Positions 1 to 64,000 of a stretch of 64,000 bases of DNA are shown here, in pieces; within the stretch, counting starts at the first letter, position 1; each line of letters opens with the position of its first letter. The stretch spans positions 1-64,000 of the forward strand of contig BLLL01000005.1 in the NCBI GenBank assembly GCA_013374015.1, read 5' to 3'. The DNA is from Candidatus Desulfovibrio kirbyi. GTDB lineage: Bacteria; Desulfobacterota; Desulfovibrionia; Desulfovibrionales; Desulfovibrionaceae. A program made the position numbers and the translations under genes. A model generated the notes under the pieces. The model ran no database searches. It had not been told where the DNA came from and worked only from the letters and a program-made list of their open reading frames with translations.

Positions 1-1413
1 TCCAGTAGCTGTAGCATTTCCTGTAGTAGTCTCTGCCAAACCACCGAAAACTCGTTTTCCTATGTTACTATCGGATAAAGTGACAGAACCTGAAGCTGTA
101 GCATTGCCGTCAGCAGGTTTTGCATAGACGCCATAAACATCCCCCTCAGCGCTACTGCCGCCGGACAGACTGACAGAGCCTAAGGCTGTAGCATTACCAT
201 CAAGAGTATCTGCATAGGCGCCATAAACATCACCCTCCGCGCTACTGCCGCCGGACAGACTGACAGAGCCTGAGGATATGACGTTGCCGGTGTCTGTGAT
301 TGCATAGCCGCCGTAGATATCGCCGGTTATCGTACTACCGGACAACAGGGTGACAGTAGAGTTAAAGGCTGTGGCATTGCCGTCAAGAGTATCTGCATAG
401 CCACCATAAAGATTCCCAGTTACACTACTCTTATCGGATAAAGTGACAGAACCTGAAGCTGTGGCGTCACCCTTTCCAGTATCAAAAATGTAGGATTTAC
501 CGCCATAAACAGAATCTGTTACACTGCTGCCTTCTAAAGAAACTGTTCCCGTTGCGTTAGTTGTACCCTCACCTCTATAAAGATAAGCATATGCGCCGTT
601 GATTGTTGCGCCTACAGTAGAATCAGTTATTGTAACCGTGCCATTCGCAGTATTGATATCACCGCCATATGCTCTGCTACCATCAATCTTACTGCCTGAT
701 ACTACAGTAACTCTATCTAAAGTAATTATACCTGTTGCTGATGCAGTCAAAATGTCACTCGTATCAGGAGTTCCCGTAAAACTGATATCTGAAATAGCAC
801 CAACAACATTACCTACTTTGCTATCAGTAGCAGTTACCGTACCTGTTGATGTAGCATTACCTTTAATAGCAACTGCATATGAACCGTAGGTAGCACCGTA
901 GGTAACACCGTAGGTAACACCGTAGGTAACACCGTAGGTAACACCGTAGGTAACACCGTAGGTAACACCGTAGGTAACACCGTAGGTAACACCGTAGGTA
1001 ACACCTAAGGTACCAGAAGTTACTGTAGAGTTGCTTAAAGTAACAACACCTGTTGATGCAGCATTACCTATAAACGTGGTAGCGTCGCCTGTTGGTGCCC
1101 CACTCGCGTATACCTGGGCAGAACCACCAAATACGTTACCCGTTATTACAGATTCACCCGTCAAGGTAACAGAAGCCCCTGTAGTTGCAGCATTACCTGC
1201 TCCTGTTTGCGCATACCCTCCCCAAACGTCACCTTCCAGAATAAAAGCTGACCTGGTAACGCTTCCGTCTGCTGATGCAGCATTACCTGTATTAACTATA
1301 TCAGAATGACCAACTTCTGGAGCGGCGTAAACCGCGCTGGTCCAGCAGCATACAAAGGCCAGGACAAGCAACGACAAAAACCGGCAAAAAGTGAACTGCG
1401 GGCAAACAGACAT
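1..1413 (-). CDS. Repeat-rich secreted adhesin / autotransporter-like protein, N-terminal part
   Basis: The frame is open from an ATG at 1413 to the left edge of the window, so the protein is truncated there (471 residues visible). It starts with a signal peptide: a basic/polar head, a hydrophobic LLVLAFVCCW core and an AVYA-AP cleavage site near residue 30. After that it is low-complexity beta-repeat sequence of the type G-N-A-T-A-x-G-S-V-x-L-S-G ... G-D-V-Y-G-x-Y-A, repeating every 30-31 residues, plus a (YGVT)n block. This composition is typical of autotransporter passengers and large adhesins, so a surface role is likely. The C-terminal anchor (beta-barrel or other) lies outside the window, so the secretion type is open. 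An AAGGAA ribosome site precedes the ATG. Confidence 0.8.
   Translation of the reverse strand, partial: MSVCPQFTFCRFLSLLVLAFVCCWTSAVYAAPEVGHSDIVNTGNAASADGSVTRSAFILEGDVWGGYAQTGAGNAATTGASVTLTGESVITGNVFGGSAQVYASGAPTGDATTFIGNAASTGVVTLSNSTVTSGTLGVTYGVTYGVTYGVTYGVTYGVTYGVTYGVTYGVTYGATYGSYAVAIKGNATSTGTVTATDSKVGNVVGAISDISFTGTPDTSDILTASATGIITLDRVTVVSGSKIDGSRAYGGDINTANGTVTITDSTVGATINGAYAYLYRGEGTTNATGTVSLEGSSVTDSVYGGKSYIFDTGKGDATASGSVTLSDKSSVTGNLYGGYADTLDGNATAFNSTVTLLSGSTITGDIYGGYAITDTGNVISSGSVSLSGGSSAEGDVYGAYADTLDGNATALGSVSLSGGSSAEGDVYGVYAKPADGNATASGSVTLSDSNIGKRVFGGLAETTTGNATATG
121..483 (-). repeat. 90-93-bp imperfect tandem repeats within the adhesin gene
   Basis: Successive units begin near 121, 211, 301 and 394. 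The first two are almost identical over the first 60 bases and the later ones are more diverged. Each encodes a 30-31 residue beta-repeat of the adhesin passenger. Confidence 0.75.
883..1014 (-). repeat. 12-bp in-frame minisatellite encoding (YGVT)n
   Basis: Nine exact tandem copies of ACCGTAGGTAAC (plus-strand reading) run from 895 to 1002. One degenerate copy flanks each side (883-894 and 1003-1014). The unit is a multiple of three, so copy-number change by slippage would lengthen or shorten the adhesin without breaking its frame. Confidence 0.95.
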
Positions 1414-1433
1414 GACAGTTCCTTCATGACAAC

Positions 1434-1464
1434 CAGCCCTGCTCCGTTGTACGGCGCGGGGCTG
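1434..1464 (-). promoter_or_regulatory. Hairpin in the adhesin 5' leader
   Basis: CAGCCCTGC and GCGGGGCTG pair over nine positions with one G-T wobble, then a 1x1 mismatch and CCG/CGG around a TTGTA loop. It lies 21 bases upstream of the adhesin ATG and has no U-tract, so it looks like a leader structure more than a terminator. Confidence 0.5.
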
Positions 1465-1496
1465 CTTGTGAAAAGTTTTCAGTAAAACAGCTAGAT

Positions 1497-1516
1497 TGTG
1501 TGTGTGTGTGTGTGTG
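1497..1516 (-). repeat. (CA)10 dinucleotide repeat upstream of the adhesin
   Basis: Ten uninterrupted CA units (TG on the plus strand) lie 84-103 bases upstream of the adhesin start. On the minus strand a TTGCAT hexamer (1518-1523) sits directly before the tract and AATCTA directly after it. A weak promoter could therefore straddle the repeat with 20-bp spacing, but the -10 match is poor. Confidence 0.85.
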
Positions 1517-1591
1517 TATGCAAGAGTCATGCCGAACCTGCCGGATTCAGGTATGATTGCCCCTGTTTTAGGTGAACATCCGGAAATTTCT

Positions 1592-1738
1592 TCAGAACGT
1601 GTCATGATATACCTTCCCGTGGTTATCGTCAGTATTCTCTACCATAAACTCATCACGAAGCCGTTTAATCTCAGTGGCGTTAAGTGTGCGCATTGACTTC
1701 AGCTTGCCGCCAAGTTTGTCTATTCGTGTAAAATCCAA
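1592..1738 (-). CDS. Small unrecognised reading frame
   Basis: A 48-codon frame opens with TTG at 1738, with an internal ATG at 1693, and ends at 1592. It encodes a charged, helix-like peptide (for example KSMRTLNATEIKRLRDEFM). An in-frame stop lies two codons before the proline-alanine run that precedes the TTG, so it cannot extend much further upstream. The composition looks protein-like, but there is no clear ribosome site. It may be the remnant of a decayed gene. I do not recognise a family. Confidence 0.3.
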   Translation of the reverse strand: MDFTRIDKLGGKLKSMRTLNATEIKRLRDEFMVENTDDNHGKVYHDTF

Positions 1739-1975
1739 GCGAGTTGCCCCTGGTTAACTATCGCCGCTGCATCGCCATATTTTTACACATCTCTTCCCCT
1801 CACAAGGCAAAAATAGACGAAAAAATGAAAGCGCAAGAAAAATAATTTGTCAATACGCTCAGAGCTGAGTTGTACCTTAGCCCATATAATGTTATCTAGG
1901 CCGGAAAACCCGTGTTGGGGGAGGGGAACAGCATCTGAGGGCGGCGCGCCGCCCTGTATCAGCGTGCTTGTCGTG

Positions 1976-2539
1976 TTATGCAGCCATGGTTGCGATAAGT
2001 TCCCTGGCGCTGTCGTGCGCGGGATTGGAGCCAAGCACGGTTTCCAGATGCCTGCGCGCTTCGTCGCCGCAGCCAAGCCAGATCAGGCAGCCCGCCAGGG
2101 TTACGCGCACGGCTTCAGTTCCTATGCCGGTTTCCAGTGCCGCTTCCAGATGGCGCAAAGACTTCGCGACAGAATCTGTCCGGTAGGCTTCACGAATCAG
2201 GCAGTTGAGCGCCACTATGTTTTCCGGCGCTTTGTCCAGAGCGCGACTGAAGTAGTCATAAGCTTTTTCATGCTCTCCCTGTTCCATATAGACAAGCCCG
2301 ATGCCGCACAGTGCTTTGTCGCTTTCTTCAACAGCGGCGGCTTTTTCATAAAGCACAAGGGCCTTGTCCAGTTCAGAGCGCTGCACAGCCACAGTGGCCA
2401 AGCCCATATAGGGCTCTGCGCTTTTGGAGTTGTTGCCGGCGGCCCTGCGGTAGTATTCTTCAGCCTTGTCAAAGTCGCCCATAACCAGGTAGCATTCGCC
2501 AAGTTCCTTGTTGATTTCATAATCAAGTTGCGTGTCCAT
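1976..2539 (-). CDS. Tetratricopeptide-repeat protein
   Basis: A soluble 187-residue protein made almost entirely of TPR units (helix pairs with the G-Y/A-P spacing, for example GDFDKAEEYYRRAAGNNSKS and GEHEKAYDYFSRALDKAPEN). It has no signal peptide or catalytic domain. Such proteins act as protein-protein scaffolds; the partner cannot be told from sequence. The start at 2539 was chosen because GGGGAG precedes it at the right distance, although the frame is open ten codons further up. It lies downstream of cmk on the same strand, separated by about 220 bases. Confidence 0.85.
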   Translation of the reverse strand: MDTQLDYEINKELGECYLVMGDFDKAEEYYRRAAGNNSKSAEPYMGLATVAVQRSELDKALVLYEKAAAVEESDKALCGIGLVYMEQGEHEKAYDYFSRALDKAPENIVALNCLIREAYRTDSVAKSLRHLEAALETGIGTEAVRVTLAGCLIWLGCGDEARRHLETVLGSNPAHDSARELIATMAA

Positions 2540-2740
2540 GAGGTCTCCCCATTGTTGCGGTTTTTGCAAACAGCGCAGTGTGTGCGTACAGCATTTGCCC
2601 AGAACACATGCAGTGAACGTGCCATATTTTGAAAATCCAATAAAATCAGTAAATTTTCACAGAGAAAATCGAAAAAGCATGACGAAGGCAGAATATGCGG
2701 AGTTGCGTACCAAAGTATCAGCGCGCAGGAAAGGTACAGT

Positions 2741-2755
2741 GGGCAATATTTGCCC
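2741..2755 (-). terminator. Weak hairpin after cmk
   Basis: GGGCAA-TAT-TTGCCC lies six bases beyond the cmk stop. The following bases (ACTGTACCTTTCC on the minus strand) are only mildly T-rich, so this is a weak candidate terminator. Confidence 0.3.
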
Positions 2756-2760
2756 GCAAT

Positions 2761-3420
2761 CTAGGCAGTTTCGTTGATATGTTGCAAGAGGATGCTCAGA
2801 ACGCCGTCAATATCCAGACACGAGGTGTCGACAATCAGGGCGTTGTCCGCCGGTCGCAAAGGGGCTGCGGCGCGGTTGCGGTCAAGGTCGTCGCGCCGGC
2901 GTATCTGGTTTGTCAGGGTTGCCAGATCAACAGATTCGCCCTTGCGTTCAAGTTCGTCAATGCGTCGTTTGGCGCGCACTTCCGGTGTGGCGTCCAGAAA
3001 AAATTTGAAGCGCGCGTCCGGAAACACGACCGTGCCCATATCACGGCCTTCGGCAAGCAGGGGAAAGCGTTCGCCCATTGCGCGCTGGGCAGCTTTAAGC
3101 ACATCGCGCACAACAGGAATGGTGGCGATTCGCGCGGCAAGTATGCCTACCTCCTCAGAGCGCACTTCTTCGCCGACAGGCTGCCCGTTGCACAAAAGCT
3201 CGCCGTTCTCAAGGCTGAATGTCAGGCCGCGGCAACGCCTTCGCAGTTCTTCTTCTGTCAGATATTCGACGCCAGGGCCGAGCTTGAGGGCCAATGTACG
3301 AAACATGGCCCCTGTGTCCAAACGGGAGATATGCAGTTTTTTCGCCAGACGTGTCGCCAGCGTGGTCTTGCCCACGCCCGCCGGTCCGTCCAGCGTGATA
3401 ACGGGCAAGGCACGGTTCAT
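2761..3420 (-). CDS. cmk: Cytidylate kinase
   Basis: Phosphorylates CMP and dCMP to the diphosphates using ATP, in the cytoplasm. At 219 residues it has normal length. The P-loop GPAGVGKT is at residues 12-19, the LDTGAMFR substrate motif at 34-41 and the GRDMGTVVFPDA region at 125-136, followed by the RRRDDLDRNR lid typical of the family. Its ATG overlaps the hisC stop (ATGA), so the two are translationally coupled. The pairing of cmk with hisC in one operon is a chromosomal arrangement without obvious pathway logic. Confidence 0.96.
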   Translation of the reverse strand: MNRALPVITLDGPAGVGKTTLATRLAKKLHISRLDTGAMFRTLALKLGPGVEYLTEEELRRRCRGLTFSLENGELLCNGQPVGEEVRSEEVGILAARIATIPVVRDVLKAAQRAMGERFPLLAEGRDMGTVVFPDARFKFFLDATPEVRAKRRIDELERKGESVDLATLTNQIRRRDDLDRNRAAAPLRPADNALIVDTSCLDIDGVLSILLQHINETA

Positions 3421-4538
3421 GAGCGGGACGTTCCGGAAACGGCAGCGCGCATGGCGGCAAGAAATGCCGCATTTTCCTGCGGGTTGCCGATGCTGACGCG
3501 CAAATGCTCCGGCAATCCGTAACTGTCAAGCGGACGGATGATAATGCCCTTTTTGAGCAAAAATTCAAAACAGGCGCCGGCGGGTACCTGCGGCTTAAAG
3601 AGCAGAAAATTCGCGGCGCTTGGCCAAACGGCGCAGCCCATACAGACAAGCCCTCTGGCAAGACTGTCACGCCCCTCACGCGTTGTTTGCAGTATGACTT
3701 CCCGAAAGGCCGAATCCGACAGAGCCGCGAGGCCGGCTTCTTCCGCCAGCAAATTGACGGAAAAGGGCATGCGCGCCCGGCAGAACAGGGAAGCAAGTTC
3801 CGGTGGCAGAACACAGTACCCCAGGCGCAGGCCGGCCATGCCCCAGCTTTTGGAAAATGTGCGCAAAAAAGCGGCATTGTCGGGCAGATCCCGCGCGGCA
3901 AGCAGGGACGCCTCTTGTTCGTTGTCAGCAAAATCCATGTAGGCTTCGTCCACGACCAACAGACAGTCAGGCGCCTTTGCGGCCAGGCGGTCGGCAAAGG
4001 CGCGCACCGCGGCGCGCGGCGGGCAATAGCCGGATGGGTTGTCGGGGGTGGTAACAAAAACAAGGCGCGTGTCGTCATCCACAGAAGCGAGCATTCCGTC
4101 AAAGTTAAAGGAGAAATCTTCGCTCAGGGGAACGCGGCGGATTTCCGCCCCGGCAATCTGCCCCTGAATGGTGTAAATGCTGAAACAGGGCGCGCAACAG
4201 ACAATGGAATTCCGCCCGGGAACAACCAGCATACGCAGCATCAGGTCAATAATTTCGTTGGAGCCGTTGCCCGTGACAACGCGCTCCGGCGGCACGGCGT
4301 GCAACGCGGCAAGGGCGGCAACAAGACGGGGAGAGCCGTCCTGAGGATACCTGAACACCGATGCGGCATGACGGATGACGGCTTCCCGCACAAGCGGAGA
4401 AACCCCCAGCGCGTTTTCGTTGCTGGCCATCTTGATGACTTGGGCAAGCCCGTACTTTTGCTGTATTTCGTCGATGGAATATCCGGGCACATAGGGCTTG
4501 AGCGCCAGAAATTCCTCGCGTACTGTAAACTTTCGCAT
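3417..4538 (-). CDS. hisC: Histidinol-phosphate aminotransferase
   Basis: PLP-dependent class I/II aminotransferase of 373 residues that converts imidazole-acetol phosphate plus glutamate to histidinol phosphate. Visible hallmarks are the early MASNENALG motif (residues 38-46), TPDNPSG (164-170), DEAY (197-200) and the PLP lysine in TFSKSWGMAGLRLGY (Lys230). It overlaps cmk by four bases and begins ten bases after the universal stress gene, so usp-hisC-cmk probably form one transcript. The other his genes in the window (hisB, hisA) are far away, so the pathway is dispersed. Confidence 0.94.
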   Translation of the reverse strand: MRKFTVREEFLALKPYVPGYSIDEIQQKYGLAQVIKMASNENALGVSPLVREAVIRHAASVFRYPQDGSPRLVAALAALHAVPPERVVTGNGSNEIIDLMLRMLVVPGRNSIVCCAPCFSIYTIQGQIAGAEIRRVPLSEDFSFNFDGMLASVDDDTRLVFVTTPDNPSGYCPPRAAVRAFADRLAAKAPDCLLVVDEAYMDFADNEQEASLLAARDLPDNAAFLRTFSKSWGMAGLRLGYCVLPPELASLFCRARMPFSVNLLAEEAGLAALSDSAFREVILQTTREGRDSLARGLVCMGCAVWPSAANFLLFKPQVPAGACFEFLLKKGIIIRPLDSYGLPEHLRVSIGNPQENAAFLAAMRAAVSGTSRS

Positions 4539-4548
4539 TTCGCCGGCT

Positions 4549-4992
4549 TTATTTGGCAGGACGGATAGTAAGCACCGGCATCTCGGCGTTTTTTACAACT
4601 CTTTCCGCAACAGAACCAAAGAGAATACGGTCGATCCCCTTCCGCCCGTGGGTGCCCATTACAATAAGGTCAACTTCCTCTTCGCGGGCGCGATTCAGAA
4701 TTTCTTCAGCCGCGTAGCCGATGAGCACCTGCCCTTTGGCGACAATGCCGCCGAAATGTTCGGCAACAAATTCTTCCATGGACTTTTCCGCGCCGGTGAC
4801 GATTTCGCCGACAAAATTTTCAATAGTGTTCGGCGGCACATGAAAACCGACATACTGACTCAGCGAAGGGGCGGTGTAGACAACCAGCACGCCGGCGTTG
4901 AAACTTTTTGCAAGAAGAACGGCATAGCCGGCCACTGCTACGCTGTGTTCCGAAAGGTCTACCGCGCAAAGAATTTTTCTGATATTTTTCAT
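4549..4992 (-). CDS. Universal stress protein, UspA family
   Basis: A 147-residue single-domain UspA protein. It ends with the ATP-binding signature G-x2-G-x9-G-S at Gly113, Gly116, Gly126 and Ser127 (GTHGRKGIDRILFGS), and the N-terminal KILCAVDLSEHS strand-loop binds nucleotide in relatives. It is probably cytoplasmic and dimeric; the stress it answers cannot be inferred. A strong CGGAGG ribosome site lies before the ATG, with a good sigma-70 promoter just upstream (5046-5074). It is the first gene of the usp-hisC-cmk transcript. Confidence 0.93.
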   Translation of the reverse strand: MKNIRKILCAVDLSEHSVAVAGYAVLLAKSFNAGVLVVYTAPSLSQYVGFHVPPNTIENFVGEIVTGAEKSMEEFVAEHFGGIVAKGQVLIGYAAEEILNRAREEEVDLIVMGTHGRKGIDRILFGSVAERVVKNAEMPVLTIRPAK

Positions 4993-5045
4993 AGTTGCCT
5001 CCGTATCGTTAAAACATGCTGTGATTATCTGTCTACGGACAAGTT

Positions 5046-5074
5046 CTTATAGCCTTATTTTATGGGATAGACAA
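5046..5074 (-). promoter_or_regulatory. Sigma-70 promoter of the usp operon
   Basis: On the minus strand TTGTCT (5069-5074) and TATAAG (5046-5051) are separated by 17 bases, about 55 bases upstream of the usp start codon. Confidence 0.6.
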
Positions 5075-5160
5075 GCCTGCACAGAACCGTATGGTTTGAC
5101 GGCGTATGCAGGATTTGCCGGCAGGAATTTTTCCATGTCTGATCGCTTCAGCACACTGTA

Positions 5161-5200
5161 AAAAAGAGCCGTGAACACCAGAGCGTTTGCGGCTCTTTTT
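5161..5200 (-). terminator. Intrinsic terminator after the tRNA methyltransferase gene
   Basis: AAAAAGAGCCG (5161-5171) and CGGCTCTTTTT (5190-5200) form an 11-bp stem with A/T arms, so it can work on both strands. It begins five bases beyond the stop of the 5206-6078 gene and shields the usp operon from read-through. Confidence 0.85.
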
Positions 5201-5205
5201 ATTTC

Positions 5206-6078
5206 TTACCCTACGTTGTCCGGATCAGTGGCAAGACTCTGACTGCGGGCTTGTCGCGCCGCCTCCTGTTTGCGCTCACGCGTGCCGAGGGGCCGACGCG
5301 ATTCAAAATCCGCGCTGCGCGCCTGCATGCGGCAGAACAGCAAAAAACCCGTGTGCGCCGTCATTCTGTCTTCAGGGCGCAGCCTGTCGGCTACCGGTTT
5401 CCAGTGGCGCACAAGAAGCTCGCAGACTTCTGTTTCGGCAAACGGCCCCTGCTCAAGGGCGAGCAAAAGTTTGCTCACCTGATCAACGGTGGGCAGCAAA
5501 AAGCCCAGAACAGCCCCTGACCGCAGGGCCGCCCTGGCCTGATCCAGATACTCCCACGGCGCACGCACGTCCAAAAACAGCGCGTCTGCCCCTGTCGCGC
5601 AAAAACCTTCGGCAATGTCCCGGTGGCACAGCTCCACATTGTCCCCAAGCCCGGCCCAGACAAGATTGCGTTGCGCAAGCCGCACAAACTCCTCCCGCGC
5701 GTCGTGGCTGACAACCTTGCCAGTTGGTCCGCAAAACCACGAAAGCCCCAGAGTCAACGCGCCGGAGCCGCAGCCCGCTTCCACAATGACGCGCCCCGGA
5801 CCGGCCCCAAGACGCAGGCAGATATAGGCTATGTCCTTGGCATAGATGACCTGGGTGAGTCGTTTGATCCTGTGCAGACGATCAAAAAGCGTGGCTTCCT
5901 GCACACGTATCGGCACGTTGAGGCTGGTCGGCGTTTCCGATCCGAAATCCAGCGCTACCACCTGTTCCGCCGGCAGCGCGCCGTCGTTGCTGTGCCACGT
6001 GTCGCCGACAGTCAGCCGTTTGAGGTGACGTTTGCCTTTCGGGGTTATATACACAACCAGGGAACCGTACGGTATCAT
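5206..6078 (-). CDS. trmI: tRNA (adenine-N1)-methyltransferase, TrmI type
   Basis: A SAM-dependent Rossmann methyltransferase of 290 residues that makes m1A58 in the T-loop of tRNA. The N-terminal small beta domain (MIPYGSLVVYITPKGKRHLK) and the SAM-binding EAGCGSGALT motif (residues 100-109) are characteristic of the Gcd14/TrmI family, as is the acidic LDVRAPW motif (near 168-174). The C-terminal 30 residues are charged and poorly conserved. It has its own promoter and a terminator directly after the stop. Confidence 0.9.
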   Translation of the reverse strand: MIPYGSLVVYITPKGKRHLKRLTVGDTWHSNDGALPAEQVVALDFGSETPTSLNVPIRVQEATLFDRLHRIKRLTQVIYAKDIAYICLRLGAGPGRVIVEAGCGSGALTLGLSWFCGPTGKVVSHDAREEFVRLAQRNLVWAGLGDNVELCHRDIAEGFCATGADALFLDVRAPWEYLDQARAALRSGAVLGFLLPTVDQVSKLLLALEQGPFAETEVCELLVRHWKPVADRLRPEDRMTAHTGFLLFCRMQARSADFESRRPLGTRERKQEAARQARSQSLATDPDNVG

Positions 6079-6116
6079 AACGTATTACTCCAAAATTATC
6101 GTCCAACATGGCCTGT

Positions 6117-6145
6117 TCTATACGCCACACATCGGCCACTGACAA
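6117..6145 (-). promoter_or_regulatory. Sigma-70 promoter of trmI
   Basis: TTGTCA (6140-6145) and TATAGA (6117-6122) on the minus strand are 17 bases apart, about 40 bases before the trmI ATG. The element lies inside the longest possible frame of the divergent permease gene, which argues for that gene starting further downstream. Confidence 0.55.
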
Positions 6146-6200
6146 GGGGCGGCGCGCATCCGCAATTATGCGCTGGACAATTCCGGTTTTTCTGATAAAT

Positions 6201-7319
6201 ATGGCGTCCATGACTGCACTGCTGCCGCGCCTGTTCTATATTTCAGCGGCGTTTGCCCTGTATCTGCTGCTTCAGCCCTATCCGGTCACCATCTTTATGG
6301 CGGCCTGTTTTGCTTGTCTGACGTTGCCGCTGTACCGCGGTCTCACGCTGAAAGCGCGGGCGTGGCAGGGCGTTCTGGAACGTGAAGGTGGCGGACAGCG
6401 GCGGCTGTCGTTGCGATTCCGGCTTGCTGCCGCGCGTTTCGGGCCGGTGTATTCCTACACAATCTTTATTGTCGCCGCGGTGTTCGCGCCTGTGGCCGCG
6501 CTTGTGCTGCTTGTCGCGCCACAAGCTGCGGCCGGCCTTGCGCGCTTGCGCGAATTGCGGGCAAACAATTTTCAGTTGCCCCCGGACTGTGTGGAATACA
6601 TACAGCAGATCCGCGAGCTGCTGGCCGGCTATCCACGCCTGGAAAAAACCGTGGATGATTTTTTTCGAAATGTGGACACGCTTTTTTTCGACGCAGTGGG
6701 ACTGCTAAACCGTGGCGCGGACGTGCTGGGCGGCACCATGACGGTGCTGTGGACAACCTTTCTCTTTTTTATGCTCACGGTATTTTTTGCCGTGTATGCG
6801 CGCCGGATACGCATACTGACCGCCCGTATACTCCATTTGCCCCAGACGGTGCTGCGCCGTTTTGTTACCGCCGCACACAGGGCGCTGCGCGCTATCATGC
6901 TGGGTATTGTGCTGGTGTCTCTGGCGCAGGGTTTCCTTTGCGGAATCGGATTTGCCGTGACGGGCATCAGGCAGCCCGCGTTCTGGGGGCTGCTTTCAAC
7001 ACTCACAGCCCCCATCCCGATAATAGGAACAACGCTTGTCTGGCTACCTTTGTGCCTTTCGTTGTGGTTCAGCGGAAAAACAGCCGCAGCCGTGGGTTTG
7101 GGTTTATGGGGAATACTGGCCGTGTCCAATGTGGACAATTTTTTGCGCCCGCTCTTTTTACGGCAGGGAATCAATGCGCCTTTTTTTGCGCTGCTTGCCT
7201 CCATTTTATGCGGACTTGCCGTTTTCGGCCCTGTCGGACTAATAGTCGGCCCTGTCCTGTTGACTTTTGCCGTGCAAGCCCTGACTGAGGGTAATCGCTT
7301 CTACACTGCTCATCGCTAA
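6201..7319 (+). CDS. AI-2E/PerM-family membrane permease
   Basis: A polytopic inner-membrane protein of about 372 residues with some eight hydrophobic segments. It has the AI-2E family layout: two N-terminal helices, a soluble central loop (roughly residues 95-160) and a C-terminal helix cluster containing SLAQGFLCGIGFAVTGI, the P-[IV]-P-x-[IV]-G-T element (APIPIIGTTLVW) and a GPVGLIVGPVLL end. Members export small molecules or ions; the substrate is unknown. The frame is open from 6108, but the start is uncertain: ATGs at 6201 and 6210 fit the usual family length, and neither has a strong ribosome site. The dac gene follows after three bases. Confidence 0.85.
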   Translation: MASMTALLPRLFYISAAFALYLLLQPYPVTIFMAACFACLTLPLYRGLTLKARAWQGVLEREGGGQRRLSLRFRLAAARFGPVYSYTIFIVAAVFAPVAALVLLVAPQAAAGLARLRELRANNFQLPPDCVEYIQQIRELLAGYPRLEKTVDDFFRNVDTLFFDAVGLLNRGADVLGGTMTVLWTTFLFFMLTVFFAVYARRIRILTARILHLPQTVLRRFVTAAHRALRAIMLGIVLVSLAQGFLCGIGFAVTGIRQPAFWGLLSTLTAPIPIIGTTLVWLPLCLSLWFSGKTAAAVGLGLWGILAVSNVDNFLRPLFLRQGINAPFFALLASILCGLAVFGPVGLIVGPVLLTFAVQALTEGNRFYTAHR

Positions 7320-7322
7320 ACC

Positions 7323-8141
7323 ATGACTTTATCCAAACCGATACAGATTTTTCTGAGCCTGGCGCTCTGTTTCGCGCCTTTGTCCGTAGAGGCGACCGCT
7401 TTCACAGCGTCAGCACATTCCTATATGCTGGTCAACCGCGACACAGGACAGACGCTTTACGCGCACAATGCCGACGCCCCGTTGCCCCCAGCCTCTCTGA
7501 CAAAAATTATGACGCTGTTTCTGGCGTTTGACGCACTGAAGGCAGGCAGCGTCAAACTGAGGGAAAAAATTAAAATAAGCCGAGCAGCCGCGGCGACAGG
7601 TGGTTCGTCCATGCGCCTGCTTTCCGGTGAACGCGTGCCTTTTGAGAACCTGCTTGCCGGCATGGCGGTCGCCTCCGGCAACGACGCCGCTGTCGCTGTT
7701 GCCCAGCGCCTGGCCAAAGGAGATGCGCGCAGATTTGTGACGCTGATGAACCGCAAGGCCGCCGCTTTGGAAATGCGGCACACGCTGTTCAAAACGCCCA
7801 ATGGCCTGCCGGCTCTGGGACAGCAAACAACTGCGCGCGACATGGCAACGCTTGCCGGCGCCTATCTGCGCACATACCCCGCCGCCGCACAGTTGCATAT
7901 ATTGCACAGCATTTATCACAGGGGGAAAACGCTCCAAACCACCAATACTCTGCTCGGCATGGAAGGCGTAGACGGCTTAAAAACCGGCTGGACGCAAAAT
8001 TCGGGCTACAATATTGTTGTTACCGCGCAACGCAATGGCGTTCGCCTGCTGATCGTCGTCATGGGCGCGAAAAGCCGGAGCGCGCGGGACGAGGTTGTGC
8101 GCGCGCTTCTGAAAAATGGTTTTCATACGCGCAAACGCTGA
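7323..8141 (+). CDS. D-alanyl-D-alanine carboxypeptidase (class A penicillin-binding protein 5/6 family)
   Basis: A periplasmic serine DD-peptidase of 272 residues that trims peptidoglycan pentapeptides. A signal peptide (IQIFLSLALCFAPLSVEA) is followed by the three active-site motifs: SLTK with the nucleophile Ser58 and Lys61, S-G-N at 118-120 and K-T-G at 220-222. It is shorter than PBP5 because the C-terminal beta domain and amphipathic anchor are missing, so it is probably soluble or loosely bound. It directly follows the permease gene and is probably co-transcribed with it. Confidence 0.93.
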   Translation: MTLSKPIQIFLSLALCFAPLSVEATAFTASAHSYMLVNRDTGQTLYAHNADAPLPPASLTKIMTLFLAFDALKAGSVKLREKIKISRAAAATGGSSMRLLSGERVPFENLLAGMAVASGNDAAVAVAQRLAKGDARRFVTLMNRKAAALEMRHTLFKTPNGLPALGQQTTARDMATLAGAYLRTYPAAAQLHILHSIYHRGKTLQTTNTLLGMEGVDGLKTGWTQNSGYNIVVTAQRNGVRLLIVVMGAKSRSARDEVVRALLKNGFHTRKR

Positions 8142-8143
8142 AA

Positions 8144-8362
8144 TTACATATTGAGCTGAGTCAGCATGTCGTCAACAGCGCTCTGGGAGATGCCCTTGCG
8201 CTCGCTACAAAAATCTTCCACGGCTTTGCGGACGTTGTCCCGTAAGGTTGCCGTATTTTGGGCAAGGTCTTTTTCCGCGCTGTTCAGCTCTGTGACAATA
8301 TCTAAAAAAGAGTCAATGCCATACCGCCGGACAAGCAGGAGATGAAGCGATACAGTTGCGTT
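8144..8362 (-). pseudogene. C-terminal gene remnant, unrecognised
   Basis: A 72-codon minus-strand frame ends just beyond the dac stop and reads like a helical protein tail (for example SFLDIVTELNSAEKDLAQNT). It has no ATG, GTG or TTG near its upstream end. In a neighbouring frame just upstream a hydrophobic stretch (LYRFISCLSGGMALTLF) stops at the point where this frame becomes plausible, which suggests a frameshifted, truncated gene. The original function is unknown. Confidence 0.35.
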
Positions 8363-8390
8363 TTAGACGGACATCCTGTATGGTTCGCAT

Positions 8391-10112
8391 ATGAAACATT
8401 TGCCAAAAATTACGCTTTCCCCGTGCCTCAAGGGCTATACACGCGATCTTGACAAGGTTGTCAGCCCTGCCCAGACTATCAGCACAGTTGAACAGCGCCT
8501 CGCAGCCGTTGACCTGGACATTCTGGATCGCACCCGCCGTGTGGACATCGGGCGGCTGGGCATACCCGTGTACCTGAGCGTTTGCGGCAAAAGCGCCCGC
8601 GATGTCATGCCCACGCGCAAGCAGATGGGCAAGGGATCTTCAGCCGAACAGGCCAAAGCCTCAGCGCTTATGGAGCTTATGGAACGCTTCGCGTTTTTCA
8701 CCTTTTGGCAAACGCGTCCGAACATGACGCGCGCGACCTGGCAACAGGCCGAACAAAATTTTACCCTGCTACCCCTAGAAGAAATGTTGCGTTCGGTCAA
8801 CGACACCCTGGATCCTGACAGGGCGCGGCGTGTGCTCAATGTTGTACCCTGGCTTTTTTATCCGGCAACACATTTGCAAACTGGGCAAACAACCTGGCTA
8901 CCGCTGGACTGGTTCAAGCTGCTTGGAGAATTTAACGGCACGTCCGCCGGCAACACCGTTGAGGAATCCCTGCTGCAAGGCTTATGCGAACTTGTTGAAC
9001 GGCACGTCTGCTGCAGGGCTGACCGTGAACGCCCATGCCTTCCGACCATTGACCCGGCAAACTGTAACGACGGCACGCTCTCGAAGCTCGTCGCCGCATT
9101 TGAGCGTGAAGGCATACGGCTGATCCTCAAAGATTTTACCTTTGACATGCCCGTGCCCACAGTGGCGGCTCTAGCGTGGGATCCGGCAACGTTTCCGGAC
9201 AGTTCGGAAATTGTTTTTACGGCGGGCACTGCCGCTTCCCCTGCCAAGGCGGCAATTCGCGCCATAACAGAGGTGGCGCAGCTTGCGGGAGATTTTTGCA
9301 CGAACGCCTGCTATGAAGCATCGGGCCTGCCGAAATTCACCTCTCTGGAGCAAATTCAATGGCTGCTTGGAGGCGATGCCGTGTCCCTGTCAGCGCTCCC
9401 GACTGTGGAAAACAACGACATTCGCCAGGAACTGCTCTCCGCCATACAGGGGTTGTCTCCTCTTTCCGTCTACGCTGTGGAAACAACTCATCCCGATGTT
9501 GCCGTGCCGGCGCACTACAGCATTGCGCCGGGCCTGACCTTTCGTGAACGCGACAGCAACCAGAGTCTGGGGCTGTTTGTGGGACGCAAACTCGCTGAAG
9601 AAGCGAATGAAGAAAATTTTTCCATCGGGCTGAAGGTGCTGGAAGAATGCTGTCCACAAGCGCATTTCCTGCCTTTTTTCAAGGGACTGCACGCCCTGCG
9701 CGCGCAGACAGACACAGCTCTGGAGTATTTCATGCAGGCCCTGCCTCTGCAACCGGACAACGATTCCGCTGCGCTGACAACATTTTACATGGGCTATGCA
9801 AACGTCCTGCAGGGCCGTTGGCGGCAGGCGCTCCCCTCCCTGACGGAAGCAGTAAAATTGTGTCCGGAAATGAAGGAATACGGCAATATGCTGGGAGTAA
9901 CCCTCTTCAAGCTCCAGCGGTATGCCGAGGCTACGGAAGTCTTCAGCGCTGTGCTGAAAGTGGACAAGGGATCGGCGATGGATCTGGCAAATCTTGGCCT
10001 GTGCCAAAAATTTATGGGCAACAGCGAATCTGCTGCCAAGCACCTGCGCGCGGCACTGGAGATTGACCCGGCTATTGACTTTGCCCGCCGGCACCTGGTT
10101 GAACTGGAATAG
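8391..10112 (+). CDS. YcaO-domain protein with C-terminal TPR
   Basis: A 573-residue protein. Residues 1 to about 390 form a YcaO (DUF181) ATP-dependent cyclodehydratase-like domain. They carry the paired ATP-site signatures KGSSAEQAKASALMELMERF and NTVEESLLQGLCELVERH, and a middle R/E-rich core (AIRAITEVAQLAGDF). Residues from about 400 onward are three or four TPR units (for example YMGYANVLQGRWRQALPSLT). YcaO enzymes install azolines or thioamides in peptides, or modify ribosomal proteins. Which of these applies here is unknown, because no TfuA partner, ThiF/E1 partner or precursor peptide gene is adjacent. The TPR part may recruit the substrate. Confidence 0.85.
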   Translation: MKHLPKITLSPCLKGYTRDLDKVVSPAQTISTVEQRLAAVDLDILDRTRRVDIGRLGIPVYLSVCGKSARDVMPTRKQMGKGSSAEQAKASALMELMERFAFFTFWQTRPNMTRATWQQAEQNFTLLPLEEMLRSVNDTLDPDRARRVLNVVPWLFYPATHLQTGQTTWLPLDWFKLLGEFNGTSAGNTVEESLLQGLCELVERHVCCRADRERPCLPTIDPANCNDGTLSKLVAAFEREGIRLILKDFTFDMPVPTVAALAWDPATFPDSSEIVFTAGTAASPAKAAIRAITEVAQLAGDFCTNACYEASGLPKFTSLEQIQWLLGGDAVSLSALPTVENNDIRQELLSAIQGLSPLSVYAVETTHPDVAVPAHYSIAPGLTFRERDSNQSLGLFVGRKLAEEANEENFSIGLKVLEECCPQAHFLPFFKGLHALRAQTDTALEYFMQALPLQPDNDSAALTTFYMGYANVLQGRWRQALPSLTEAVKLCPEMKEYGNMLGVTLFKLQRYAEATEVFSAVLKVDKGSAMDLANLGLCQKFMGNSESAAKHLRAALEIDPAIDFARRHLVELE

Positions 10113-10175
10113 GAATAGCGCCCCTCTCGCGCAGTTCGCCACAAGCGGACAGCGTGCCATGTGCCATAAAAAAAC

Positions 10176-10203
10176 TTGCAATACTCCGAAAGGCGCGTAT
10201 AAA
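10176..10203 (+). promoter_or_regulatory. Sigma-70 promoter of the small lipoprotein gene
   Basis: TTGCAA (10176-10181), a 16-base spacer and TATAAA (10198-10203) lie 25 bases before the lipoprotein ATG. Confidence 0.55.
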
Positions 10204-10227
10204 CAATGCAGTATCTTTGGAGAAACT

Positions 10228-10416
10228 ATGCGTACCTTGTGTCTGCTCGCCCTGCTCACCCTGCTGCTTTCCGGCTGCGTCCTGTGGAATGACGAAACCG
10301 ACAAAAACGCCCTGCCGCCCACTGTGGTAGAGGAAAGAACGCCGGGCAGGCAGCCCGTTATCGAACCGCCCAGAATGCAGCCCGTGCGAAGTGGCGTTCA
10401 GGAACGCAATCTGTAA
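10228..10416 (+). CDS. Small lipoprotein
   Basis: A 62-residue protein: a hydrophobic signal sequence (MRTLCLLALLTLLLSGC), a lipobox cysteine at residue 17, and a short proline/charge-rich tail (NALPPTVVEERTPGRQPV). It is predicted to be lipid-anchored in the envelope. A GGAG ribosome site and a promoter precede it. It lies downstream of the YcaO gene but has its own promoter, so a functional link is not implied. No family is recognised. Confidence 0.8.
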   Translation: MRTLCLLALLTLLLSGCVLWNDETDKNALPPTVVEERTPGRQPVIEPPRMQPVRSGVQERNL

Positions 10417-10426
10417 ACGCGCTGTT

Positions 10427-12715
10427 TCAGCTCATGTCCCAGTTTGCGCGCATCGTCCAGACGCCGCAGGGACACACGCCGGCGCAGACGCCGCAGCCGA
10501 TGCACCGGTCCGGATTGGACGTATACACGTTGCCGCTCTCCAGTTCCTTACGGTCAATGGCGCTTTCCGGACATGAGGTCAGGCACAGGGAGCAATCCCT
10601 GCATGTGCCGCAACTGACGCACCTCTCAAAATCCCGTTCCGGCAGACCCGGCGCACGACATCCGGCAAACCAGGCCGTTTGCAGTTGGTTTGCGGATACC
10701 TGTTGTTTTTCCGTCACAGTGAAGGCTTGCCCGTTCACATACGCGTCAGCGGCCAACGCCGCCTGACGCCCTGTGCCAATGGCGTGCGCGAGCAGCCCGG
10801 GCTTAAGCATATCCCCCACGGCAAACACGCCGTCCAGAATGCTGTAGTCGTCATTCGCCACAAGCCAGTCGCGAAATTTGTTCACGCCCTCCGGCAGATA
10901 TGAGGTGTCCGGCGTCTCGCCGATAGTGATAATGACCATCTCGCCGGGGATGAGCGCGCCGTCCCGCGTTACCAAGCCCCTGTCCGTAATTTCCTTTGTC
11001 CGCACAGGCCAGAGCAATTTACCGCCAAGGCTCTCAATGTGGGCGATCTCATGGGCAAAAGCAGCCGGTCGCTGCACGTCAATGCAGACAACGCTGCGCG
11101 CACCCATCGCGTAAGCGCCGGCTGCAGCGTCCATGCCGGCGTTGCCGCAACCGATGACAATGACGGTTTCCGGCACTTCTGGACGCTCTCCCCGGTTGAC
11201 GGCTTTCAAAAAATCTATGCCCGCCGTTATTTTTTCATATCCGGGCCAAGGAAATACGCGCGGGACATGCCCGCCGGTCGCCACAATCAGGGCATCGTGT
11301 TTTTGTTGCAATTCCTTGAAACATGCGGCGTCTACCGGATACCCGGTGACAAGGCGAACGCCCGTCGCCTCAATGCGCGCGAGTTCCTTTTGCAAAATGT
11401 CCTGCTTCAAACGCTCACGGGGAATGACCTGCGCGAGCTTGCCGCCCATGCGGGAGTCCGCTTCATATACAGTCACGTCGTGCCCTTTGCGCGCAAGCGT
11501 CCATGCCGCGGACAGGCCGCCCACCCCGCCGCCGATCACGCCGACATGTCTGCCGGTGCGCGTACCGGGTTTTTCCGCCACAATATCAGTTGAGCACAGG
11601 CCAAGACCGCTGATCCGCACAGCACTGTCCACTGTCGCGCGCGTGCAGGCATCCATGCACGGGTGCGGGCACACACTGCCGCAAACGGAACCCGGAAAAG
11701 GCGAATAGTCAAGGATCACCCGGTACGCTTCTTCCGTCCTGCCTGCCCGCAGCAGGTTGCAGCGAAGCTGAGTCGGCACGGAGGCCGGACAATGAAACTC
11801 GCACGGAGCGGCAAAAGCGGCATTGTCCCAGGCGGGAACACGCAAACGATAATCGCCGCGCGCCACCAGCGGATTCACTGTATAGTCGTCACTGAACACA
11901 TCGCTGAAAATGCCGCCCTTCACCCAATCGTTCAAACGAAAAGCGACAAGCGGCATGAGAGCGCCCTTTCCCCGTTCGTCAAACGACAGCGGCGTAATTT
12001 TTTGCCACTGTCGCCAGTCGCAAAGCCTTCCGCGCAACGTAGCGCGCTCGACGGCCTGTAAAAAATCGTCAAGACCCGCATTGAGCCAGGCAATATCTTC
12101 CTGATCGAGGGCGGACACGCGCACATCCGCAGGCAATGCCGTAACGCGCCCGCGAAAATACACAATACCGCCCACCATCCCCACACAGGAGCGTTCGCCC
12201 AGCACAGAGGGCAGCGTTTCACTGCCAACGCCGCACACAACAGCCCGTCCTCCGCCCATAAATTCAAACGAAAAACTGCCGACATTCTTCAGCACCCAAA
12301 GTTCCGGCGGATCGTACAACGGATCGTGTTTCATCAGGGAGCCGGAGCGTGTGCCCGCGCTCCCGCCGATATAAATGGCTCCCGCGGCAGCGCAGTGTCC
12401 CGCGGTATCTCCGGCGTCTCCACGCACGACAATGCGTCCGCCGGCATTCAGCCAGCCCACATCCGCCGGGGCCGAACCCCGCACAAGGATTTCCGTATTG
12501 GGCAGACACATTGACCCGACCCTCTGACCGGGATTGGTAACGACAAAGGAGAGTTTTTTTCCTTCCCTGTTCCAGAGCGGTCCGCCGATATCGTGCTGCC
12601 CGGAAGCCTCAATATGAAAATCAGTTTCACCCTTGTCCACCGCGGCGCTGATGGCAAGCAGCAGATTCTGGGTAGAGATGCGTTCGTGATTGGTGACTGT
12701 TTCCAAGCGCAACAT
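10427..12715 (-). CDS. Glutamate synthase component: GXGXG domain fused to GltD-like FAD/NAD(P) oxidoreductase with ferredoxin tail
   Basis: A 762-residue fusion. The N-terminal ~220 residues are the right-handed beta-helix GXGXG domain normally at the end of the GltB large subunit (GGRIVVRGDAGDTAG, AGAIYIGGSAGTRSG, GGGRAVVCG). The centre is a GltD-like flavoprotein with an N-terminal Fe-S helical region (CEFHCP, CGSVCPHPC), an FAD motif (GVIGGGVGGLSAAW) and an NAD(P) motif (VIVIGCGNAGMDAAAG). The C-terminus holds two 4Fe-4S ferredoxin clusters (CVSCGTCRDCSLC...CP, CIGCGVCAGVCPCG). It should pass electrons to the FMN subunit. The start at 12715 was chosen for its AAAAGG ribosome site; the open frame overlaps the upstream gene. 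Confidence 0.88.
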   Translation of the reverse strand: MLRLETVTNHERISTQNLLLAISAAVDKGETDFHIEASGQHDIGGPLWNREGKKLSFVVTNPGQRVGSMCLPNTEILVRGSAPADVGWLNAGGRIVVRGDAGDTAGHCAAAGAIYIGGSAGTRSGSLMKHDPLYDPPELWVLKNVGSFSFEFMGGGRAVVCGVGSETLPSVLGERSCVGMVGGIVYFRGRVTALPADVRVSALDQEDIAWLNAGLDDFLQAVERATLRGRLCDWRQWQKITPLSFDERGKGALMPLVAFRLNDWVKGGIFSDVFSDDYTVNPLVARGDYRLRVPAWDNAAFAAPCEFHCPASVPTQLRCNLLRAGRTEEAYRVILDYSPFPGSVCGSVCPHPCMDACTRATVDSAVRISGLGLCSTDIVAEKPGTRTGRHVGVIGGGVGGLSAAWTLARKGHDVTVYEADSRMGGKLAQVIPRERLKQDILQKELARIEATGVRLVTGYPVDAACFKELQQKHDALIVATGGHVPRVFPWPGYEKITAGIDFLKAVNRGERPEVPETVIVIGCGNAGMDAAAGAYAMGARSVVCIDVQRPAAFAHEIAHIESLGGKLLWPVRTKEITDRGLVTRDGALIPGEMVIITIGETPDTSYLPEGVNKFRDWLVANDDYSILDGVFAVGDMLKPGLLAHAIGTGRQAALAADAYVNGQAFTVTEKQQVSANQLQTAWFAGCRAPGLPERDFERCVSCGTCRDCSLCLTSCPESAIDRKELESGNVYTSNPDRCIGCGVCAGVCPCGVWTMRANWDMS

Positions 12716-12750
12716 GCAACGGAACCTTTTCTGAATAGTTCTGTTAGACT

Positions 12751-14382
12751 TTAACAGGCGTACTGTATGCCCAATTTGTCCGCTATCGCCCTGCATGTGG
12801 ACACCAGCGCGTCCGAACGCCCCACCGGCAGGGAGCTGTTACCCACCGGAGCGAGCAGTTTGCGCAATTCGCTGTCAAAAGCCAGCATGTAGTCCACAAT
12901 GTTCCGCGCGCCCTTGTCCACATCAAGACGCTTTACCAGACGCGGATCCTGGGTGCAAATGCCGGTGGGACACAAGCCGGTAGAACAGGAATTGCAACGC
13001 CCGCGTTCATTGCCGATGCAGCCCAGAAGCTGAATCAGGATTTTGCCCAATATTACGCCGTTTGCGCCCAGACACAACATCTTGAAGGCGTCAGCCGCCG
13101 CGTTGCCGCTCATGCCGATGCCGCCGCCCGCCCAGAGGGGAATCTGTCCCTGCGCTCCCTGAGAAACAGCCGCCAAATAACAGTCGCGCAGCTTTGAAAC
13201 TATGGGATGGCCTGTGTGGTCGAGCGACACTTCATTGGCCGCGCCCGTCCCCCCCTGCACGCCGTCCAGAACAAACCCGCCGCAGATTTTGTAGGGATCA
13301 CGCAGCAGATTGTTGTACACGGACACCGATGTGGCCGAAGCGGCGCACTTGATCGCCACCGGCACTCGAAACCCGAAGGCGGCGTTCAGCGACAGATGCA
13401 TTTTCTGCACGGCTTCTTCAATAGAATAAAGCCCCTGATGATTTGGCGGCGAATGCAGGGTTGCCTTGGGCACACCGCGTATTGCCTGAATATGCGGGGC
13501 AACCTTGGCCGCCGGCAGCAGGCCCCCGTCGCCCGGCTTCGCGCCCTGGCCAATCTTGATCAGCACACCGGCCGGGTCAGTCTTCATGCGGGGCATGGCT
13601 TTGATAATTCTGTTCCAACCGAAATGCCCGGAGGCAATCTGTAAAATAACGTACTTCAACTGTTCTGATTCCAGTAACTTGACAGGCATGCCCCCTTCAC
13701 CGGAGCACATGCGCACAGGCAGTCCGCATTTTTCATTCAGATACGCGGTAGACAAGGCAACGGCCTCCCACGCCCTTGTGGAAAGCGCGCCTATACTCAT
13801 GTCGCTGAAAATCGCGGGATATATCCAATGCACGGGCGGCATTTTTTCTGTAAGAACCAGCGCATCGCCCTCAGCGCGCAGGGGCAGATCCCGCGCCTGC
13901 ATGACGCGGCCAAAAGGAGAACGCATATCAAAGGTGTGACGCTCAGAATCCAGAGCAGGGTCTGTCATCTGGCTGATGCGCCCCACAATTATGGCGTCGA
14001 GTGTGCGTTGCGAATTGAGGTTTGTGCGCCCGCCACGCTTGATGGGGCCGCGCTCACGCGCCAGCAGCGGAAAACGGCTGTCTGGATTGCGCACAGGAGC
14101 TATGGCTCCGTTTGGGCAGGTTTTCTCACACATGCCGCAACCCACGCAGGCTGTGGCAACGGCATTTTTTTGGCGGATAACGGGTCTTGCAACATATTCA
14201 CGCTGCGGATTTGGCGTGGAGTCACGGGAAACCGCGCAGCCCGCCCGCACAACAGACACTTCCAGCGCGTTGAACGTGCATCCCGCCACACAGGAGCCGC
14301 ACAAGGCGCAGCGTTCGGGACGGTAGTCAATCTTCCATCCCAGGTCGTTCACACTCACAGCCTGCGTTCTTACTGTTTCCAT
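12751..14382 (-). CDS. Glutamate synthase component: FMN-binding central domain with ferredoxin motifs (archaeal-type GltB)
   Basis: A 543-residue protein. The first ~110 residues carry two 4Fe-4S motifs (CALCGSCVAGCTFNAL and CVGCGMCEKTCPNGA). The rest is the FMN-binding barrel of GltB, with GEGGMPVKLL, KIGQGAKPGDGGLLP, HSPPNHQGLYSIE, the GGTGAA phosphate site, and the cysteines of the 3Fe-4S cluster in CIGNERGRCNSCSTGLCPTGIC. It converts 2-oxoglutarate plus ammonia (channelled from the amidotransferase) to glutamate. It overlaps the amidotransferase gene by 13 bases and lies 35 bases before the FAD subunit gene. Confidence 0.92.
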   Translation of the reverse strand: METVRTQAVSVNDLGWKIDYRPERCALCGSCVAGCTFNALEVSVVRAGCAVSRDSTPNPQREYVARPVIRQKNAVATACVGCGMCEKTCPNGAIAPVRNPDSRFPLLARERGPIKRGGRTNLNSQRTLDAIIVGRISQMTDPALDSERHTFDMRSPFGRVMQARDLPLRAEGDALVLTEKMPPVHWIYPAIFSDMSIGALSTRAWEAVALSTAYLNEKCGLPVRMCSGEGGMPVKLLESEQLKYVILQIASGHFGWNRIIKAMPRMKTDPAGVLIKIGQGAKPGDGGLLPAAKVAPHIQAIRGVPKATLHSPPNHQGLYSIEEAVQKMHLSLNAAFGFRVPVAIKCAASATSVSVYNNLLRDPYKICGGFVLDGVQGGTGAANEVSLDHTGHPIVSKLRDCYLAAVSQGAQGQIPLWAGGGIGMSGNAAADAFKMLCLGANGVILGKILIQLLGCIGNERGRCNSCSTGLCPTGICTQDPRLVKRLDVDKGARNIVDYMLAFDSELRKLLAPVGNSSLPVGRSDALVSTCRAIADKLGIQYAC

Positions 14383-15476
14383 CGCTGCACCGCCAGATCA
14401 TTGTCAACAACAATCATTTCCCGCTCATTCGGATATATGTCGGTTGCGGTGTCACGGCCGGGCAAAATAGTGTTCAGGCCGCATACTTCAGAGGTGACAG
14501 CTACCATGTCGCTGTCGCCGCCCACAACCACAGGACGCAGTTTTTTGGAATCACAGCACGTTATCATCTTGCCGTCGGGCAAAAGGCCGATAATGGTGTT
14601 TGGTCCGTTGATCTCCAAGTGGGCAAGAGACTGGCGGATGGCGTGCAGTTCCCGCCTGTCCGCCCGTTCGTCCACTTCCGCCAGAGGAAGGGGCGTGATG
14701 ACGTGTTTGTAGTATTTGATCGGCCATTTCAGTTCACGTAGCACATAGTGCAGCGTGTACAAGAAATTTTGCGAATCCGATTCAAATCCCGTGTAGCCGC
14801 AGTGAAGGGATCTCTGGAATTCCGTATTTTTTGTGTAAAAGGTGTTTTCACCGTTCGCACACAACGTATAGCCCTGCAAAAAGAAAGGATGCGCCGCGTA
14901 GCGCACAATGTCATAATTGGTGTTCTGCCGGCACTGGGTGACAATATTTTTTGCCGTCAGCCGCCCGTCGTCATCCCAGAGGTGAAAAAAGGACGCAATA
15001 TCCAGAGGGTCGCCAATTTCTTTCAGGGTTAAAACATCCGGCCAAAACGAATACACGTAGCCGTTGTTACCCTCCTCCAGCAGTTTGCGCAACGCAAGTC
15101 GCGTATCCAGAAGCAGATTTTCACGTTCCTCAACACTGCGTTGCCGCCAGATTTCCGGATAATCGTAGGTATGATAAACATACCGGGGCAACGCCGCTAT
15201 CTTGAAGCCCTGCCGCCAATCCATCCGCGGCGTCCACTCGGCAATCTGCACAAAGCCTTTTTCCGCCATGTGCCTGTTGACAAGTTGCACGCCTTTCTGT
15301 GTGCAGGCAAGGGACAGGAGCGGCTTGTCCTTGTAATGGGCAAATACGCCGCCAAGGTCCTGCATGACCATGGCAAAACCGGAATTGTCGTGCCCTTCCT
15401 GCTGCGGCATCATCAGGCGAAGGGCCAGGGAGGGATGTATCAGTGTTTTGCTCTTGATGGAACCAATTCTGCACAT
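14370..15476 (-). CDS. Glutamate synthase component: class II glutamine amidotransferase domain
   Basis: A 368-residue Ntn-type amidotransferase. Cys2 becomes the N-terminal nucleophile after removal of Met1. The family contact motifs follow in order (QQEGHDNSGFAMV, RYAAHPFF). It hydrolyses glutamine to supply ammonia to the FMN protein encoded next. In most bacteria this domain is the N-terminus of one large GltB; here it is separate, as in archaea and sulfate reducers. It is first in the three-gene operon, driven by the promoter at 15501-15529. Confidence 0.9.
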   Translation of the reverse strand: MCRIGSIKSKTLIHPSLALRLMMPQQEGHDNSGFAMVMQDLGGVFAHYKDKPLLSLACTQKGVQLVNRHMAEKGFVQIAEWTPRMDWRQGFKIAALPRYVYHTYDYPEIWRQRSVEERENLLLDTRLALRKLLEEGNNGYVYSFWPDVLTLKEIGDPLDIASFFHLWDDDGRLTAKNIVTQCRQNTNYDIVRYAAHPFFLQGYTLCANGENTFYTKNTEFQRSLHCGYTGFESDSQNFLYTLHYVLRELKWPIKYYKHVITPLPLAEVDERADRRELHAIRQSLAHLEINGPNTIIGLLPDGKMITCCDSKKLRPVVVGGDSDMVAVTSEVCGLNTILPGRDTATDIYPNEREMIVVDNDLAVQRWKQ

Positions 15477-15500
15477 ACTGTCCGCCTTGTATCCTCAAAT

Positions 15501-15529
15501 GTATTACCTGTTCACGGACATATCGTCAA
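15501..15529 (-). promoter_or_regulatory. Sigma-70 promoter of the glutamate synthase operon
   Basis: TTGACG (15524-15529) and TAATAC (15501-15506) on the minus strand are 17 bases apart. The -10 lies about 25 bases before the amidotransferase ATG. Confidence 0.7.
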
Positions 15530-15557
15530 GCGCCGCAGGATTCACGCAGGGCAATGA

Positions 15558-15586
15558 TTGACTTGACCCCCGGCGCGGTGTATTGC
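15558..15586 (+). promoter_or_regulatory. Probable promoter of cimA
   Basis: TTGACT (15558-15563), 17 bases, TATTGC (15581-15586), about 45 bases upstream of the chosen cimA start, divergent from the glutamate synthase promoter. Confidence 0.5.
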
Positions 15587-15630
15587 TTTGCGCTCGCGGC
15601 ACACAAAACACTCTCAACCACGCAAGAAGC

Positions 15631-17250
15631 ATGAAAAATATCATCATCTACGACACCACGCTGCGCGACGGCAATCAGTCTGAAGACGTCAACTTCAGCA
15701 TTGAGGACAAGATCAGGATCGCCCTCAAGCTGGATACGCTGGGCATCGCCTATATTGAGGGCGGTTGGCCCGGGGCAAGCCCGGTGGACACGGCGTTTTT
15801 TAAGGAGATCGCTTCGCACGATCTCAAATACGCCCGCATTGCGGCCTTTGGCGCAACGCACCACCCATCGGGCGAAGCTTCGACCGACAGAAACCTGCTT
15901 GCCCTGCTTGCCTCAAACGCGCCGACCTTGACCATTTTCGGCAAATGCGCCGAGGCGCATGTGCGGGAGGCACTGCGCGTCACGCCGCAACGCTATCTTG
16001 AGGTTGTCCATGATTCGGTAGCCTGCCTCAGGCAAGCGGGAAGGGAAGTGCTGTTTGACGCCGAGCATTTTTTTGACGGATACGCCGATAATCCCGGATT
16101 CAGCATGGCTGTCCTCAAAAAAGCTCTGGAGGCCGGCGCGGACACGCTGGTTTTATGCGACACAAACGGCGGCACTCTGCCAAAAGATATAACGCCGGTC
16201 GTCAAACAACTGCGCAAGGAACTGCCTTCGGCAAAACTCGGCATCCACACTCACAATGACTGTGATCTGGCCGTTGCCACATCCCTTGCCGCTGTGGAGG
16301 CCGGCGCGGTCATGGTGCAGGGCACTGTCAACGGCGTTGGGGAACGCTGCGGCAACGCCAACCTGTGTTCCATCATCTCCGTGCTGGAACTTAAAAACGG
16401 CAAGGCCTGCCACTGCCTGCCGGAGGGCTGCCTGCCGTCCCTGCAAAGCGTTTCCAACTATGTGGCCGAAATAGCCAACATGGCACCTTTCAGCCGGCAG
16501 CCCTTTGTGGGACGCTCGGCCTTTGCCCACAAGGGAGGCGTGCACGTCAGCGCTGTCAACCGTAGCGCAAACCTGTACGAACACATCTCTCCGGAATCAG
16601 TGGGCAATGTGCAGCGCGTTCTGCTCACCGAGCTTGCCGGGCGCAGCAATATTGTTGCCATGGGCAGGCGTTTCGGTTTCCATCTGGACAAGGAGGAGCC
16701 GGTTGTCAAGGGACTTCTGGCGGAACTCAAGGAAAAGTCAAGCTGCGGGTACGATTATGCCGCGGCGGAGGCTTCTGTCGAACTTTTGCTCCTGCGCAAG
16801 CTCGGTCGGCGCGGCGTGCGGGACTTTTTCAAACTTATCCGGTTTCGTGTGCTGGAGTCAAAACACAACAATAACGCGACCCCGCTTTCTGAAGCGACGG
16901 TCACTCTGGAGGTGGAAGGCGCTGTGGAGCACACCGCCGCTTTTGGCGACGGACCTGTAAACGCGCTGGACAGCGCGTTGCGTAAGGCGCTCTACGGATT
17001 TTATCCGCACCTGAAGCAGATGCGCCTGGTTGATTTCAAGGTGCGGGTGCTGACCGCAACAGACAACTACAAGGGCACAGGCTCTCTGGTGCGGGTGCTG
17101 ATAGAATCCGCGGATCAGAATCACAAATGGGTAACAGTGGGCGTTTCGTGCAATATTATTGAAGCGAGCTGGCAGGCGCTCAGCGATTCTGTCACTTACA
17201 AACTCTATAAGGATGAGAACGCAAATCGCATGAAAAAACATGCGGATTAA
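15631..17250 (+). CDS. cimA: (R)-citramalate synthase
   Basis: A 539-residue DRE-TIM metallolyase of the CimA/LeuA family that condenses acetyl-CoA with pyruvate to citramalate, the entry to pyruvate-derived isoleucine synthesis. The metal/base motif DTTLRDGNQSE is at residues 8-18, and HTHNDCDLA with its metal-binding histidines is near residue 205. The C-terminal ~120 residues form the LeuA regulatory dimer domain. The isopropylmalate-synthase-related length and the EGGWPGASP substrate loop favour CimA over LeuA or homocitrate synthase. The frame is open 16 codons upstream, but MKNIII fits the family N-terminus. Confidence 0.88.
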   Translation: MKNIIIYDTTLRDGNQSEDVNFSIEDKIRIALKLDTLGIAYIEGGWPGASPVDTAFFKEIASHDLKYARIAAFGATHHPSGEASTDRNLLALLASNAPTLTIFGKCAEAHVREALRVTPQRYLEVVHDSVACLRQAGREVLFDAEHFFDGYADNPGFSMAVLKKALEAGADTLVLCDTNGGTLPKDITPVVKQLRKELPSAKLGIHTHNDCDLAVATSLAAVEAGAVMVQGTVNGVGERCGNANLCSIISVLELKNGKACHCLPEGCLPSLQSVSNYVAEIANMAPFSRQPFVGRSAFAHKGGVHVSAVNRSANLYEHISPESVGNVQRVLLTELAGRSNIVAMGRRFGFHLDKEEPVVKGLLAELKEKSSCGYDYAAAEASVELLLLRKLGRRGVRDFFKLIRFRVLESKHNNNATPLSEATVTLEVEGAVEHTAAFGDGPVNALDSALRKALYGFYPHLKQMRLVDFKVRVLTATDNYKGTGSLVRVLIESADQNHKWVTVGVSCNIIEASWQALSDSVTYKLYKDENANRMKKHAD

Positions 17251-17329
17251 AAATTTGTCAGTTCTTTGATCTGCGCGTCCGTGCAGTGTCTGACAGACGC
17301 AATAAGATGCGCCTGCCCTGACCTCCAGC

Positions 17330-17362
17330 CGCCAAGACATTGCCTTGTGTTTTGTCTTGGCG
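17330..17362. repeat. 10-bp inverted repeat between cimA and the ABC operon
   Basis: CGCCAAGACA (17330-17339) and TGTCTTGGCG (17353-17362) form a perfect stem with a 13-base loop. No T-run follows on the plus strand, so it may be an operator for the transporter operon or a weak terminator of cimA. It ends 50 bases before the binding-protein ATG. Confidence 0.6.
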
Positions 17363-17412
17363 TATCATAGCGAAATATCTGTTTGCTCTCATTGTGACTC
17401 CAGGAGGTTGTT

Positions 17413-18405
17413 ATGCGTTTTCTGATCTGCCTTCTCTTTACCGGAATGGTGTTCGGTCCCGCTTTTCCGGCGTATGCCGCTGAAAAACTGATTGTGTACA
17501 CGTCCATGAAGGAGTCCCTTATCGGGAAACTCAGGGACGGTTTTGTTAAAAAACATCTTGGTATTGCAATGGATTATCAGTCGGCCGGCGCCGGAAAACT
17601 CATGGCGAAAATCGCGGCGGAACGCGAATCCGGCACTGTTTTGGCCGACGTTGTCTGGACAAGTGAAGTTCCGGATTTTTACAATATGAAAAACGAGGGT
17701 CTGCTTGCCGAGTACGCTTCGCCGATGCTCGCCGAGATATTGAATCCCCTGGACGAAAACGTGAAGGGCTTTTTTACGCCGGCGCGTCTGGGGACGCTCG
17801 GCATCGCGATCAATACCCGTTTCGTCAAGACCCCGCCCGCGCAATGGGCTGATCTGACCCAAAAGGAATATCAGGGGGCTTTCGGCATTGCCAATCCCTC
17901 TCTTTCCGGCACATCGTACATGAGCGTTGCGCTGCTGGTAAAACAGTTCGGCTGGACGTTTATTGAAAAACTCAGGGACAACAAGGCAAAGATAGGCAAG
18001 GGTTCCGGGCAGGTTATTGACGACACCGCATCAGGCGATCTTGTGGCAAGCTTGGCTGTGGACTATATCACCAACGACAAAATTGCCAAGGGCGCTACGC
18101 TTGCCCTTGTGTATCCACCTGAAATGCTGGTTGTTCCAAGTCCGGTAGCCATTATCAAAACCTCGCCGAACATGAACGCTGCCAAAAAATTTGTGGATTT
18201 TCTGCTTTCCAAAGAAGGGCAAACCATCATTGCAGGTGAAGGCACGCTGCCTGTGCGCGCCGACGTGACCGTGCCGGAGGCCTTCAAACTGCCCAAACCC
18301 GACGATGCCATGAAGCGCGCCATAAAGATAGACTATCTGCAGATTATAAAGGAAAAGGAAAATACGGTCAAAAAGTTCAGTGAAATTTTGCAGGGCAAGA
18401 GCTGA
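17413..18405 (+). CDS. ABC transporter periplasmic binding protein, iron/phosphonate (Fbp) type
   Basis: A 330-residue secreted binding protein with a signal peptide ending AYA-AEK (near residue 22). It shows the class II fold signatures of the FbpA/AfuA/PhnS group: KLIVYTSMKE, DVVWTSEVPDFYNM, FGIANPSLSGTSY and LVYPPEMLVVPSPVAI. A strong AGGAGG site precedes the ATG. It heads a four-gene importer operon. The ligand cannot be decided: the group takes ferric iron, 2-aminoethylphosphonate, thiamine or polyamines. The tyrosine pair that binds iron in FbpA near the C-terminus is not evident, so a non-iron ligand is possible. Confidence 0.88.
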   Translation: MRFLICLLFTGMVFGPAFPAYAAEKLIVYTSMKESLIGKLRDGFVKKHLGIAMDYQSAGAGKLMAKIAAERESGTVLADVVWTSEVPDFYNMKNEGLLAEYASPMLAEILNPLDENVKGFFTPARLGTLGIAINTRFVKTPPAQWADLTQKEYQGAFGIANPSLSGTSYMSVALLVKQFGWTFIEKLRDNKAKIGKGSGQVIDDTASGDLVASLAVDYITNDKIAKGATLALVYPPEMLVVPSPVAIIKTSPNMNAAKKFVDFLLSKEGQTIIAGEGTLPVRADVTVPEAFKLPKPDDAMKRAIKIDYLQIIKEKENTVKKFSEILQGKS

Positions 18406-18422
18406 AATCAGACGGTGGTTTC

Positions 18423-19510
<1,088 letters not shown>

Positions 19511-19514
<4 letters not shown>

Positions 19515-21211
19515 GCGCGCCTGTCAGAAAAAAATTCTTTGTCGGCACGGCGGGGATCATACTCTTCCTCTCCATTGCCGTGCTCGTTGTTTTTGTGGCC
19601 TTTCCTGTTGTGCTCATACTGTTCAACGCGTTCTGGACAAAGGGCGCGTTCAATCTTGTCGACGTTGCCGCCGTCCTGCGCGAGCCGGACACCTATCAGG
19701 CGCTTTTGAACTCTGTTTTTATCGCAGGCGGCACAACAATCGGTTCCACAATCATCGGCACGTTTTTCGCCTGGCTTGTGACGCGAACCGACCTCCCGTA
19801 CAAAAACTTCATGAAGGGCATGTTTCTGGTGCCATTCATGCTGCCTTCCTTTATCGGCGCGCTTGCCTGGAAAATGCTGCTTTCTCCCAGAGCGGGCTAC
19901 ATAAACCGGCTTTTTATGGACTATTTCGGTTTTGACGGGCCGGTATTCAATATTTACAGCTACTACGGCATTATGGCTGTTGAGGTGATGTACCTTTTCC
20001 CCTTTGTCTTTATTCAGGTGTGCGGCGCACTGGAGCGCATGGACCCCACGCTGGAAGAATCCGCGCGCATATCCGGCGCGGGTCTTTTCACCATCACCCG
20101 GCGCATCACCATCCCCCTTGTGTTGCCGAGCATTCTTTCCGGCGCGTTGCTCATCATGCTCTATTCCATGGCGCACTTCGGCACCGTGGCCGTGCTCGGC
20201 ATTGAAAACGGCATTTTTAACATTCCCACGCTCATTTATGAACGCATTCACCAGAGCGCGGGAAGTTTTGCCGCCATCCGCACGGGCACAGTGCTTGCCA
20301 CGGTACTCGTGGTATCCGCCGCCTTTATAATCTGGCTCCAAGGCAAGGTGCTGGGCAAAGGGCGCTACCAGATCATAGCGGGCAAAAGTTTTCGCCCGAT
20401 GGAACTGAAACTGCGTGGTCTGCGCTATCCTTTGCTTATTCTCTGTCTTGCCTACATCGGCTTTACCATCGTGCTGCCCACAGTAGTGATTTTTATGGTG
20501 GGCGGCCTGAAGACCTACGGCCTGCCCTTTACCATGGAAAATCTTTCGCTGGACAATTACAAATTCATACTTTTTGACTACAAAACTACCAAGGACGCTA
20601 TCTGGAACAGCGTGTCGCTTGGCCTGTCCGCCGCTGTGATCACCATGTTTGCCGGAGTAATGATTTCCTATGTCATCGTCAAAATGAAAGTGCGCGGCAA
20701 GGGAATTCTGGAATTTCTCGGCATGTTGCCCTTTTCCGTGCCCGGATCGGTCATCGCGCTCGGCGTCATTCTGGCATGGAGCGGCAAATTCGGCGTCAAT
20801 CTGTACAATACGGTGTGGATCATCCTGGTGGCCTATATTGCGCGCTACATGGCCTTTTCTCTCAAGGCCAACTCCGCCGCGCTGGAACAGGTGCATGACT
20901 CGCTGATTGAGGCAGCCCGCGCCTGCGGAGCGAGCATGTGGCAGTCTCTGCGCGATATTGTGCTGCCGCTGGTGCGTCCCGGCATGTTCGCGGCATTTTT
21001 TTTGATATTTTTGCCATCCCTGCGAGAACTGACAGTGTCCATCATGCTGTACGCGCCCACAACGCGCACTATCGGCGTCGCAATCTATACGCTGAACGAA
21101 GATGGGGAAACGGTCATGTCCGCCGCGCTGGCCGGCATCGCGCTTGTCATTATCATCACCGGCCAGACGCTCATTACAGGGCTGACCGGCGCGTCGGTCA
21201 AAGCAAAGTAA
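19511..21211 (+). CDS. ABC transporter permease, fused double module (FbpB type)
   Basis: A 566-residue inner-membrane protein with about 12 transmembrane segments in two homologous halves. Each half carries the EAA loop that contacts an ATPase (ESARISGAGLFTITRRITIPLVLP and EAARACGASMWQSLRDIVLPLVRPG). This one-chain, two-module design is typical of ferric and phosphonate importers. Because the two EAA loops differ, they could recruit two different ATPases, and two ATPase genes flank this one. Confidence 0.92.
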
Positions 21212-21223
21212 CGAGGACACGCC

Positions 21224-22276
21224 ATGCCGCATGTTCGCCTTGTGAATGTTACCAAGCGCTTTGGCACTGTGACCGCTGTGGACAACTTGAATTTTACTAT
21301 TGAAAAGGGCGAATGTTTTTCCATGCTCGGCCCGTCAGGCTGCGGCAAAACCACAACGCTGCGCATGGTAGCGGGCTTTGAGAATATGGACGACGGCGAG
21401 GTGTATGTGGGGGATCGCCTGTTGTCCTCGCCGGCGAAAAATTTCTATCTTCCCCCTGAAAAGCGCGATTTCGGCATGGTGTTTCAAGCCTTTGCCGTAT
21501 GGCCGCATTTGTCGGTGTATGAAAATGTGGCCTTTCCCCTGCGGATACGCAAGGTGAATTCCGCTGAACTGCACAAACGCGTGACAGACGCCCTCACCGC
21601 GACAAATCTGTTGGATTCCGCATCGGCAAGCCCGGACGATCTTTCCGGCGGCGGCAAGCAGCGCGTGGCGCTTGCCCGCGCTCTGGCCATCAACCCGGAC
21701 GTGATGCTGCTGGACGAGCCGCTCTCAAGCCTCGACCCACACCTGCGCGAGGAAATGCGCTTTGAAATCAAAGCGCTTCAACGCAGATACGGTTTTTGTA
21801 TCATCTATGTCACCCACGACCAGTCCGAGGCTATGGCGCTTTCTGACCGCATTCTGGTTATGCGCGGCGGTGTGGCGCAACAGATAGACAGCCCGCTGAA
21901 CATCTACGCCAACCCCGCAAACAGGTTTGTGTTCAGCTTTATCGGCCTGTCAAATTTTCTTGAAGTACATAAAGCAAACAACGCCTACCGCCTTGCAGGC
22001 GGGGATTGCCTTCCGGAGGGATTGGCCCCGCCCCCTGCCCTTGCCGGCCATGAACGCCTGTCCCTTGCGAGCAGACCCGCGGAAATTGAATTCAGCGACG
22101 CGCCCAACGTCCTGCGCGGCCAAGTTGCGAGAAAGGCTTATCTTGGCGAAACAATAGACTATCTTGTCAAACTTGGTGAACAAAGCCTGCGCGTGCAAAA
22201 AGCGCGGCACAGCCCCGGTCCGGAGCAGGGCACCAACTGTGGCCTGCTCCTGCTGCGGCCAACATGGTACGCGTAA
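21224..22276 (+). CDS. ABC transporter ATP-binding protein (second)
   Basis: A 350-residue paralogue of the 18423-19514 ATPase, with Walker A GPSGCGKTTTL, Walker B VMLLDEPLSSLDP, the H-loop YVTHDQSE and a C-terminal TOBE-like region. Its signature reads LSGGGKQRVALARAL, with glycine replacing the usual glutamine after LSGG. It lies 12 bases after the permease gene. Most Fbp-type operons have one ATPase used as a homodimer; two suggest a heterodimer or alternative partners. Confidence 0.9.
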   Translation: MPHVRLVNVTKRFGTVTAVDNLNFTIEKGECFSMLGPSGCGKTTTLRMVAGFENMDDGEVYVGDRLLSSPAKNFYLPPEKRDFGMVFQAFAVWPHLSVYENVAFPLRIRKVNSAELHKRVTDALTATNLLDSASASPDDLSGGGKQRVALARALAINPDVMLLDEPLSSLDPHLREEMRFEIKALQRRYGFCIIYVTHDQSEAMALSDRILVMRGGVAQQIDSPLNIYANPANRFVFSFIGLSNFLEVHKANNAYRLAGGDCLPEGLAPPPALAGHERLSLASRPAEIEFSDAPNVLRGQVARKAYLGETIDYLVKLGEQSLRVQKARHSPGPEQGTNCGLLLLRPTWYA

Positions 22277-22320
22277 AAATTCTCTTGCTTCAGCGCCCCT
22301 GAAACAGCATACTTGCCCAC

Positions 22321-25300
22321 ATGAACATAGCTGCCGTCTTTATCCGCCGGCCTGTCGCCACAACGCTGATCATGCTGGGAATGCTGTTTTTTGGAGCTAC
22401 CGGCTATTTTGCCCTGCCGGTAAACCAGCTTCCCAATGTGGATTTTCCCACCATCATGGTCATGGCCGATCTGGACGGGGCAGACCCTGAAACCATGGCC
22501 ACCTCTGTGGCAACTCCGCTGGAAAAAGAATTTTTTACCATCGCGGGCATTGATTCCATCTCCTCAGTCAATTCCACAGGGCGCACGCGCATTACCATAC
22601 AGTTCGCGCTGGATCGCGACATAGACGCCGCCGCCCTGGACGTGCAGTCCGCCATCGGCCTTGCCCAGCGCCGCCTGCCCACAAACATGACCACTCCGCC
22701 GAGTTTTCGCAAGGTCAACCCTGCGGACATGCCAATTCTGTACCTGCGCGTTTCTTCGTCCACACTGCCGATGTACACGCTCAACGAGTATGCGGACACG
22801 CTGATAGGCCAGCGCTTGTCCATGGTGGAGGGTGTTGCCCAGGTAGTCATTTACGGACAGAAAAAATATGCTGTGCGTGTGCAGCTTGATCCCAATAAAA
22901 TGGCCACGCGCGGTCTCGGCATTGACGAAGTGGCCGATGCGGTGACCGCCGCCAATTCCATGCTGCCCACAGGTTCCATGGACGGCCCCTTCAAGTCCAA
23001 CTTTATCAAATCTTCCGGGCAGATGTTTGACGCGCGCACCTTTGGCGATACGGTGGTTGCCTACCGTAACGGCGCGCCCGTACGCCTTTGCGAACTGGGC
23101 GAAGTTGTGGACGACGTGCAGCAGAACAAGCAGATTGCCTGGGGCAAGGGAAGTGCGCCTTCCATCACGCTGGCTGTTGACCGTCAACCGGGTACGAACA
23201 CCGTGCGTGTAGTGGACGCCATACGCGAGCTTTTGCCCGCCCTGCAACGTCAACTGCCGCCTTCCGTCGATGTGGAGATTTTTTTTGACCGTTCGGAATC
23301 CATACGAGAATCCGTCGCGGATGTAAAATTTACCCTGATCCTTACTGTTTTTCTTGTGGTGATGGTCATTTTTCTTTTTCTGCGCAATCTGCCGGCCACC
23401 ATCATCCCGAGCCTTGCCCTGCCCGTGTCTGTTATTTCCACCTTTGCCGTGATGGCCGTGCTTGACTACAGCCTGGACAACCTCTCGCTCATGGCACTGA
23501 CGCTGGCCGTCGGCTTTGTGGTGGACGATGCCATTGTCATGCTTGAAAACATTGTCCGGCATCAGGAAATGGGCAAAGACGCGCTCAGCGCGGCCTACGA
23601 CGGTTCCAAAGAAATCGGGTTCACCATTGTTTCCATGACGCTTTCGCTGACGGCCGTTTTTATTCCGGTGCTGTTTATGGGCGGCATTGTGGGGCGGCTG
23701 TTCCGCGAATTTGCCATGGTGATCATCGCCTCCATTTTGTGTTCCGGCGTTGTTTCGCTGACCCTTACTCCCATGCTGTGCGCCTATTTTCTCAAAACCG
23801 GAGAAAAACACAAAGCCGGTCATGAGGGAATGTACGGCATACTGGAAAAAACCTTTGACCGCCTTGCCGAACTCTACGCCAAAACCCTTGACATCGTTTT
23901 GCGACACCGCCGCGCTGCGCTGGCGGCATCACTGGCACTGCTGCTGGTCACAATCTGGGTGGGGCTTGTCATCCCCAAGGGCTTTTTGCCATCCGAAGAT
24001 ATGGGATTTCTGGTGGCCTCCACGGAAAGCGAACAGGGCATTTCCTTTCAGGGCATGGTGGACGCCCAGCATTCACTGGACGCAGTACTTGAAAGTGATA
24101 GAGATATCAAACGGTTCAACTCAATAGTCGGTATCGTGGGCGGCAGTCAGAGCATGAACAACGGTACCCTGCTCATGCACCTGCAGCCCCACGACAAACG
24201 CGCGCCCATTGCAAGCGTGGCCGCGCGGCTGCGCAAAGCCCTGAACACCTCGCCGGCACTCCGCGTCTTTGTGCGCGTTCCGCCGGCCATCAACATTGGA
24301 GGGCGCTCCTCAAAGGCGCTATATCAATACACTCTTTCAGGCCCGGACATGACCGCCCTGTACGAAAGCGCCGGCAAGATAGAGGACGCCCTGCGCGCCC
24401 TGCCCCAGATACAGGACGTGAACAGCGATCTGCAGCTCAAAAATCCAGAACTGCGCGTGTCCATTGACCGCAACAGAGCGGCAGCCCTTGGCGTCAGCCC
24501 GCAGCAGATAGAGCTTGCCTTGCAGTCTGCCTACGGGTCACGAGAAATTTCAACGATCTATGCGCCGACAAACAGTTACAGGGTTTTTGTGGAATTGCAG
24601 AAACGCTTTCAGCAGGAACCCTCGGCGCTTTCCCTGCTGTATGTACGCTCAAGAGACGGGGATCTTGTGCCGCTGGATACGCTGGCGCATTTTTCACCGG
24701 GCATAGGCGCTATTGCCGTCAATCATGCGGGGCAGTTTCCCGCTGTGACAATCTCTTACAATCTGCAGGCCGGCATTGCGCTGGGACAGGCCGTGGACGC
24801 TGTGGAGGTAGCCGCGAGGCCGCTTTTGCCGGACACCATCAATGCGGAATTTCAGGGCACGGCGCAGGCCTTTCAAAGCTCCCTAAAAGGCATGGGCTGG
24901 CTTTTGCTGCTGGCTATTGTGGTGATTTACCTTGTGCTGGGCGTTCTGTACGAGAGCTTCATCCATCCGCTGACCATCCTCTCCGGTCTTCCTTCCGCCG
25001 GTTTCGGCGCATTGGCAACGCTGTGGCTTTTTGGGCTGGAGCTTGATCTGTACGGCTTTGTGGGTGTGATCATGCTGCTCGGCATTGTGAAGAAAAACGC
25101 TATCATGATGCTGGATTTCGCCCTTGAAGCGCAACGCTGCAACCCTTCCATAAGCTCTCTGGACGCCATCACCCAAGGCTGCCATGTGCGTTTCAGGCCA
25201 ATCATGATGACCACCATGGCGGCGCTTATGGGCGCGCTGCCCATAGCCATCGGCATCGGCGCCGGCGCCGATGCCCGCAGACCGCTGGGGCTTGCCGTGG

Positions 25301-25431
25301 TTGGCGGCCTGTGCTTTTCACAGATCATCACCCTGTATATTACACCTGTGTACTATTATTATATGGAAAATTTTTCACGCCGCCTGAGCAAAGACTACGG
25401 CAAGTATTTTGCGCAGGAAAGCGCAATTTGA
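22321..25431 (+). CDS. RND-family efflux pump inner-membrane protein (AcrB/MdtB-like, HAE1)
   Basis: A 1036-residue proton-driven resistance-nodulation-division transporter: an N-terminal helix with the family start (FIRRPVATTLIMLGM), two large periplasmic loops (about residues 30-330 and 550-860) and two six-helix bundles. Helix 4 carries the AVGFVVDDAIVMLENI proton-relay aspartates, and the C-terminal half has GIVKKNAIMMLDFA. It exports hydrophobic compounds as a trimer. There is no periplasmic adaptor or TolC-like gene on either side, so its partners must be encoded elsewhere. It starts 44 bases after the ABC operon and may be co-transcribed with it. Confidence 0.93.
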   Translation: MNIAAVFIRRPVATTLIMLGMLFFGATGYFALPVNQLPNVDFPTIMVMADLDGADPETMATSVATPLEKEFFTIAGIDSISSVNSTGRTRITIQFALDRDIDAAALDVQSAIGLAQRRLPTNMTTPPSFRKVNPADMPILYLRVSSSTLPMYTLNEYADTLIGQRLSMVEGVAQVVIYGQKKYAVRVQLDPNKMATRGLGIDEVADAVTAANSMLPTGSMDGPFKSNFIKSSGQMFDARTFGDTVVAYRNGAPVRLCELGEVVDDVQQNKQIAWGKGSAPSITLAVDRQPGTNTVRVVDAIRELLPALQRQLPPSVDVEIFFDRSESIRESVADVKFTLILTVFLVVMVIFLFLRNLPATIIPSLALPVSVISTFAVMAVLDYSLDNLSLMALTLAVGFVVDDAIVMLENIVRHQEMGKDALSAAYDGSKEIGFTIVSMTLSLTAVFIPVLFMGGIVGRLFREFAMVIIASILCSGVVSLTLTPMLCAYFLKTGEKHKAGHEGMYGILEKTFDRLAELYAKTLDIVLRHRRAALAASLALLLVTIWVGLVIPKGFLPSEDMGFLVASTESEQGISFQGMVDAQHSLDAVLESDRDIKRFNSIVGIVGGSQSMNNGTLLMHLQPHDKRAPIASVAARLRKALNTSPALRVFVRVPPAINIGGRSSKALYQYTLSGPDMTALYESAGKIEDALRALPQIQDVNSDLQLKNPELRVSIDRNRAAALGVSPQQIELALQSAYGSREISTIYAPTNSYRVFVELQKRFQQEPSALSLLYVRSRDGDLVPLDTLAHFSPGIGAIAVNHAGQFPAVTISYNLQAGIALGQAVDAVEVAARPLLPDTINAEFQGTAQAFQSSLKGMGWLLLLAIVVIYLVLGVLYESFIHPLTILSGLPSAGFGALATLWLFGLELDLYGFVGVIMLLGIVKKNAIMMLDFALEAQRCNPSISSLDAITQGCHVRFRPIMMTTMAALMGALPIAIGIGAGADARRPLGLAVVGGLCFSQIITLYITPVYYYYMENFSRRLSKDYGKYFAQESAI

Positions 25432-25464
25432 GAGATTTTCCGGCCTTGATAATTTGTAGCAGTT

Positions 25465-25490
25465 CACCGTTTTGACGGTGCCTTTTGTCC
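25465..25490 (+). terminator. Candidate terminator after the RND gene
   Basis: CACCGT (25465-25470) and ACGGTG (25475-25480) form a short stem with a TTTG loop followed by CCTTTTGT. It lies 34 bases after the RND stop. The stem is short, so efficiency is uncertain. Confidence 0.4.
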
Positions 25491-25607
25491 GATCAGTTGC
25501 GTTGTCCGACCTTTCAGACGAGGTTTTCCTATCTAAGGAGTGTCTGCATGAGCGTCCTGCCGCAGCACTTTTTCCCTTGATGCGTTCGCTCCGTCCGTTG
25601 ATATTTC

Positions 25608-25685
25608 TGGTCGGGATGGCGCGATTCGAACGCGCGGCCTCAGCGTCCCGAACGCTGCGCTCTAACCAGGCTGAGCCACATCCCG
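25608..25685 (-). tRNA. tRNA-Pro (anticodon CGG)
   Basis: The minus strand folds as a complete cloverleaf: acceptor CGGGATG/CATCCCG, D-arm GCTC...GAGC, anticodon stem CAGCG/CGCTG with loop TTCGGGA (anticodon CGG, reading CCG), and T-arm GCGCG-TTCGAAT-CGCGC. The CCA end is encoded (25608-25610). Confidence 0.95.
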
Positions 25686-25771
25686 TTAAATAATTATGCT
25701 ATCTCGCGCCACCCGCACATGCAAGGCATTTTTTTCAACATTCTGACAATTTTTCTGTGTCATGCCTAAAG

Positions 25772-25824
25772 GCTACTTGATCAGCACGGATCGCCCTCTT
25801 TTGTGAGCCGGGATCTCAAGTAGC
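25772..25824. repeat. 9-bp inverted repeat, possible structured RNA or operator
   Basis: GCTACTTGA (25772-25780) and TCAAGTAGC (25816-25824) are perfectly complementary and enclose 35 bases with weaker internal pairing. There is no T-run after it. It could be the stem of a small RNA or a protein site; I do not recognise an RNA family. Confidence 0.45.
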
Positions 25825-25980
25825 GGAAAAATTGAGGTTAACGAAACTTACAAAAAATACGAATCTAGGTTTAACCATAGGCAAGAGAATATCTACGCCA
25901 ATAGTCCTCAAAATGCTCAGAGAAAACCCTCTCTGCCAAGCATGACCCAAGAGTAAATATCAATTAATAGGAGGTATCCG

Positions 25981-26083
25981 ATGGATAGCAAAAAAGGAAT
26001 ACCCGCTCATTGAAGTGGTCAACGTCACGCAAAAAAATGAGCCGGCTCCGGACCAGAAAGCACTCTGTGCTACAAAAAAATAA
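25981..26083 (+). pseudogene. Small peptide gene with a one-base frameshift in an A-run
   Basis: An ATG at 25981 has an excellent AGGAGG ribosome site but runs for only ten codons. A one-base shift at the A6 run (25990-25995) would give a 33-residue peptide with good coding character (KEYPLIEVVNVTQKNEPAP then DQKALCATKK) ending at TAA 26081-26083, next to a strong hairpin. A 5-A run would restore it. This could be a real frameshift mutation or a sequence error. The short acidic/hydrophobic leader with one C-terminal-region cysteine is unrecognised. Confidence 0.4.
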
Positions 26084-26117
26084 AGCGCGCCAAGACTTTT
26101 CAGGCTTTGGCGCGCTT
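26083..26117 (-). terminator. Strong intrinsic terminator of the sigma-54 operon
   Basis: AAGCGCGCCAA (26083-26093) and TTGGCGCGCTT (26107-26117) form an 11-bp stem. On the minus strand it is followed by TATTTTTTTG, a proper U-tract, 37 bases beyond the stop at 26155. On the plus strand it also follows the small peptide frame, with a weaker T-run. Confidence 0.85.
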
Positions 26118-26154
26118 GACTACTTTCTACGGGTTATGTCTTCGGCAGGCGGCA

Positions 26155-26478
26155 TTACTGCAAGACGTGCCCCAATGACTGACGGTAGCCGCGCATACGC
26201 TTTTTCCCTTGCCGTGATTTTTGCAAACTCTCTACAACAACATCCCGCGTGCCAGCTGCCATGGACGTAAGGCAACGCTGCATTTGCGCAAGACTGACAA
26301 GACGCGATCTGTACTGTTCAGCGCTCTCATCTCCCAGCAGGCTCCATGCCTGACTGATAATATCGCCGCGCTGCCTGGCAAGTTCTCCAGCCTTGTCATA
26401 CTCACCGGCCTCAATGGCCGCCATTTCCTGATGCGCTATATTCAACGCCCTGTCCAACAGACATATTCCCTGACGCAT
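26155..26478 (-). CDS. Helical protein, possible FlgN/FliT-like flagellar export chaperone
   Basis: A 107-residue, almost wholly alpha-helical protein with heptad-like spacing (LLDRALNIAHQEMAAIEAGE and GELARQRGDIISQAWSLLGD). Its size and pattern resemble flagellar export chaperones of the FlgN/FliT type, but there is no diagnostic motif. Support comes from context: it is the second gene of an operon driven by a near-consensus sigma-54 promoter, and sigma-54 controls flagellar genes in many polar-flagellated bacteria. A GGGGGCGGT stretch serves as ribosome site. The family assignment is tentative. Confidence 0.5.
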   Translation of the reverse strand: MRQGICLLDRALNIAHQEMAAIEAGEYDKAGELARQRGDIISQAWSLLGDESAEQYRSRLVSLAQMQRCLTSMAAGTRDVVVESLQKSRQGKKRMRGYRQSLGHVLQ

Positions 26479-26487
26479 ACCGCCCCC

Positions 26488-26580
26488 TTACTGGGAAAAT
26501 GTCCGTACAATATGCTCGTGCGTATCTTTCACAGAGCACGCTCCGCTGCTCACACATTTGTATCCGTCAACGATAATCAT
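26488..26580 (-). CDS. 30-residue peptide, first gene of the sigma-54 operon
   Basis: A GGAGGG ribosome site is followed by ATG at 26580 and 30 codons to TAA at 26488. The peptide has two cysteines six residues apart (GYKCVSSGACSVKD) and no hydrophobic segment. Nine bases separate it from the helical protein gene, so the two are certainly co-transcribed. No family recognised; it may be a truncated anti-sigma factor of the FlgM type or a genuine small protein. Confidence 0.55.
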   Translation of the reverse strand: MIIVDGYKCVSSGACSVKDTHEHIVRTFSQ

Positions 26581-26640
26581 AGAACCCTCCTTGCTCCCAA
26601 ATAGGAAAAATTTGACGAACTGTCGCATTTACAAGAGGGT

Positions 26641-26658
26641 ATGCAAGTGATGTGCCAA
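26641..26658 (-). promoter_or_regulatory. Sigma-54 (-24/-12) promoter
   Basis: The minus strand reads TTGGCACATCACTTGCAT. GG and GC are separated by ten bases and it matches TGGCAC-N5-TTGCA exactly. Transcription would begin near 26630, some 50 bases before the 30-residue peptide start. Confidence 0.8.
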
Positions 26659-26834
26659 AATCACTCGTTGTGCGCTAGAAAGCGGTAAGGGGCAATTTTT
26701 CCTACAGACAACACGCTAATTTTGAATATTTTTCTGAAATCCCGGAATCGTCAGGCAGGCAGGGCGGCAATTTTTGCTAGGTTCTGTCGACATTCATCGT
26801 GGGATAAGGTATAAAACATAGCAGGAGGTCTGCT

Positions 26835-26948
26835 ATGCAACGTAGACATGCTTTGAGAGACGACCAATGGGAGAGAATAAAAGACGCATTGCCCGATAAG
26901 ATCGAAGATCCGGCTAGAACCTGTTCCGATAATCGCTTTCAAGCATAA
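26835..26948 (+). pseudogene. IS5-family transposase N-terminal fragment
   Basis: Thirty-seven codons after an AGGAGG site encode the start of an IS5-family (IS427/IS1031-like) transposase: [18 protein letters not shown]...[11 protein letters not shown], corresponding to the conserved RHAL-D-QW...LP-K-DPGRTG-DNR opening. It then runs into TAA just beyond the purN 3' end. The rest of the element is gone. The AT-rich sequence from about 26775 may be what remains of its left end. Confidence 0.75.
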
Positions 26949-26954
26949 ACTGCT

Positions 26955-27629
26955 CTAAAAGCCCTGTTCCAGCGGTGGACATACGAGACAACCCGCAGGC
27001 TGGGGCAGTTGCGGGCGTGTGCCTTTGCTGAGTATAGTTTGGCGGTTGCTCAAGCGTATACGGTCTTCGGACAGCCATTGCAGGGCTTGCGGATAAATGC
27101 GGTGCTCAAGGCCGTGTATGCGCCGCATCAGAGCGTCCGGCTGCTCATCCGGGTTTACGGGCACGGCTGCCTGAATAATTATGGGGCCGCTGTCCATATG
27201 TTCTTCCACAAAATGCACCGTACAGCCTGAGATTTTAACGCCGTGCGTTACAGCGTCCGCGCCCGCCCGCGTTCCGGGGAAACTCGGCAGCAGGGACGGA
27301 TGAAGATTGACGATTTTGTTTGGAAAGTGCGTCAGAAAGGCCGGCGTGAGCAGGCGCATATACCCGGCCAGAGCCACAAGTTCCGCGCCGTGGTCTTTGA
27401 CTACCGCGGCAAGTTCGTTGTCAAAGGCCGCGCGGTCGGGCCAGACTGTATGGTCGAGCGCGCAAAAAGGCAGGCCCGCCCTGCGGGCGCGTTCCAGCAC
27501 AAAGGCTTGTGGACGGTTGGCGGCAATCAGGCAAATATTTGCATCCAGAACTCCCGCCAGTATGTTGTTGATAATCGCTTGGACATTGGTGCCGTTTCCT
27601 GATGCCAGCAAGGCGATGTTTAAGGCCAT
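26955..27629 (-). CDS. purN: Phosphoribosylglycinamide formyltransferase
   Basis: Transfers formyl from 10-formyl-THF to GAR in purine synthesis. It is 224 residues, slightly longer than the ~200 usual, because of a C-terminal tail from about residue 195 (SNRQTILSKGTRPQLP...) that abuts the IS remnant. N-terminal LASGNGTNVQAI binds the phosphate. The catalytic Asn-His-Asp set is in VNLHPSLLPSFPG and HFVEEHMDSGPII. It lies 24 bases after the cobA-hemD gene and is probably in the same transcript. Confidence 0.93.
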   Translation of the reverse strand: MALNIALLASGNGTNVQAIINNILAGVLDANICLIAANRPQAFVLERARRAGLPFCALDHTVWPDRAAFDNELAAVVKDHGAELVALAGYMRLLTPAFLTHFPNKIVNLHPSLLPSFPGTRAGADAVTHGVKISGCTVHFVEEHMDSGPIIIQAAVPVNPDEQPDALMRRIHGLEHRIYPQALQWLSEDRIRLSNRQTILSKGTRPQLPQPAGCLVCPPLEQGF

Positions 27630-27653
27630 AGGCTTGAATCCTGTTGCGCCGTT

Positions 27654-29192
27654 TCAGGGCAATTCGTTTCTGAGTGCGTCCACCAGAGCGGGGATGGTGT
27701 ATTCTTTTGGCTGGATATGACAGTCAAGTCCGTAGCTGCGTAGTGTTTGCGCCGTGATCGGCCCGATGGCCGCAAGCCGTGTTTGCGGATACTGCTTGAG
27801 CAGTTTCGGAGGTATCTGTGTCAGAAAATTTTCCACTGTTGACGATGAACCGAACGTAACGCAGCTGAGCGTACCCGCTTCAAGGCGTTGCAACACTTCT
27901 TCCTTACGGGCTACAGCGAGCGCTGTTTCATAACAAGGCACAACATTTATGACGGCCCCCGCAGCGGTGAGCGTCTTTTGCAGCGCGTCTCTGGCCACTG
28001 CCGCGCGCGGCAGCAGAATGTACGCTCCTGACAGCGTCTTGCCGTGTTCGGAAAGCAGGCCATCGGTTATGCCTTCGGCCACATAGCGTGTGGGCACAAA
28101 ATCCGGCCGTATGCCGTGTTCCGCCAAGGCCTGCGCCGTTGCGGGGCCGATAGCCGCTATCCCGCATGCGGCCAAGGCGCGGCTGTCCTTGTGGAGGTAG
28201 TGCAGACGCCGCCAGAAATGCCGTACCCCGTTGACGGAAGTGAAAATAACCCACGTGTACCCGGAAAGTCGCGCTATGGCTGCGTCAAGTTTGGAATACT
28301 CCGGCAAAGGGCGTATTTCGATAGTGGGAAATTCCAGAACTTCAGCGCCAAGCGCCGTCAAAAGGCTTGCAAGCCCGCTTGCTTGCTCCCGCGCGCGCGT
28401 GACCACAACGCTTTTGCCAAAAAGCGGCTGCTGCTCAAACCAGTTCAGGCGATCGCGCAATGCCGCGACCTGGCCGACAACAATGACAGAGGGGTTGGAA
28501 AATTCCGCCGCTTCCTCAGGCAGGCGGGCCAGCGTGGAAAGCAGGCTGCGCTGCGCAGTACTCGTACCCCTGTAAATGACGGCGGCCGGTGTTGTTGGGG
28601 CAAGCCCCGCTTCAAGGAGATTTGCGGCTATGTCGGGCAGGTTTTTCATTCCCATGACAAAAACAAGCGTGGACGCGCTTGCCGCCAAGGCCTTCCAGTT
28701 GTGCACGGAGGCGGGTTTGTCCGCGCTTTCGTGCCCTGTGATAATAGTGACCGAGGAGGCCATGCCGCGGTGGGTGAGCGGAATCCCCGCATAGGCGGGC
28801 GCAGCTATGGCGCTGCTGACGCCCGGCACTTCCTCAAAGGCGATGCCCGCCTCCAGAAGGGCCAGCGCTTCCTCCCCGCCCCGACCAAAGATGTAGGGGT
28901 CTCCTCCCTTGAGGCGCGCCACTATTTTGTTCGCCCTGGCCGTGCGGACAAGCAGGGCGTTGATTGCGTCCTGGGGCAGGGCATGGTTGTCCGCGACCTT
29001 GCCCACGTAGATCAGTTCCGCGTTTGGCTGCGCGTATGCGAGCAGGGCAGAGGCGGCCAGCGCGTCGTACACCACTACGTCGGCCGAAGCAAGGATATCC
29101 CGCGCCTTGAGCGTCAAAAGACCCGGGTCGCCGGGACCGGCGCCGATCAGAAAAACTTTCGCGCCAATCGCATTGGCAGAGAGAGCCGTCAA
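27654..29192 (-). CDS. Fused uroporphyrinogen-III C-methyltransferase / uroporphyrinogen-III synthase
   Basis: A 512-residue bifunctional tetrapyrrole enzyme. The first ~245 residues are the SUMT (CobA) domain that makes precorrin-2 for siroheme and cobalamin, with FLIGAGPGDPGLLTLKA, GGDPYIFGRGGEE, VPGVSSAIAAPAYAGIPLTHR and ITGHE. The rest is a HemD domain (LFGKSVVVTRAREQASGL, VIFTSVNGVRHFW, CVTFGSSSTVENF). The frame is open to 29258, but a TTG at 29192 is the likely start: it is six bases after a GGAGG site and overlaps the pepA stop (TTGA), so the two genes are translationally coupled. In sulfate reducers this fusion feeds siroheme and heme d1-type synthesis. Confidence 0.9.
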   Translation of the reverse strand: MTALSANAIGAKVFLIGAGPGDPGLLTLKARDILASADVVVYDALAASALLAYAQPNAELIYVGKVADNHALPQDAINALLVRTARANKIVARLKGGDPYIFGRGGEEALALLEAGIAFEEVPGVSSAIAAPAYAGIPLTHRGMASSVTIITGHESADKPASVHNWKALAASASTLVFVMGMKNLPDIAANLLEAGLAPTTPAAVIYRGTSTAQRSLLSTLARLPEEAAEFSNPSVIVVGQVAALRDRLNWFEQQPLFGKSVVVTRAREQASGLASLLTALGAEVLEFPTIEIRPLPEYSKLDAAIARLSGYTWVIFTSVNGVRHFWRRLHYLHKDSRALAACGIAAIGPATAQALAEHGIRPDFVPTRYVAEGITDGLLSEHGKTLSGAYILLPRAAVARDALQKTLTAAGAVINVVPCYETALAVARKEEVLQRLEAGTLSCVTFGSSSTVENFLTQIPPKLLKQYPQTRLAAIGPITAQTLRSYGLDCHIQPKEYTIPALVDALRNELP

Positions 29193-30700
29193 AACGCGCC
29201 TCCACGGGTGAGTTCCAGCAGTGTCCGCGCCCCAAAGCCGTTGCCGCCCTTTGGACAAAGCGGTGTTTTTTTGTCCGTCCAGTCCACGCCCGCAATGTCC
29301 AGATGCGCCCAGGGCAGGGCGTCGTCCACAAAATGCTGTAAAAACAGCGCGGCGGTGATGGCCCCGCCTTCACGCCGCCCCATGTTGGTTATGTCGGCAA
29401 CGTCGCTTTTGAGATGTTCCGCATAGGGCTTCCAGAGCGGCATCCGCCAGAAATTTTCCCCGCACGCGCCGCCGGCCGCGCACAGGCGTTCGGCAAGGAC
29501 GTCGTTGTCACAGAACAGGCCGGCAAGCTCGTTGCCCAAGGCTATGCCGCAGGCGCCCGTGAGTGTGGCAATGTCTATCATGGCCGCGGCAGACCAGTGT
29601 TTTTGCGCGTATGTGATCGCGTCGCACAGCGCCAGCCGCCCCTCTGCATCGGTATTGAGGATTTCTATGGTGTCGCCGTTGGCGGCTGTCACAACATCCC
29701 CAGGACGCGTCGCCCGCGGGCCGGGCATATTTTCAGCGCATGCCAGCAGACCGACAACCCTGCGAGGTATATTTTCTCCGGCAAGCGCGGCAATAACGGC
29801 CAGCACAACGGCCGCCCCTGTCATATCACATTTCATGTGGTGCATGTTGGCGGCCTGCTTGAGGCAAATGCCGCCGGTATCAAAGGTAATGCCTTTGCCG
29901 ATCAGAATCAGCGGTTTGTTCTCAGCACATTCTTCAGGCGCGTGTTCCAGCACAATCAGACGCGGCGGACGTGACGATCCCTGCCCAACCGCCAGCAGCG
30001 CGCCCATGCCCTCCCGCGCCAGATCTTTTTCGTCAAGCACGGAGTAGTGAAAGCCAAACTTGCGTGCCACTTCCAGCGCCCTGTTTGCCAATGCTTCAGG
30101 GAAAAGCAGATTGGACGGCATGTTTGCCAGATTTCGCGCCAAGCGCACTGCCCCTGCCGTGTTTTCGCCGCGCCGCGCCGCGCTGTGCACGCTGTCCAAG
30201 GAATCTTGGGGGTCTGCGAAACCGATGGACAGCCGTCGCGGGTCCGGAGGAATGTCTTTTTTGGGTTTTGACAGGGCGGTAAACCGATACAGGGCGAGCA
30301 GAGCCGCGCACACGCATTCTTCAAGCAGGCGTTCACGCCCGCCGACGGGCAGCGCAAAAAACGCGGGTTCAGGCAAAAGCAGAGAATCAATGCCCCTGTC
30401 GCGGCACAGGCGCACAGCGCGGGCAACGGCCTTGCGCACGCCGCCCATACTCACGCTGTCGTGCTGCCCAAGGCCGATGGCCAGCACACGAGGGACGGGC
30501 AGCTCCGGATGACCATGCAGCAGGGCAAGTTCGCCGATTTTTCCCATAAAATCACGCATAGCAGGGGCGACGGCCAGCCAAGGCGCCGCCGTATCCAAGT
30601 GCGGGCACCGGGTAAGCATGTCTTCGCCCTCACAGCAGAGCACCAGCATGACATCGGCCTTCCAGTTTTTTGGGCCGAGATTCTGAAAATGGAGTTCCAT
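29189..30700 (-). CDS. pepA: Leucyl aminopeptidase (M17)
   Basis: A cytosolic two-zinc aminopeptidase of 503 residues, the usual length. The N-terminal ~160 residues form the regulatory macro-like domain. The C-terminal domain has KGITFDTGGICLK with the zinc-binding lysine and aspartate, KCDMTGAA, and the NTDAEGRLALCDA signature. The frame stays open for 184 codons upstream inside comEC, but ATG 30700 matches the family N-terminus and lies just downstream of a strong promoter. It is coupled to the cobA-hemD gene. Confidence 0.93.
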   Translation of the reverse strand: MELHFQNLGPKNWKADVMLVLCCEGEDMLTRCPHLDTAAPWLAVAPAMRDFMGKIGELALLHGHPELPVPRVLAIGLGQHDSVSMGGVRKAVARAVRLCRDRGIDSLLLPEPAFFALPVGGRERLLEECVCAALLALYRFTALSKPKKDIPPDPRRLSIGFADPQDSLDSVHSAARRGENTAGAVRLARNLANMPSNLLFPEALANRALEVARKFGFHYSVLDEKDLAREGMGALLAVGQGSSRPPRLIVLEHAPEECAENKPLILIGKGITFDTGGICLKQAANMHHMKCDMTGAAVVLAVIAALAGENIPRRVVGLLACAENMPGPRATRPGDVVTAANGDTIEILNTDAEGRLALCDAITYAQKHWSAAAMIDIATLTGACGIALGNELAGLFCDNDVLAERLCAAGGACGENFWRMPLWKPYAEHLKSDVADITNMGRREGGAITAALFLQHFVDDALPWAHLDIAGVDWTDKKTPLCPKGGNGFGARTLLELTRGGAF

Positions 30701-30727
30701 CTGTTGTTCAGTTTTTTGTACTATGCT

Positions 30728-30756
30728 ATGATACCAGCTTATTTCGCGCACGTCAA
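30728..30756 (-). promoter_or_regulatory. Sigma-70 promoter of pepA
   Basis: TTGACG (30751-30756) and TATCAT (30728-30733) on the minus strand, exactly 17 bases apart, with about 20 bases of leader before the pepA ATG. Confidence 0.75.
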
Positions 30757-30819
30757 CTAGAGCGAAGTGCGTACGGTGGACGACTGGACAAAGAGTACAA
30801 TACCAGCAATCCAGTGGAA

Positions 30820-33273
30820 TTATTCCCGGTTGGCTGTTGTAACACGCATTGGCGCATTTTGCGGCCACGTCACCGTGATCTGCCCTGAGTTGCCGGTGTC
30901 CAGCAGGGGGATGACGCGCGACTTTGCCCATGCGGTCAGTTTTTTTCCGGGAAATCCATACCTGTTTTGAAAACCGCACGAAGCCAGTATGAGATTGGGT
31001 TGCACAGACGCGACAAATTCCGGCAAAAAGTTTTTGTCCGAGCCGTGGTGCGGCGCCACCAGCGCTTGGGCGCGCAAATCGTGCCCGGAGTCCAGCAAAC
31101 GCCGCTGGGCTTTGACCCCGATATCTCCCGGCAGCAGAGCAAGCCCTTTGCCTTTGTGTATTAGGCGCAGCACCAAGGATGCGTCGTTGTTGCGTGCCCA
31201 TGCGCGCTGTTCCGCCTGTGGCGGGTGCAGCACTTCCAGGCGCAAGCCCCATTCGGCTTTGCCGATTTGCAACGTGTCATTTTCAGCAAGCGTGCGGCTG
31301 CCCACTGCCTGACGCACTGTTTCCCAGTGTCGCCCCAATTCTCCATTGCCGTTTTGTCCGTTGTCGAACACAAGGGCAGCGCTAAAATTTTCAAGTAGAT
31401 ACAGAAGGCCTTTCAGGTGGTCCATATCAGGATGACTCACGCCAACGGCGGCAAGACGCGGCGTGTCATTGTATGTCAGCGCCGGGGCGACAAGATGTTT
31501 GCCCGGATCAAAACGGGACGAGATGCTGCCGCCTCCATCCAGCAACAGGCGCATATTGTCCGGGAAACGCAAAAGAACCGCTTGCCCTTGTCCCACATCC
31601 AGCAAGCTGAGGCGTATGTCGTTGCCTGCGCGATTGATCATGCGTAAAAGAGGGCCGACACACAACAGGAGAATGCCGATCGCAAGCAGTTTTTTACCGG
31701 CCTGCGGCAAAGCCGGACGGTTGACTTTAAGGGCAAGGGCTGCGATCAGAGCCGCATAAGCGGGTAGCGTTGTCCAATGGGGTCGCAGAACTGCGGGATT
31801 TTGCAATATGTTAAGGCTGTCCAGCCAGACCAGCATATCCACAACCCACTGGCAGGGCAGCACTGCCGCGTCCACAACGATCCGTGCGGCATTTTGTATA
31901 TCAAACGCCGCCAAGGTGAGTCCCAGCGCCGCGCCGGGCAACGCGATACACCCCACTATTGGCAACCAGATCATATTGAGCGGGAACCAGAATCCGGCAG
32001 CGCCGAAGATGAGCAGATTGATCGGCAAAAGCGCTGTCTGAAGCGACAGCGACAAAAGAAAAATCTGTAGCGTTGAGCGGATGCAGCGGTTGCTGAAATT
32101 TTTTATGCCGGCGGGCTGCCGGACGGATTCCGGCAACGGGGGGAAGCGCCGAATGGCCGGCATGGCGCAGCCTATGATTGCCACGCAAAGCGCGGAGAGT
32201 TGCAAGCCTGTGTCCAGCACGCTCAAGGGAAAAAGCGCTGTGATACAGAGCAGGGCAACGCCAAGGGCGTCCAGGGTGGTGCGCGCCTGCCTGCGCGTCA
32301 TCCAGAACGCCAGCACGAAGAGCATGCAGCTTGCGCGTATCAATGAGGCCGGGGCATTTCCGAGCCACAGATAAAAAAGAGCCGGCGGGCAGGAGGCCAG
32401 AATTGTCCAGACAGCGCGTGGCTGCGCAAGATAGATACTTGCGCGTATTCTGCCGGCGGCCAGCACGCAGACAAGCCCAAAAATGCCGACGACGGCAAGG
32501 TGTTGGCCGGACAACGCCAGACTGTGCGCCAGTGTGCCAGCCGCAAAGTTGTTTGCCGTTTGTTGGCTGATGGCGCGGCGGTCTCCGAAAAGCAGCGCCA
32601 GAAGAATGGCCTTGCCTTGGGAAAACGCGGGGTCTGTCTGATCGCCGTTTTCTGTGGAAAAGAGAATATCTGTAAAAATAGTGCGCAGTTTTTCGCGTTG
32701 CGCAGCCCCCCAATCCGGCGTTCCGGAAATATGCGGAGCACCGCGGTCGCCCATTGTCCACACTTCGTGCGCAACATCACGCGCTCGCTGCTGCAATACG
32801 GTGTCTTGCAAACCTTCATTGGCAAAGGAATGTACGGGGCGTATGCGTTGACTGACGCAAGCGCGTTGCCCCTGCAGGGGGTGAAGGAGGGGCTGCTCCC
32901 ATGTCCAAGCGGTAACGCCGGGTAAGGCGTCGTTGTCTACCAGTGTCTCATCCATGAAGATGCGCAGACGGTTGCTCGGCATGCCCCGCACATCGCGCAC
33001 AGTGCCGCACAAGCGCGGAACGTGTTTGGAGGGTGCTGCAAGCATTACCTGTTCAGGCGCGGCAATCTGCCATGATGCGAATACGAATCCGGTCAACATG
33101 AGCGCGGCTGCCGGCAACAGGCGTGAGCGTCCGCGCAGGCGCTTGTCCACAACAGGGATAAGCAGGGCACAAAAGACGGACTGCCATGACCATGCCGTTG
33201 CCGCTATGCCCGCTATCCAGAAGCAGAGATAGACGTGCCGCAGCATGGGGGCTTGCAGGGGGAGATGGCGCAT
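30820..33273 (-). CDS. comEC: DNA uptake channel ComEC/Rec2
   Basis: A full-length 817-residue ComEC: N-terminal helices and an OB-like DUF4131 region (about residues 1-200), the Competence domain with many membrane helices (about 215-520, GKAILLALLFGDRRAI and LAHSLALSGQHLAVVG), and a C-terminal metallo-beta-lactamase-like domain (LLDVGQGQAVLLRFPDN, SHPDMDHLKGL, APHHGSDKNFLPEF). It is thought to pass single-stranded DNA across the inner membrane, with the lactamase-like domain degrading one strand. No other competence gene is in the window. It is intact, which is notable beside the decayed genes nearby. Confidence 0.92.
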   Translation of the reverse strand: MRHLPLQAPMLRHVYLCFWIAGIAATAWSWQSVFCALLIPVVDKRLRGRSRLLPAAALMLTGFVFASWQIAAPEQVMLAAPSKHVPRLCGTVRDVRGMPSNRLRIFMDETLVDNDALPGVTAWTWEQPLLHPLQGQRACVSQRIRPVHSFANEGLQDTVLQQRARDVAHEVWTMGDRGAPHISGTPDWGAAQREKLRTIFTDILFSTENGDQTDPAFSQGKAILLALLFGDRRAISQQTANNFAAGTLAHSLALSGQHLAVVGIFGLVCVLAAGRIRASIYLAQPRAVWTILASCPPALFYLWLGNAPASLIRASCMLFVLAFWMTRRQARTTLDALGVALLCITALFPLSVLDTGLQLSALCVAIIGCAMPAIRRFPPLPESVRQPAGIKNFSNRCIRSTLQIFLLSLSLQTALLPINLLIFGAAGFWFPLNMIWLPIVGCIALPGAALGLTLAAFDIQNAARIVVDAAVLPCQWVVDMLVWLDSLNILQNPAVLRPHWTTLPAYAALIAALALKVNRPALPQAGKKLLAIGILLLCVGPLLRMINRAGNDIRLSLLDVGQGQAVLLRFPDNMRLLLDGGGSISSRFDPGKHLVAPALTYNDTPRLAAVGVSHPDMDHLKGLLYLLENFSAALVFDNGQNGNGELGRHWETVRQAVGSRTLAENDTLQIGKAEWGLRLEVLHPPQAEQRAWARNNDASLVLRLIHKGKGLALLPGDIGVKAQRRLLDSGHDLRAQALVAPHHGSDKNFLPEFVASVQPNLILASCGFQNRYGFPGKKLTAWAKSRVIPLLDTGNSGQITVTWPQNAPMRVTTANRE

Positions 33274-33332
33274 GACGGCAGTGTAAAACGGAAGGCAGGA
33301 TGTTGTCAGGTAAAAAGTATAGCGCGCTACCT

Positions 33333-33782
33333 TCAGGAAAGTTCACGCGCCATATCTCTTTCTTCGGCACGCCGCTTGAGGCTCTCGCGGTGGTCGTGCA
33401 ATTTTTTCCCCCGTCCCACGGCAATTTCCACTTTGATTTTGCCGCGTTTCAGATAAATGCGCACCGGCACAACGGTTAAGCCCTTGAGGGCTACCGTGCC
33501 CGTCAGCTTGGCGATCTCCCGCGCGTGCAGCAAGAGCTTGCGCGGTCTGTCCGGGGTTTGCTGCGCGCTGCCCGCATTGCCGTAAGGGGCTATGTGCAGA
33601 GAAATCAGAAAGGCTTCGCCATGTCTGAAGTCCACATAGCTGTCGATAAAATTTACCTTCCCGGCGCGGATACTTTTGACTTCCGGGCCGGTAAGCACGA
33701 TGCCGGCCTCCAGAAATTCAGAGAGATCGTAAAGATGGCGCGCTTTTTTGTTGGCGGCAATTGTGGCGTGATCAGTTTTCAT
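33333..33782 (-). CDS. smpB: SsrA-binding protein SmpB
   Basis: A 149-residue OB-fold protein that delivers tmRNA to stalled ribosomes. It begins near ANKKARHLYDLSEFLEAGIVLTG, contains GEVKS-type EVKSIRAGKVN and ends in the basic tail GRGKKLHDHRESLKRRAEER that mimics mRNA. The tmRNA gene itself is not in this window. It overlaps the upstream HPr gene by four bases. Confidence 0.96.
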   Translation of the reverse strand: MKTDHATIAANKKARHLYDLSEFLEAGIVLTGPEVKSIRAGKVNFIDSYVDFRHGEAFLISLHIAPYGNAGSAQQTPDRPRKLLLHAREIAKLTGTVALKGLTVVPVRIYLKRGKIKVEIAVGRGKKLHDHRESLKRRAEERDMARELS

Positions 33783-34081
33783 AACGGTTGTGTGTGAGCA
33801 TGCTTGTTATATGAAACGCCAGTTCCTGTCCCAGAAACTGTTGACAAACATTTTTCAAGCCCACTAATGGCTGCCTTTGCATCGTCTCCGTGCGCGACGA
33901 GCGTCAGTTCGGCTTCGGCAGGCGGCGACAGAGACATGATGTCAAGCATGCTTTTGGCATCGACGGCATTTTCTTCACTGTGCAGGCTGATGTCCGCCGA
34001 GTAGCGGCGCGCTTCCTGCGCCAGTTTGGCCGCTGGGCGCGTGTGCAGGCCGTCACGCAGAAAAACGTGTGTTAATGGCAA
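33779..34081 (-). CDS. HPr-family phosphocarrier protein
   Basis: A 100-residue HPr fold. The phosphorylatable histidine lies in DGLHTRPAAKLAQEA (about residue 13), and KSMLDIMSL keeps the serine equivalent to Ser46. Start is probably the TTG at 34081; the ribosome site is weak. No enzyme I or enzyme II gene is nearby, so it may serve a regulatory phosphorelay or a mannose-type PTS encoded elsewhere. Translationally coupled to smpB. Confidence 0.85.
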   Translation of the reverse strand: MPLTHVFLRDGLHTRPAAKLAQEARRYSADISLHSEENAVDAKSMLDIMSLSPPAEAELTLVAHGDDAKAAISGLEKCLSTVSGTGTGVSYNKHAHTQPL

Positions 34082-34198
34082 ACCCGTCGGGTGTTTCCTG
34101 TATGTTTTCCATGGCGGTCTTTGGGTAATTGTTTAGTCCTACAGTCTTTACAAATGAGAAACAATTATCATAAATCTATCTTTATATCAATACTCTCA

Positions 34199-34270
34199 TA
34201 TTTTATTACCTCTCTGCCCGCAGACGAATACCTTTTTGCCAAGGCCGTCCGTAGACATTGGGGAATATAG
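34199..34270 (+). pseudogene. ISAs1-family transposase fragment
   Basis: Codons from 34199 read YFITSLPADEYLFAKAVRRH then WGI before TAG at 34268. This matches the conserved ISAs1-family segment Y-I-S-S-L-P-A-D...A-V-R-x-H-W-x-I-E-N. The downstream LHW-LDV part is lost or frameshifted. It is a remnant of an insertion sequence. Confidence 0.6.
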
Positions 34271-34406
34271 ACTCGCCCCCATGCCACAGGGGATTATTAC
34301 CCAGGAAAGATGCCGGAGACATGAATTGCATCTGATAGCGTCAGCTTTAAAAATCTTGACTCGGGGGGCGGGTCTAGACATGCTCTATTTCTGAACGTTA
34401 CGCACG

Positions 34407-34435
34407 TTGACAAAAAATCTGCACGCGGGTATGAG
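34407..34435 (+). promoter_or_regulatory. Sigma-70 promoter of the guaBA operon
   Basis: A perfect TTGACA (34407-34412), 17 bases, and TATGAG (34430-34435), 53 bases before the guaB ATG. Confidence 0.7.
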
Positions 34436-34487
34436 TAGGAAATCAGTATTTATTCTATTATATCAAGATGACCGGTTTGGAGGAATC

Positions 34488-35939
34488 ATGAACAACGGCA
34501 AAGCGCTTACCTTTGACGATATTTTACTGATTCCCGCGTATTCCGAAATAACCCCTGACGCCGTTGACATAACAACGTGGCTCACGCCTGACATTCCCCT
34601 ACGCATTCCCCTGCTTTCCGCCGCCATGGACACGGTGACAGAATCGGCCATGGCCATCTCCATGGCGCGCATGGGCGGTATTGGCATCATCCACAAAAAC
34701 ATACCCATTGAAAAACAGCGCCTAGAAGTGGAACGGGTCAAAAAAAGCGAAAGCGGCATGATTCTTGACCCTGTCACCATTTCTTCCCACAATTCCGTAC
34801 AGGAAGCCTTGGAGGTCATGTCTGACTTTCGCATTTCCGGCCTGCCGGTGGTGGACGGCGAACGCCTTGCGGGCATTCTGACAAACCGCGACGTCCGCTT
34901 TGTGGAAGACGCGCAAGCCGTGCGGGTTGCTGATGTGATGACAAGCGACAATCTGGTCACTGTACCAATGGGCACTTCTCTTGAGGAAGCCAAACACCAT
35001 CTGCACGAACACCGCATCGAAAAGCTGCTGGTTGTGGACGCAAGCGGTCGCCTGCGCGGTCTTATTACCACAAAGGATATCGACAAGGTACGAAAATATC
35101 CCAACGCCTGCAAGGACGATAAAGGGCGTCTGCGCGTGGGCGCGGCTATCGGAATCGGCAAAGACTGTGAAACCAGAGCCGAACAATTGCTGGAAGCCAA
35201 AGTCGATGTGCTGGTGCTGGATTCCGCCCACGGGCATTCCCTCAACGTGCTCAACGCAATCCGCGATGTAAAGGCAAATTTTCCAAACTGCCGGTTGATA
35301 GCGGGAAATGTGGCCACCTATGAAGGCGCGCGCGCCATTCTGGAGGCCGGAGCGGATGCGGTAAAAATAGGCATCGGCCCGGGATCCATCTGCACCACAC
35401 GCATTGTGGCCGGTGTGGGCGTCCCGCAGGTAACGGCCGTCATGGAGGGCAGCCGCGCGGCGCGTGAGATGGGGCGCTGTTGCGTGGCCGACGGCGGCAT
35501 CAAGTATTCCGGCGATATTATCAAGGCGCTTGTCATGGGCGCGCATTCGGTGATGATAGGATCGCTTTTTGCCGGCACGGAAGAAAGCCCGGGAGAAACA
35601 GTCCTCTATCAGGGACGCACCTACAAAATTTACCGCGGCATGGGATCTATCGACGCCATGAAGGACGGCAGTTCAGATCGCTACTTCCAGGAACGCAGCA
35701 AGAAGCTGGTGCCGGAGGGCATTGTCGGTCGCGTGCCCTACCGCGGCCCTGTTATAGACGCCATATACCAGATGACGGGGGGCCTGCGGTCGGGCATGGG
35801 CTATGTAGGGGCAAAAAATCTGGAAGAGCTTTGCGGCAAGACCACATTTTGTGAAATTTCCGCAGCCGGCCTGCGCGAAAGCCATGTTCACGATGTGATC
35901 ATCACCAAGGAAGCGCCGAATTACCGCATAGACAATTAA
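34488..35939 (+). CDS. guaB: IMP dehydrogenase
   Basis: A 483-residue enzyme that oxidises IMP to XMP with NAD+, the first step to GMP. It starts with [15 protein letters not shown]. Two CBS domains are inserted at about residues 95-205, and the catalytic cysteine is in [17 protein letters not shown] (near residue 300). The GGIKYSGD and flap RYFQ regions are intact. The frame is open from 34407, but that section contains the promoter; ATG 34488 has a GGAGGA site. First gene of a seven-gene operon. Confidence 0.96.
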
Positions 35940-35951
35940 GGACGCCACTCC

Positions 35952-37493
35952 ATGCCGCTCAGTAAGGTTGTTATCATTGACTATGGCTCGCAGGTCACTC
36001 AGCTTATCGCCCGCCGCGTGCGTGAGGCCGGCATATATTCTGAAATTCATTCCTGCGCCACGCCGGGCGATCAGATAGCCGCGCTGCGCCCCTCAGCCCT
36101 GATTCTTTCCGGAGGACCGGCCAGCGTTGGAGAGGAAGACGCGCCAACCCTTGATCCCACCCTCCTCACTCTGGGTGTTCCCGTATTGGGAATTTGCTAT
36201 GGAATGCAACTGCTGGCGCACCACCTAGGGGGGCAACTGGCCAAATCTCTGACGCGAGAATACGGTCCAGCGGATTTGCGCCGGAGCGCGGCCTGCACGC
36301 TCTGGGACGGCCTTGACAAAGACGTTTCCCGCGTCTGGATGAGTCACGGCGACAAGGTGCTCACGCCCCCGCCCGACTTTACCGTTACGGGAAGCACGCC
36401 CACGCTGGATGTGACCGCTATGGCAAATGAAGACAAAAAAATCTACGCCGTGCAGTTCCATCCTGAAGTCCACCACAGCGTGGACGGCGTGCAGATGCTG
36501 CGCAATTTTCTGTTCAAAGCGGCAAGGCTCACGCCGGACTGGACAATGGCCTCCTTTGTCGACCGCACAATTCAGGCAATGGCCGAACAGATCGGTGACA
36601 GGCATGTTGTATGCGCCCTTTCCGGCGGCATTGATTCCACGGTAGTAGCCGTGCTGCTCAACCACGCCATAGGCAAAAGGCTGCACTGTATCTTTGTGGA
36701 CAACGGCCTGCTGCGGCTAAATGAAGGCGAAGAGGTGCCCCGCTGCATGCGTGAACACTTCAACCTCAATCTCACTGTCGTACAGGCGCAGGACCGCTTC
36801 CTCTCACGCCTCAAAGGGGTGGACGATCCGGAACAGAAACGAAAAATTATCGGACGCACTTTCATTGAGATTTTTGACGAAGAAGCCTCAAAGCTGCCCC
36901 AAGTGGACTTTTTGGCCCAAGGCACCCTGTACCCGGACATTATTGAATCCGTTTCTCACAAAGGCCCCAGCGCGGTCATCAAAAGCCACCATAATGTCGG
37001 CGGGTTGCCGGAAACCATGAACCTCAAACTCGTTGAACCCCTGCGTGAGCTTTTTAAAGACGAAGTGCGCAAGGTCGCGGCACAGCTCAATATGCCGGAT
37101 TCCATTGTCTGGCGGCAGCCCTTTCCCGGCCCCGGACTTGCCATCAGGATTTTGGGCGCAGTAACGGAACAGCGCCTGTACATTCTGCGCAAGGCGGACA
37201 ACATTGTTCAGCAGGAGTTGCGCGATTCAGGCTGGTATACCAAGGTATGGCAAGGCTTTGCCGTGCTGCTGCCCTTAAAGACCGTGGGCGTTATGGGCGA
37301 TCAGCGTACCTATGAACATATTATCGCCCTGCGCATTGTAGATAGCGTGGACGCGATGACAGCCGATTGGACACGCTTGCCGCCGGAAATTATTGAACGC
37401 ATGTCCGGCAGGATCATCAGTGAGGTCAAGGGCGTCAACCGCGTTGTGTACGATGTTTCCTCAAAACCGCCCAGCACAATTGAGTGGGAATAG
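35952..37493 (+). CDS. guaA: GMP synthase (glutamine-hydrolysing)
   Basis: A 513-residue enzyme that aminates XMP to GMP. The class I amidotransferase domain has Cys82 in GICYGMQ and the FHPEVHH histidine near residue 170. The ATP pyrophosphatase domain has the P-loop SGGIDST near residue 220, and the C-terminal dimerisation domain ends in KPPSTIEWE. It follows guaB after 12 bases. Confidence 0.97.
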
Positions 37494-37495
37494 AC

Positions 37496-37837
37496 ATGTT
37501 CGGCATAGGCGGCATGGAACTTCTTGTCATTTTCCTGGTGGCACTCATCGTTTTGGGGCCTAAAAGCCTTGTGGATATTTCCCGTACTTTGGGCAAGGTT
37601 ATGGGAGAATTTCGCCGCGTTTCCACAGATTTTCAGCGCACCCTCAACACTGAAGCAGCGCGGGAAGACGAGAACCAGCGTAAAAAAGAAACCGCAAGCG
37701 CCGCGCCGGACGCCGCCGTCCCCCCACAATCTCCCGCTTCTCCCCCAACGACCCCAACGCCTCTTGATCGGGCCGTAGCAAAGGCGGAAGCCGAATCTGC
37801 AGCCGGAGAATCAACCCCGCCCGAGGCCAAAGCATGA
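37496..37837 (+). CDS. tatB: Sec-independent translocase subunit TatB
   Basis: 113 residues: a single N-terminal transmembrane helix (MFGIGGMELLVIFLVALIVLGPKSL) with the GP hinge, an amphipathic helix, and a proline/alanine-rich charged tail. The hinge and glutamate at position 8 mark the TatA/B family. TatB is favoured because tatC follows directly, overlapping by four bases. It receives folded twin-arginine precursors with TatC. Confidence 0.88.
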   Translation: MFGIGGMELLVIFLVALIVLGPKSLVDISRTLGKVMGEFRRVSTDFQRTLNTEAAREDENQRKKETASAAPDAAVPPQSPASPPTTPTPLDRAVAKAEAESAAGESTPPEAKA

Positions 37838-38715
37838 GTGGAGCGCCCTCGGATTTCCCGAAAAATGTCCTTGCCATGCCGGGATGGCAACCCGACACAC
37901 CATCACAAACAGGGCACATGGACAAAACGCCACGCGTTGCCGCCGCAAGTGAAAAAAATGCGGACAAAATGCCCCTGATGGAACACCTGAACGAGCTGCG
38001 CGTATGCCTGACACGCTGCTGCATCGCTGTCGGCATTGCCTTTCTTGCCTGCTGGACCGTAGTTGAGCCTGTTTTTGACGCGCTGGTCAATCCGCTGCTG
38101 GCCGTTTTGCCGCCCAAATCTTCGCCCATATATACAACACTGCCCGAAGGTTTTTTTACCCGCATGTACCTTGCTTTTATTACAGGCCTTTTTCTGGCAA
38201 GCCCTGTCATTTTTTACCAGATATGGCGTTTCATCGTACCTGGCCTGTACGATGAGGAAAAACGCTTTATTGTGCCCATCGCAGTGGTTTCAGCGCTTTT
38301 TTTTATTGGGGGCGGATGTTTTTGCTACTTCCTGGTTTTTCCATACGGCTTCAATTGGTTTGTAAGTTTTGACTCAGAAACTGTTAATTTCATGCCAAAG
38401 ATCAGTGACTACCTTGATTTGGTGCTCAAGCTGATTTTGGCCTTTGGTCTGATTTTTGAAATGCCGCTCTTTGCCTTTTTTTTGTCGCGCATGGGGATTA
38501 TTACCGCAGCAATGATGCGCAGCTCGCGCCGTTATGCCGTTTTGAGCATTTTTATCGTAGCCGCGATTTTAACGCCGCCCGATCCCGGGTCGCAAATATT
38601 GATGGCGTGTCCCATGCTTTTGCTGTACGAATTGAGCATAGTGGTGGCTGCGGCTTTCGGATGTAAAAAGAAATCGCGGGACATGCCGGGGGCAACCGCT
38701 GTGGAGAAGACATGA
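37834..38715 (+). CDS. tatC: Sec-independent translocase subunit TatC
   Basis: A 293-residue six-helix inner-membrane protein that binds twin-arginine signal peptides. After a non-conserved 45-residue N-terminal extension comes the family start [14 protein letters not shown], then [31 protein letters not shown] and a C-terminal [10 protein letters not shown] motif. The N-terminal extension is longer than usual; ATG 37921 or 37972 could also serve as starts. It overlaps tatB and hisB by four bases each. Confidence 0.93.
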
Positions 38716-39305
38716 AAACCACCAGAATGTCCATACAACAACGCCTCAGCGCGGAGACGAACGTCGCCATAACCCTAACGCTGGACGGGAAAGGTACAAC
38801 AGATATACTGACAGGCGTGGGATTTTTGGACCACATGCTGACCCTCACAGCGTTTTGGGCAGGGATTGATCTGAAAATAGCCTGTCAGGGAGATGTGCAT
38901 GTGGACGCCCACCACACTGTGGAAGATGTGGGGCTGACGCTTGGCCTGGCCATTGCCGATGCGCTGGGGGACAAATCCGGCATAGCGCGGGTCGGCTATG
39001 GGCGGGTGCCGATGGACGAAGCGTTGGCGGAAGTCACAGTGGATTTTTCCGGCAGGCCGTGGCTGGAATGGCACGGCGACGATCTCATTCCCGCTGTTAT
39101 TGTCGGAGAAGAAAAAGACATTTGGCGCGAATTTTACAAATCTCTGGCAGGGAGCGCCCGCTGCAATCTGCACCTTGCCTTTTTGTATGGCAGAAACGGC
39201 CACCATCTGCTGGAATCAGCGGCAAAAAGTTTTGGGATTGCTCTGGCCCAGGCCATACGCAAAAACGGCACAACCATCAGAAGCACAAAAGGGAGCCTTG
39301 CCTAA
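38712..39305 (+). CDS. hisB: Imidazoleglycerol-phosphate dehydratase
   Basis: A 197-residue monofunctional HisB of the histidine pathway. It shows the Mn-binding motifs [10 protein letters not shown] and [12 protein letters not shown], the [15 protein letters not shown] segment and the DFSGRPWL strand. It overlaps tatC by four bases and shares one base with the next gene (TAATG), so it is in the middle of the gua-tat-his operon. Confidence 0.96.
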
Positions 39306-39961
39306 TGAATACCCGCTTCCCGACACTACTCTTGCTGATTGTCCTTTGTCTGCCTCTGGGCTGCAAATCCGCGCGCCCAACCTCTGAAGCACCGCGCGGC
39401 GTAGCGACAGGCTATACCATAACTGTTGCGCCATTTACGCAACCGGTTACAACAAGCCAGCTCATTACGGGGATAATTCCTGAACATCAGGGACGTATCC
39501 CCGTCGACATGCTCGCATCTCTAGACATAAAACTGCGCGAACTGCTGGCCGGCGATCAAAAACACCGCTACAGCTTCGCCTGGCCCACACGCCAACATCC
39601 CCTGCAGGACATAACGCGCTTTCATAATTCCGAGCAGCCGCAGGCCCTTCCGCTGTGGGTTGCCTACGGCAAAAAACTGGGAGCGGATGCCTTGCTGATT
39701 CCACAGGTGATTGACTGGCGCGAACGCCAAGGTTCAAGCGCCGGCGTTACCGAATCCGCTCAAGTGCGCGTGGAGTTTTTTTTGTTGAAAGTGTCGGACG
39801 CGACAATCGTCAACCGTTCTATATTTGAAGAAAAACAGATGGGATTGGCTGACAACCTGCTGACCGTAGGCAATTTTCTGAAAAGGCACGGGACATGGGT
39901 TACCGCCTCGGAACTAGCGGCAGACGGCATGGCAAAGGCGATAAAGGACATGAATCTGTGA
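39305..39961 (+). CDS. Conserved-type lipoprotein of unknown function
   Basis: 218 residues with a lipoprotein signal ([18 protein letters not shown], lipobox cysteine near residue 20) followed by a mixed alpha/beta domain ([52 protein letters not shown]). The [10 protein letters not shown]...F-L-K-V pattern resembles the GNA1162/CsgG-like group of envelope lipoproteins, but this is a weak similarity judged by eye. It sits between hisB and hisA, with one-base and four-base overlaps. Confidence 0.75.
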
Positions 39962-40689
39962 TTCTTTTCCCTGCTGTAGACATACAAAACGGACAAGCCG
40001 TGCGCTTGAAACAGGGACGCGCCGAAGATGTTACCGTTTTTGAAGCGGACCCCGTGTGCGCGGCAAAAAGCTGGGAAGCGCGCGGCGCGAGCTGGCTGCA
40101 TCTGGTGGATCTGGACGGCGCTTTTGAAGGCGCGCCAAAAAATCAGGCAATCATCCGGCGCATTTGCCGAGAACTCAACATTCCGGTGCAGCTTGGCGGC
40201 GGCATACGCAGTGAGCCCACTGCCGCGGCGTATCTGGAAGCCGGAGTGTCACGTCTGATCATAGGCACCGTCGCTCTGGAGCAACCGGAACTTTTTGCCG
40301 GACTCTGCACGACCTTTCCCCAAAAAATCGGCGTCTCCCTAGACGCTGTCGCGGGCAAACTCAAAAGCCGGGGATGGGTTGCGGACACGGGTCTTTGCGT
40401 GGACGATGCGCTATCCGGCCTGCTGGATGCCGGGGCGGCCTTTGTTATCTATACGGATATTGAACGCGACGGTATGCAAAGCGGCATCAATGTGGAGGCG
40501 CTGGCGCATCTTGCCGAAATTTCCACAGTACCTGTCATAGCGGCAGGCGGAGTTGCCACGCTTGCCGATATACAAAAACTCTATCCGCTGACGCTGAACA
40601 CCAGCCTGCAAGGCGCGGTGAGCGGACGGGCGCTGTATGAAGGGACGCTCAACCTAGAAGAAGCCAACGCCTGGATTGCCGCACAATAA
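39958..40689 (+). CDS. hisA: ProFAR isomerase HisA
   Basis: A 243-residue (beta/alpha)8 barrel that isomerises phosphoribosyl-formimino-AICAR-P in histidine synthesis. It starts at GTG 39958, which overlaps the lipoprotein stop (GTGA), giving the family N-terminus [19 protein letters not shown] with the catalytic aspartate at residue 8. The second aspartate is in [12 protein letters not shown]. The phosphate sites GGGIRS and AAGGVA are present. It is the last gene of the operon. Confidence 0.94.
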
Positions 40690-40724
40690 CAACTGCGCAT
40701 ATCACAGGAAAATGCTGATATATT

Positions 40725-43163
40725 CTACTGTGCTGTCTGGCTCTGAACAGCACAGTCCCTGTCGTTTCGCAAAGAATAACAAATGGGTTGCGCATCCGGC
40801 CGGCCGGAAAAAATTTCCTCCGGCGAGGCAGCCAGCGCCTCAGGCAATACTTCGTCCACATGCTCTACAAAAATCAGTTCCAGATCCTTGAGTACATCAT
40901 CCGGCACATCTTTCAAATCTTTTTCGTTGTCACGGGGCATGACAACACGTCTGATTCCGCTACGGCGCGCTGCAAGCAGTTTTTCCCGCAGACCGCCGAT
41001 AGGCAGCACGCGCCCCCGCAAGGAAATCTCACCTGTCATCGCCACATCATGCCGCACTGGAATACCGAGCAGAGCTGACGTGATGGAGGTTGCCAGCGTG
41101 ATTCCGGCCGAAGGGCCGTCTTTTGGCGTTGCGCCGGAAGGCACGTGCACGTGTATGTCCACCTTGCGGTGAAAACGCGGGTCCAGCCCAAGCAAATCAG
41201 CCCGTGAGCGCACATACGAAAAAGCGGCCTTTGCCGATTCTGTCATCACCTCGCCAAGCTGCCCTGTCGTGACCACATGCCCTGTGCCGCTCATCAGGGA
41301 TGTCTCCACCAACAATATTTCACCACCGCGCTGATTGTAGGCAAGCCCGGCGCACACCCCCACCTGGGGTCTGTCCTCACGCTCTTCATGACGATATTTT
41401 TTAACGCCAAGAAAAGAAGCAAGATTCCGGGGAGTGACGGTCACAGATTTCTCAAGGTTGTCTTCCTGCACAAGGCGAATGGCTGTCTTGCGGCACAACG
41501 CGCCAATTTCCCGCTCCAGATTACGCACGCCGGCTTCACACGTGTAGGCACGGATGATTTCAAGCAGAGCGTTTTCGGACAAACGCATATTATGTTCTTT
41601 AAGGCCATGTTCTTCAATTTGTCTGGGAATCAGAAAATGCCGCGCAATATGGCGTTTTTCCGTTTCCAGATAGCTTGACAATTCGATGAGTTCCATTCTG
41701 TCAAGCAATGGCGCGGGAATTCCGTGCAAAGAATTGGCTGTGGTGATAAAAAAAATCTTGGAGAGATCGTATTCCATATCCAGATAATGATCCATAAACG
41801 CCATATTTTGTTCCGGATCAAGCACCTCCAGCAGAGCTGATGCCGGGTCTCCCCTGAAATCCGAGTTCATTTTGTCTATTTCATCAAGGCAAAACAAGGG
41901 ATTATTAAATTTAACCCGTTTGAGTGATTGAATGATTTTGCCGGGCAAAGCTCCAACATAGGTCCGGCGGTGTCCGCGGATTTCCGCCTCATCACGCACG
42001 CCGCCCAAGGCAAGCCTCACAAAATCACGCCCTGTGGCTTTGGCAACAGATTTTGCAAGAGATGTCTTGCCTACGCCGGGCGGCCCCACAAAACACAAAA
42101 TAGGGCCTTTCAGACCTTGCGAGAGCTTTTGAACGGCCAAGTATTCCAGAATACGCTCTTTTGGTTTTTCCAAACCGTAGTGCACACCCTCCAACGTAGC
42201 GCGCGCCTTTTCAATATCTATCTTGACAGTTTTCAGATCGTCCCACGGAAGACCCAAAACCCAGTCCACATAATTGTGCACCACTGTATATTCCGCAGCC
42301 GCTGGCGGCATGGTGCGCAGTTTTTTTGCTTCAGCCAAGGCTTTTTCACGGGCTTCCTCAGGCATATTGCGCGTCTTGATCTTCTCTTCAAGCTCGTTTA
42401 TCTCCGCCTGCAGATCTTCCTCACGCCCCATTTCTTTATTGATGGCCTTGATCTGCTCGGTAAGATAATATTCGCGCTGATTGCGTTCCATCTGTCCTTT
42501 AACACGGTCCTTGATGATCCTTTCCACAGAAGCCAGCGATACTTCGCTCTGCAGCAGTTCATAGGCCAGTTCCAGGCGTTTTGTAACGTCCGCACATTCC
42601 AGAACAGCCTGTTTTCTGTGATAGTCCGTTTTAAGATGAGCAACAATCACATCTGCCAGCGCGCCAGGATCCTTCAGCGACAAAATGGCCTGAATGGCCT
42701 CTTGGGGAATTCTTTTCGTACTTTTTCCATACTCTTCCACAGCCTCGTGTGTTGCCCGCACAAGAGCATCCTTCTCTTCTTCGGACGTCCCCTGTACCTC
42801 ACGCATTTTAAGAACGCGCACAACAACGCACTGCCCGGCTTCGCGCAGACTTTCCCATTTTGCCCGATACAAACCCTCAAAAAGAACCTTGATGGTGCCG
42901 TCAGGCAAACGCAGCATCTGCAAAACCCTGCTGACAACACCCACAGGGCACAGATCGCTCTCGGCAGGTTTTTCCAATTCGGGCTTTTGCTGCGCTACAA
43001 GAAAAATATGCTTGTCGTAACCATTCTGCGCCGCTTCGATCGCTTTGATGGAAGCTCCACGCCCCACAAAAAGCGGCACGATGGAGCGGGGAAATACCAC
43101 AACTTCCCGCAACGGCATAACCGGTAGATCGACAAACACTCCCACATGCTTTATCACGGCCAT
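40725..43163 (-). CDS. lon: ATP-dependent protease Lon
   Basis: An 812-residue AAA+ serine protease: the N-terminal substrate domain ([13 protein letters not shown]), Walker [17 protein letters not shown], sensor and arginine-finger regions, and the protease domain with Ser in [13 protein letters not shown] and the catalytic lysine in [21 protein letters not shown] site precedes the ATG. It closes the tig-clpP-clpX-lon cluster, a protein quality-control arrangement seen in many proteobacteria. Confidence 0.97.
40727..40756. repeat. 10-bp inverted repeat at the hisA/lon convergence
   Basis: ACTGTGCTGT (40727-40736) and ACAGCACAGT (40747-40756) pair perfectly over a 10-base loop, within the last codons of lon. 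No clear T-run follows on either strand, so it may slow transcription from both sides without being a classic terminator. Confidence 0.5.
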
Positions 43164-43188
43164 ATTTACTCCAGGCAGTCAGGATATG

Positions 43189-44475
43189 TCAGGACGCTTT
43201 ATCTTCCACAGTAAACTGTTCGCTTGCGGGGACTTCCGTGCCGTCTCCATACAGCAGCACAGGTTCCTTGCCCTTTTCGATGACTGCGCGGTTGATCAAA
43301 CATTCTCGCACATTGGACATGGACGGGAGCTTGAACATAATGTCCAGCATAGTTTTTTCAATCACGTTGCGCAGACCGCGCGCGCCGGTCTTTCGCTCAA
43401 TGGCCCGCGCCGCAATGGCTTTAAGGGCATTGGGCGTAAAACGCAAACTCACGCTGTCAACCTCAAACAGCTTCTGGTACTGTCGCACCAAAGCGTTTTT
43501 AGGCTCAGTGAGAATGCGTATCATATCGGGCTCATCCAGTTCATCCACGTGCGTAATAATCGGGATGCGCCCCACGAATTCCGGAATCAGACCAAATTTC
43601 ACCAGGTCTTGGGGATGAATCTTTTCCAGCAGTTCCACCATGGACAGTTCACCGCTTGCCCGTACCTTGGCGCCAAAGCCCATGGAACCACCGCTCACAC
43701 GGGTTTCCACAATCTTATCAAGTCCCACAAACGCTCCGCCCACAATAAACAGAATATTTGAAGTGTTCAGGCGGATAAATTCCTGCTGCGGGTGCTTGCG
43801 TCCGCCCTTTGGGGGAATATTGGCATCTGTCCCTTCAATAATTTTCAAAAGCGCCTGCTGTACGCCTTCGCCGGACACGTCACGGGTAATTGACGGCCCA
43901 TCACCCTTGCGGGAAATTTTATCTATTTCATCAATATAGATAATGCCCCTGCTTGCGGCCTCCAGATTATGGTTGGCGTTCTGCACAAGCTGGACAAGAA
44001 TGTTTTCCACATCTTCCCCGACATACCCTGCCTCGGTGAGCGTTGTAGCGTCGGCAATGGCAAAGGGGACGCGCAGAACCCTCGCCAATGTTTTGGCCAG
44101 CAGGGTTTTTCCGCTTCCTGAAGGACCGACAAGCAGAATGTTGCTTTTGTCCAGCTCCACATCGTCGCCAATGGCGTTGGCATAAAACACACGCTTGTAG
44201 TGATTGTGCACAGCGACAGCAAGAATCTTTTTTGCCTCGTGCTGGCCGATAACGTATTCGTCCAGACGGTCTTTGATCTCCTGTGGCAAAAGCAGACGTT
44301 CATCGCCCTCAACAGAACTTTGCAAATGATCGTTCGCTATAATCCTGCAACAGTCTTTGATGCACTTGTCACAGATGCTGACATCATCCTGCATGATAAG
44401 ATTGCGCACTTCCATCTCGTTTTTGCCGCAAAAGGAACAGCGCAGAGGTTCCGGGGATTTTTTAATTTTGCCCAT
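43189..44475 (-). CDS. clpX: ClpX ATPase subunit
   Basis: A 428-residue AAA+ unfoldase that feeds ClpP. The N-terminal zinc domain has C-x2-C ... C-x2-C (CSFCGKN and CDKCIKDCC), Walker A is [15 protein letters not shown], Walker B lies in [10 protein letters not shown], and IGF-type ClpP contact and RKTGARGLR sensor-2 motifs follow. The frame is open 20 codons upstream, but MGKIKK is the family start. Seven bases separate it from clpP. Confidence 0.96.
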
Positions 44476-44482
44476 ATATTTA

Positions 44483-45091
44483 TTACCCGTTTTCTTCTTG
44501 TAACATGTCCTTGCGCGAAACCAGCACACGGTCAATAATGCCCAGTCCTTTGGCTTCGTCCGATGTCAAAAAATTATCACGCTCCGTGGCCTTGACCACT
44601 TCTTCATAGCTGCGTCGGGTATTTTCAGCCAGGATGCTGTTGAGCCTTTCCTTGAGACGCAACACTTCACGGGCATGTATTTCAATATCTGTGGCCTGAC
44701 CGTGAAACCCTCCCGACGGCTGATGAATCATTATCTGGCTGTTGGGTAATGCAAAACGCATACCAGGAGCGCCGGCCGCAAGCAAAAATGCCCCCATACT
44801 TGCCGCGCGACCGATACAAACCGTTGAAACCGGCGCTGAAATAAAACACATCGTGTCGTACACGGCAAACCCGGCTGTCACTGAGCCGCCCGGGGAATTA
44901 ATATACAGACTGATTTCCTTTTCAGGGTCTTGGGCTTCCAAAAAAAGCAGCTGCGCACAAATAAGCGATGCCGCAGCATCGTTTACCTCAGACCCCAGAA
45001 GTACGATACGATCCTTGAGCAGCCGCGAATAAATGTCATAGGCGCGTTCAGAACGGCCTGTAGTTTCAATAACCATGGGAATTAACGTCAT
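44483..45091 (-). CDS. clpP: ClpP protease subunit
   Basis: A 202-residue serine peptidase with Ser in [14 protein letters not shown], His in [10 protein letters not shown], and the catalytic aspartate region. The [16 protein letters not shown] start is the family N-terminus after a short propeptide. ATG 45091 has a GAGG site; the open frame extends upstream into tig without a better start. It forms the two-ring chamber used by ClpX. Confidence 0.96.
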
Positions 45092-45125
45092 TGTCAGCCT
45101 CACACGTCCCGGAGTACGCCCGGCG

Positions 45126-46466
45126 CTAGCTTGGGCGGTTTTCGCCATTTTTGCCGGATTCGTTCCGGATCGGCGCGGGGTCAACTTCCGTAACTCTGGC
45201 CTTGTCGTACACGGCGTCCATTGCCTTGTCAGCCAACAAATGATCCCGCAGGGTAAATATCATGCCGGAACGCTGGTAGCGGTCAAGCAATGTTTCAAAA
45301 TCTTCGCCGCTGTTCCTGCTCGCCTGAAAAATCTGCTGTCGCAGTTCCTGATCGCTCACCACAAGTTCTTCTTTTTTGGCAATACGGAGCAACAGCACGC
45401 GTGTCCGCACGATCTCCTCAGCCTGCGGGCGCAGGTCCCCGCGCAACTCCTCAAGGCTTCTTCCGGAGGAAGCCTCCAGACTCCTACCAAGCCGCTCCAG
45501 ACGGTCCTGCTCTCTGGCAAGCAGCATGTTCAGCTGCGTCTCCACCATACTTTCGGGCAGGGCAAATTCCAGATCTTTCAGAAGACGCGTGAGCAACGTA
45601 TTTTGCGCGGCGCTCTTGTGCAAACTTGCGCGGCTTGACATATAGCTTTTATTCAGCGCCTCATAGAGTTCGTCAATGCTCTCAAACTTAAGCTTCTTTA
45701 AAAAATTATCATCAATATCAGGAAGTTGTCGTTCCTTTATAGCATGCACACTGACCTTCATGGTCACGGTTTTTCCGGCAAGATCCTTGACGAGGAAATC
45801 TTCCGGAAAGCTGATTTCCCCTTCGCCTTCCTGCCCGTACGGTATGGTTTTTACCAATTTTTCAAAATCTTCAAAGGCCTGACGCGCGCCAAGCTCCAGG
45901 TCAAAATTTTCCGCATTCAGGTGTTCAAGCGGCGCACCGTTTTCATACGCGGCAAAATCCAGATTCACAATTTGGCCGTCAACCCCCGGGCCAACGCCGT
46001 CAATCGGTACAAGCTTCGCGTGCTGGAGTCTGATGCGGTCAAGCATGGCCCCTGTTGCGTCCTTGTCCAAAATCACCTTTTCCTGCTCAACCTCCAACCC
46101 TTCGTAGACCGGCAGATCAAAATCCGGGAGCGTTTCAAATTCGAGAGTGTACGAATAGGCGTTGCCACGAGCAAGCTCCCCGTCGCCGTCCGTTTTAATT
46201 TCCGACACAGGCGTGGCATCAAGCGCCCGCATGATCTCGTTTATGTGCGCATTGACAATGTCCTGACGAGCTTCCTCATAAATTTTTTGGCGAAAGCGCT
46301 TTTCAATCAGGGATGACGGCGCTTTGCCCTTTCGAAATCCGTCCATGTGCACAGTGTTTCTGTACAGCGCGATAGTGGCCATGATGGCCGCTTCCACTTC
46401 CTGCGGAGCCGCGGTAATGGCAACCTTTTTTTTAACCTGTGATAATTCTTCAACACTATGTTCCAC
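45126..46466 (-). CDS. tig: Trigger factor
   Basis: A 446-residue ribosome-bound chaperone and peptidyl-prolyl isomerase. The ribosome-binding signature [16 protein letters not shown] is near residue 45. The central FKBP-like domain ([14 protein letters not shown]) and the C-terminal helical arms follow. It starts at GTG 46466 after an AAGGAG site. It is the first gene of the tig-clpP-clpX-lon group. Confidence 0.94.
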
Positions 46467-46643
46467 GTATGTCTCCTTGGCAACATTTTTATGTTATATG
46501 TATACCTTTTGCCGCGTGTGCGCAAGCCGCAAACGCGCCTTGAAGAAACTATGTTTTGCCGCAAAAAAACACTACCCAACCCCCACCAATCTGTCGAAAT
46601 TTTTTGACAGGTTATGGCATATACGGCTATTATGGTAGGAATC

Positions 46644-48008
46644 ATGAAATATGCTGCGTACCGTTTTTTGTGCCTTACACTGACTCTGGTCTGTCTGGCG
46701 GCGCTTGCAGCCTGCGGCAAGCAAACTCTACCCGACAGAGCGCTGTCGCCCTGGATGGGAACTGTGGATGATATCCGCGCCTTTCCGCAGGATTTGACCG
46801 TATACGCCGCCGCCATCGGCGCGGACAGGCCTCTGTTAAACGCGCGGGAACAGGCCACGCAGGACGCGCGCTTTGACCGGCTATTCTTTGCCCCGTGGGA
46901 CATGCAAAAAATTCCCGCGCGCCGCAAGGACATTGCTGAAATATTTCATAGGCCGAGGGGCTACAGACAGGGCGGCGCGCGTTGGACCCGGGCGCAGTGG
47001 GACAGCATCACCACAAACGCCAACCTTGCCGCCTTCCCTTCCCGCGCGCAGCCCGCCATCACGCTACGTACCACAGATCTGCGCGAAATGCCCACGCACG
47101 AGCCGCGCTTTTCCAGACCAACGCCCAATCCCCATGCTGATCCTTTTGATTATTTTCAATACAGCCTGCTGCCGCCGGGCACGCCGCTGCTGATTGGCCA
47201 TACAAGCCGTGACGGACGCTGGCACTTTGTGGAGACGCCCGCTGTCGGCGGCTGGGTGGACGCGGACGATGTGGGGCTTGTGGACGATGCATTCAAAAGG
47301 ACATGGCGCGTCGGGCGCTACGCGGCGCTTGTGCGGGACGGCGTGGTTTTGTCGGAAATATCCGGCAAAAACGGAAGACAAGAAGCCGGTATAGGCACGA
47401 TTCTGCCCCTCTCCGGACAAACGGCACTGCAGGTTCTCGCGCCGCGCAAGGCGGCTGGAGGCATGGCGGAAATCACTCACGCAACGCTTGCCCCGGGCGA
47501 TGCCGTTGTAAAGCCAATGCCCCTGACTGCCGGAAACATAGCGCGTGTTGGCAATGACATGATGGGGCAGCCCTATGGTTGGGGCGGCATGTTCAGCAAC
47601 CGTGACTGTTCCGCCCTGACACGCGATCTGTTCACGCCTTTCGGCGTCTGGCTTCCGCGCAATTCCTCAGCCCAGGCGCGGTTTGGGCTTGTGCGTTCTC
47701 TGGATGCCCTTGACAGCAAGGAAAAAGAATCCGCGCTGTTAGCTGACGGAGCGCCTTTTTTGAGTCTTGTGGGAATGCGCGGACACATTGCCCTGTATCT
47801 GGGCAACTACAAAAACCGCGCGCTTGTTTTTCACAATATCTGGGGGTTGCGCGTGGTTGAAGACGGCAATGACAACAGCCGTTTTGTGCTGGGCCGGGCT
47901 GTGGTGACAAGCATCACTCCCGGGCGTGAACTGAAAAATCTGTACCATGGCGCCGTGTTTGCCGACAGGATACGCACGTTGTCCACTCTCGCGGACCAGT
48001 ATCGTTGA
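46644..48008 (+). CDS. NlpC/P60 family lipoprotein peptidase with SH3 domain
   Basis: A 454-residue envelope lipoprotein (signal CLTLTLVCLAALAAC, lipobox cysteine near residue 24). An N-terminal stabilising domain (about 40-150) and bacterial SH3-like segments (LLIGHTSRDGRWHFVETP, GGWVDADDVGLV) precede a papain-like NlpC/P60 domain. There the nucleophile is in SNRDCSALTRDLF and the histidine in MRGHIALYLG. Such enzymes cut between D-Glu and diaminopimelate in cell-wall peptides. The start at 46644 was chosen for its TAGGAA site. It overlaps the next gene by four bases (TTGA). Confidence 0.87.
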   Translation: MKYAAYRFLCLTLTLVCLAALAACGKQTLPDRALSPWMGTVDDIRAFPQDLTVYAAAIGADRPLLNAREQATQDARFDRLFFAPWDMQKIPARRKDIAEIFHRPRGYRQGGARWTRAQWDSITTNANLAAFPSRAQPAITLRTTDLREMPTHEPRFSRPTPNPHADPFDYFQYSLLPPGTPLLIGHTSRDGRWHFVETPAVGGWVDADDVGLVDDAFKRTWRVGRYAALVRDGVVLSEISGKNGRQEAGIGTILPLSGQTALQVLAPRKAAGGMAEITHATLAPGDAVVKPMPLTAGNIARVGNDMMGQPYGWGGMFSNRDCSALTRDLFTPFGVWLPRNSSAQARFGLVRSLDALDSKEKESALLADGAPFLSLVGMRGHIALYLGNYKNRALVFHNIWGLRVVEDGNDNSRFVLGRAVVTSITPGRELKNLYHGAVFADRIRTLSTLADQYR

Positions 48009-49567
48009 ATAACAAGAACCTGCTGATCACCCGGGAAATGGCCGGCAAACGTCTGGACTGCGTTCTGCGCGATTCTGACTGTTCGCGCGCAACCGTGCGC
48101 AAGGCCATCCTTGCCGGACAGTGTTGCGTGGACGGCGTTTTGCAACTGCGCCCGGACATAGCGGTAAAAACAGGTCAGCGCGTAACCTTGCGTCTTACGC
48201 AAACAAACAGCCGCCTAGCTGCCGAACAAGGGGAACTGGAACTGCTTTGGCAGGATGAGCATTTTGTTGTTTGCAACAAGCCCGCGCGCCTTACAGTGCA
48301 CCCCTGCCCCTCCTGTCCGGAACATACGCTGGCGCAACGTCTGCTGGGACGTTTTCCGCAACTGGCACTCCTTGACGGACAACGCCCCGGCATTGTTCAC
48401 CGGCTGGACAAGGACACCAGCGGTCTTTTGCTGGCGGCCCTGGATGAAAACGCGCGCCTTGCCATGAGCGAGGGCTGGCGGAATGTGAAAAAAGACTATC
48501 TGGCTCTGGTCAGCGGGCTGCCACCGGTTGCGGGGCAGTGCCGTGAGCCGCTGGGCAGGCACCCGACAGTCAAAACAAAAATGTCCGTGCCGGCGCTGTC
48601 GTGTGGGGGCAAGTCCGCCCATACGGAATGGACGCGACTCTGGACAACGCCGGACAAAAGCGTCTCCCTGCTGTGTGTGCGTATCCATACAGGCCGCACG
48701 CACCAAATTCGCGTGCACTTGGCGCACTTGGGCTATCCCTTGCTGGGCGACAAACTTTACGCGCCCAAAATAGTGCGGGACCGCGCGCCGCGTCAGATGC
48801 TGCACGCATGGAAACTGGAATTCACACACCCGTATACAAATGAGACCATGCGGTTTTCCTGCCCTCCGCCCTGCGATATGCCCACCTGCGCACTTGCGGT
48901 ATGCGAACGTATGCAACGCGTGGTGATTGTCGGCAATCCCGGCAGCGGCAAATCCACATTTGCGCGGCACCTAGAAGCGCTTGGCCTTCCGGTGTTCAGC
49001 GCGGACAAAGAGGTTGCGAGCTTATATGCGCGTGGCAGTGAAGTCGCTGGCTGGATTGGGCAACGAATGGGCGGGGCGCTGCTGGATGCGGACGGCGCTG
49101 TGAACAAAAACGCGCTTTTTGCCGCTATGCGTGAGGATTCTGTCTTACGTAAGGATATTGAAACAATGGCGCACGCCTTTGTGCGCGTTGCTGTTGAAGC
49201 ATTTTGGACGCAACAGGAGGCTCTGGGCGCGCCCGCGGCGGTGGCGGAACTTCCACTGTATTTTGAGTGTGGCTGGCAAAACCTCTTCACGCCGGCACCC
49301 TTTGTGGCAAACGTATGCTGCCCACGACCGGCGCGCTTTGAACGTCTTATGTCCGCGCGGGGCTGGAATGAGGAAAAGGCTGCCGTGCTGGAAAGCTGGC
49401 AGTGGCCTGAAGACCGCAAAAAAACGGCCTGCGACGTGACAGTGGACAACAGCGGCGGCGCGGAAGCGCTGGAAACCGCGGCGCGTGTATTGCTGGAAAC
49501 ACTGAAACAACGCCGTCTGGAAACGGGAAAAAACCGTATGCGTGAGCTGGCAGCGCTCTGGCAGTGA
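48005..49567 (+). CDS. coaE: RluA-type pseudouridine synthase fused to dephospho-CoA kinase
   Basis: A 520-residue two-domain protein. Residues 1 to about 300 are an S4 RNA-binding domain (GKRLDCVLRDSDCSRATVRK) plus an RluA catalytic domain with the aspartate in HRLDKDTSGLLL and the HTGRTHQIRVH motif. From about residue 305 comes CoaE: P-loop GNPGSGKST, FSADKEVASLYARG in place of the usual DADxxAR, and ELPLYFECGW matching the P-L-L-F-E motif. CoaE makes coenzyme A from dephospho-CoA; the first half modifies rRNA. The usual CoaE DAD is altered to SAD/DKE, worth noting. The start is a TTG at 48005. Confidence 0.9.
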   Translation: MNNKNLLITREMAGKRLDCVLRDSDCSRATVRKAILAGQCCVDGVLQLRPDIAVKTGQRVTLRLTQTNSRLAAEQGELELLWQDEHFVVCNKPARLTVHPCPSCPEHTLAQRLLGRFPQLALLDGQRPGIVHRLDKDTSGLLLAALDENARLAMSEGWRNVKKDYLALVSGLPPVAGQCREPLGRHPTVKTKMSVPALSCGGKSAHTEWTRLWTTPDKSVSLLCVRIHTGRTHQIRVHLAHLGYPLLGDKLYAPKIVRDRAPRQMLHAWKLEFTHPYTNETMRFSCPPPCDMPTCALAVCERMQRVVIVGNPGSGKSTFARHLEALGLPVFSADKEVASLYARGSEVAGWIGQRMGGALLDADGAVNKNALFAAMREDSVLRKDIETMAHAFVRVAVEAFWTQQEALGAPAAVAELPLYFECGWQNLFTPAPFVANVCCPRPARFERLMSARGWNEEKAAVLESWQWPEDRKKTACDVTVDNSGGAEALETAARVLLETLKQRRLETGKNRMRELAALWQ

Positions 49568-50496
49568 GTGTTATGAAAAATACTCTCCCCAACACGCTTG
49601 TAGTGAGCGTTACAGAAAGCGGCCAAAAGCTTCTTCAGTTTTTGCGGCGCAGGCTTTGCCTCCCTCCGGCGCTGCTGCACCGCTGGATACGCACAGGACA
49701 AACGCGCGTTAACGGCAGTCGATGCAAAGCCTTTACGCGCCTTGCGGTGAACGATGCCGTGCGTCTGCCGCCTTTTGCCGCAGATATGGCGCTACAAATC
49801 GGCGCGCAGGTGCTCTGTGACGTTACAGACGCGCCGCTTTCCCCGCCGGAACCCTACACGCCAAGCACCTCGCAGTTTCTGGCAACCGTTGGCGTTGCGG
49901 GCAACGTTTGGGCGGTGTTCAAGCCTGCGGGACTACCCACCCATCCGGGAACCGGCCACAGCGACAGCCTGACCACACGCCTTGCTCAACGCTACGCCAA
50001 CGCCGCGTTTACGCCGACGCCCGCCCACAGGCTGGACAAGGACACGTCCGGTATACTGCTTGTGGCCGCCTCCTTTGCGGCCTTGCGCGCAACGCACAAC
50101 GCCCTGCGGGAACGCGCGCTCAGCAAGGAATATGTGGTGCGGGTACACGGTCGCTGGCCGTACGACGATGTGCGGGAACTGCGTCATTACCTGGGAAAAA
50201 CGCCAGATACAGCGCGGTGGAGCATCTGCAGCGTAAAACCCCTGATGGCAGCGGACGCCGAAAGCCTGCTCCTGATCCGCCTGGTCACGGGCCGCACGCA
50301 CCAGATACGCCTGCAAATGGCACATCTCGGGCATCCGGTTGTCGGCGATATAAAATATGGCTCATCGCACAAATCTGGTATACTGTACCTGCACGCATTG
50401 CGCGTCCTCCTGCCGGATAAAACAACTTTCTCCTGTTTGCCGGAATGGCCGGCGGAGCGCGCTTTGAATACTGTGCCGCAACCGCTGTTTCAATAA
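49564..50496 (+). CDS. RluA-family 23S rRNA pseudouridine synthase
   Basis: A 310-residue member of the RluC/RluD group: S4-like N-terminus (LLQFLRRRLCLPPALLHRWI), then AVFKPAGLPTHPG, the catalytic aspartate in HRLDKDTSGILLVA and the VTGRTHQIRLQ and HPVVGDIKYG motifs. It is a paralogue of the domain in the preceding fusion. Start GTG 49564 overlaps the fusion stop; ATG 49573 is an alternative. The exact uridine target is unknown. Confidence 0.92.
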   Translation: MSVMKNTLPNTLVVSVTESGQKLLQFLRRRLCLPPALLHRWIRTGQTRVNGSRCKAFTRLAVNDAVRLPPFAADMALQIGAQVLCDVTDAPLSPPEPYTPSTSQFLATVGVAGNVWAVFKPAGLPTHPGTGHSDSLTTRLAQRYANAAFTPTPAHRLDKDTSGILLVAASFAALRATHNALRERALSKEYVVRVHGRWPYDDVRELRHYLGKTPDTARWSICSVKPLMAADAESLLLIRLVTGRTHQIRLQMAHLGHPVVGDIKYGSSHKSGILYLHALRVLLPDKTTFSCLPEWPAERALNTVPQPLFQ

Positions 50497-50506
50497 AGGG
50501 TATGCC

Positions 50507-51877
50507 ATGTCTGATATATTCTCCTGCATTGTGCTGGCAGGCCGCCCCAATGTGGGAAAATCCACCTTGTTTAACCGGTTGATCCGCAGCAACCGCGCCA
50601 TCACGCACGACATGCCGGGCATTACCCGTGACCGCATGGAGGGCGTGGTACGCCGCGCGGGTCTGCCACCGTTCGGTGTCATGGACACGGGCGGCCTCAC
50701 ACTGAACGCGCATGCCGCAGTGACGGAAGGTCCGGATGGCGTACGGGGTTTTGAACAGGACATCCTGCGCCAGACAGCAACCGCCCTGGACATGGCCTGC
50801 GGAGTGGCGCTTGTTGTGGACGGGCAAAACGGCCTGCTGCCGCTTGACGAACATTTGGCCGCTTATCTGCGGCGTACCGGATTGCCCGTTCTTTGCGTGG
50901 TCAACAAAGTGGACGGCATGGAACGCGAAGACGAACGCGCGGCGGAATTTCACAATCTGGGTTTCCCGCTTCTGGCGGTATCCGCCGAGCACGGATATAA
51001 TATTGCCCTGCTTGCGCGCTACCTTGCCGATATGCTGCCAAAAAACCGGCATACCGCGCCGCCTGCCCCCCCTGCTCTACGTCTTGCCGTACTGGGGCGC
51101 CCCAATGCCGGCAAATCTTCGCTGGTCAACGCTCTTGTCGACGAAGATCGCATGATCGTCTCGGAGGTTGCCGGAACAACGCGTGACAGCGTTGATGCGC
51201 GTTTTATGCAGGACGGACAGGACTACGTCTTTGTGGATACGCCCGGCGTGCGCCGCCGCGCCAAAATCACGGACTGTGTTGAAAAATACTCTGTAAATTC
51301 CGCGCTCAAATCCAGTTCAAAGGCGGACATAACCCTGCTTGTGCTGGACGCCGCCGAAGGCGTGGGACAGCAGGACAAACGCCTTATGGACATACTAGAC
51401 ACACGCAAGACCCCCTTTTTTATTCTACTTAACAAGTGCGACCTTGCGCCGCAAAAATCGCTCGCGCAACTCAGACAAACTGTGCGCGACATGCTGACAT
51501 TTTGCGCGCACGTACCTGTTATGCCGGTCTCCGCCATGACCGGACGCGGTATCAACAAAATTTTGTCGCTGGCCAAAAAAATTCATGAAGAATGTCAGGT
51601 ACGCATATCCACAGGGCGGCTCAACCGCGCCATGGAAGAAGTATTGACCCGCCACCAGCCGCCGGTGGTCAAGCAGGCGCGCGCCAAATTTTTTTATATG
51701 ACACAGGCCGAGACAGCGCCGCCGACTTTTGTATTTTTTGTAAGCGATTCCGAACGGGTGCCGGAAAATTATGTCCGCTATCTGGAACGCGCCCTGCGCA
51801 AGCTTTTTGCCCTGCGCTATGCGCCCATGCGCATCCGGTTACGTTCCAGCCATCAGAAAAAACACGGAGCTTTGTGA
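50507..51877 (+). CDS. der: Ribosome-assembly GTPase Der (EngA)
   Basis: A 456-residue protein with two consecutive G domains: GRPNVGKSTLFNRL with DTGG and NKVD, then GRPNAGKSSLVNAL with DTPGVRRR and NKCD. A C-terminal KH-like domain (RLNRAMEEVLTRHQPP, FFVSDSERVPENYVRYLERALR) follows. Essential for 50S maturation. Ten bases separate it from the upstream pseudouridine synthase, so the pair of rRNA-related genes is co-transcribed. Confidence 0.97.
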   Translation: MSDIFSCIVLAGRPNVGKSTLFNRLIRSNRAITHDMPGITRDRMEGVVRRAGLPPFGVMDTGGLTLNAHAAVTEGPDGVRGFEQDILRQTATALDMACGVALVVDGQNGLLPLDEHLAAYLRRTGLPVLCVVNKVDGMEREDERAAEFHNLGFPLLAVSAEHGYNIALLARYLADMLPKNRHTAPPAPPALRLAVLGRPNAGKSSLVNALVDEDRMIVSEVAGTTRDSVDARFMQDGQDYVFVDTPGVRRRAKITDCVEKYSVNSALKSSSKADITLLVLDAAEGVGQQDKRLMDILDTRKTPFFILLNKCDLAPQKSLAQLRQTVRDMLTFCAHVPVMPVSAMTGRGINKILSLAKKIHEECQVRISTGRLNRAMEEVLTRHQPPVVKQARAKFFYMTQAETAPPTFVFFVSDSERVPENYVRYLERALRKLFALRYAPMRIRLRSSHQKKHGAL

Positions 51878-51920
51878 AAGACCGCATACTCCGCGCTCCG
51901 ACATCTTGTGATTCTGAATC

Positions 51921-51949
51921 TTGACACCGTCCTGCCCAAAAGGTAACAA
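51921..51949 (+). promoter_or_regulatory. Promoter of tRNA-Thr
   Basis: TTGACA (51921-51926), 17 bases, TAACAA (51944-51949), 34 bases before the tRNA 5' end. The -10 is a partial match. Confidence 0.5.
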
Positions 51950-51983
51950 GAACTCCCCCTACATACGTTGCGTTGCCCGTCAG

Positions 51984-52059
51984 GCCGACTTAGCTCAGTT
52001 GGTAGAGCAGCTGATTCGTAATCAGCAGGTCGTCAGTTCAATTCTGACAGTCGGCTCCA
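51984..52059 (+). tRNA. tRNA-Thr (anticodon CGT)
   Basis: A complete cloverleaf: acceptor GCCGACT/AGTCGGC, D-arm GCTC...GAGC, anticodon stem GCTGA/TCAGC with loop TTCGTAA (anticodon CGT, reading ACG), T-arm GTCAG-TTCAATT-CTGAC, discriminator T and encoded CCA (52057-52059). Its 3' half is the left border of the genomic island. Confidence 0.96.
52018..52059 (+). repeat. attL: 3' end of tRNA-Thr
   Basis: The 42 bases from the anticodon to the CCA end of tRNA-Thr, identical to 59398-59439. This is the classic position for tyrosine-integrase crossover. Confidence 0.9.
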
Positions 52060-52175
52060 TAATTTTACAAATGGTTATGTGTTAAAATTGCACATAAGCC
52101 CTTCTTTTTTGCCCTTTTTCCAGGGTAACAATAATGAACATGGCGATTATATAGGATTGCGGGCGATCCGCGTTG
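52060..52175 (+). repeat. Island left-end sequence homologous to the right flank (copy A)
   Basis: Beyond the tRNA terminator, the sequence through the conserved ATCCGCGTT core resembles 59440-59578 by eye. In both copies one frame encodes the same peptide stretch: NEHGDYIGLRAIRV here and DEHSDYIGLCAIRV in the other. This points to a small conserved coding or structural end of related elements. Copy A has lost the start region seen in copy B. Confidence 0.6.
52073..52110 (+). terminator. Terminator of tRNA-Thr
   Basis: TTATGTG (52075-52081) and CACATAA (52091-52097) pair, then CTTCTTTTTT follows. A diverged copy of the same structure follows attR at 59451-59488. Confidence 0.75.
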
Positions 52176-52190
52176 TAACCGTGCGCTTTT

Positions 52191-52475
52191 TTGAATTTCT
52201 TGGCCTTTGCCCCCATGCTTCAGCGGGAAAGAGCCAGGGCAACTGAAAGATTGCGTCGAAAGGCCATGCAGATGAACAAAAAACTTTCGGAAATGTTCAC
52301 GCTACCATTGCCGCTCTCACAGTCTGACCGGGAGCGGCGCGAAGCCGATTCTCTGCGCTGGAATATGCTTTGCGCAAAATACATGCAGGCCGGCTTGCAT
52401 CGGAAGAGTGCCGAAGGCGAACCAATGCAGAGCTTGATTTGCCCGCCGATTACAGCCCCGGGCAGACGCGCATAG
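52191..52475 (+). CDS. Small island gene, degenerate, unrecognised
   Basis: A 94-codon frame (TTG at 52191, ATG at 52215) encodes a basic, helical stretch (RERARATERLRRKAMQMNKK) followed by SDRERREADSLRWNMLC. It ends just before a terminator, which supports a once-functional gene. In a second frame near the end, AELDLPADYSPGQTRIDKQ also looks coding and runs on past this stop, suggesting a frameshift. No ribosome site is evident. It resembles small phage or plasmid proteins only in composition. Confidence 0.4.
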   Translation: MNFLAFAPMLQRERARATERLRRKAMQMNKKLSEMFTLPLPLSQSDRERREADSLRWNMLCAKYMQAGLHRKSAEGEPMQSLICPPITAPGRRA

Positions 52476-52481
52476 ACAAAC

Positions 52482-52515
52482 AGCCCAATACGGAGCCTTT
52501 CTATGGGCTTTTTTC
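52482..52515 (+). terminator. Terminator after the first island gene
   Basis: AGCCCA (52482-52487) and TGGGCT (52504-52509) pair and are followed by a T6 tract. Confidence 0.65.
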
Positions 52516-52545
52516 ATTTTACGGGCATTTCTCGCCTGTTATCTT

Positions 52546-52740
52546 CTAGTTGCACTCTATGTGTCGCGCATAAAACCAATAGGCAAAAAATAAGAAGGCA
52601 GAAAGGAAGGAAGCCAGCCAGATCGGGTTTTTGTACCTAGGTTGGAGCCGGTGCAGGGCATCCAAGGCAAAAGACACGCGCCTAACGGCGCGGCCATGAA
52701 TGAAGAGGAAAGGCAAGCTCGTTTTCGCCAGCCAAGACAC
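52546..52740 (-). CDS. Possible small membrane protein
   Basis: A 64-codon frame from GTG 52740. The C-terminal half has a positively charged segment (RLQPRYKNPIW) leading into one transmembrane helix (LASFLSAFLFFAYWFY). It has no ribosome site and no recognised family. It could be the tail of a decayed gene. Confidence 0.3.
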   Translation of the reverse strand: MSWLAKTSLPFLFIHGRAVRRVSFALDALHRLQPRYKNPIWLASFLSAFLFFAYWFYARHIECN

Positions 52741-52866
52741 GCATCAATTAAGCGCACAAATTCTATTGACAGAACTGTTGTCAGCAGTTATTTTTATTGA
52801 AAGAAAGCTCGATGTGTCTTGAAGCCCTAGGTTCCTACCTGGGAGATTATTAGAGGCAATCGGGCT

Positions 52867-53706
52867 TTATCTTTTTTTCTGTGTCCAGTCGCGGGTTGAC
52901 TTGGACGATGAAAAGAGCCAATGCCTGTACGGCGTTTCCCATGTTGCCGTGTCTGCATTGTAAGGAGCAATGTTCATGCCGGTTGAAATACCTATATTAA
53001 ATTTGTAATTTGTATAAAGTGATTGTATTTTTTTATTTATAAATTTGTAAACAGTATCTTTAGCGCGTGTTTTTTTACCTCGTGCGCTGGAGCCAACGGG
53101 TTTATCAAGATGCTTTTTATTCATACGAAACGACATACTGCCGAGTATAACATCAAGGCATTGTAATATAACATGGTCATGTGAGTCTATTTCTGAAATA
53201 TTATCATGTAATAATTCTAAATTTTTTTCATTTAAGAAATAATTCATCCCAAAAATATGACTTTTGAAGTTATCAGATTTTTCTTTTGAATCTGGTATCT
53301 TGTCAAAATTAATTCTTAATTTTGTATTTTTGCTGTGCTGTACTTTTAATAGCCCAAAAGCAAATTTTATAAATTGATAGTATAATAAAAAATACTCATT
53401 TTCTTGCTGTTGCTTTGTAAGACCTATAGGAACTATTGTATTATCTGTAAACATTATTCGTATCTTGACATAACCTTGTGCTATTAGTGAGAAAAATTCA
53501 TCAATTAGAGCGATATACTTATTCTGATATGCTTCCGTTATCTTTGTCCATTTTATTTCCCCAAACAAATTCAATTCATTCTTTTTTTGATTGAGCCTAG
53601 CTATCACTTCATTTGCATGAATAGAGCTGACCAGCGCTCCACCATAAAAGTTTGAGAACAGCTCACCCCGTTTGTCGGATTCATCGCACCAGAGAATATA
53701 TTCCAT
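52867..53706 (-). CDS. DUF3800 domain protein
   Basis: A 279-residue soluble protein. It begins with the DUF3800 signature strand and acidic triad start (MEYILWCDESD), continues with FGEIKWTKI and a central INFDKIPD, and ends with the QCLDVILGSMSF segment that corresponds to the family's Q-x-A-D-x-x-x-G motif. The layout suggests an RNase-H-like metal site, and DUF3800 genes are common on mobile elements and near defence genes. The gene is very AT-rich compared with the chromosome, a sign of transfer. ATG 53706 was preferred for its AGGGA site; ATG 53724 is possible. Confidence 0.75.
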   Translation of the reverse strand: MEYILWCDESDKRGELFSNFYGGALVSSIHANEVIARLNQKKNELNLFGEIKWTKITEAYQNKYIALIDEFFSLIAQGYVKIRIMFTDNTIVPIGLTKQQQENEYFLLYYQFIKFAFGLLKVQHSKNTKLRINFDKIPDSKEKSDNFKSHIFGMNYFLNEKNLELLHDNISEIDSHDHVILQCLDVILGSMSFRMNKKHLDKPVGSSARGKKTRAKDTVYKFINKKIQSLYTNYKFNIGISTGMNIAPYNADTATWETPYRHWLFSSSKSTRDWTQKKR

Positions 53707-53791
53707 AATTGCTTTTCCCTGCATATCATTTTCTGCTCACTCGAACCATACTTATCTAAATGATTGTTCCACCAAGAGCAAGGTGAACTTA

Positions 53792-53884
53792 TCACCCACA
53801 CTCCAGCCCCACTCCCAAAGCCCGCGTAAATTTCCTGAATTTGTCTGCAACCCACGTTAACATCCGTTGTTCTGCCGTAAGCAT
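53792..53884 (-). CDS. Possible 30-residue peptide
   Basis: ATG 53884 to TGA 53792 on the minus strand, encoding MLTAEQRMLTWVADKFRKFT and ten further residues. It looks helical and amphipathic and lies directly upstream of the DUF3800 gene on the same strand. No ribosome site. It may be a small phage-type protein or a remnant. Confidence 0.3.
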   Translation of the reverse strand: MLTAEQRMLTWVADKFRKFTRALGVGLECG

Positions 53885-53982
53885 ACGCAAGCAGTCTATA
53901 GTATCGCCATAAAAAGCGTCTGCATCTTTATAACATTCGTTAGCATTCGATAACAAATGTAAGCATTATTTATGTTTACGTG

Positions 53983-54011
53983 TTCCATAGACTGTATTTC
54001 CGTGTTATAAT
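53983..54011 (+). promoter_or_regulatory. Island promoter with consensus -10
   Basis: TTCCAT (53983-53988), 17 bases, then TATAAT (54006-54011). Transcription would begin near 54018, directly before the hairpin at 54029-54074. Two near-copies of TTAGCATT/TAAGCATT lie 20-50 bases upstream. Confidence 0.55.
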
Positions 54012-54385
54012 GCGTTTCATTTCGAGGACAGGACAGAGTAAACAGGCCCACTTCGTTTGCTGTTTATAGTCCTGCCCTACGGGGTAACTTATTCGCCAAG
54101 GCTCAACGTACAAGAAAAAAACGCACAACTAAAACACAAGGCAAGGCGTTCAGGGTCTGCACCATTCTCCACTGTTCAGAAGCTGTACTGAATGGGCAGT
54201 CTGAATTTACCCCCGTTCTCCCTGCTTGTGCGGAAAAGGCAATCAAGCTCGCAGAAAACCTGTTTGAGCACCAGTTGCAATGTCTGTCGTGGTTACGTAA
54301 GGAGAAAACCGCCCGGCCGAACAGGTTGGAGGAGGCTATCAGGACAGTCGTTGTGGAGAATCAGGAGCAAATCGCCAAAGGATAA
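54011..54385 (+). pseudogene. Island gene lacking a start codon, unrecognised
   Basis: A 124-codon frame between stops has strong coding character: a basic segment (LFAKAQRTRKKRTTKTQGKA) followed by an acidic/helical half (EFTPVLPACAEKAIKLAENL, then RPNRLEEAIRTVVVENQEQI). No ATG or GTG with a ribosome site lies at its beginning. The only ATG near the promoter is one base out of frame and overlaps the -10. Either the 5' end has decayed, or expression needs a frameshift. It may be a replication or regulatory protein of the element; family unknown. Confidence 0.45.
54029..54074 (+). other. Structured 5' leader (hairpin)
   Basis: CAGGAC (54029-54034) pairs with GTCCTG (54069-54074), and inside it TAAACAG (54039-54045) pairs with CTGTTTA (54060-54066). 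The structure would form at the very 5' end of the transcript from 53983-54011 and could control translation or act as a small RNA. Confidence 0.55.
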
Positions 54386-54486
54386 CACCGTATCGGAGCC
54401 GGCTTCCTTACAAGCCAAGTCTGTGTCCTTATGGGAGAACAGGTTGACGGTAGAGTATAATAGGCAGGCTTGCCACGAAACAGGGA

Positions 54487-54979
54487 ATGGCATGTGTGAA
54501 AATAGGCCCCGCCAATAAAAGGGTCAGGGCTTATAAAATTCCACCTGCTAAAATTCTGGAATTTACATCTCAAATTAACTGTGACAGCTGTGACAACATG
54601 TTGCCAGACAAGGCTTTAAAGGTGTCACAGTTCGAACCCTCAACTGTGACAGAAAATTTAACTGTGACACTTTTCGATGAGGGGAAAGATCAGCCGGTCG
54701 ACCTCCCTGCCGGAGGCGAAAAAACAAAGTGTCACAGTTCAGCCACAGAAGTGTCACAGTTGTCAAAAATCGGAACCCGTTGACACACAAGGAACTGTCA
54801 CAGCTGTCACAGTTAATTCCAAGGTAGAATCTGAAAATCAAAAAAAGGAGGAAGGCGCAGCCGTGTCGGAGCAGCCACTGAACCGGACGGCACTGGAATG
54901 GGCGTTGAAACAGGAGGATGATGAATTTAAGAATCTGCTAGCTCCCGATCCTTCTGGTAAAGACCTGTGGGGATTTTAA
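54487..54979 (+). pseudogene. Degenerate coding region spanning the repeat cluster
   Basis: Two overlapping frames are protein-like in turn. Frame one (to 54783) contains KRVRAYKIPPAKILEFTSQI and LTVTLFDEGKDQPVDLP. Frame two (to TAA 54977-54979) ends NRTALEWALKQEDDEFKNLL then APDPSGKDLWGF, a convincing C-terminus. A one-base change between them would join the two. The TGTCACAG repeats lie inside. Replication proteins of some phage-like islands carry an origin within their own gene, so a primase/replication protein remnant is a possibility, not a demonstrated identity. Confidence 0.4.
54573..54818. repeat. Cluster of nine TGTCACAG motifs bounded by a 23-bp inverted repeat
   Basis: TGTCACAG or its complement CTGTGACA occurs at 54579, 54588, 54623, 54644, 54662, 54730, 54752, 54796 and 54805 (first base), mostly extended to TGTCACAGTT. 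Orientation is minus, minus, plus, minus, minus, plus, plus, plus, plus. The outermost pairs are arranged so that 54573-54595 is the exact reverse complement of 54796-54818. The arrangement looks like iterons of a replication origin or an array of regulator sites. Confidence 0.85.
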
Positions 54980-55240
54980 CAACTAGGAGATATGCAGCTT
55001 TATTCTATGGAAAAAAGCCTTCCCGGTCCGGACTGGGGGGGCATGTATGGGCACCACCACTTGGGGTAGAAACCGGCTTCCTTTTTATGAAACCGGATAA
55101 AATATGTCACCCCCTTCTGTGTTTCATACAGCAAGATAATCCGACACAAAAAACATGGCTCAAAATCGTGTCAGGATCGATACGCGGGCGTGAATTGAAA
55201 CATAAATTGACAACATAACAAACAGGAGCTAATTATATGT
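54813..55240. other. Stretch between repeat cluster and toxin gene
   Basis: It includes the tail of the degenerate frame (to 54979), an AGGAGAT ribosome site with ATG 54994 that opens only 25 codons (MQLYSMEKSLPGPDWGGMYG...), and a fragment-like frame ending 55218 (KTWLKIVSGSIRGRELKH). I see no intact gene. The ribosome site AGGAGC of the toxin gene is at 55224-55229. Confidence 0.45.
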
Positions 55241-55521
55241 ATGTGGACGGTTAAGGTTCATAGAAAAGTGGCAAAAAAGTTAGAATTAAAGACGTTTCCT
55301 ATTTCTGTAAAAAAGCAATTGAACACCTGATCTTTGATTTAAGTGTAGGCGGGGTAGTAGTTCTAACCTGGCCAAATTATGGCAAACTTTGGGGCAACAA
55401 ACACTATTGCCATTTAAAAAAAGGGAATCCTACCTATGTTGCTATATGGTCGGAAGTCAGGGAAGAAACACAAACTATTGAGGTGACGTATGTTGGGACA
55501 CATGAAAACGCACCATATTAA
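55241..55521 (+). pseudogene. RelE/HigB-like toxin gene split by a -1 frameshift
   Basis: From ATG 55241 the zero frame gives 29 residues ending at TGA 55328-55330. Continuing in the -1 frame from 55315 gives a single 93-residue protein: MWTVKVHRKVAKKLELKTFP, then ISVKKAIEHLIFDLSVGGVV, and a C-terminal VREETQTIEVTYVGTHENAP. This has the size, strand order and GTHE-type ending of RelE/HigB mRNA interferases. The frames meet exactly at A_AAA_AAG (55309-55315), read in the slippery phase. Thus either one A was lost from a run, or expression uses programmed -1 frameshifting. The antitoxin gene overlaps its end. Confidence 0.65.
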
Positions 55522-55798
55522 GTCGGCACAAGTATCACTTAAGCAGGAAAAAGAATGGTATACGCCTGAAGAACTTTTCCCTGACCACCATGCGGGGGAT
55601 GCCATACGCGGCTTGCGCTATCGTGAAAACCTGACCCAAAAGCAGCTTGCCGAAAAAATAGGTATCAACGCCCAGAACCTCTCCCACATGGAACACGGCA
55701 GGCGACCTGTAGATAAAGAGGCGTTCACCCAGGACACCTCTTTTTTGGTGTACAGAAAAAAGAGTACACCAAAAATTTTTGTTGCAGATAAGAGGTAA
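55502..55798 (+). CDS. HigA-like antitoxin with XRE helix-turn-helix, C-terminus altered
   Basis: Starts at ATG 55502 (or 55490), overlapping the toxin gene by 20 bases, the toxin-first order of HigBA systems. The N-terminal region (SLKQEKEWYTPEELFPDHHA) and the helix-turn-helix (RYRENLTQKQLAEKIGINAQ then NLSHMEHGRRPVDKE) are intact. After VDKE the expected helical tail is replaced by about 25 unrelated residues encoded by the palindromic junction sequence, so DNA binding may persist while dimerisation or toxin neutralisation could be altered. Confidence 0.7.
   Translation: MKTHHIKSAQVSLKQEKEWYTPEELFPDHHAGDAIRGLRYRENLTQKQLAEKIGINAQNLSHMEHGRRPVDKEAFTQDTSFLVYRKKSTPKIFVADKR
55736..55796. repeat. 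Nested palindrome at a recombination junction / terminator
   Basis: Inner arms TTTTTGGTGTAC (55742-55753) and GTACACCAAAAA (55764-55775) pair over 12 bases, followed by TTTTTG. Outer arms ACCTCTT (55736-55742) and AAGAGGT (55790-55796) flank them. The antitoxin frame loses family similarity just left of it, and the ribH fragment loses similarity at its right arm, so it marks the joint between two formerly separate sequences. It can also act as an intrinsic terminator. Confidence 0.7.
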
Positions 55799-55981
55799 CT
55801 CAGACGGGCTAGGCACCCACACTAGGGAAAGGGTTTCAAATTTAAGGCCGTGGCGGATCAGATAATCAATCGCCCCATTGATGAGACTGTTGACAAGCAT
55901 GTCATCCGTGCGGCTTGCCACCAAGACTATTCTCAGATTTTTCGCTTCTAATTGTCCTTCGATAACCTTACCGGGCAGCAT
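55776..55981 (-). pseudogene. ribH: 6,7-dimethyl-8-ribityllumazine synthase, N-terminal fragment
   Basis: From ATG 55981 the frame reads MLPGKVIEGQLEAKNLRIVL, VASRTDDMLVNSLINGAIDY and LIRHG...LSLVWVPSPSELPLIC. This is the start of lumazine synthase: the KVIEGQL-A opening, the RFN-like substrate loop and the VPG-x-E/P-L region. Similarity stops at the palindrome, so about two thirds of the enzyme, including the catalytic histidine region, is missing. It cannot be functional. Confidence 0.75.
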
Positions 55982-55986
55982 AAAAA

Positions 55987-56100
55987 TTACCGTAAAACGG
56001 AAGAGCAATGAGTCTGTGCCGATATTGCGCATTCAAGCATACCGTGTTCTTTGCGATAGCGAATTTCTTCTATAGCTTGTTCTGTTGTGCAGAGGGACAT
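55987..56100 (-). pseudogene. RibBA (DHBP synthase/GTP cyclohydrolase II) N-terminal fragment
   Basis: An AAGGAG site precedes ATG 56100 and the first residues (MSLCTTEQAIEEIR) match the usual opening of 3,4-dihydroxy-2-butanone-4-phosphate synthase. The next residues no longer match and the frame stops after 37 codons, six bases before the ribH fragment start. A deletion has removed nearly the whole gene. Together with ribH it indicates a collapsed riboflavin operon. Confidence 0.5.
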
Positions 56101-56306
56101 AAGTTTTCTCCTTTGTAATGGTCGTGTGAAATGGATGTTGTGGCGACAATCAGGCCAAGCACGGCAGCTACAAGGCCGAGCATGAAGACTATGGAATATC
56201 CGAAATAATCGGCAAACAACCCGGCAATGGGAGCGGTTGCTCCATAGGCCAAATCCTGGAATATTGCGAACCCGCCGACAGCTACGCCTCTCAATTCAGG
56301 CCGCAC
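56070..56306 (-). pseudogene. MFS transporter, C-terminal fragment
   Basis: 78 codons encode the last two membrane helices of a major-facilitator transporter: the cytoplasmic loop RPELRGVAVGGFAIFQDLAY, then GATAPIAGLFADYFGYSIVF and a final MLGLVAAVLGLIVA helix. The upstream ten helices are absent; the sequence ahead joins directly to the CDF gene end. The stop overlaps the RibBA fragment start, which shows they were once an operon. Confidence 0.7.
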
Positions 56307-56314
56307 TCGTCGGA

Positions 56315-57232
56315 TTACCGGCTTGATTCCTGATGCCGGAAGGCTAACGGAGGCAGAAAATTTTCTGACGTTGCGTCCAGCGGTTCTGGAAGAAGGACAA
56401 TATCCATCCGTAGAATTTGGCGAACCGAATCTATCGCTTGCTCAACGGCAGTATGTACTTCTGGAAACTTCATTGAAGCGGCAAGCTCAATATGTGCTGA
56501 AGCATACTTGCGAAACGGGCCGTAGTCATGTACGGTCAACCCGTGCATACCTTCTATGCCTTCTGTGGCAAGAACAATTCCTCTAATTTGTTGTTCAATG
56601 CCTGGAGTTTCCATGCGTCCTAAGAGATGACCAAGGGCATCTCTGGCAGTCTTGATTCCTGCGAATAAAATTACACCAGCAACGGCGACGCCTATCGCCG
56701 CGTCAACAGGAAACACCGTGAATCCAGTAATGGTAAATGAAAGCAGCGTCACACCTGTCACAACGGCATCTGAAAAGTTGTCCGTGGCACCTGCCTGGAT
56801 TGCGGTTGATTGTATCGCTTTATTCGCCTGCCGATAGAACAAACTCATGAGAAATTTTGCGACTATTGTACAAGCAAGACCGCATACTACAAAGGGGTTA
56901 ACGTCCACAGGCTGCGGTTCCAAAAAACGTTCCAGAGCAAATTTTCCAACCCCAAGTCCGGTGATTATAATCAGACAGGCAACTACCAGACCAGCGATAT
57001 ATTCCACTCGACCATATCCAAAGGGATGTCGCTGATCAGGTTCTTTCCCGGCCACATAGAAACCTGCGGCCAATGCCAGTGAAGCGCCCGCATCGCTCAG
57101 GTTATTGAATGCGTCCGAGAATACAGCGGCACTGTTTACCGCCAACGCGATAGCCAGTTTGGTGGCAAACAACACCAGATTGCACAGAACGCCTGCGAGA
57201 CAGACCAGAACTCCATATTGTTCACGTTGCAT
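56315..57232 (-). CDS. Cation diffusion facilitator (CDF) metal efflux transporter
   Basis: A 305-residue six-helix antiporter that exports divalent metals (zinc, iron, cobalt, nickel or manganese). The metal-site motifs are SDAFNNLSDAGAS in helix 2 (D-x3-[ND]), ATDNFSDAVVT in helix 5 and the HPFGYGRVEYIA loop. A C-terminal ferredoxin-like cytoplasmic domain follows (GIEGMHGLTVHDYGPFRKYA). Asp-Asn/Asp-Asp pairs in the site suggest iron or manganese as plausibly as zinc. The start at 57232 was chosen for AAGGAA and family fit. It lies 17 bases after the Fur-family gene. Confidence 0.9.
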   Translation of the reverse strand: MQREQYGVLVCLAGVLCNLVLFATKLAIALAVNSAAVFSDAFNNLSDAGASLALAAGFYVAGKEPDQRHPFGYGRVEYIAGLVVACLIIITGLGVGKFALERFLEPQPVDVNPFVVCGLACTIVAKFLMSLFYRQANKAIQSTAIQAGATDNFSDAVVTGVTLLSFTITGFTVFPVDAAIGVAVAGVILFAGIKTARDALGHLLGRMETPGIEQQIRGIVLATEGIEGMHGLTVHDYGPFRKYASAHIELAASMKFPEVHTAVEQAIDSVRQILRMDIVLLPEPLDATSENFLPPLAFRHQESSR

Positions 57233-57249
57233 TATGATACATTCCTTGT

Positions 57250-57678
57250 CTAAATGCGACAATCTGGACACAGACCGTAAACACAGTTGGCCTGAACATC
57301 TAAAGTAAATCCATGTTCTTGCGCCAGTTCTGCCTGCGCTTTTTTAAGCGTAGAGATCTGTATTTCCACAACAATTCCGCAATTCCGGCAGACAAGATGA
57401 CCATGAGTTTTATGTGGGCTTGCTGTTTCAAACCGGGTAGCTCCATCATCAATCCGCAGTTCCATTACAAGACCCGCATCTTTCAGCAGTTTTAAGGTAC
57501 GGTATACCGTTGCTTGGCCCACGCTTGGTTCGATTTCCCGAAGATTGTCATGCAGTTCATCAATGGTGGGATGACTCTCCATTTCAGAAAGCAGCCCGGC
57601 AATGGACAGTCTTTGCCTTGTTACATGGAATCCCTTATCTTCCATGAAGTCGCGGAATTGTTCCTGATACTGGTTCAT
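57250..57678 (-). CDS. Fur-family metalloregulator
   Basis: A 142-residue winged-helix regulator: VTRQRLSIAGLLSEMESHPT recognition domain, ATVYRTLKLLKDAGLV wing, the metal-binding HKTHGHLVCRNCG stretch, and the paired cysteines CRNCG and CPDCR of the structural zinc. Which sensor class (Fur, Zur, PerR, Nur) is not certain. It is 18 bases downstream of the MarR gene and directly before the CDF gene, so it probably controls metal export or is itself controlled within the cassette. Confidence 0.92.
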   Translation of the reverse strand: MNQYQEQFRDFMEDKGFHVTRQRLSIAGLLSEMESHPTIDELHDNLREIEPSVGQATVYRTLKLLKDAGLVMELRIDDGATRFETASPHKTHGHLVCRNCGIVVEIQISTLKKAQAELAQEHGFTLDVQANCVYGLCPDCRI

Positions 57679-57696
57679 TTTTCACCTCGTGAAAAG

Positions 57697-58323
57697 CTAT
57701 TCGTCGCCATGATGCCGAGAGGCATGTTCGTCAGGCCCACGATGTTCACGTATGGAAGTACCTCTACGGCTACGCCCACGATGCTCATAGGCAAGATCAT
57801 GCTCTTCATTATGCTCATGATGACCGTGCCCACGATGGCCGAATCCATACTCATGATCCGTGTCATTGCTAAGAGTGTTATTTTCCAGAGCGATTATGAT
57901 TTTTTCCAATAGCTCTCCAAGCTTCTGCCGTTCGGCAGCAGAAAGGTGTGCGAAAATAGCCTCCGCATTTTCCTGATATTCTTTCTTATGTCCATCCGCT
58001 ATAGCGCGACCTTGTTCCGTGACGGAAATAATAAAGTTGCGCTTATCCTGATCAGAACGCTCTCTGGTGATAAAGCTATTTCGTTCCAATTTTGCCAGAA
58101 TTTCGCTCATGGAGGCGGAACGGACATTGAGCATTTCTATCAATTCCCGTTGGCTCATAGGTTCTTTTTCCTTGAGAATAGCGAGTACATGTGCTTGCGC
58201 ATGTTGAGTGTGCCCATGGCTGTGATGGGCGCGGGACATGACCTTAAGAGCACGGCGGAAAAGTCCAATCAGGACTTCGCCGGTCATAGCACTTTCCGGC
58301 ATATTGGTATTTTCATTTGCCAT
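57697..58323 (-). CDS. MarR-family regulator with His-rich C-terminus
   Basis: A 208-residue winged-helix protein. The DNA-binding core reads ILKEKEPMSQRELIEMLNVR, SASMSEILAKLERNSFITRE and RSDQDKRNFIISVTEQG. The last 45 residues are dominated by histidine (HRGHGHHEHNEEHD and repeats), as is a segment near residue 35 (HHSHGHTQHAQAH), so metal sensing is plausible. AAGGAG precedes ATG 58323. The frame continues upstream without a stop to ATG 58545, which gives a longer alternative product (see the next entry). It is first in the MarR-Fur-CDF transcript. Confidence 0.85.
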   Translation of the reverse strand: MANENTNMPESAMTGEVLIGLFRRALKVMSRAHHSHGHTQHAQAHVLAILKEKEPMSQRELIEMLNVRSASMSEILAKLERNSFITRERSDQDKRNFIISVTEQGRAIADGHKKEYQENAEAIFAHLSAAERQKLGELLEKIIIALENNTLSNDTDHEYGFGHRGHGHHEHNEEHDLAYEHRGRSRRGTSIREHRGPDEHASRHHGDE

Positions 58324-58545
58324 TATAGTCTCCTTTTGTGGTGGTAAATTGTTGTGAAGCAAAAGCTGCACCTTTACGGCAACCGGGGTTGCTATAGGGC
58401 AATGTTTATCGCAAAGTGGGCATTGGGATATAGGCAGCACGTCACCATTACCCCCAGCCGGTTGCTCTTGCCGATTATGCCCGTGCCTATGACCGTGGAT
58501 GTGTTTATGTGCGGAATGGTCATGTGTTTTGAAGAATTCAAACAT
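58324..58545 (-). CDS. In-frame His/Cys-rich N-terminal extension or separate small protein
   Basis: From ATG 58545 (AAAGGA site) 74 codons run in frame into the MarR gene with no stop between. They encode KTHDHSAHKHIHGHRHGHN and a cysteine cluster CPLCDKHC. The final stretch translates what looks like a former intergenic region including the MarR ribosome site. So this is either a metal-binding small protein whose stop was lost, producing a fusion, or a two-start gene yielding long and short regulators. Confidence 0.55.
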
Positions 58546-58571
58546 TGTATTTTTTCCTTTAGTTAAATTAG

Positions 58572-58636
58572 AAGGTACCTTTCCTGTTTGTTATAGGGAG
58601 TAATTTAAATTCGTCAAGAAAAAAATATAGGTACCT
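58572..58636 (-). promoter_or_regulatory. Promoter and twin palindromic operators of the metal cassette
   Basis: On the minus strand TTGACG (58612-58617) and TATAAC (58590-58595) are 16 bases apart, a good sigma-70 promoter. AAGGTACCTT (58572-58581) lies just downstream and AGGTACCT (58629-58636) just upstream of it, centred 56 bases apart. Such a flanking pair fits autoregulation by the MarR protein (or the Fur homologue). Confidence 0.75.
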
Positions 58637-58742
58637 TGTTATTTTTTTTACTAAAGTACGCTAATCATATGTTATTATTAATAATTACTTATAGAGGAAA
58701 AATCAAAAAACACAAAAAGTCTGTCTACGAACTTTCGCGGCT

Positions 58743-59038
58743 CTTGCCGCCTTACGGCGGTGCGCGTTTACGCGCAAGGGACGCGCCAATACTCATACTT
58801 TCGCCTTCCTGCTTTTGCAGCTACACTCGTTACGCGGCTACCGATTGGCTCCTCTCCACGCTTCCGCGCCATCCGGCTTCTCTCCTTGCGTTTGTCACGT
58901 CCCTTTCCCTTCTCCAGTCGGCCAGAATCGCCAGTATAGAGGTATGCCCTTACAGGCAATCAGGGGCATATCCATTTTCCCCGGTACAGCGGGGGGCGTT
59001 TGCCTTTCGCTCACGCCCCCCGCATGCCGGGGAAAATG
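58743..59038. repeat. Hairpin-dense region, candidate transfer or single-strand origin
   Basis: Successive foldbacks: CCGCC-TTAC...GGCGG (58747-58760), TGCGCG-TTTA-CGCGCA (58761-58776), TATGCCCT/AGGGGCATA (58943-58970), and a long double stem in which CATTTTCCCCGG (58973-58984) pairs with CCGGGGAAAATG (59027-59038) and GCGGGGGGCGT (58989-58999) pairs with ACGCCCCCCGC (59013-59023). Twenty-three of 23 arm positions match in the last one. Confidence 0.8.
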
Positions 59039-59125
59039 TTCCTTCGGGGAGAGGGCAAAAGCCATAGGAGAAAAACCATATTGCCGGACTGGCCGCTGAA
59101 ATCGTGAACCTGTACCCCGACCAGG

Positions 59126-59401
59126 ATGGAAGAAAAACAGCGCGATACTGAGAGCCTTGCCGACGCTATGCTGGCCTTGAATGTTGATGCCTACCGCCAG
59201 AGATACGGAATACAGATGATGTTTGAAGATAACGAAATAGACTTGGACAGGCGGAATTGGAAGCCGATTGATACGTTCAGCCCTGTGCAGTTTTTCAAAG
59301 GCCTGCAATGCTTTTTGTACCAGTTCAGTGAGGGCGATAGTGAACCACAGATAAGAGAGGTGCAGGGATTTGCGGTGAAAGTGAGTGCAGTTTATTTGTA
59401 A
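59126..59401 (+). CDS. Conserved-looking 91-residue island protein, unknown function
   Basis: ATG 59126 has no strong ribosome site but the frame is clearly coding: RDTESLADAMLALNVDAYRQ, RYGIQMMFEDNEIDLDRRNW, KPIDTFSPVQFFKGLQCFLY, then an acidic QFSEGDSEP region. It is soluble with no signal. The stop TAA (59399-59401) lies inside attR, so integration or excision shapes its 3' end; the last few residues (VKVSAVYL) may not be native. I recognise no family. Confidence 0.55.
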   Translation: MEEKQRDTESLADAMLALNVDAYRQRYGIQMMFEDNEIDLDRRNWKPIDTFSPVQFFKGLQCFLYQFSEGDSEPQIREVQGFAVKVSAVYL

Positions 59402-59439
59402 TCAGCAGGTCGTCAGTTCAATTCTGACAGTCGGCTCCA
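59398..59439 (+). repeat. attR: duplicated tRNA-Thr 3' end
   Basis: Exact 42-bp copy of 52018-52059, from the anticodon to the CCA end. The 5' half of a tRNA is absent here, so it is an attachment-site duplication, not a second tRNA gene. Confidence 0.92.
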
Positions 59440-59578
59440 GAAAAATTAATGGGTTATATGTAAAAAGGCACATAGCCCCTCTTCTTTTACCTGTTTTCAG
59501 GGTATAAATAATGAAGCAACCGCGCAAGCTTGATGAACATAGCGACTATATCGGCTTGTGTGCAATCCGCGTTTTAGG
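59440..59578 (+). repeat. Sequence after attR homologous to the island left end (copy B)
   Basis: Contains a terminator-like hairpin (59451-59488, then CTCTTCTTTT) and, from ATG 59511, a frame starting MKQPRKLDEHSDYIGLCAIR. Both features have counterparts at 52060-52175. The frame runs into the end of the Rrf2-family gene and loses coherence there. It looks like the left end of a second, mostly deleted element. Confidence 0.55.
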
Positions 59579-59583
59579 GTCGA

Positions 59584-60030
59584 CTATATGCTGTAATTGT
59601 GCATACATCGCGCGGCGTCTGCGTCCAGCAGGTCTTGCAAGGTTTTGTTACCGTATACCTTTTTCAAGGCTACTCTGGCCTCCTGCCATACAGACAAAAA
59701 CACGCAGGTACCTTTCAGTTTGCAACGCTGAACGGGTTTGTCGCCTTCGCAGTCTATCGTATAGATGCCGCCATCAATAAATGCGATAATCTCGCTGAGG
59801 CGTATTGTGGCCGGGGCGCGCGCAAGTTGAAAACCGCCGAATTTTCCCCGCCTGCTTTCCACAAAGCCGCCCTGGCGCAACTGGTTCATGATGTTTTCCA
59901 GAAACGCCGGAGGCATATCCTGTACCTCGGCAATCACGGCAAGGCGTACCAAGCCTTCGCCCCATCTGCGTGAAAGTTCAAAAAGCGCCCGTAAACCGTA
60001 TTGACACTTTACTGAAACACCCACAATCAA
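59584..60030 (-). CDS. Rrf2-family transcriptional regulator
   Basis: A 148-residue winged-helix regulator: VKCQYGLRALFELSRRW, then the recognition helix MPPAFLENIMNQLRQGGFVE and wing SRRGKFGGFQLARAP. Three cysteines are spaced C-x8-C-x5-C (DCEGDKPVQRCKLKGTC), close to the Fe-S ligands of IscR. Start is TTG 60030 or GTG 60024. It is divergent from the O-acetylhomoserine sulfhydrylase gene, so a CymR-like role in sulfur amino acid control, perhaps through an Fe-S cluster, is a reasonable inference. Confidence 0.85.
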   Translation of the reverse strand: MIVGVSVKCQYGLRALFELSRRWGEGLVRLAVIAEVQDMPPAFLENIMNQLRQGGFVESRRGKFGGFQLARAPATIRLSEIIAFIDGGIYTIDCEGDKPVQRCKLKGTCVFLSVWQEARVALKKVYGNKTLQDLLDADAARCMHNYSI

Positions 60031-60195
60031 TATTCTCTCAAGTTAAAGGTTATAAACTTAAAATAGGTAATCTTTGGAAAATTGCAAGTTTTTTTGAATT
60101 TTTTTTGGCGTTGAAAAACGCTTGCACGATTTTTGTTTTTCATTAATTATATAAACATAGTCAATTTTATATGAATAAAAATAAGGAGCAAAGGC

Positions 60196-61494
60196 ATGGC
60201 CGCAATCACCAATCAGCAAACATGGGAATTTGAAACAAAACAGGTACACGTTGGACAGGAAGCGCCGGACCCGGCTTCTGACGCGCGGGCGGTGCCCATT
60301 TATCAAACCACATCCTATGTGTTCCGGGATTCCGCTCACGCCGCTGACCGCTTCGGCTTGCGGGATGCGGGCAATATTTACGGCAGGCTTACCAATTCCA
60401 CACAGGATGTGCTGGAAAAGCGGCTTGCCGACCTGGAAGGCGGGGTGGCGGCGCTGGCTGTTGCCTCAGGCGCGGCGGCGCTTACCTATACCTTCCAGAA
60501 CCTTGCCCTGGCAGGCGATCATATTGTGAGCGCCAGGACAATTTACGGCGGCACGTATAATCTGCTGGCGCACACCCTGCCGCAGTACGGTATCTCCACA
60601 ACATTTGTTGATCCTTATGAAAAGGACGCCTTTGCAAAGGCCATACAGCCCAACACAAAGGCTCTTTTTATTGAAACGCTGGGCAACCCGCACAGCAACA
60701 TCATTGATATTGAAGCGGTTGCGGCGCTTGCCCACGCCAACAAAATCCCGCTGGTCGTGGACGCCACCTTTACCCCGCCAAATCTGTTACGCCCGATTGA
60801 CTACGGCGCAGACATCGTGGTGCATTCAGCCACAAAATTTATCGGCGGCCACGGCACAACGCTTGGCGGCATCATTGTGGACAGCGGCAAATTTGACTGG
60901 GAGGCAAGCGGCAAATTCCCCTCCATCACTGAGCCAAATCCCAGCTATCACGGCATTTCATTCACAAAAGCAGTAGGCGCCGCGGCTTTTGTGGTGAAGA
61001 TTCGCGCCATACTGCTACGCGATACCGGCGCGTGCATCGCGCCTTTCAGCGCGTTTTTGCTGCTTCAGGGCGTGGAGACGCTTTCCCTGCGGGTGGAGCG
61101 TCATGTGGAGAATGCCCTGAAGGTTGTGGACTTTCTCAAAAAGCATCCCAAGGTGGAAAAAATACACCACCCATCCCTGCCGGACGACCCCAGTCACGCA
61201 TTGTACGCCAAATATTTTCCAAAAGGGGCTGGTTCCATCTTTACCTTTGAAATAAAGGGCGGGGAAAAGGACGCTAGGGAATTTATTGACCGCCTGCAAA
61301 TTTTCTCGCTGCTGGCCAATGTGGCGGATGTCAAATCTCTAGTGATCCACCCGGCAAGCACAACGCACTCGCAGTTGGACGAGGCGGAGCTTGCCGAGCA
61401 GGGCATCATGCCCAACACAGTGCGCCTTTCCATCGGCATTGAACACATAAGGGACATTCTGGCTGATCTGGAACAGGCGTTCAGGGAAATTTAA
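60196..61494 (+). CDS. metY: O-acetylhomoserine sulfhydrylase (aminocarboxypropyltransferase)
   Basis: A 432-residue PLP enzyme of the Cys/Met metabolism family that makes homocysteine from O-acetylhomoserine and sulfide. Length, the ETKQVHVGQEAPDPASDARA start, the IYGRLTNSTQDVLEKRLADL segment and the PLP lysine in VVHSATKFIGGHGTTLGG favour MetY over MetB/MetC (about 380 residues). AAGGAG precedes the ATG. In a sulfide-producing organism this would assimilate sulfide directly. A terminator follows at 61659-61697. Confidence 0.93.
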   Translation: MAAITNQQTWEFETKQVHVGQEAPDPASDARAVPIYQTTSYVFRDSAHAADRFGLRDAGNIYGRLTNSTQDVLEKRLADLEGGVAALAVASGAAALTYTFQNLALAGDHIVSARTIYGGTYNLLAHTLPQYGISTTFVDPYEKDAFAKAIQPNTKALFIETLGNPHSNIIDIEAVAALAHANKIPLVVDATFTPPNLLRPIDYGADIVVHSATKFIGGHGTTLGGIIVDSGKFDWEASGKFPSITEPNPSYHGISFTKAVGAAAFVVKIRAILLRDTGACIAPFSAFLLLQGVETLSLRVERHVENALKVVDFLKKHPKVEKIHHPSLPDDPSHALYAKYFPKGAGSIFTFEIKGGEKDAREFIDRLQIFSLLANVADVKSLVIHPASTTHSQLDEAELAEQGIMPNTVRLSIGIEHIRDILADLEQAFREI

Positions 61495-61658
61495 TGACTG
61501 GATGGCGTGTGCGTGTACCCGTTTCAGAACGCTCTGTCCACTGCGCAGAACATTCACTACATTTTTCATGCTTTTGCAAGGAGAGTACGGATTATGGCAA
61601 ATATGTTGTTTCCGCGGCCTCCGGGCCGTTTGCGCGTGGCTGGGAACTGCTATTACAG

Positions 61659-61697
61659 GAACGCCGGAGGCTTTTCACCCCCGGCGTTCATTTTTTA
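61659..61697 (+). terminator. Terminator after metY
   Basis: GAACGCCGG (61659-61667) and CCGGCGTTC (61681-61689) form a 9-bp stem followed by ATTTTTTATT. Between the metY stop and this hairpin an AGGAG site and ATG 61593 open a short frame (MANMLFPRPPGRLRVAG) that runs through the hairpin; I do not regard it as a gene. Confidence 0.85.
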
Positions 61698-61711
61698 TTG
61701 TACTGTAGGCG

Positions 61712-62926
61712 TTATTTTTTCTTCCCAAGCACTTCCAGCGCCGCCAGGGCAATCTGCAATTCTTCGTTTGTGGGAATGATCAGCACAGGGATTTTGCTGC
61801 CCGGCATGGAAATGGCGCGTGCCCCTGGTTTGCGCGTGTTGTTTTCCTTTGCGTCGATTTTGATGCCAAGCTCTTCCAGTCCATCACACACAGCCGCGCG
61901 TGTGATATTGTCATTTTCACCGATGCCCGCGGTAAAGACCATCGCGTCCACCTTGCCTCCCAGCAGAAAGACGTAGGAGCCAAGGATTTTTTTGATGCTG
62001 CGCACAAGCAGTTTGAAGGCCAGTTCCGCGCGTTTGTTGCCAGCGGCAATCTGGCTGTGCACATCGCGCATGTCTGTGTAGTCGCAAATGCCCAGCAGGC
62101 CGGACTGTTTGTTCATCAGCGTGTCCGCTTCCGCCGGCGACAGGCCTTTTTTCTCCATAATAAAGGGAACAATGGCCGGGTCGATGCTGCCGCAGCGCGT
62201 GCCCATGACAAGCCCTTCCAGAGGCGTCAGCCCCATGCTTGTGTCCAAGCATTTGCCGTTTTTCACGCAGGTCATTGATGAGCCGTTGCCCAAGTGCATG
62301 GTTATGGAGCGCAATTCGTTGAGTGGCTTTTTGAGCCAGGCAGCCGTTGTGTGCGCGATATACTTGTGCGAGGTGCCGTGAAAACCGTAGCGGCGTACCT
62401 TGAAGTTCTCATACAGATCGTAAGGCAGGGCATACATATAGGCTTCCTCGGGCATGCCCATGCCGAACTCCGTGTCGAACACGGCCACATTGGGCGCGCA
62501 GGGGAAGAGCTTTTCAGCCACTTCAATGCCCATCAGATTGGCCGGGTTGTGCAGGGGGCACAGCGAAAACTGATCGCGGATAATGTTTTTGATGCCCGCG
62601 TCCACAAGCACAGGGGCGCTCACGTCTTCGCCGCCGTGCACCACACGGTGACCGATGGCGGCAATATCGCTTTTGTCTTTGATGACGCCGACATGAGCGT
62701 CCGTCAAAAGCTGGATGACCTCATTCATGCCTTCCACATGAGTAGGGAAGGCATGCTCGCGGACGATTTTTTCCTCATCGCCACCCTTGGGTATGCGGTG
62801 CGTGAGGCAGCCGACCGGCTGGCCGATTCGCTCGACAAGACCGTAGCAGAGCACGGTTTGCGTGTCCATTTCCAGCAGTTGGTATTTGCACGATGAAGAA
62901 CCAGCGTTGATGACCAGAACTTTCAT
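61712..62926 (-). CDS. ackA: Acetate kinase
   Basis: A 404-residue ASKHA kinase that interconverts acetyl phosphate plus ADP with acetate plus ATP. Visible are the start VLVINAGSSSCKYQL, HRVVHGG, FDTEFG, the GFHGTSHKY loop, and GDNGSS-like HLGNGSSMTCVKNGKCLDTS. ATG 62926 has AAAGGA ahead; the frame is open 24 codons further, inside the intergenic gap. Together with pta it yields ATP from acetyl-CoA during lactate or pyruvate oxidation. Confidence 0.97.
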   Translation of the reverse strand: MKVLVINAGSSSCKYQLLEMDTQTVLCYGLVERIGQPVGCLTHRIPKGGDEEKIVREHAFPTHVEGMNEVIQLLTDAHVGVIKDKSDIAAIGHRVVHGGEDVSAPVLVDAGIKNIIRDQFSLCPLHNPANLMGIEVAEKLFPCAPNVAVFDTEFGMGMPEEAYMYALPYDLYENFKVRRYGFHGTSHKYIAHTTAAWLKKPLNELRSITMHLGNGSSMTCVKNGKCLDTSMGLTPLEGLVMGTRCGSIDPAIVPFIMEKKGLSPAEADTLMNKQSGLLGICDYTDMRDVHSQIAAGNKRAELAFKLLVRSIKKILGSYVFLLGGKVDAMVFTAGIGENDNITRAAVCDGLEELGIKIDAKENNTRKPGARAISMPGSKIPVLIIPTNEELQIALAALEVLGKKK

Positions 62927-62936
62927 GGAGTATCCT

Positions 62937-64000
62937 TTAGTTGATTTGGGGGTTTTCCGCAGCCGCCTGTACCGCCGTGATGGCCACTGTGTTGACAATA
63001 TCCGCCACAGTGCAGCCGCGTGAAAGATCGTTGACAGGTTTGTTCAAACCCTGAAGAACAGGGCCGATGGCCAGCGCGTCGGCCGCGCGTTGCACAGCCT
63101 TGTAGGTGTTGTTGCCGGTGTTCAGATCAGGGAAAATGAAGACCGTTGCCCGCCCTGCAACCCTGCTGTCGGGTAGTTTTGTTTTTGCAACGCTGGGGTC
63201 AATGGCCGCATCGTACTGCAACGGGCCTTCCAATGCCAGATCCGGGGCTTTTTCCCGGGCAATCTTTGTGGCTTCTATCACAGTGTCCACATCCGCACCC
63301 TTGCCGGAAGAGCCTGTGGAATAGGAAAGCATGGCCACGCGTGGTTCAATGCCGAAAACGACTGCCGTGTCGGCCGAGGCCAGGGCGATTTCGGCAAGCT
63401 GGGGCGCTGTAGGATTGGGATTGACCGCGCAGTCGCCAAAGCAGAGTACGCGGTCTTTGAGACACATCAAAAAGACTGAAGACACCACGGAAAAACCGGG
63501 TTTTGTTTTGATAAATTCAAAGGCCGGACGAATGGTGTTGGCCGTTGTATTGACAGCGCCGGAGACCATGCCGTCGGCATGGTCCAATTTGACCATCATG
63601 GTGGCAAAATAGGTGGCGTCGGCCATGATATCGTTGGCCCGCTCCATTGTCATGCCCTTGCTCTTACGGAATTCGCAATAGGCTTCCTTGTATTTTTCAA
63701 AATTTTCGGATTTCACGGGTTCAATCAGCGTGGCTCCGGCTATGTCAAGATTCAGGCCTTTTGCCTTTTTTCTGATTGTGTCCACATTGCCCAGAAGGAT
63801 GATGTCCGCGACTTCGCGCCTGAGCAGCATGTCTGTGGCTTTCAGAATGCGTTCTTCCTCGCCTTCTGCCAGCACAATGCGCATTTTTCTGCTTTTTGCC
63901 CGTTCGATCAGGTCAGATTCAAACAGCATGGGCGTTGTGCGGTTGCGGCTTGAGCCGCGCAAACGCTCAATGATTTCCTTGGAGTTGATGTGGCGTTCAT
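62937..64000 (-). CDS. pta: Phosphate acetyltransferase, C-terminal part
   Basis: The frame is open from its stop at 62937 to the right edge, so about 354 residues are visible and the N-terminus lies outside. The visible part is the catalytic PTA_PTB domain: RIVLAEGEEERILKATDMLL, HADGMVSGAVNTTANTIRPA, LSYSTGSSGKGADVDTV, and VFIFPDLNTGNNTYKAVQR. The residues before it (ERHINSKEIIERLRGSS) suggest a large Pta with an N-terminal regulatory domain as in E. coli. Ten bases separate it from ackA, so the two form one operon. Confidence 0.95.
   Translation of the reverse strand, partial: ERHINSKEIIERLRGSSRNRTTPMLFESDLIERAKSRKMRIVLAEGEEERILKATDMLLRREVADIILLGNVDTIRKKAKGLNLDIAGATLIEPVKSENFEKYKEAYCEFRKSKGMTMERANDIMADATYFATMMVKLDHADGMVSGAVNTTANTIRPAFEFIKTKPGFSVVSSVFLMCLKDRVLCFGDCAVNPNPTAPQLAEIALASADTAVVFGIEPRVAMLSYSTGSSGKGADVDTVIEATKIAREKAPDLALEGPLQYDAAIDPSVAKTKLPDSRVAGRATVFIFPDLNTGNNTYKAVQRAADALAIGPVLQGLNKPVNDLSRGCTVADIVNTVAITAVQAAAENPQIN

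Follow-up and report, generated by a model that had tools for sequence, protein, structure and literature searches.

Repeat-driven phase variation is known mostly as shifts of the reading frame or of promoter spacing. At the nadA promoter of Neisseria meningitidis, which belongs to a surface-protein gene, a nearby simple repeat shifts the spacing of repressor operators and gives graded, still inducible expression states (PMC2791445). ACA motifs and CA-rich leaders also enhance translation in enterobacteria; in gltI, yifK and dppA these are short, fixed motifs close to the ribosome site, within leader RNA that is rich in CA and precedes the Shine-Dalgarno sequence (PMC3879156). CA repeats near the start codon have the same effect in E. 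coli (PMC9031893, citing Martin-Farmer and Janssen 1999). The sigma-54 regulon of Desulfovibrio vulgaris, with the consensus tGGcacg/tTGCt, has a strong link to cell-exterior genes; CA tracts at its promoters did not come up in text searches of the paper describing it (PMC4641369). The locus described here shares features with all these systems: a simple repeat close to the promoter of a gene for a surface protein, the same sigma-54 consensus and a CA-rich leader ahead of the Shine-Dalgarno. Unlike at nadA, however, the tract lies directly behind the sigma-54 -12 element, and, unlike the enterobacterial enhancers, it is a hypervariable repeat at the predicted 5' end of a sigma-54 transcript. 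No description of CA repeats at sigma-54 promoters was found in the literature searched; the association of a sigma-54 start site with a CA microsatellite is apparently undescribed.

The window, that is the whole stretch of DNA analysed, comprises bases 1-64000 of contig C5 in the 1.61 Mb draft genome of the gut bacterium Candidatus Desulfovibrio kirbyi. An autotransporter gene occupies positions 1..1413 on the minus strand with 471 codons present; its ORF continues beyond base 1, where the contig ends, which leaves the gene truncated. The main ATG (1411-1413, minus strand) is preceded by the Shine-Dalgarno AAGGAA (1419..1424, minus strand), which is aligned in the paralogues, and opens onto a probable signal peptide, MSVCPQFTFCRFLSLLVLAFVCCWTSAVYA (1324..1413, minus strand), recognised by inspection of the translation. 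The in-frame (YGVT)n minisatellite of the original prediction is real: a pure 12-bp array at 883..1005 (TRF: period 12, 10.2 copies, 99% match) is read as (Y)GVT repeats on the minus strand within the long ORF. At least two adjacent YGVT units are found nowhere else in the genome and the paralogues carry just one unit there (..GTYGS..), the expansion being private to the window copy. A 90-bp imperfect tandem repeat of 2.2 copies is also present at 81-275, in the passenger region.

Pfam and NCBIfam returned nothing above cut-off for the paralogue proteins, and the family was therefore assigned through relatives and fold. Two paralogues are intact (1593 and 1837 aa), and both end in an autotransporter barrel. 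In the paralogue L009 the C-terminal domain is modelled by AlphaFold with a pLDDT of 90 as a 12-strand barrel with a preceding helix, the arrangement of type Va autotransporters; its best PDB match is AIDA-I (4mee), with which it shares the fold but only about 15% identity, and EspP and BrkA are among the top matches. PF03797 is matched by 11 of 16 related barrels. The window gene, a putative adhesin, is cut before the barrel; its assignment to a surface protein holds on the evidence of the paralogue and of the relatives. The passenger had no match in the searches made, and a protein search of genome contigs for relatives found none.

Upstream of this gene lies a (CA)10 tract preceded by CATA (1497..1516, minus strand), and directly before it a sigma-54 promoter, GGCATGACTCTTGCA (1519..1533, minus strand), with the -24 GG at 1532-1533 and the -12 GC at 1520-1521. 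The GG-N10-GC element itself, GGCATGACTCTTGC (1520-1533), is near-consensus, and the CA tract starts directly after it. Given the position of the -12 element, about 12 nt before the start according to promoter geometry, transcription is predicted to begin inside the tract (1506..1510, minus strand), which would extend from -8 to +12 relative to that start. The placement of the tract at a sigma-54 promoter is well supported. Since both promoter halves are upstream of it, the number of CA units sets the 5' leader and cannot alter promoter spacing. Thus the idea of a promoter-region tract was right in that the repeat adjoins the promoter, but its position is downstream of the promoter elements; of the two effects proposed, a change of leader length is borne out by the great differences in tract length among paralogues, while a change of promoter spacing is not. 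The proposed pair of slippage-prone tracts is supported as well: one would alter the length of the protein, the other that of the leader. Both are pure repeats in positions relevant for expression, (CA)10 at the predicted start site and the 99% pure 12-bp array in the coding region.

Between the CA tract and the Shine-Dalgarno, RNAfold predicts a hairpin (1429..1469, minus strand); the first 75 nt after the tract have a folding energy of -26.9 kcal/mol, with a z of -3.1 against mononucleotide shuffles. Rfam detected no family at the CA leaders tested, its only match being a glycine riboswitch elsewhere in locus L058. The genome contains rpoN, identified by a PF04552 match with the RpoN box ARRTVAKYR, together with two PF00158 enhancer-binding proteins carrying GAFTGA/GSFTGA and a third without a recognised motif.

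The CA tract is far above chance expectation. Only seven tracts of at least seven CA units exist in the 1.61 Mb, and all seven are found in homologous leaders directly after a sigma-54 promoter; they count 10, 24, 28, 29, 31 and 34 units, plus 15 at a contig end. Wherever the downstream gene is assembled, it encodes a signal peptide of one autotransporter family. There are nine leader copies in the genome, one of which, before an autotransporter gene (L012), has lost the CA tract. Another (L013, G000:C3:98000-106500) has the same sigma-54 leader with only two to three CA units near G000:C3:105343 on the minus strand, which precedes, and is in frame with, a glycosyltransferase-like gene. In the alignment of the nine copies the promoter box is almost invariant (2/17 columns vary), compared with 33/67 variable columns in the upstream leader (1534..1618, minus strand), which is conserved and includes an invariant GGAAGGTAT and an ATG at 1603-1605; this region is possibly an activator-binding region or an alternative translation start. 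A conserved leader peptide (PESGRFGMTLA..HTHT), plausible by translation, was rejected: the variable columns are distributed 11/9/13 over the codon positions, with no bias, and the invariant part is the sigma-54 box.

The association extends to the whole genus. CA tracts of eight or more units (at least 15 bp) were searched in 79 genomes with no promoter required, and the 30 tracts with upstream sequence were examined for GG-N10-GC. The element ends 0-11 nt before the tract in 27 of them, is present with one mismatch in two more and is absent in one; the offset between promoter and tract is 0 in 14 cases and -2 in 10. Against a background rate of 0.081 the binomial p is ~1e-26, and counting by lineage, with a grouping of our own, gives 9/12 (p ~3e-8). 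In three loci of genome G009 (L090, L089 and L087) the CA tract is separated from the autotransporter start by a strong terminator-like hairpin with a run of T, which suggests attenuation. As a common mechanism such a hairpin was discarded: it is found in Desulfovibrio leaders and, by eye, is absent from those of Bacteroidota or Treponema.

A scan of 84,980 species genomes with the pattern GGCNYGNNNNTTGC(AC)6 retrieved 94 loci: 41 in Desulfovibrio or other deltaproteobacteria, 27 in Bacteroidota and 10 in spirochaetes, Treponema included, the rest being in betaproteobacteria, planctomycetes and others. By a rough estimate less than one match is expected in random sequence; a few chance matches are possible, because CA repeats are not random. 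The positions left free by the pattern fit the sigma-54 consensus, as with T in 69/78 at one of them, and in 626 kb of these loci no further CA tract reaches 13 nt. About 84 of the 94 loci belong to MAG series that, judging by isolate names, we take to be from termite or wood-cockroach guts. The downstream genes, classified by eye from translations, include those for autotransporters, glycosyltransferases, chemoreceptors, TonB-type receptors, response regulators and lactate permease. A set of 654 MAGs of the termite and wood-cockroach gut type has been described (PMC9137090). No case was found in viral contigs. The flanks of the 94 loci form 39 clusters, none of which mixes phyla; a single mobile element spreading the layout is thus unlikely, this explanation was rejected, and the layout looks convergent.

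Comparison of paralogues and relatives shows that the CA number changes fast over evolutionary time. Among 48 related pairs with upstream flanks more than 80% identical, it differs by at least one unit in 46, with counts taken from draft assemblies; two copies of the same genome with 93% upstream identity, for example, have 10 and 28 units. Across the 94 loci the range is 6.5 to 58.5 units.

The promoter motif, its position, the genus-wide association, the differences in length and the presence of rpoN and activators are directly established, and our preferred explanation, which we consider reasonably probable, is that of an RpoN promoter whose hypervariable 5' (CA)n leader tunes the expression of inducible genes. 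With a -24/-12 element ending exactly where the tract starts, RNA polymerase would open the DNA within the CA repeats, and the transcript would carry an unstructured (CA)n head; the hairpin, the Shine-Dalgarno and the start of the autotransporter gene would follow. Slippage during replication would alter n and leave the promoter untouched, so that the seven promoters with a tract would each have a leader of a different length, with some 6 to 29 CA units transcribed in those copies that were measured. With the enhancer-binding protein active, output would then probably change in a graded manner, either because the CA/ACA-rich leader RNA enhances translation or through altered early elongation or termination; in the window copy, the minisatellite would add variation in protein length. 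If the translation-enhancing role of CA/ACA-rich leaders, known from E. coli and Salmonella, carries over to these transcripts, n could work like a volume control after the activator has fired. We infer the start site, the slippage rate and the effect on expression. One copy counts against this model: in L015 (4520-4760) the longest tract of the genome, with 34 CA units, passes straight into the signal peptide without an ATG or a Shine-Dalgarno in between.

Alternatively, the tracts may be a mutational by-product, in which CA seeds in TTGCACA grow by slippage and are tolerated because no sequence constraint exists downstream of -12. The beginning of the tract inside the -12 element itself and the many kinds of downstream genes are in keeping with this possibility; against it, CACA seeds are ubiquitous, whereas almost all long tracts sit at sigma-54 promoters; such tracts are also maintained in reduced genomes and turn up in several phyla, and we consider this reading unlikely.

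A translational contingency is suggested by a Shine-Dalgarno and an ATG that precede the tract and by frames that differ among copies. Translation would start from the upstream ATG (1603-1605) and proceed through the tract, whose CA number would set the frame and thus an ON/OFF state. Indeed, the Shine-Dalgarno GGAAGG and the ATG are invariant in the nine copies, the window copy and L011 have a leader frame that stays open into the gene whereas it is closed in L009, L010, L014 and L015, the CA-less L012 and the glycosyltransferase copy are both in frame, and in L015, where no start codon follows the tract, a near-perfect sigma-70 promoter is present upstream. Conversely, the ATG lies upstream of the predicted sigma-54 start, the changes are spread evenly over the codon positions, all copies whose sequence extends far enough, apart from L015 and the glycosyltransferase copy, have a second Shine-Dalgarno/ATG after the tract, and the other species conserve the promoter and the tract only, not the leader ORF. 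We consider the contingency explanation unlikely overall, but it may apply to L015.

An effect at the DNA level, with a flexible or Z-forming (CA)n that changes how the promoter melts or responds to supercoiling at the sigma-54 start, fits the finding that the melting region from -11 to +1 almost always lies within the tract; nevertheless, five to six units would suffice there and the tracts reach 58, and this appears very unlikely. Finally, although the tract is close to a promoter, a change in the spacing between promoter elements can practically be dismissed, since both halves of the only strong element precede the tract, and so does the whole of the one sigma-70-like match near the window gene (about 1604-1632), itself within chance.

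Compared with the known cases, the repeat is tied here to one sigma factor and to one position, the predicted transcription start, in several phyla. The recurrence of this promoter-plus-CA-repeat layout suggests a common way to vary regulated gene expression. If n tunes output, as in the leader-tuning model that we favour, a single element would combine RpoN regulation that responds to the environment with random variation, and scanning for the motif would yield the candidate variable genes in many uncultured symbionts. As a more tentative extension, for which the odds seem to us somewhat short of even, convergent sigma-54 promoters with a microsatellite at the start, in several phyla of apparent termite guts, may couple signal-dependent RpoN activation with a stochastic, slippage-driven leader length, and so provide bet-hedging in the amplitude of inducible surface, chemotaxis, transport and regulatory genes. 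Among the loci beyond this genome, the sigma-54/CA layout also precedes MalT/LuxR-like ATPase genes in Candidatus Adiutrix (L139) and in a Desulfovibrio-related genome (L100, G041), and at three loci of unrelated bacteria (L141, L154 and L180) a (TC)n repeat lies directly behind the CA tract at the sigma-54 promoter.
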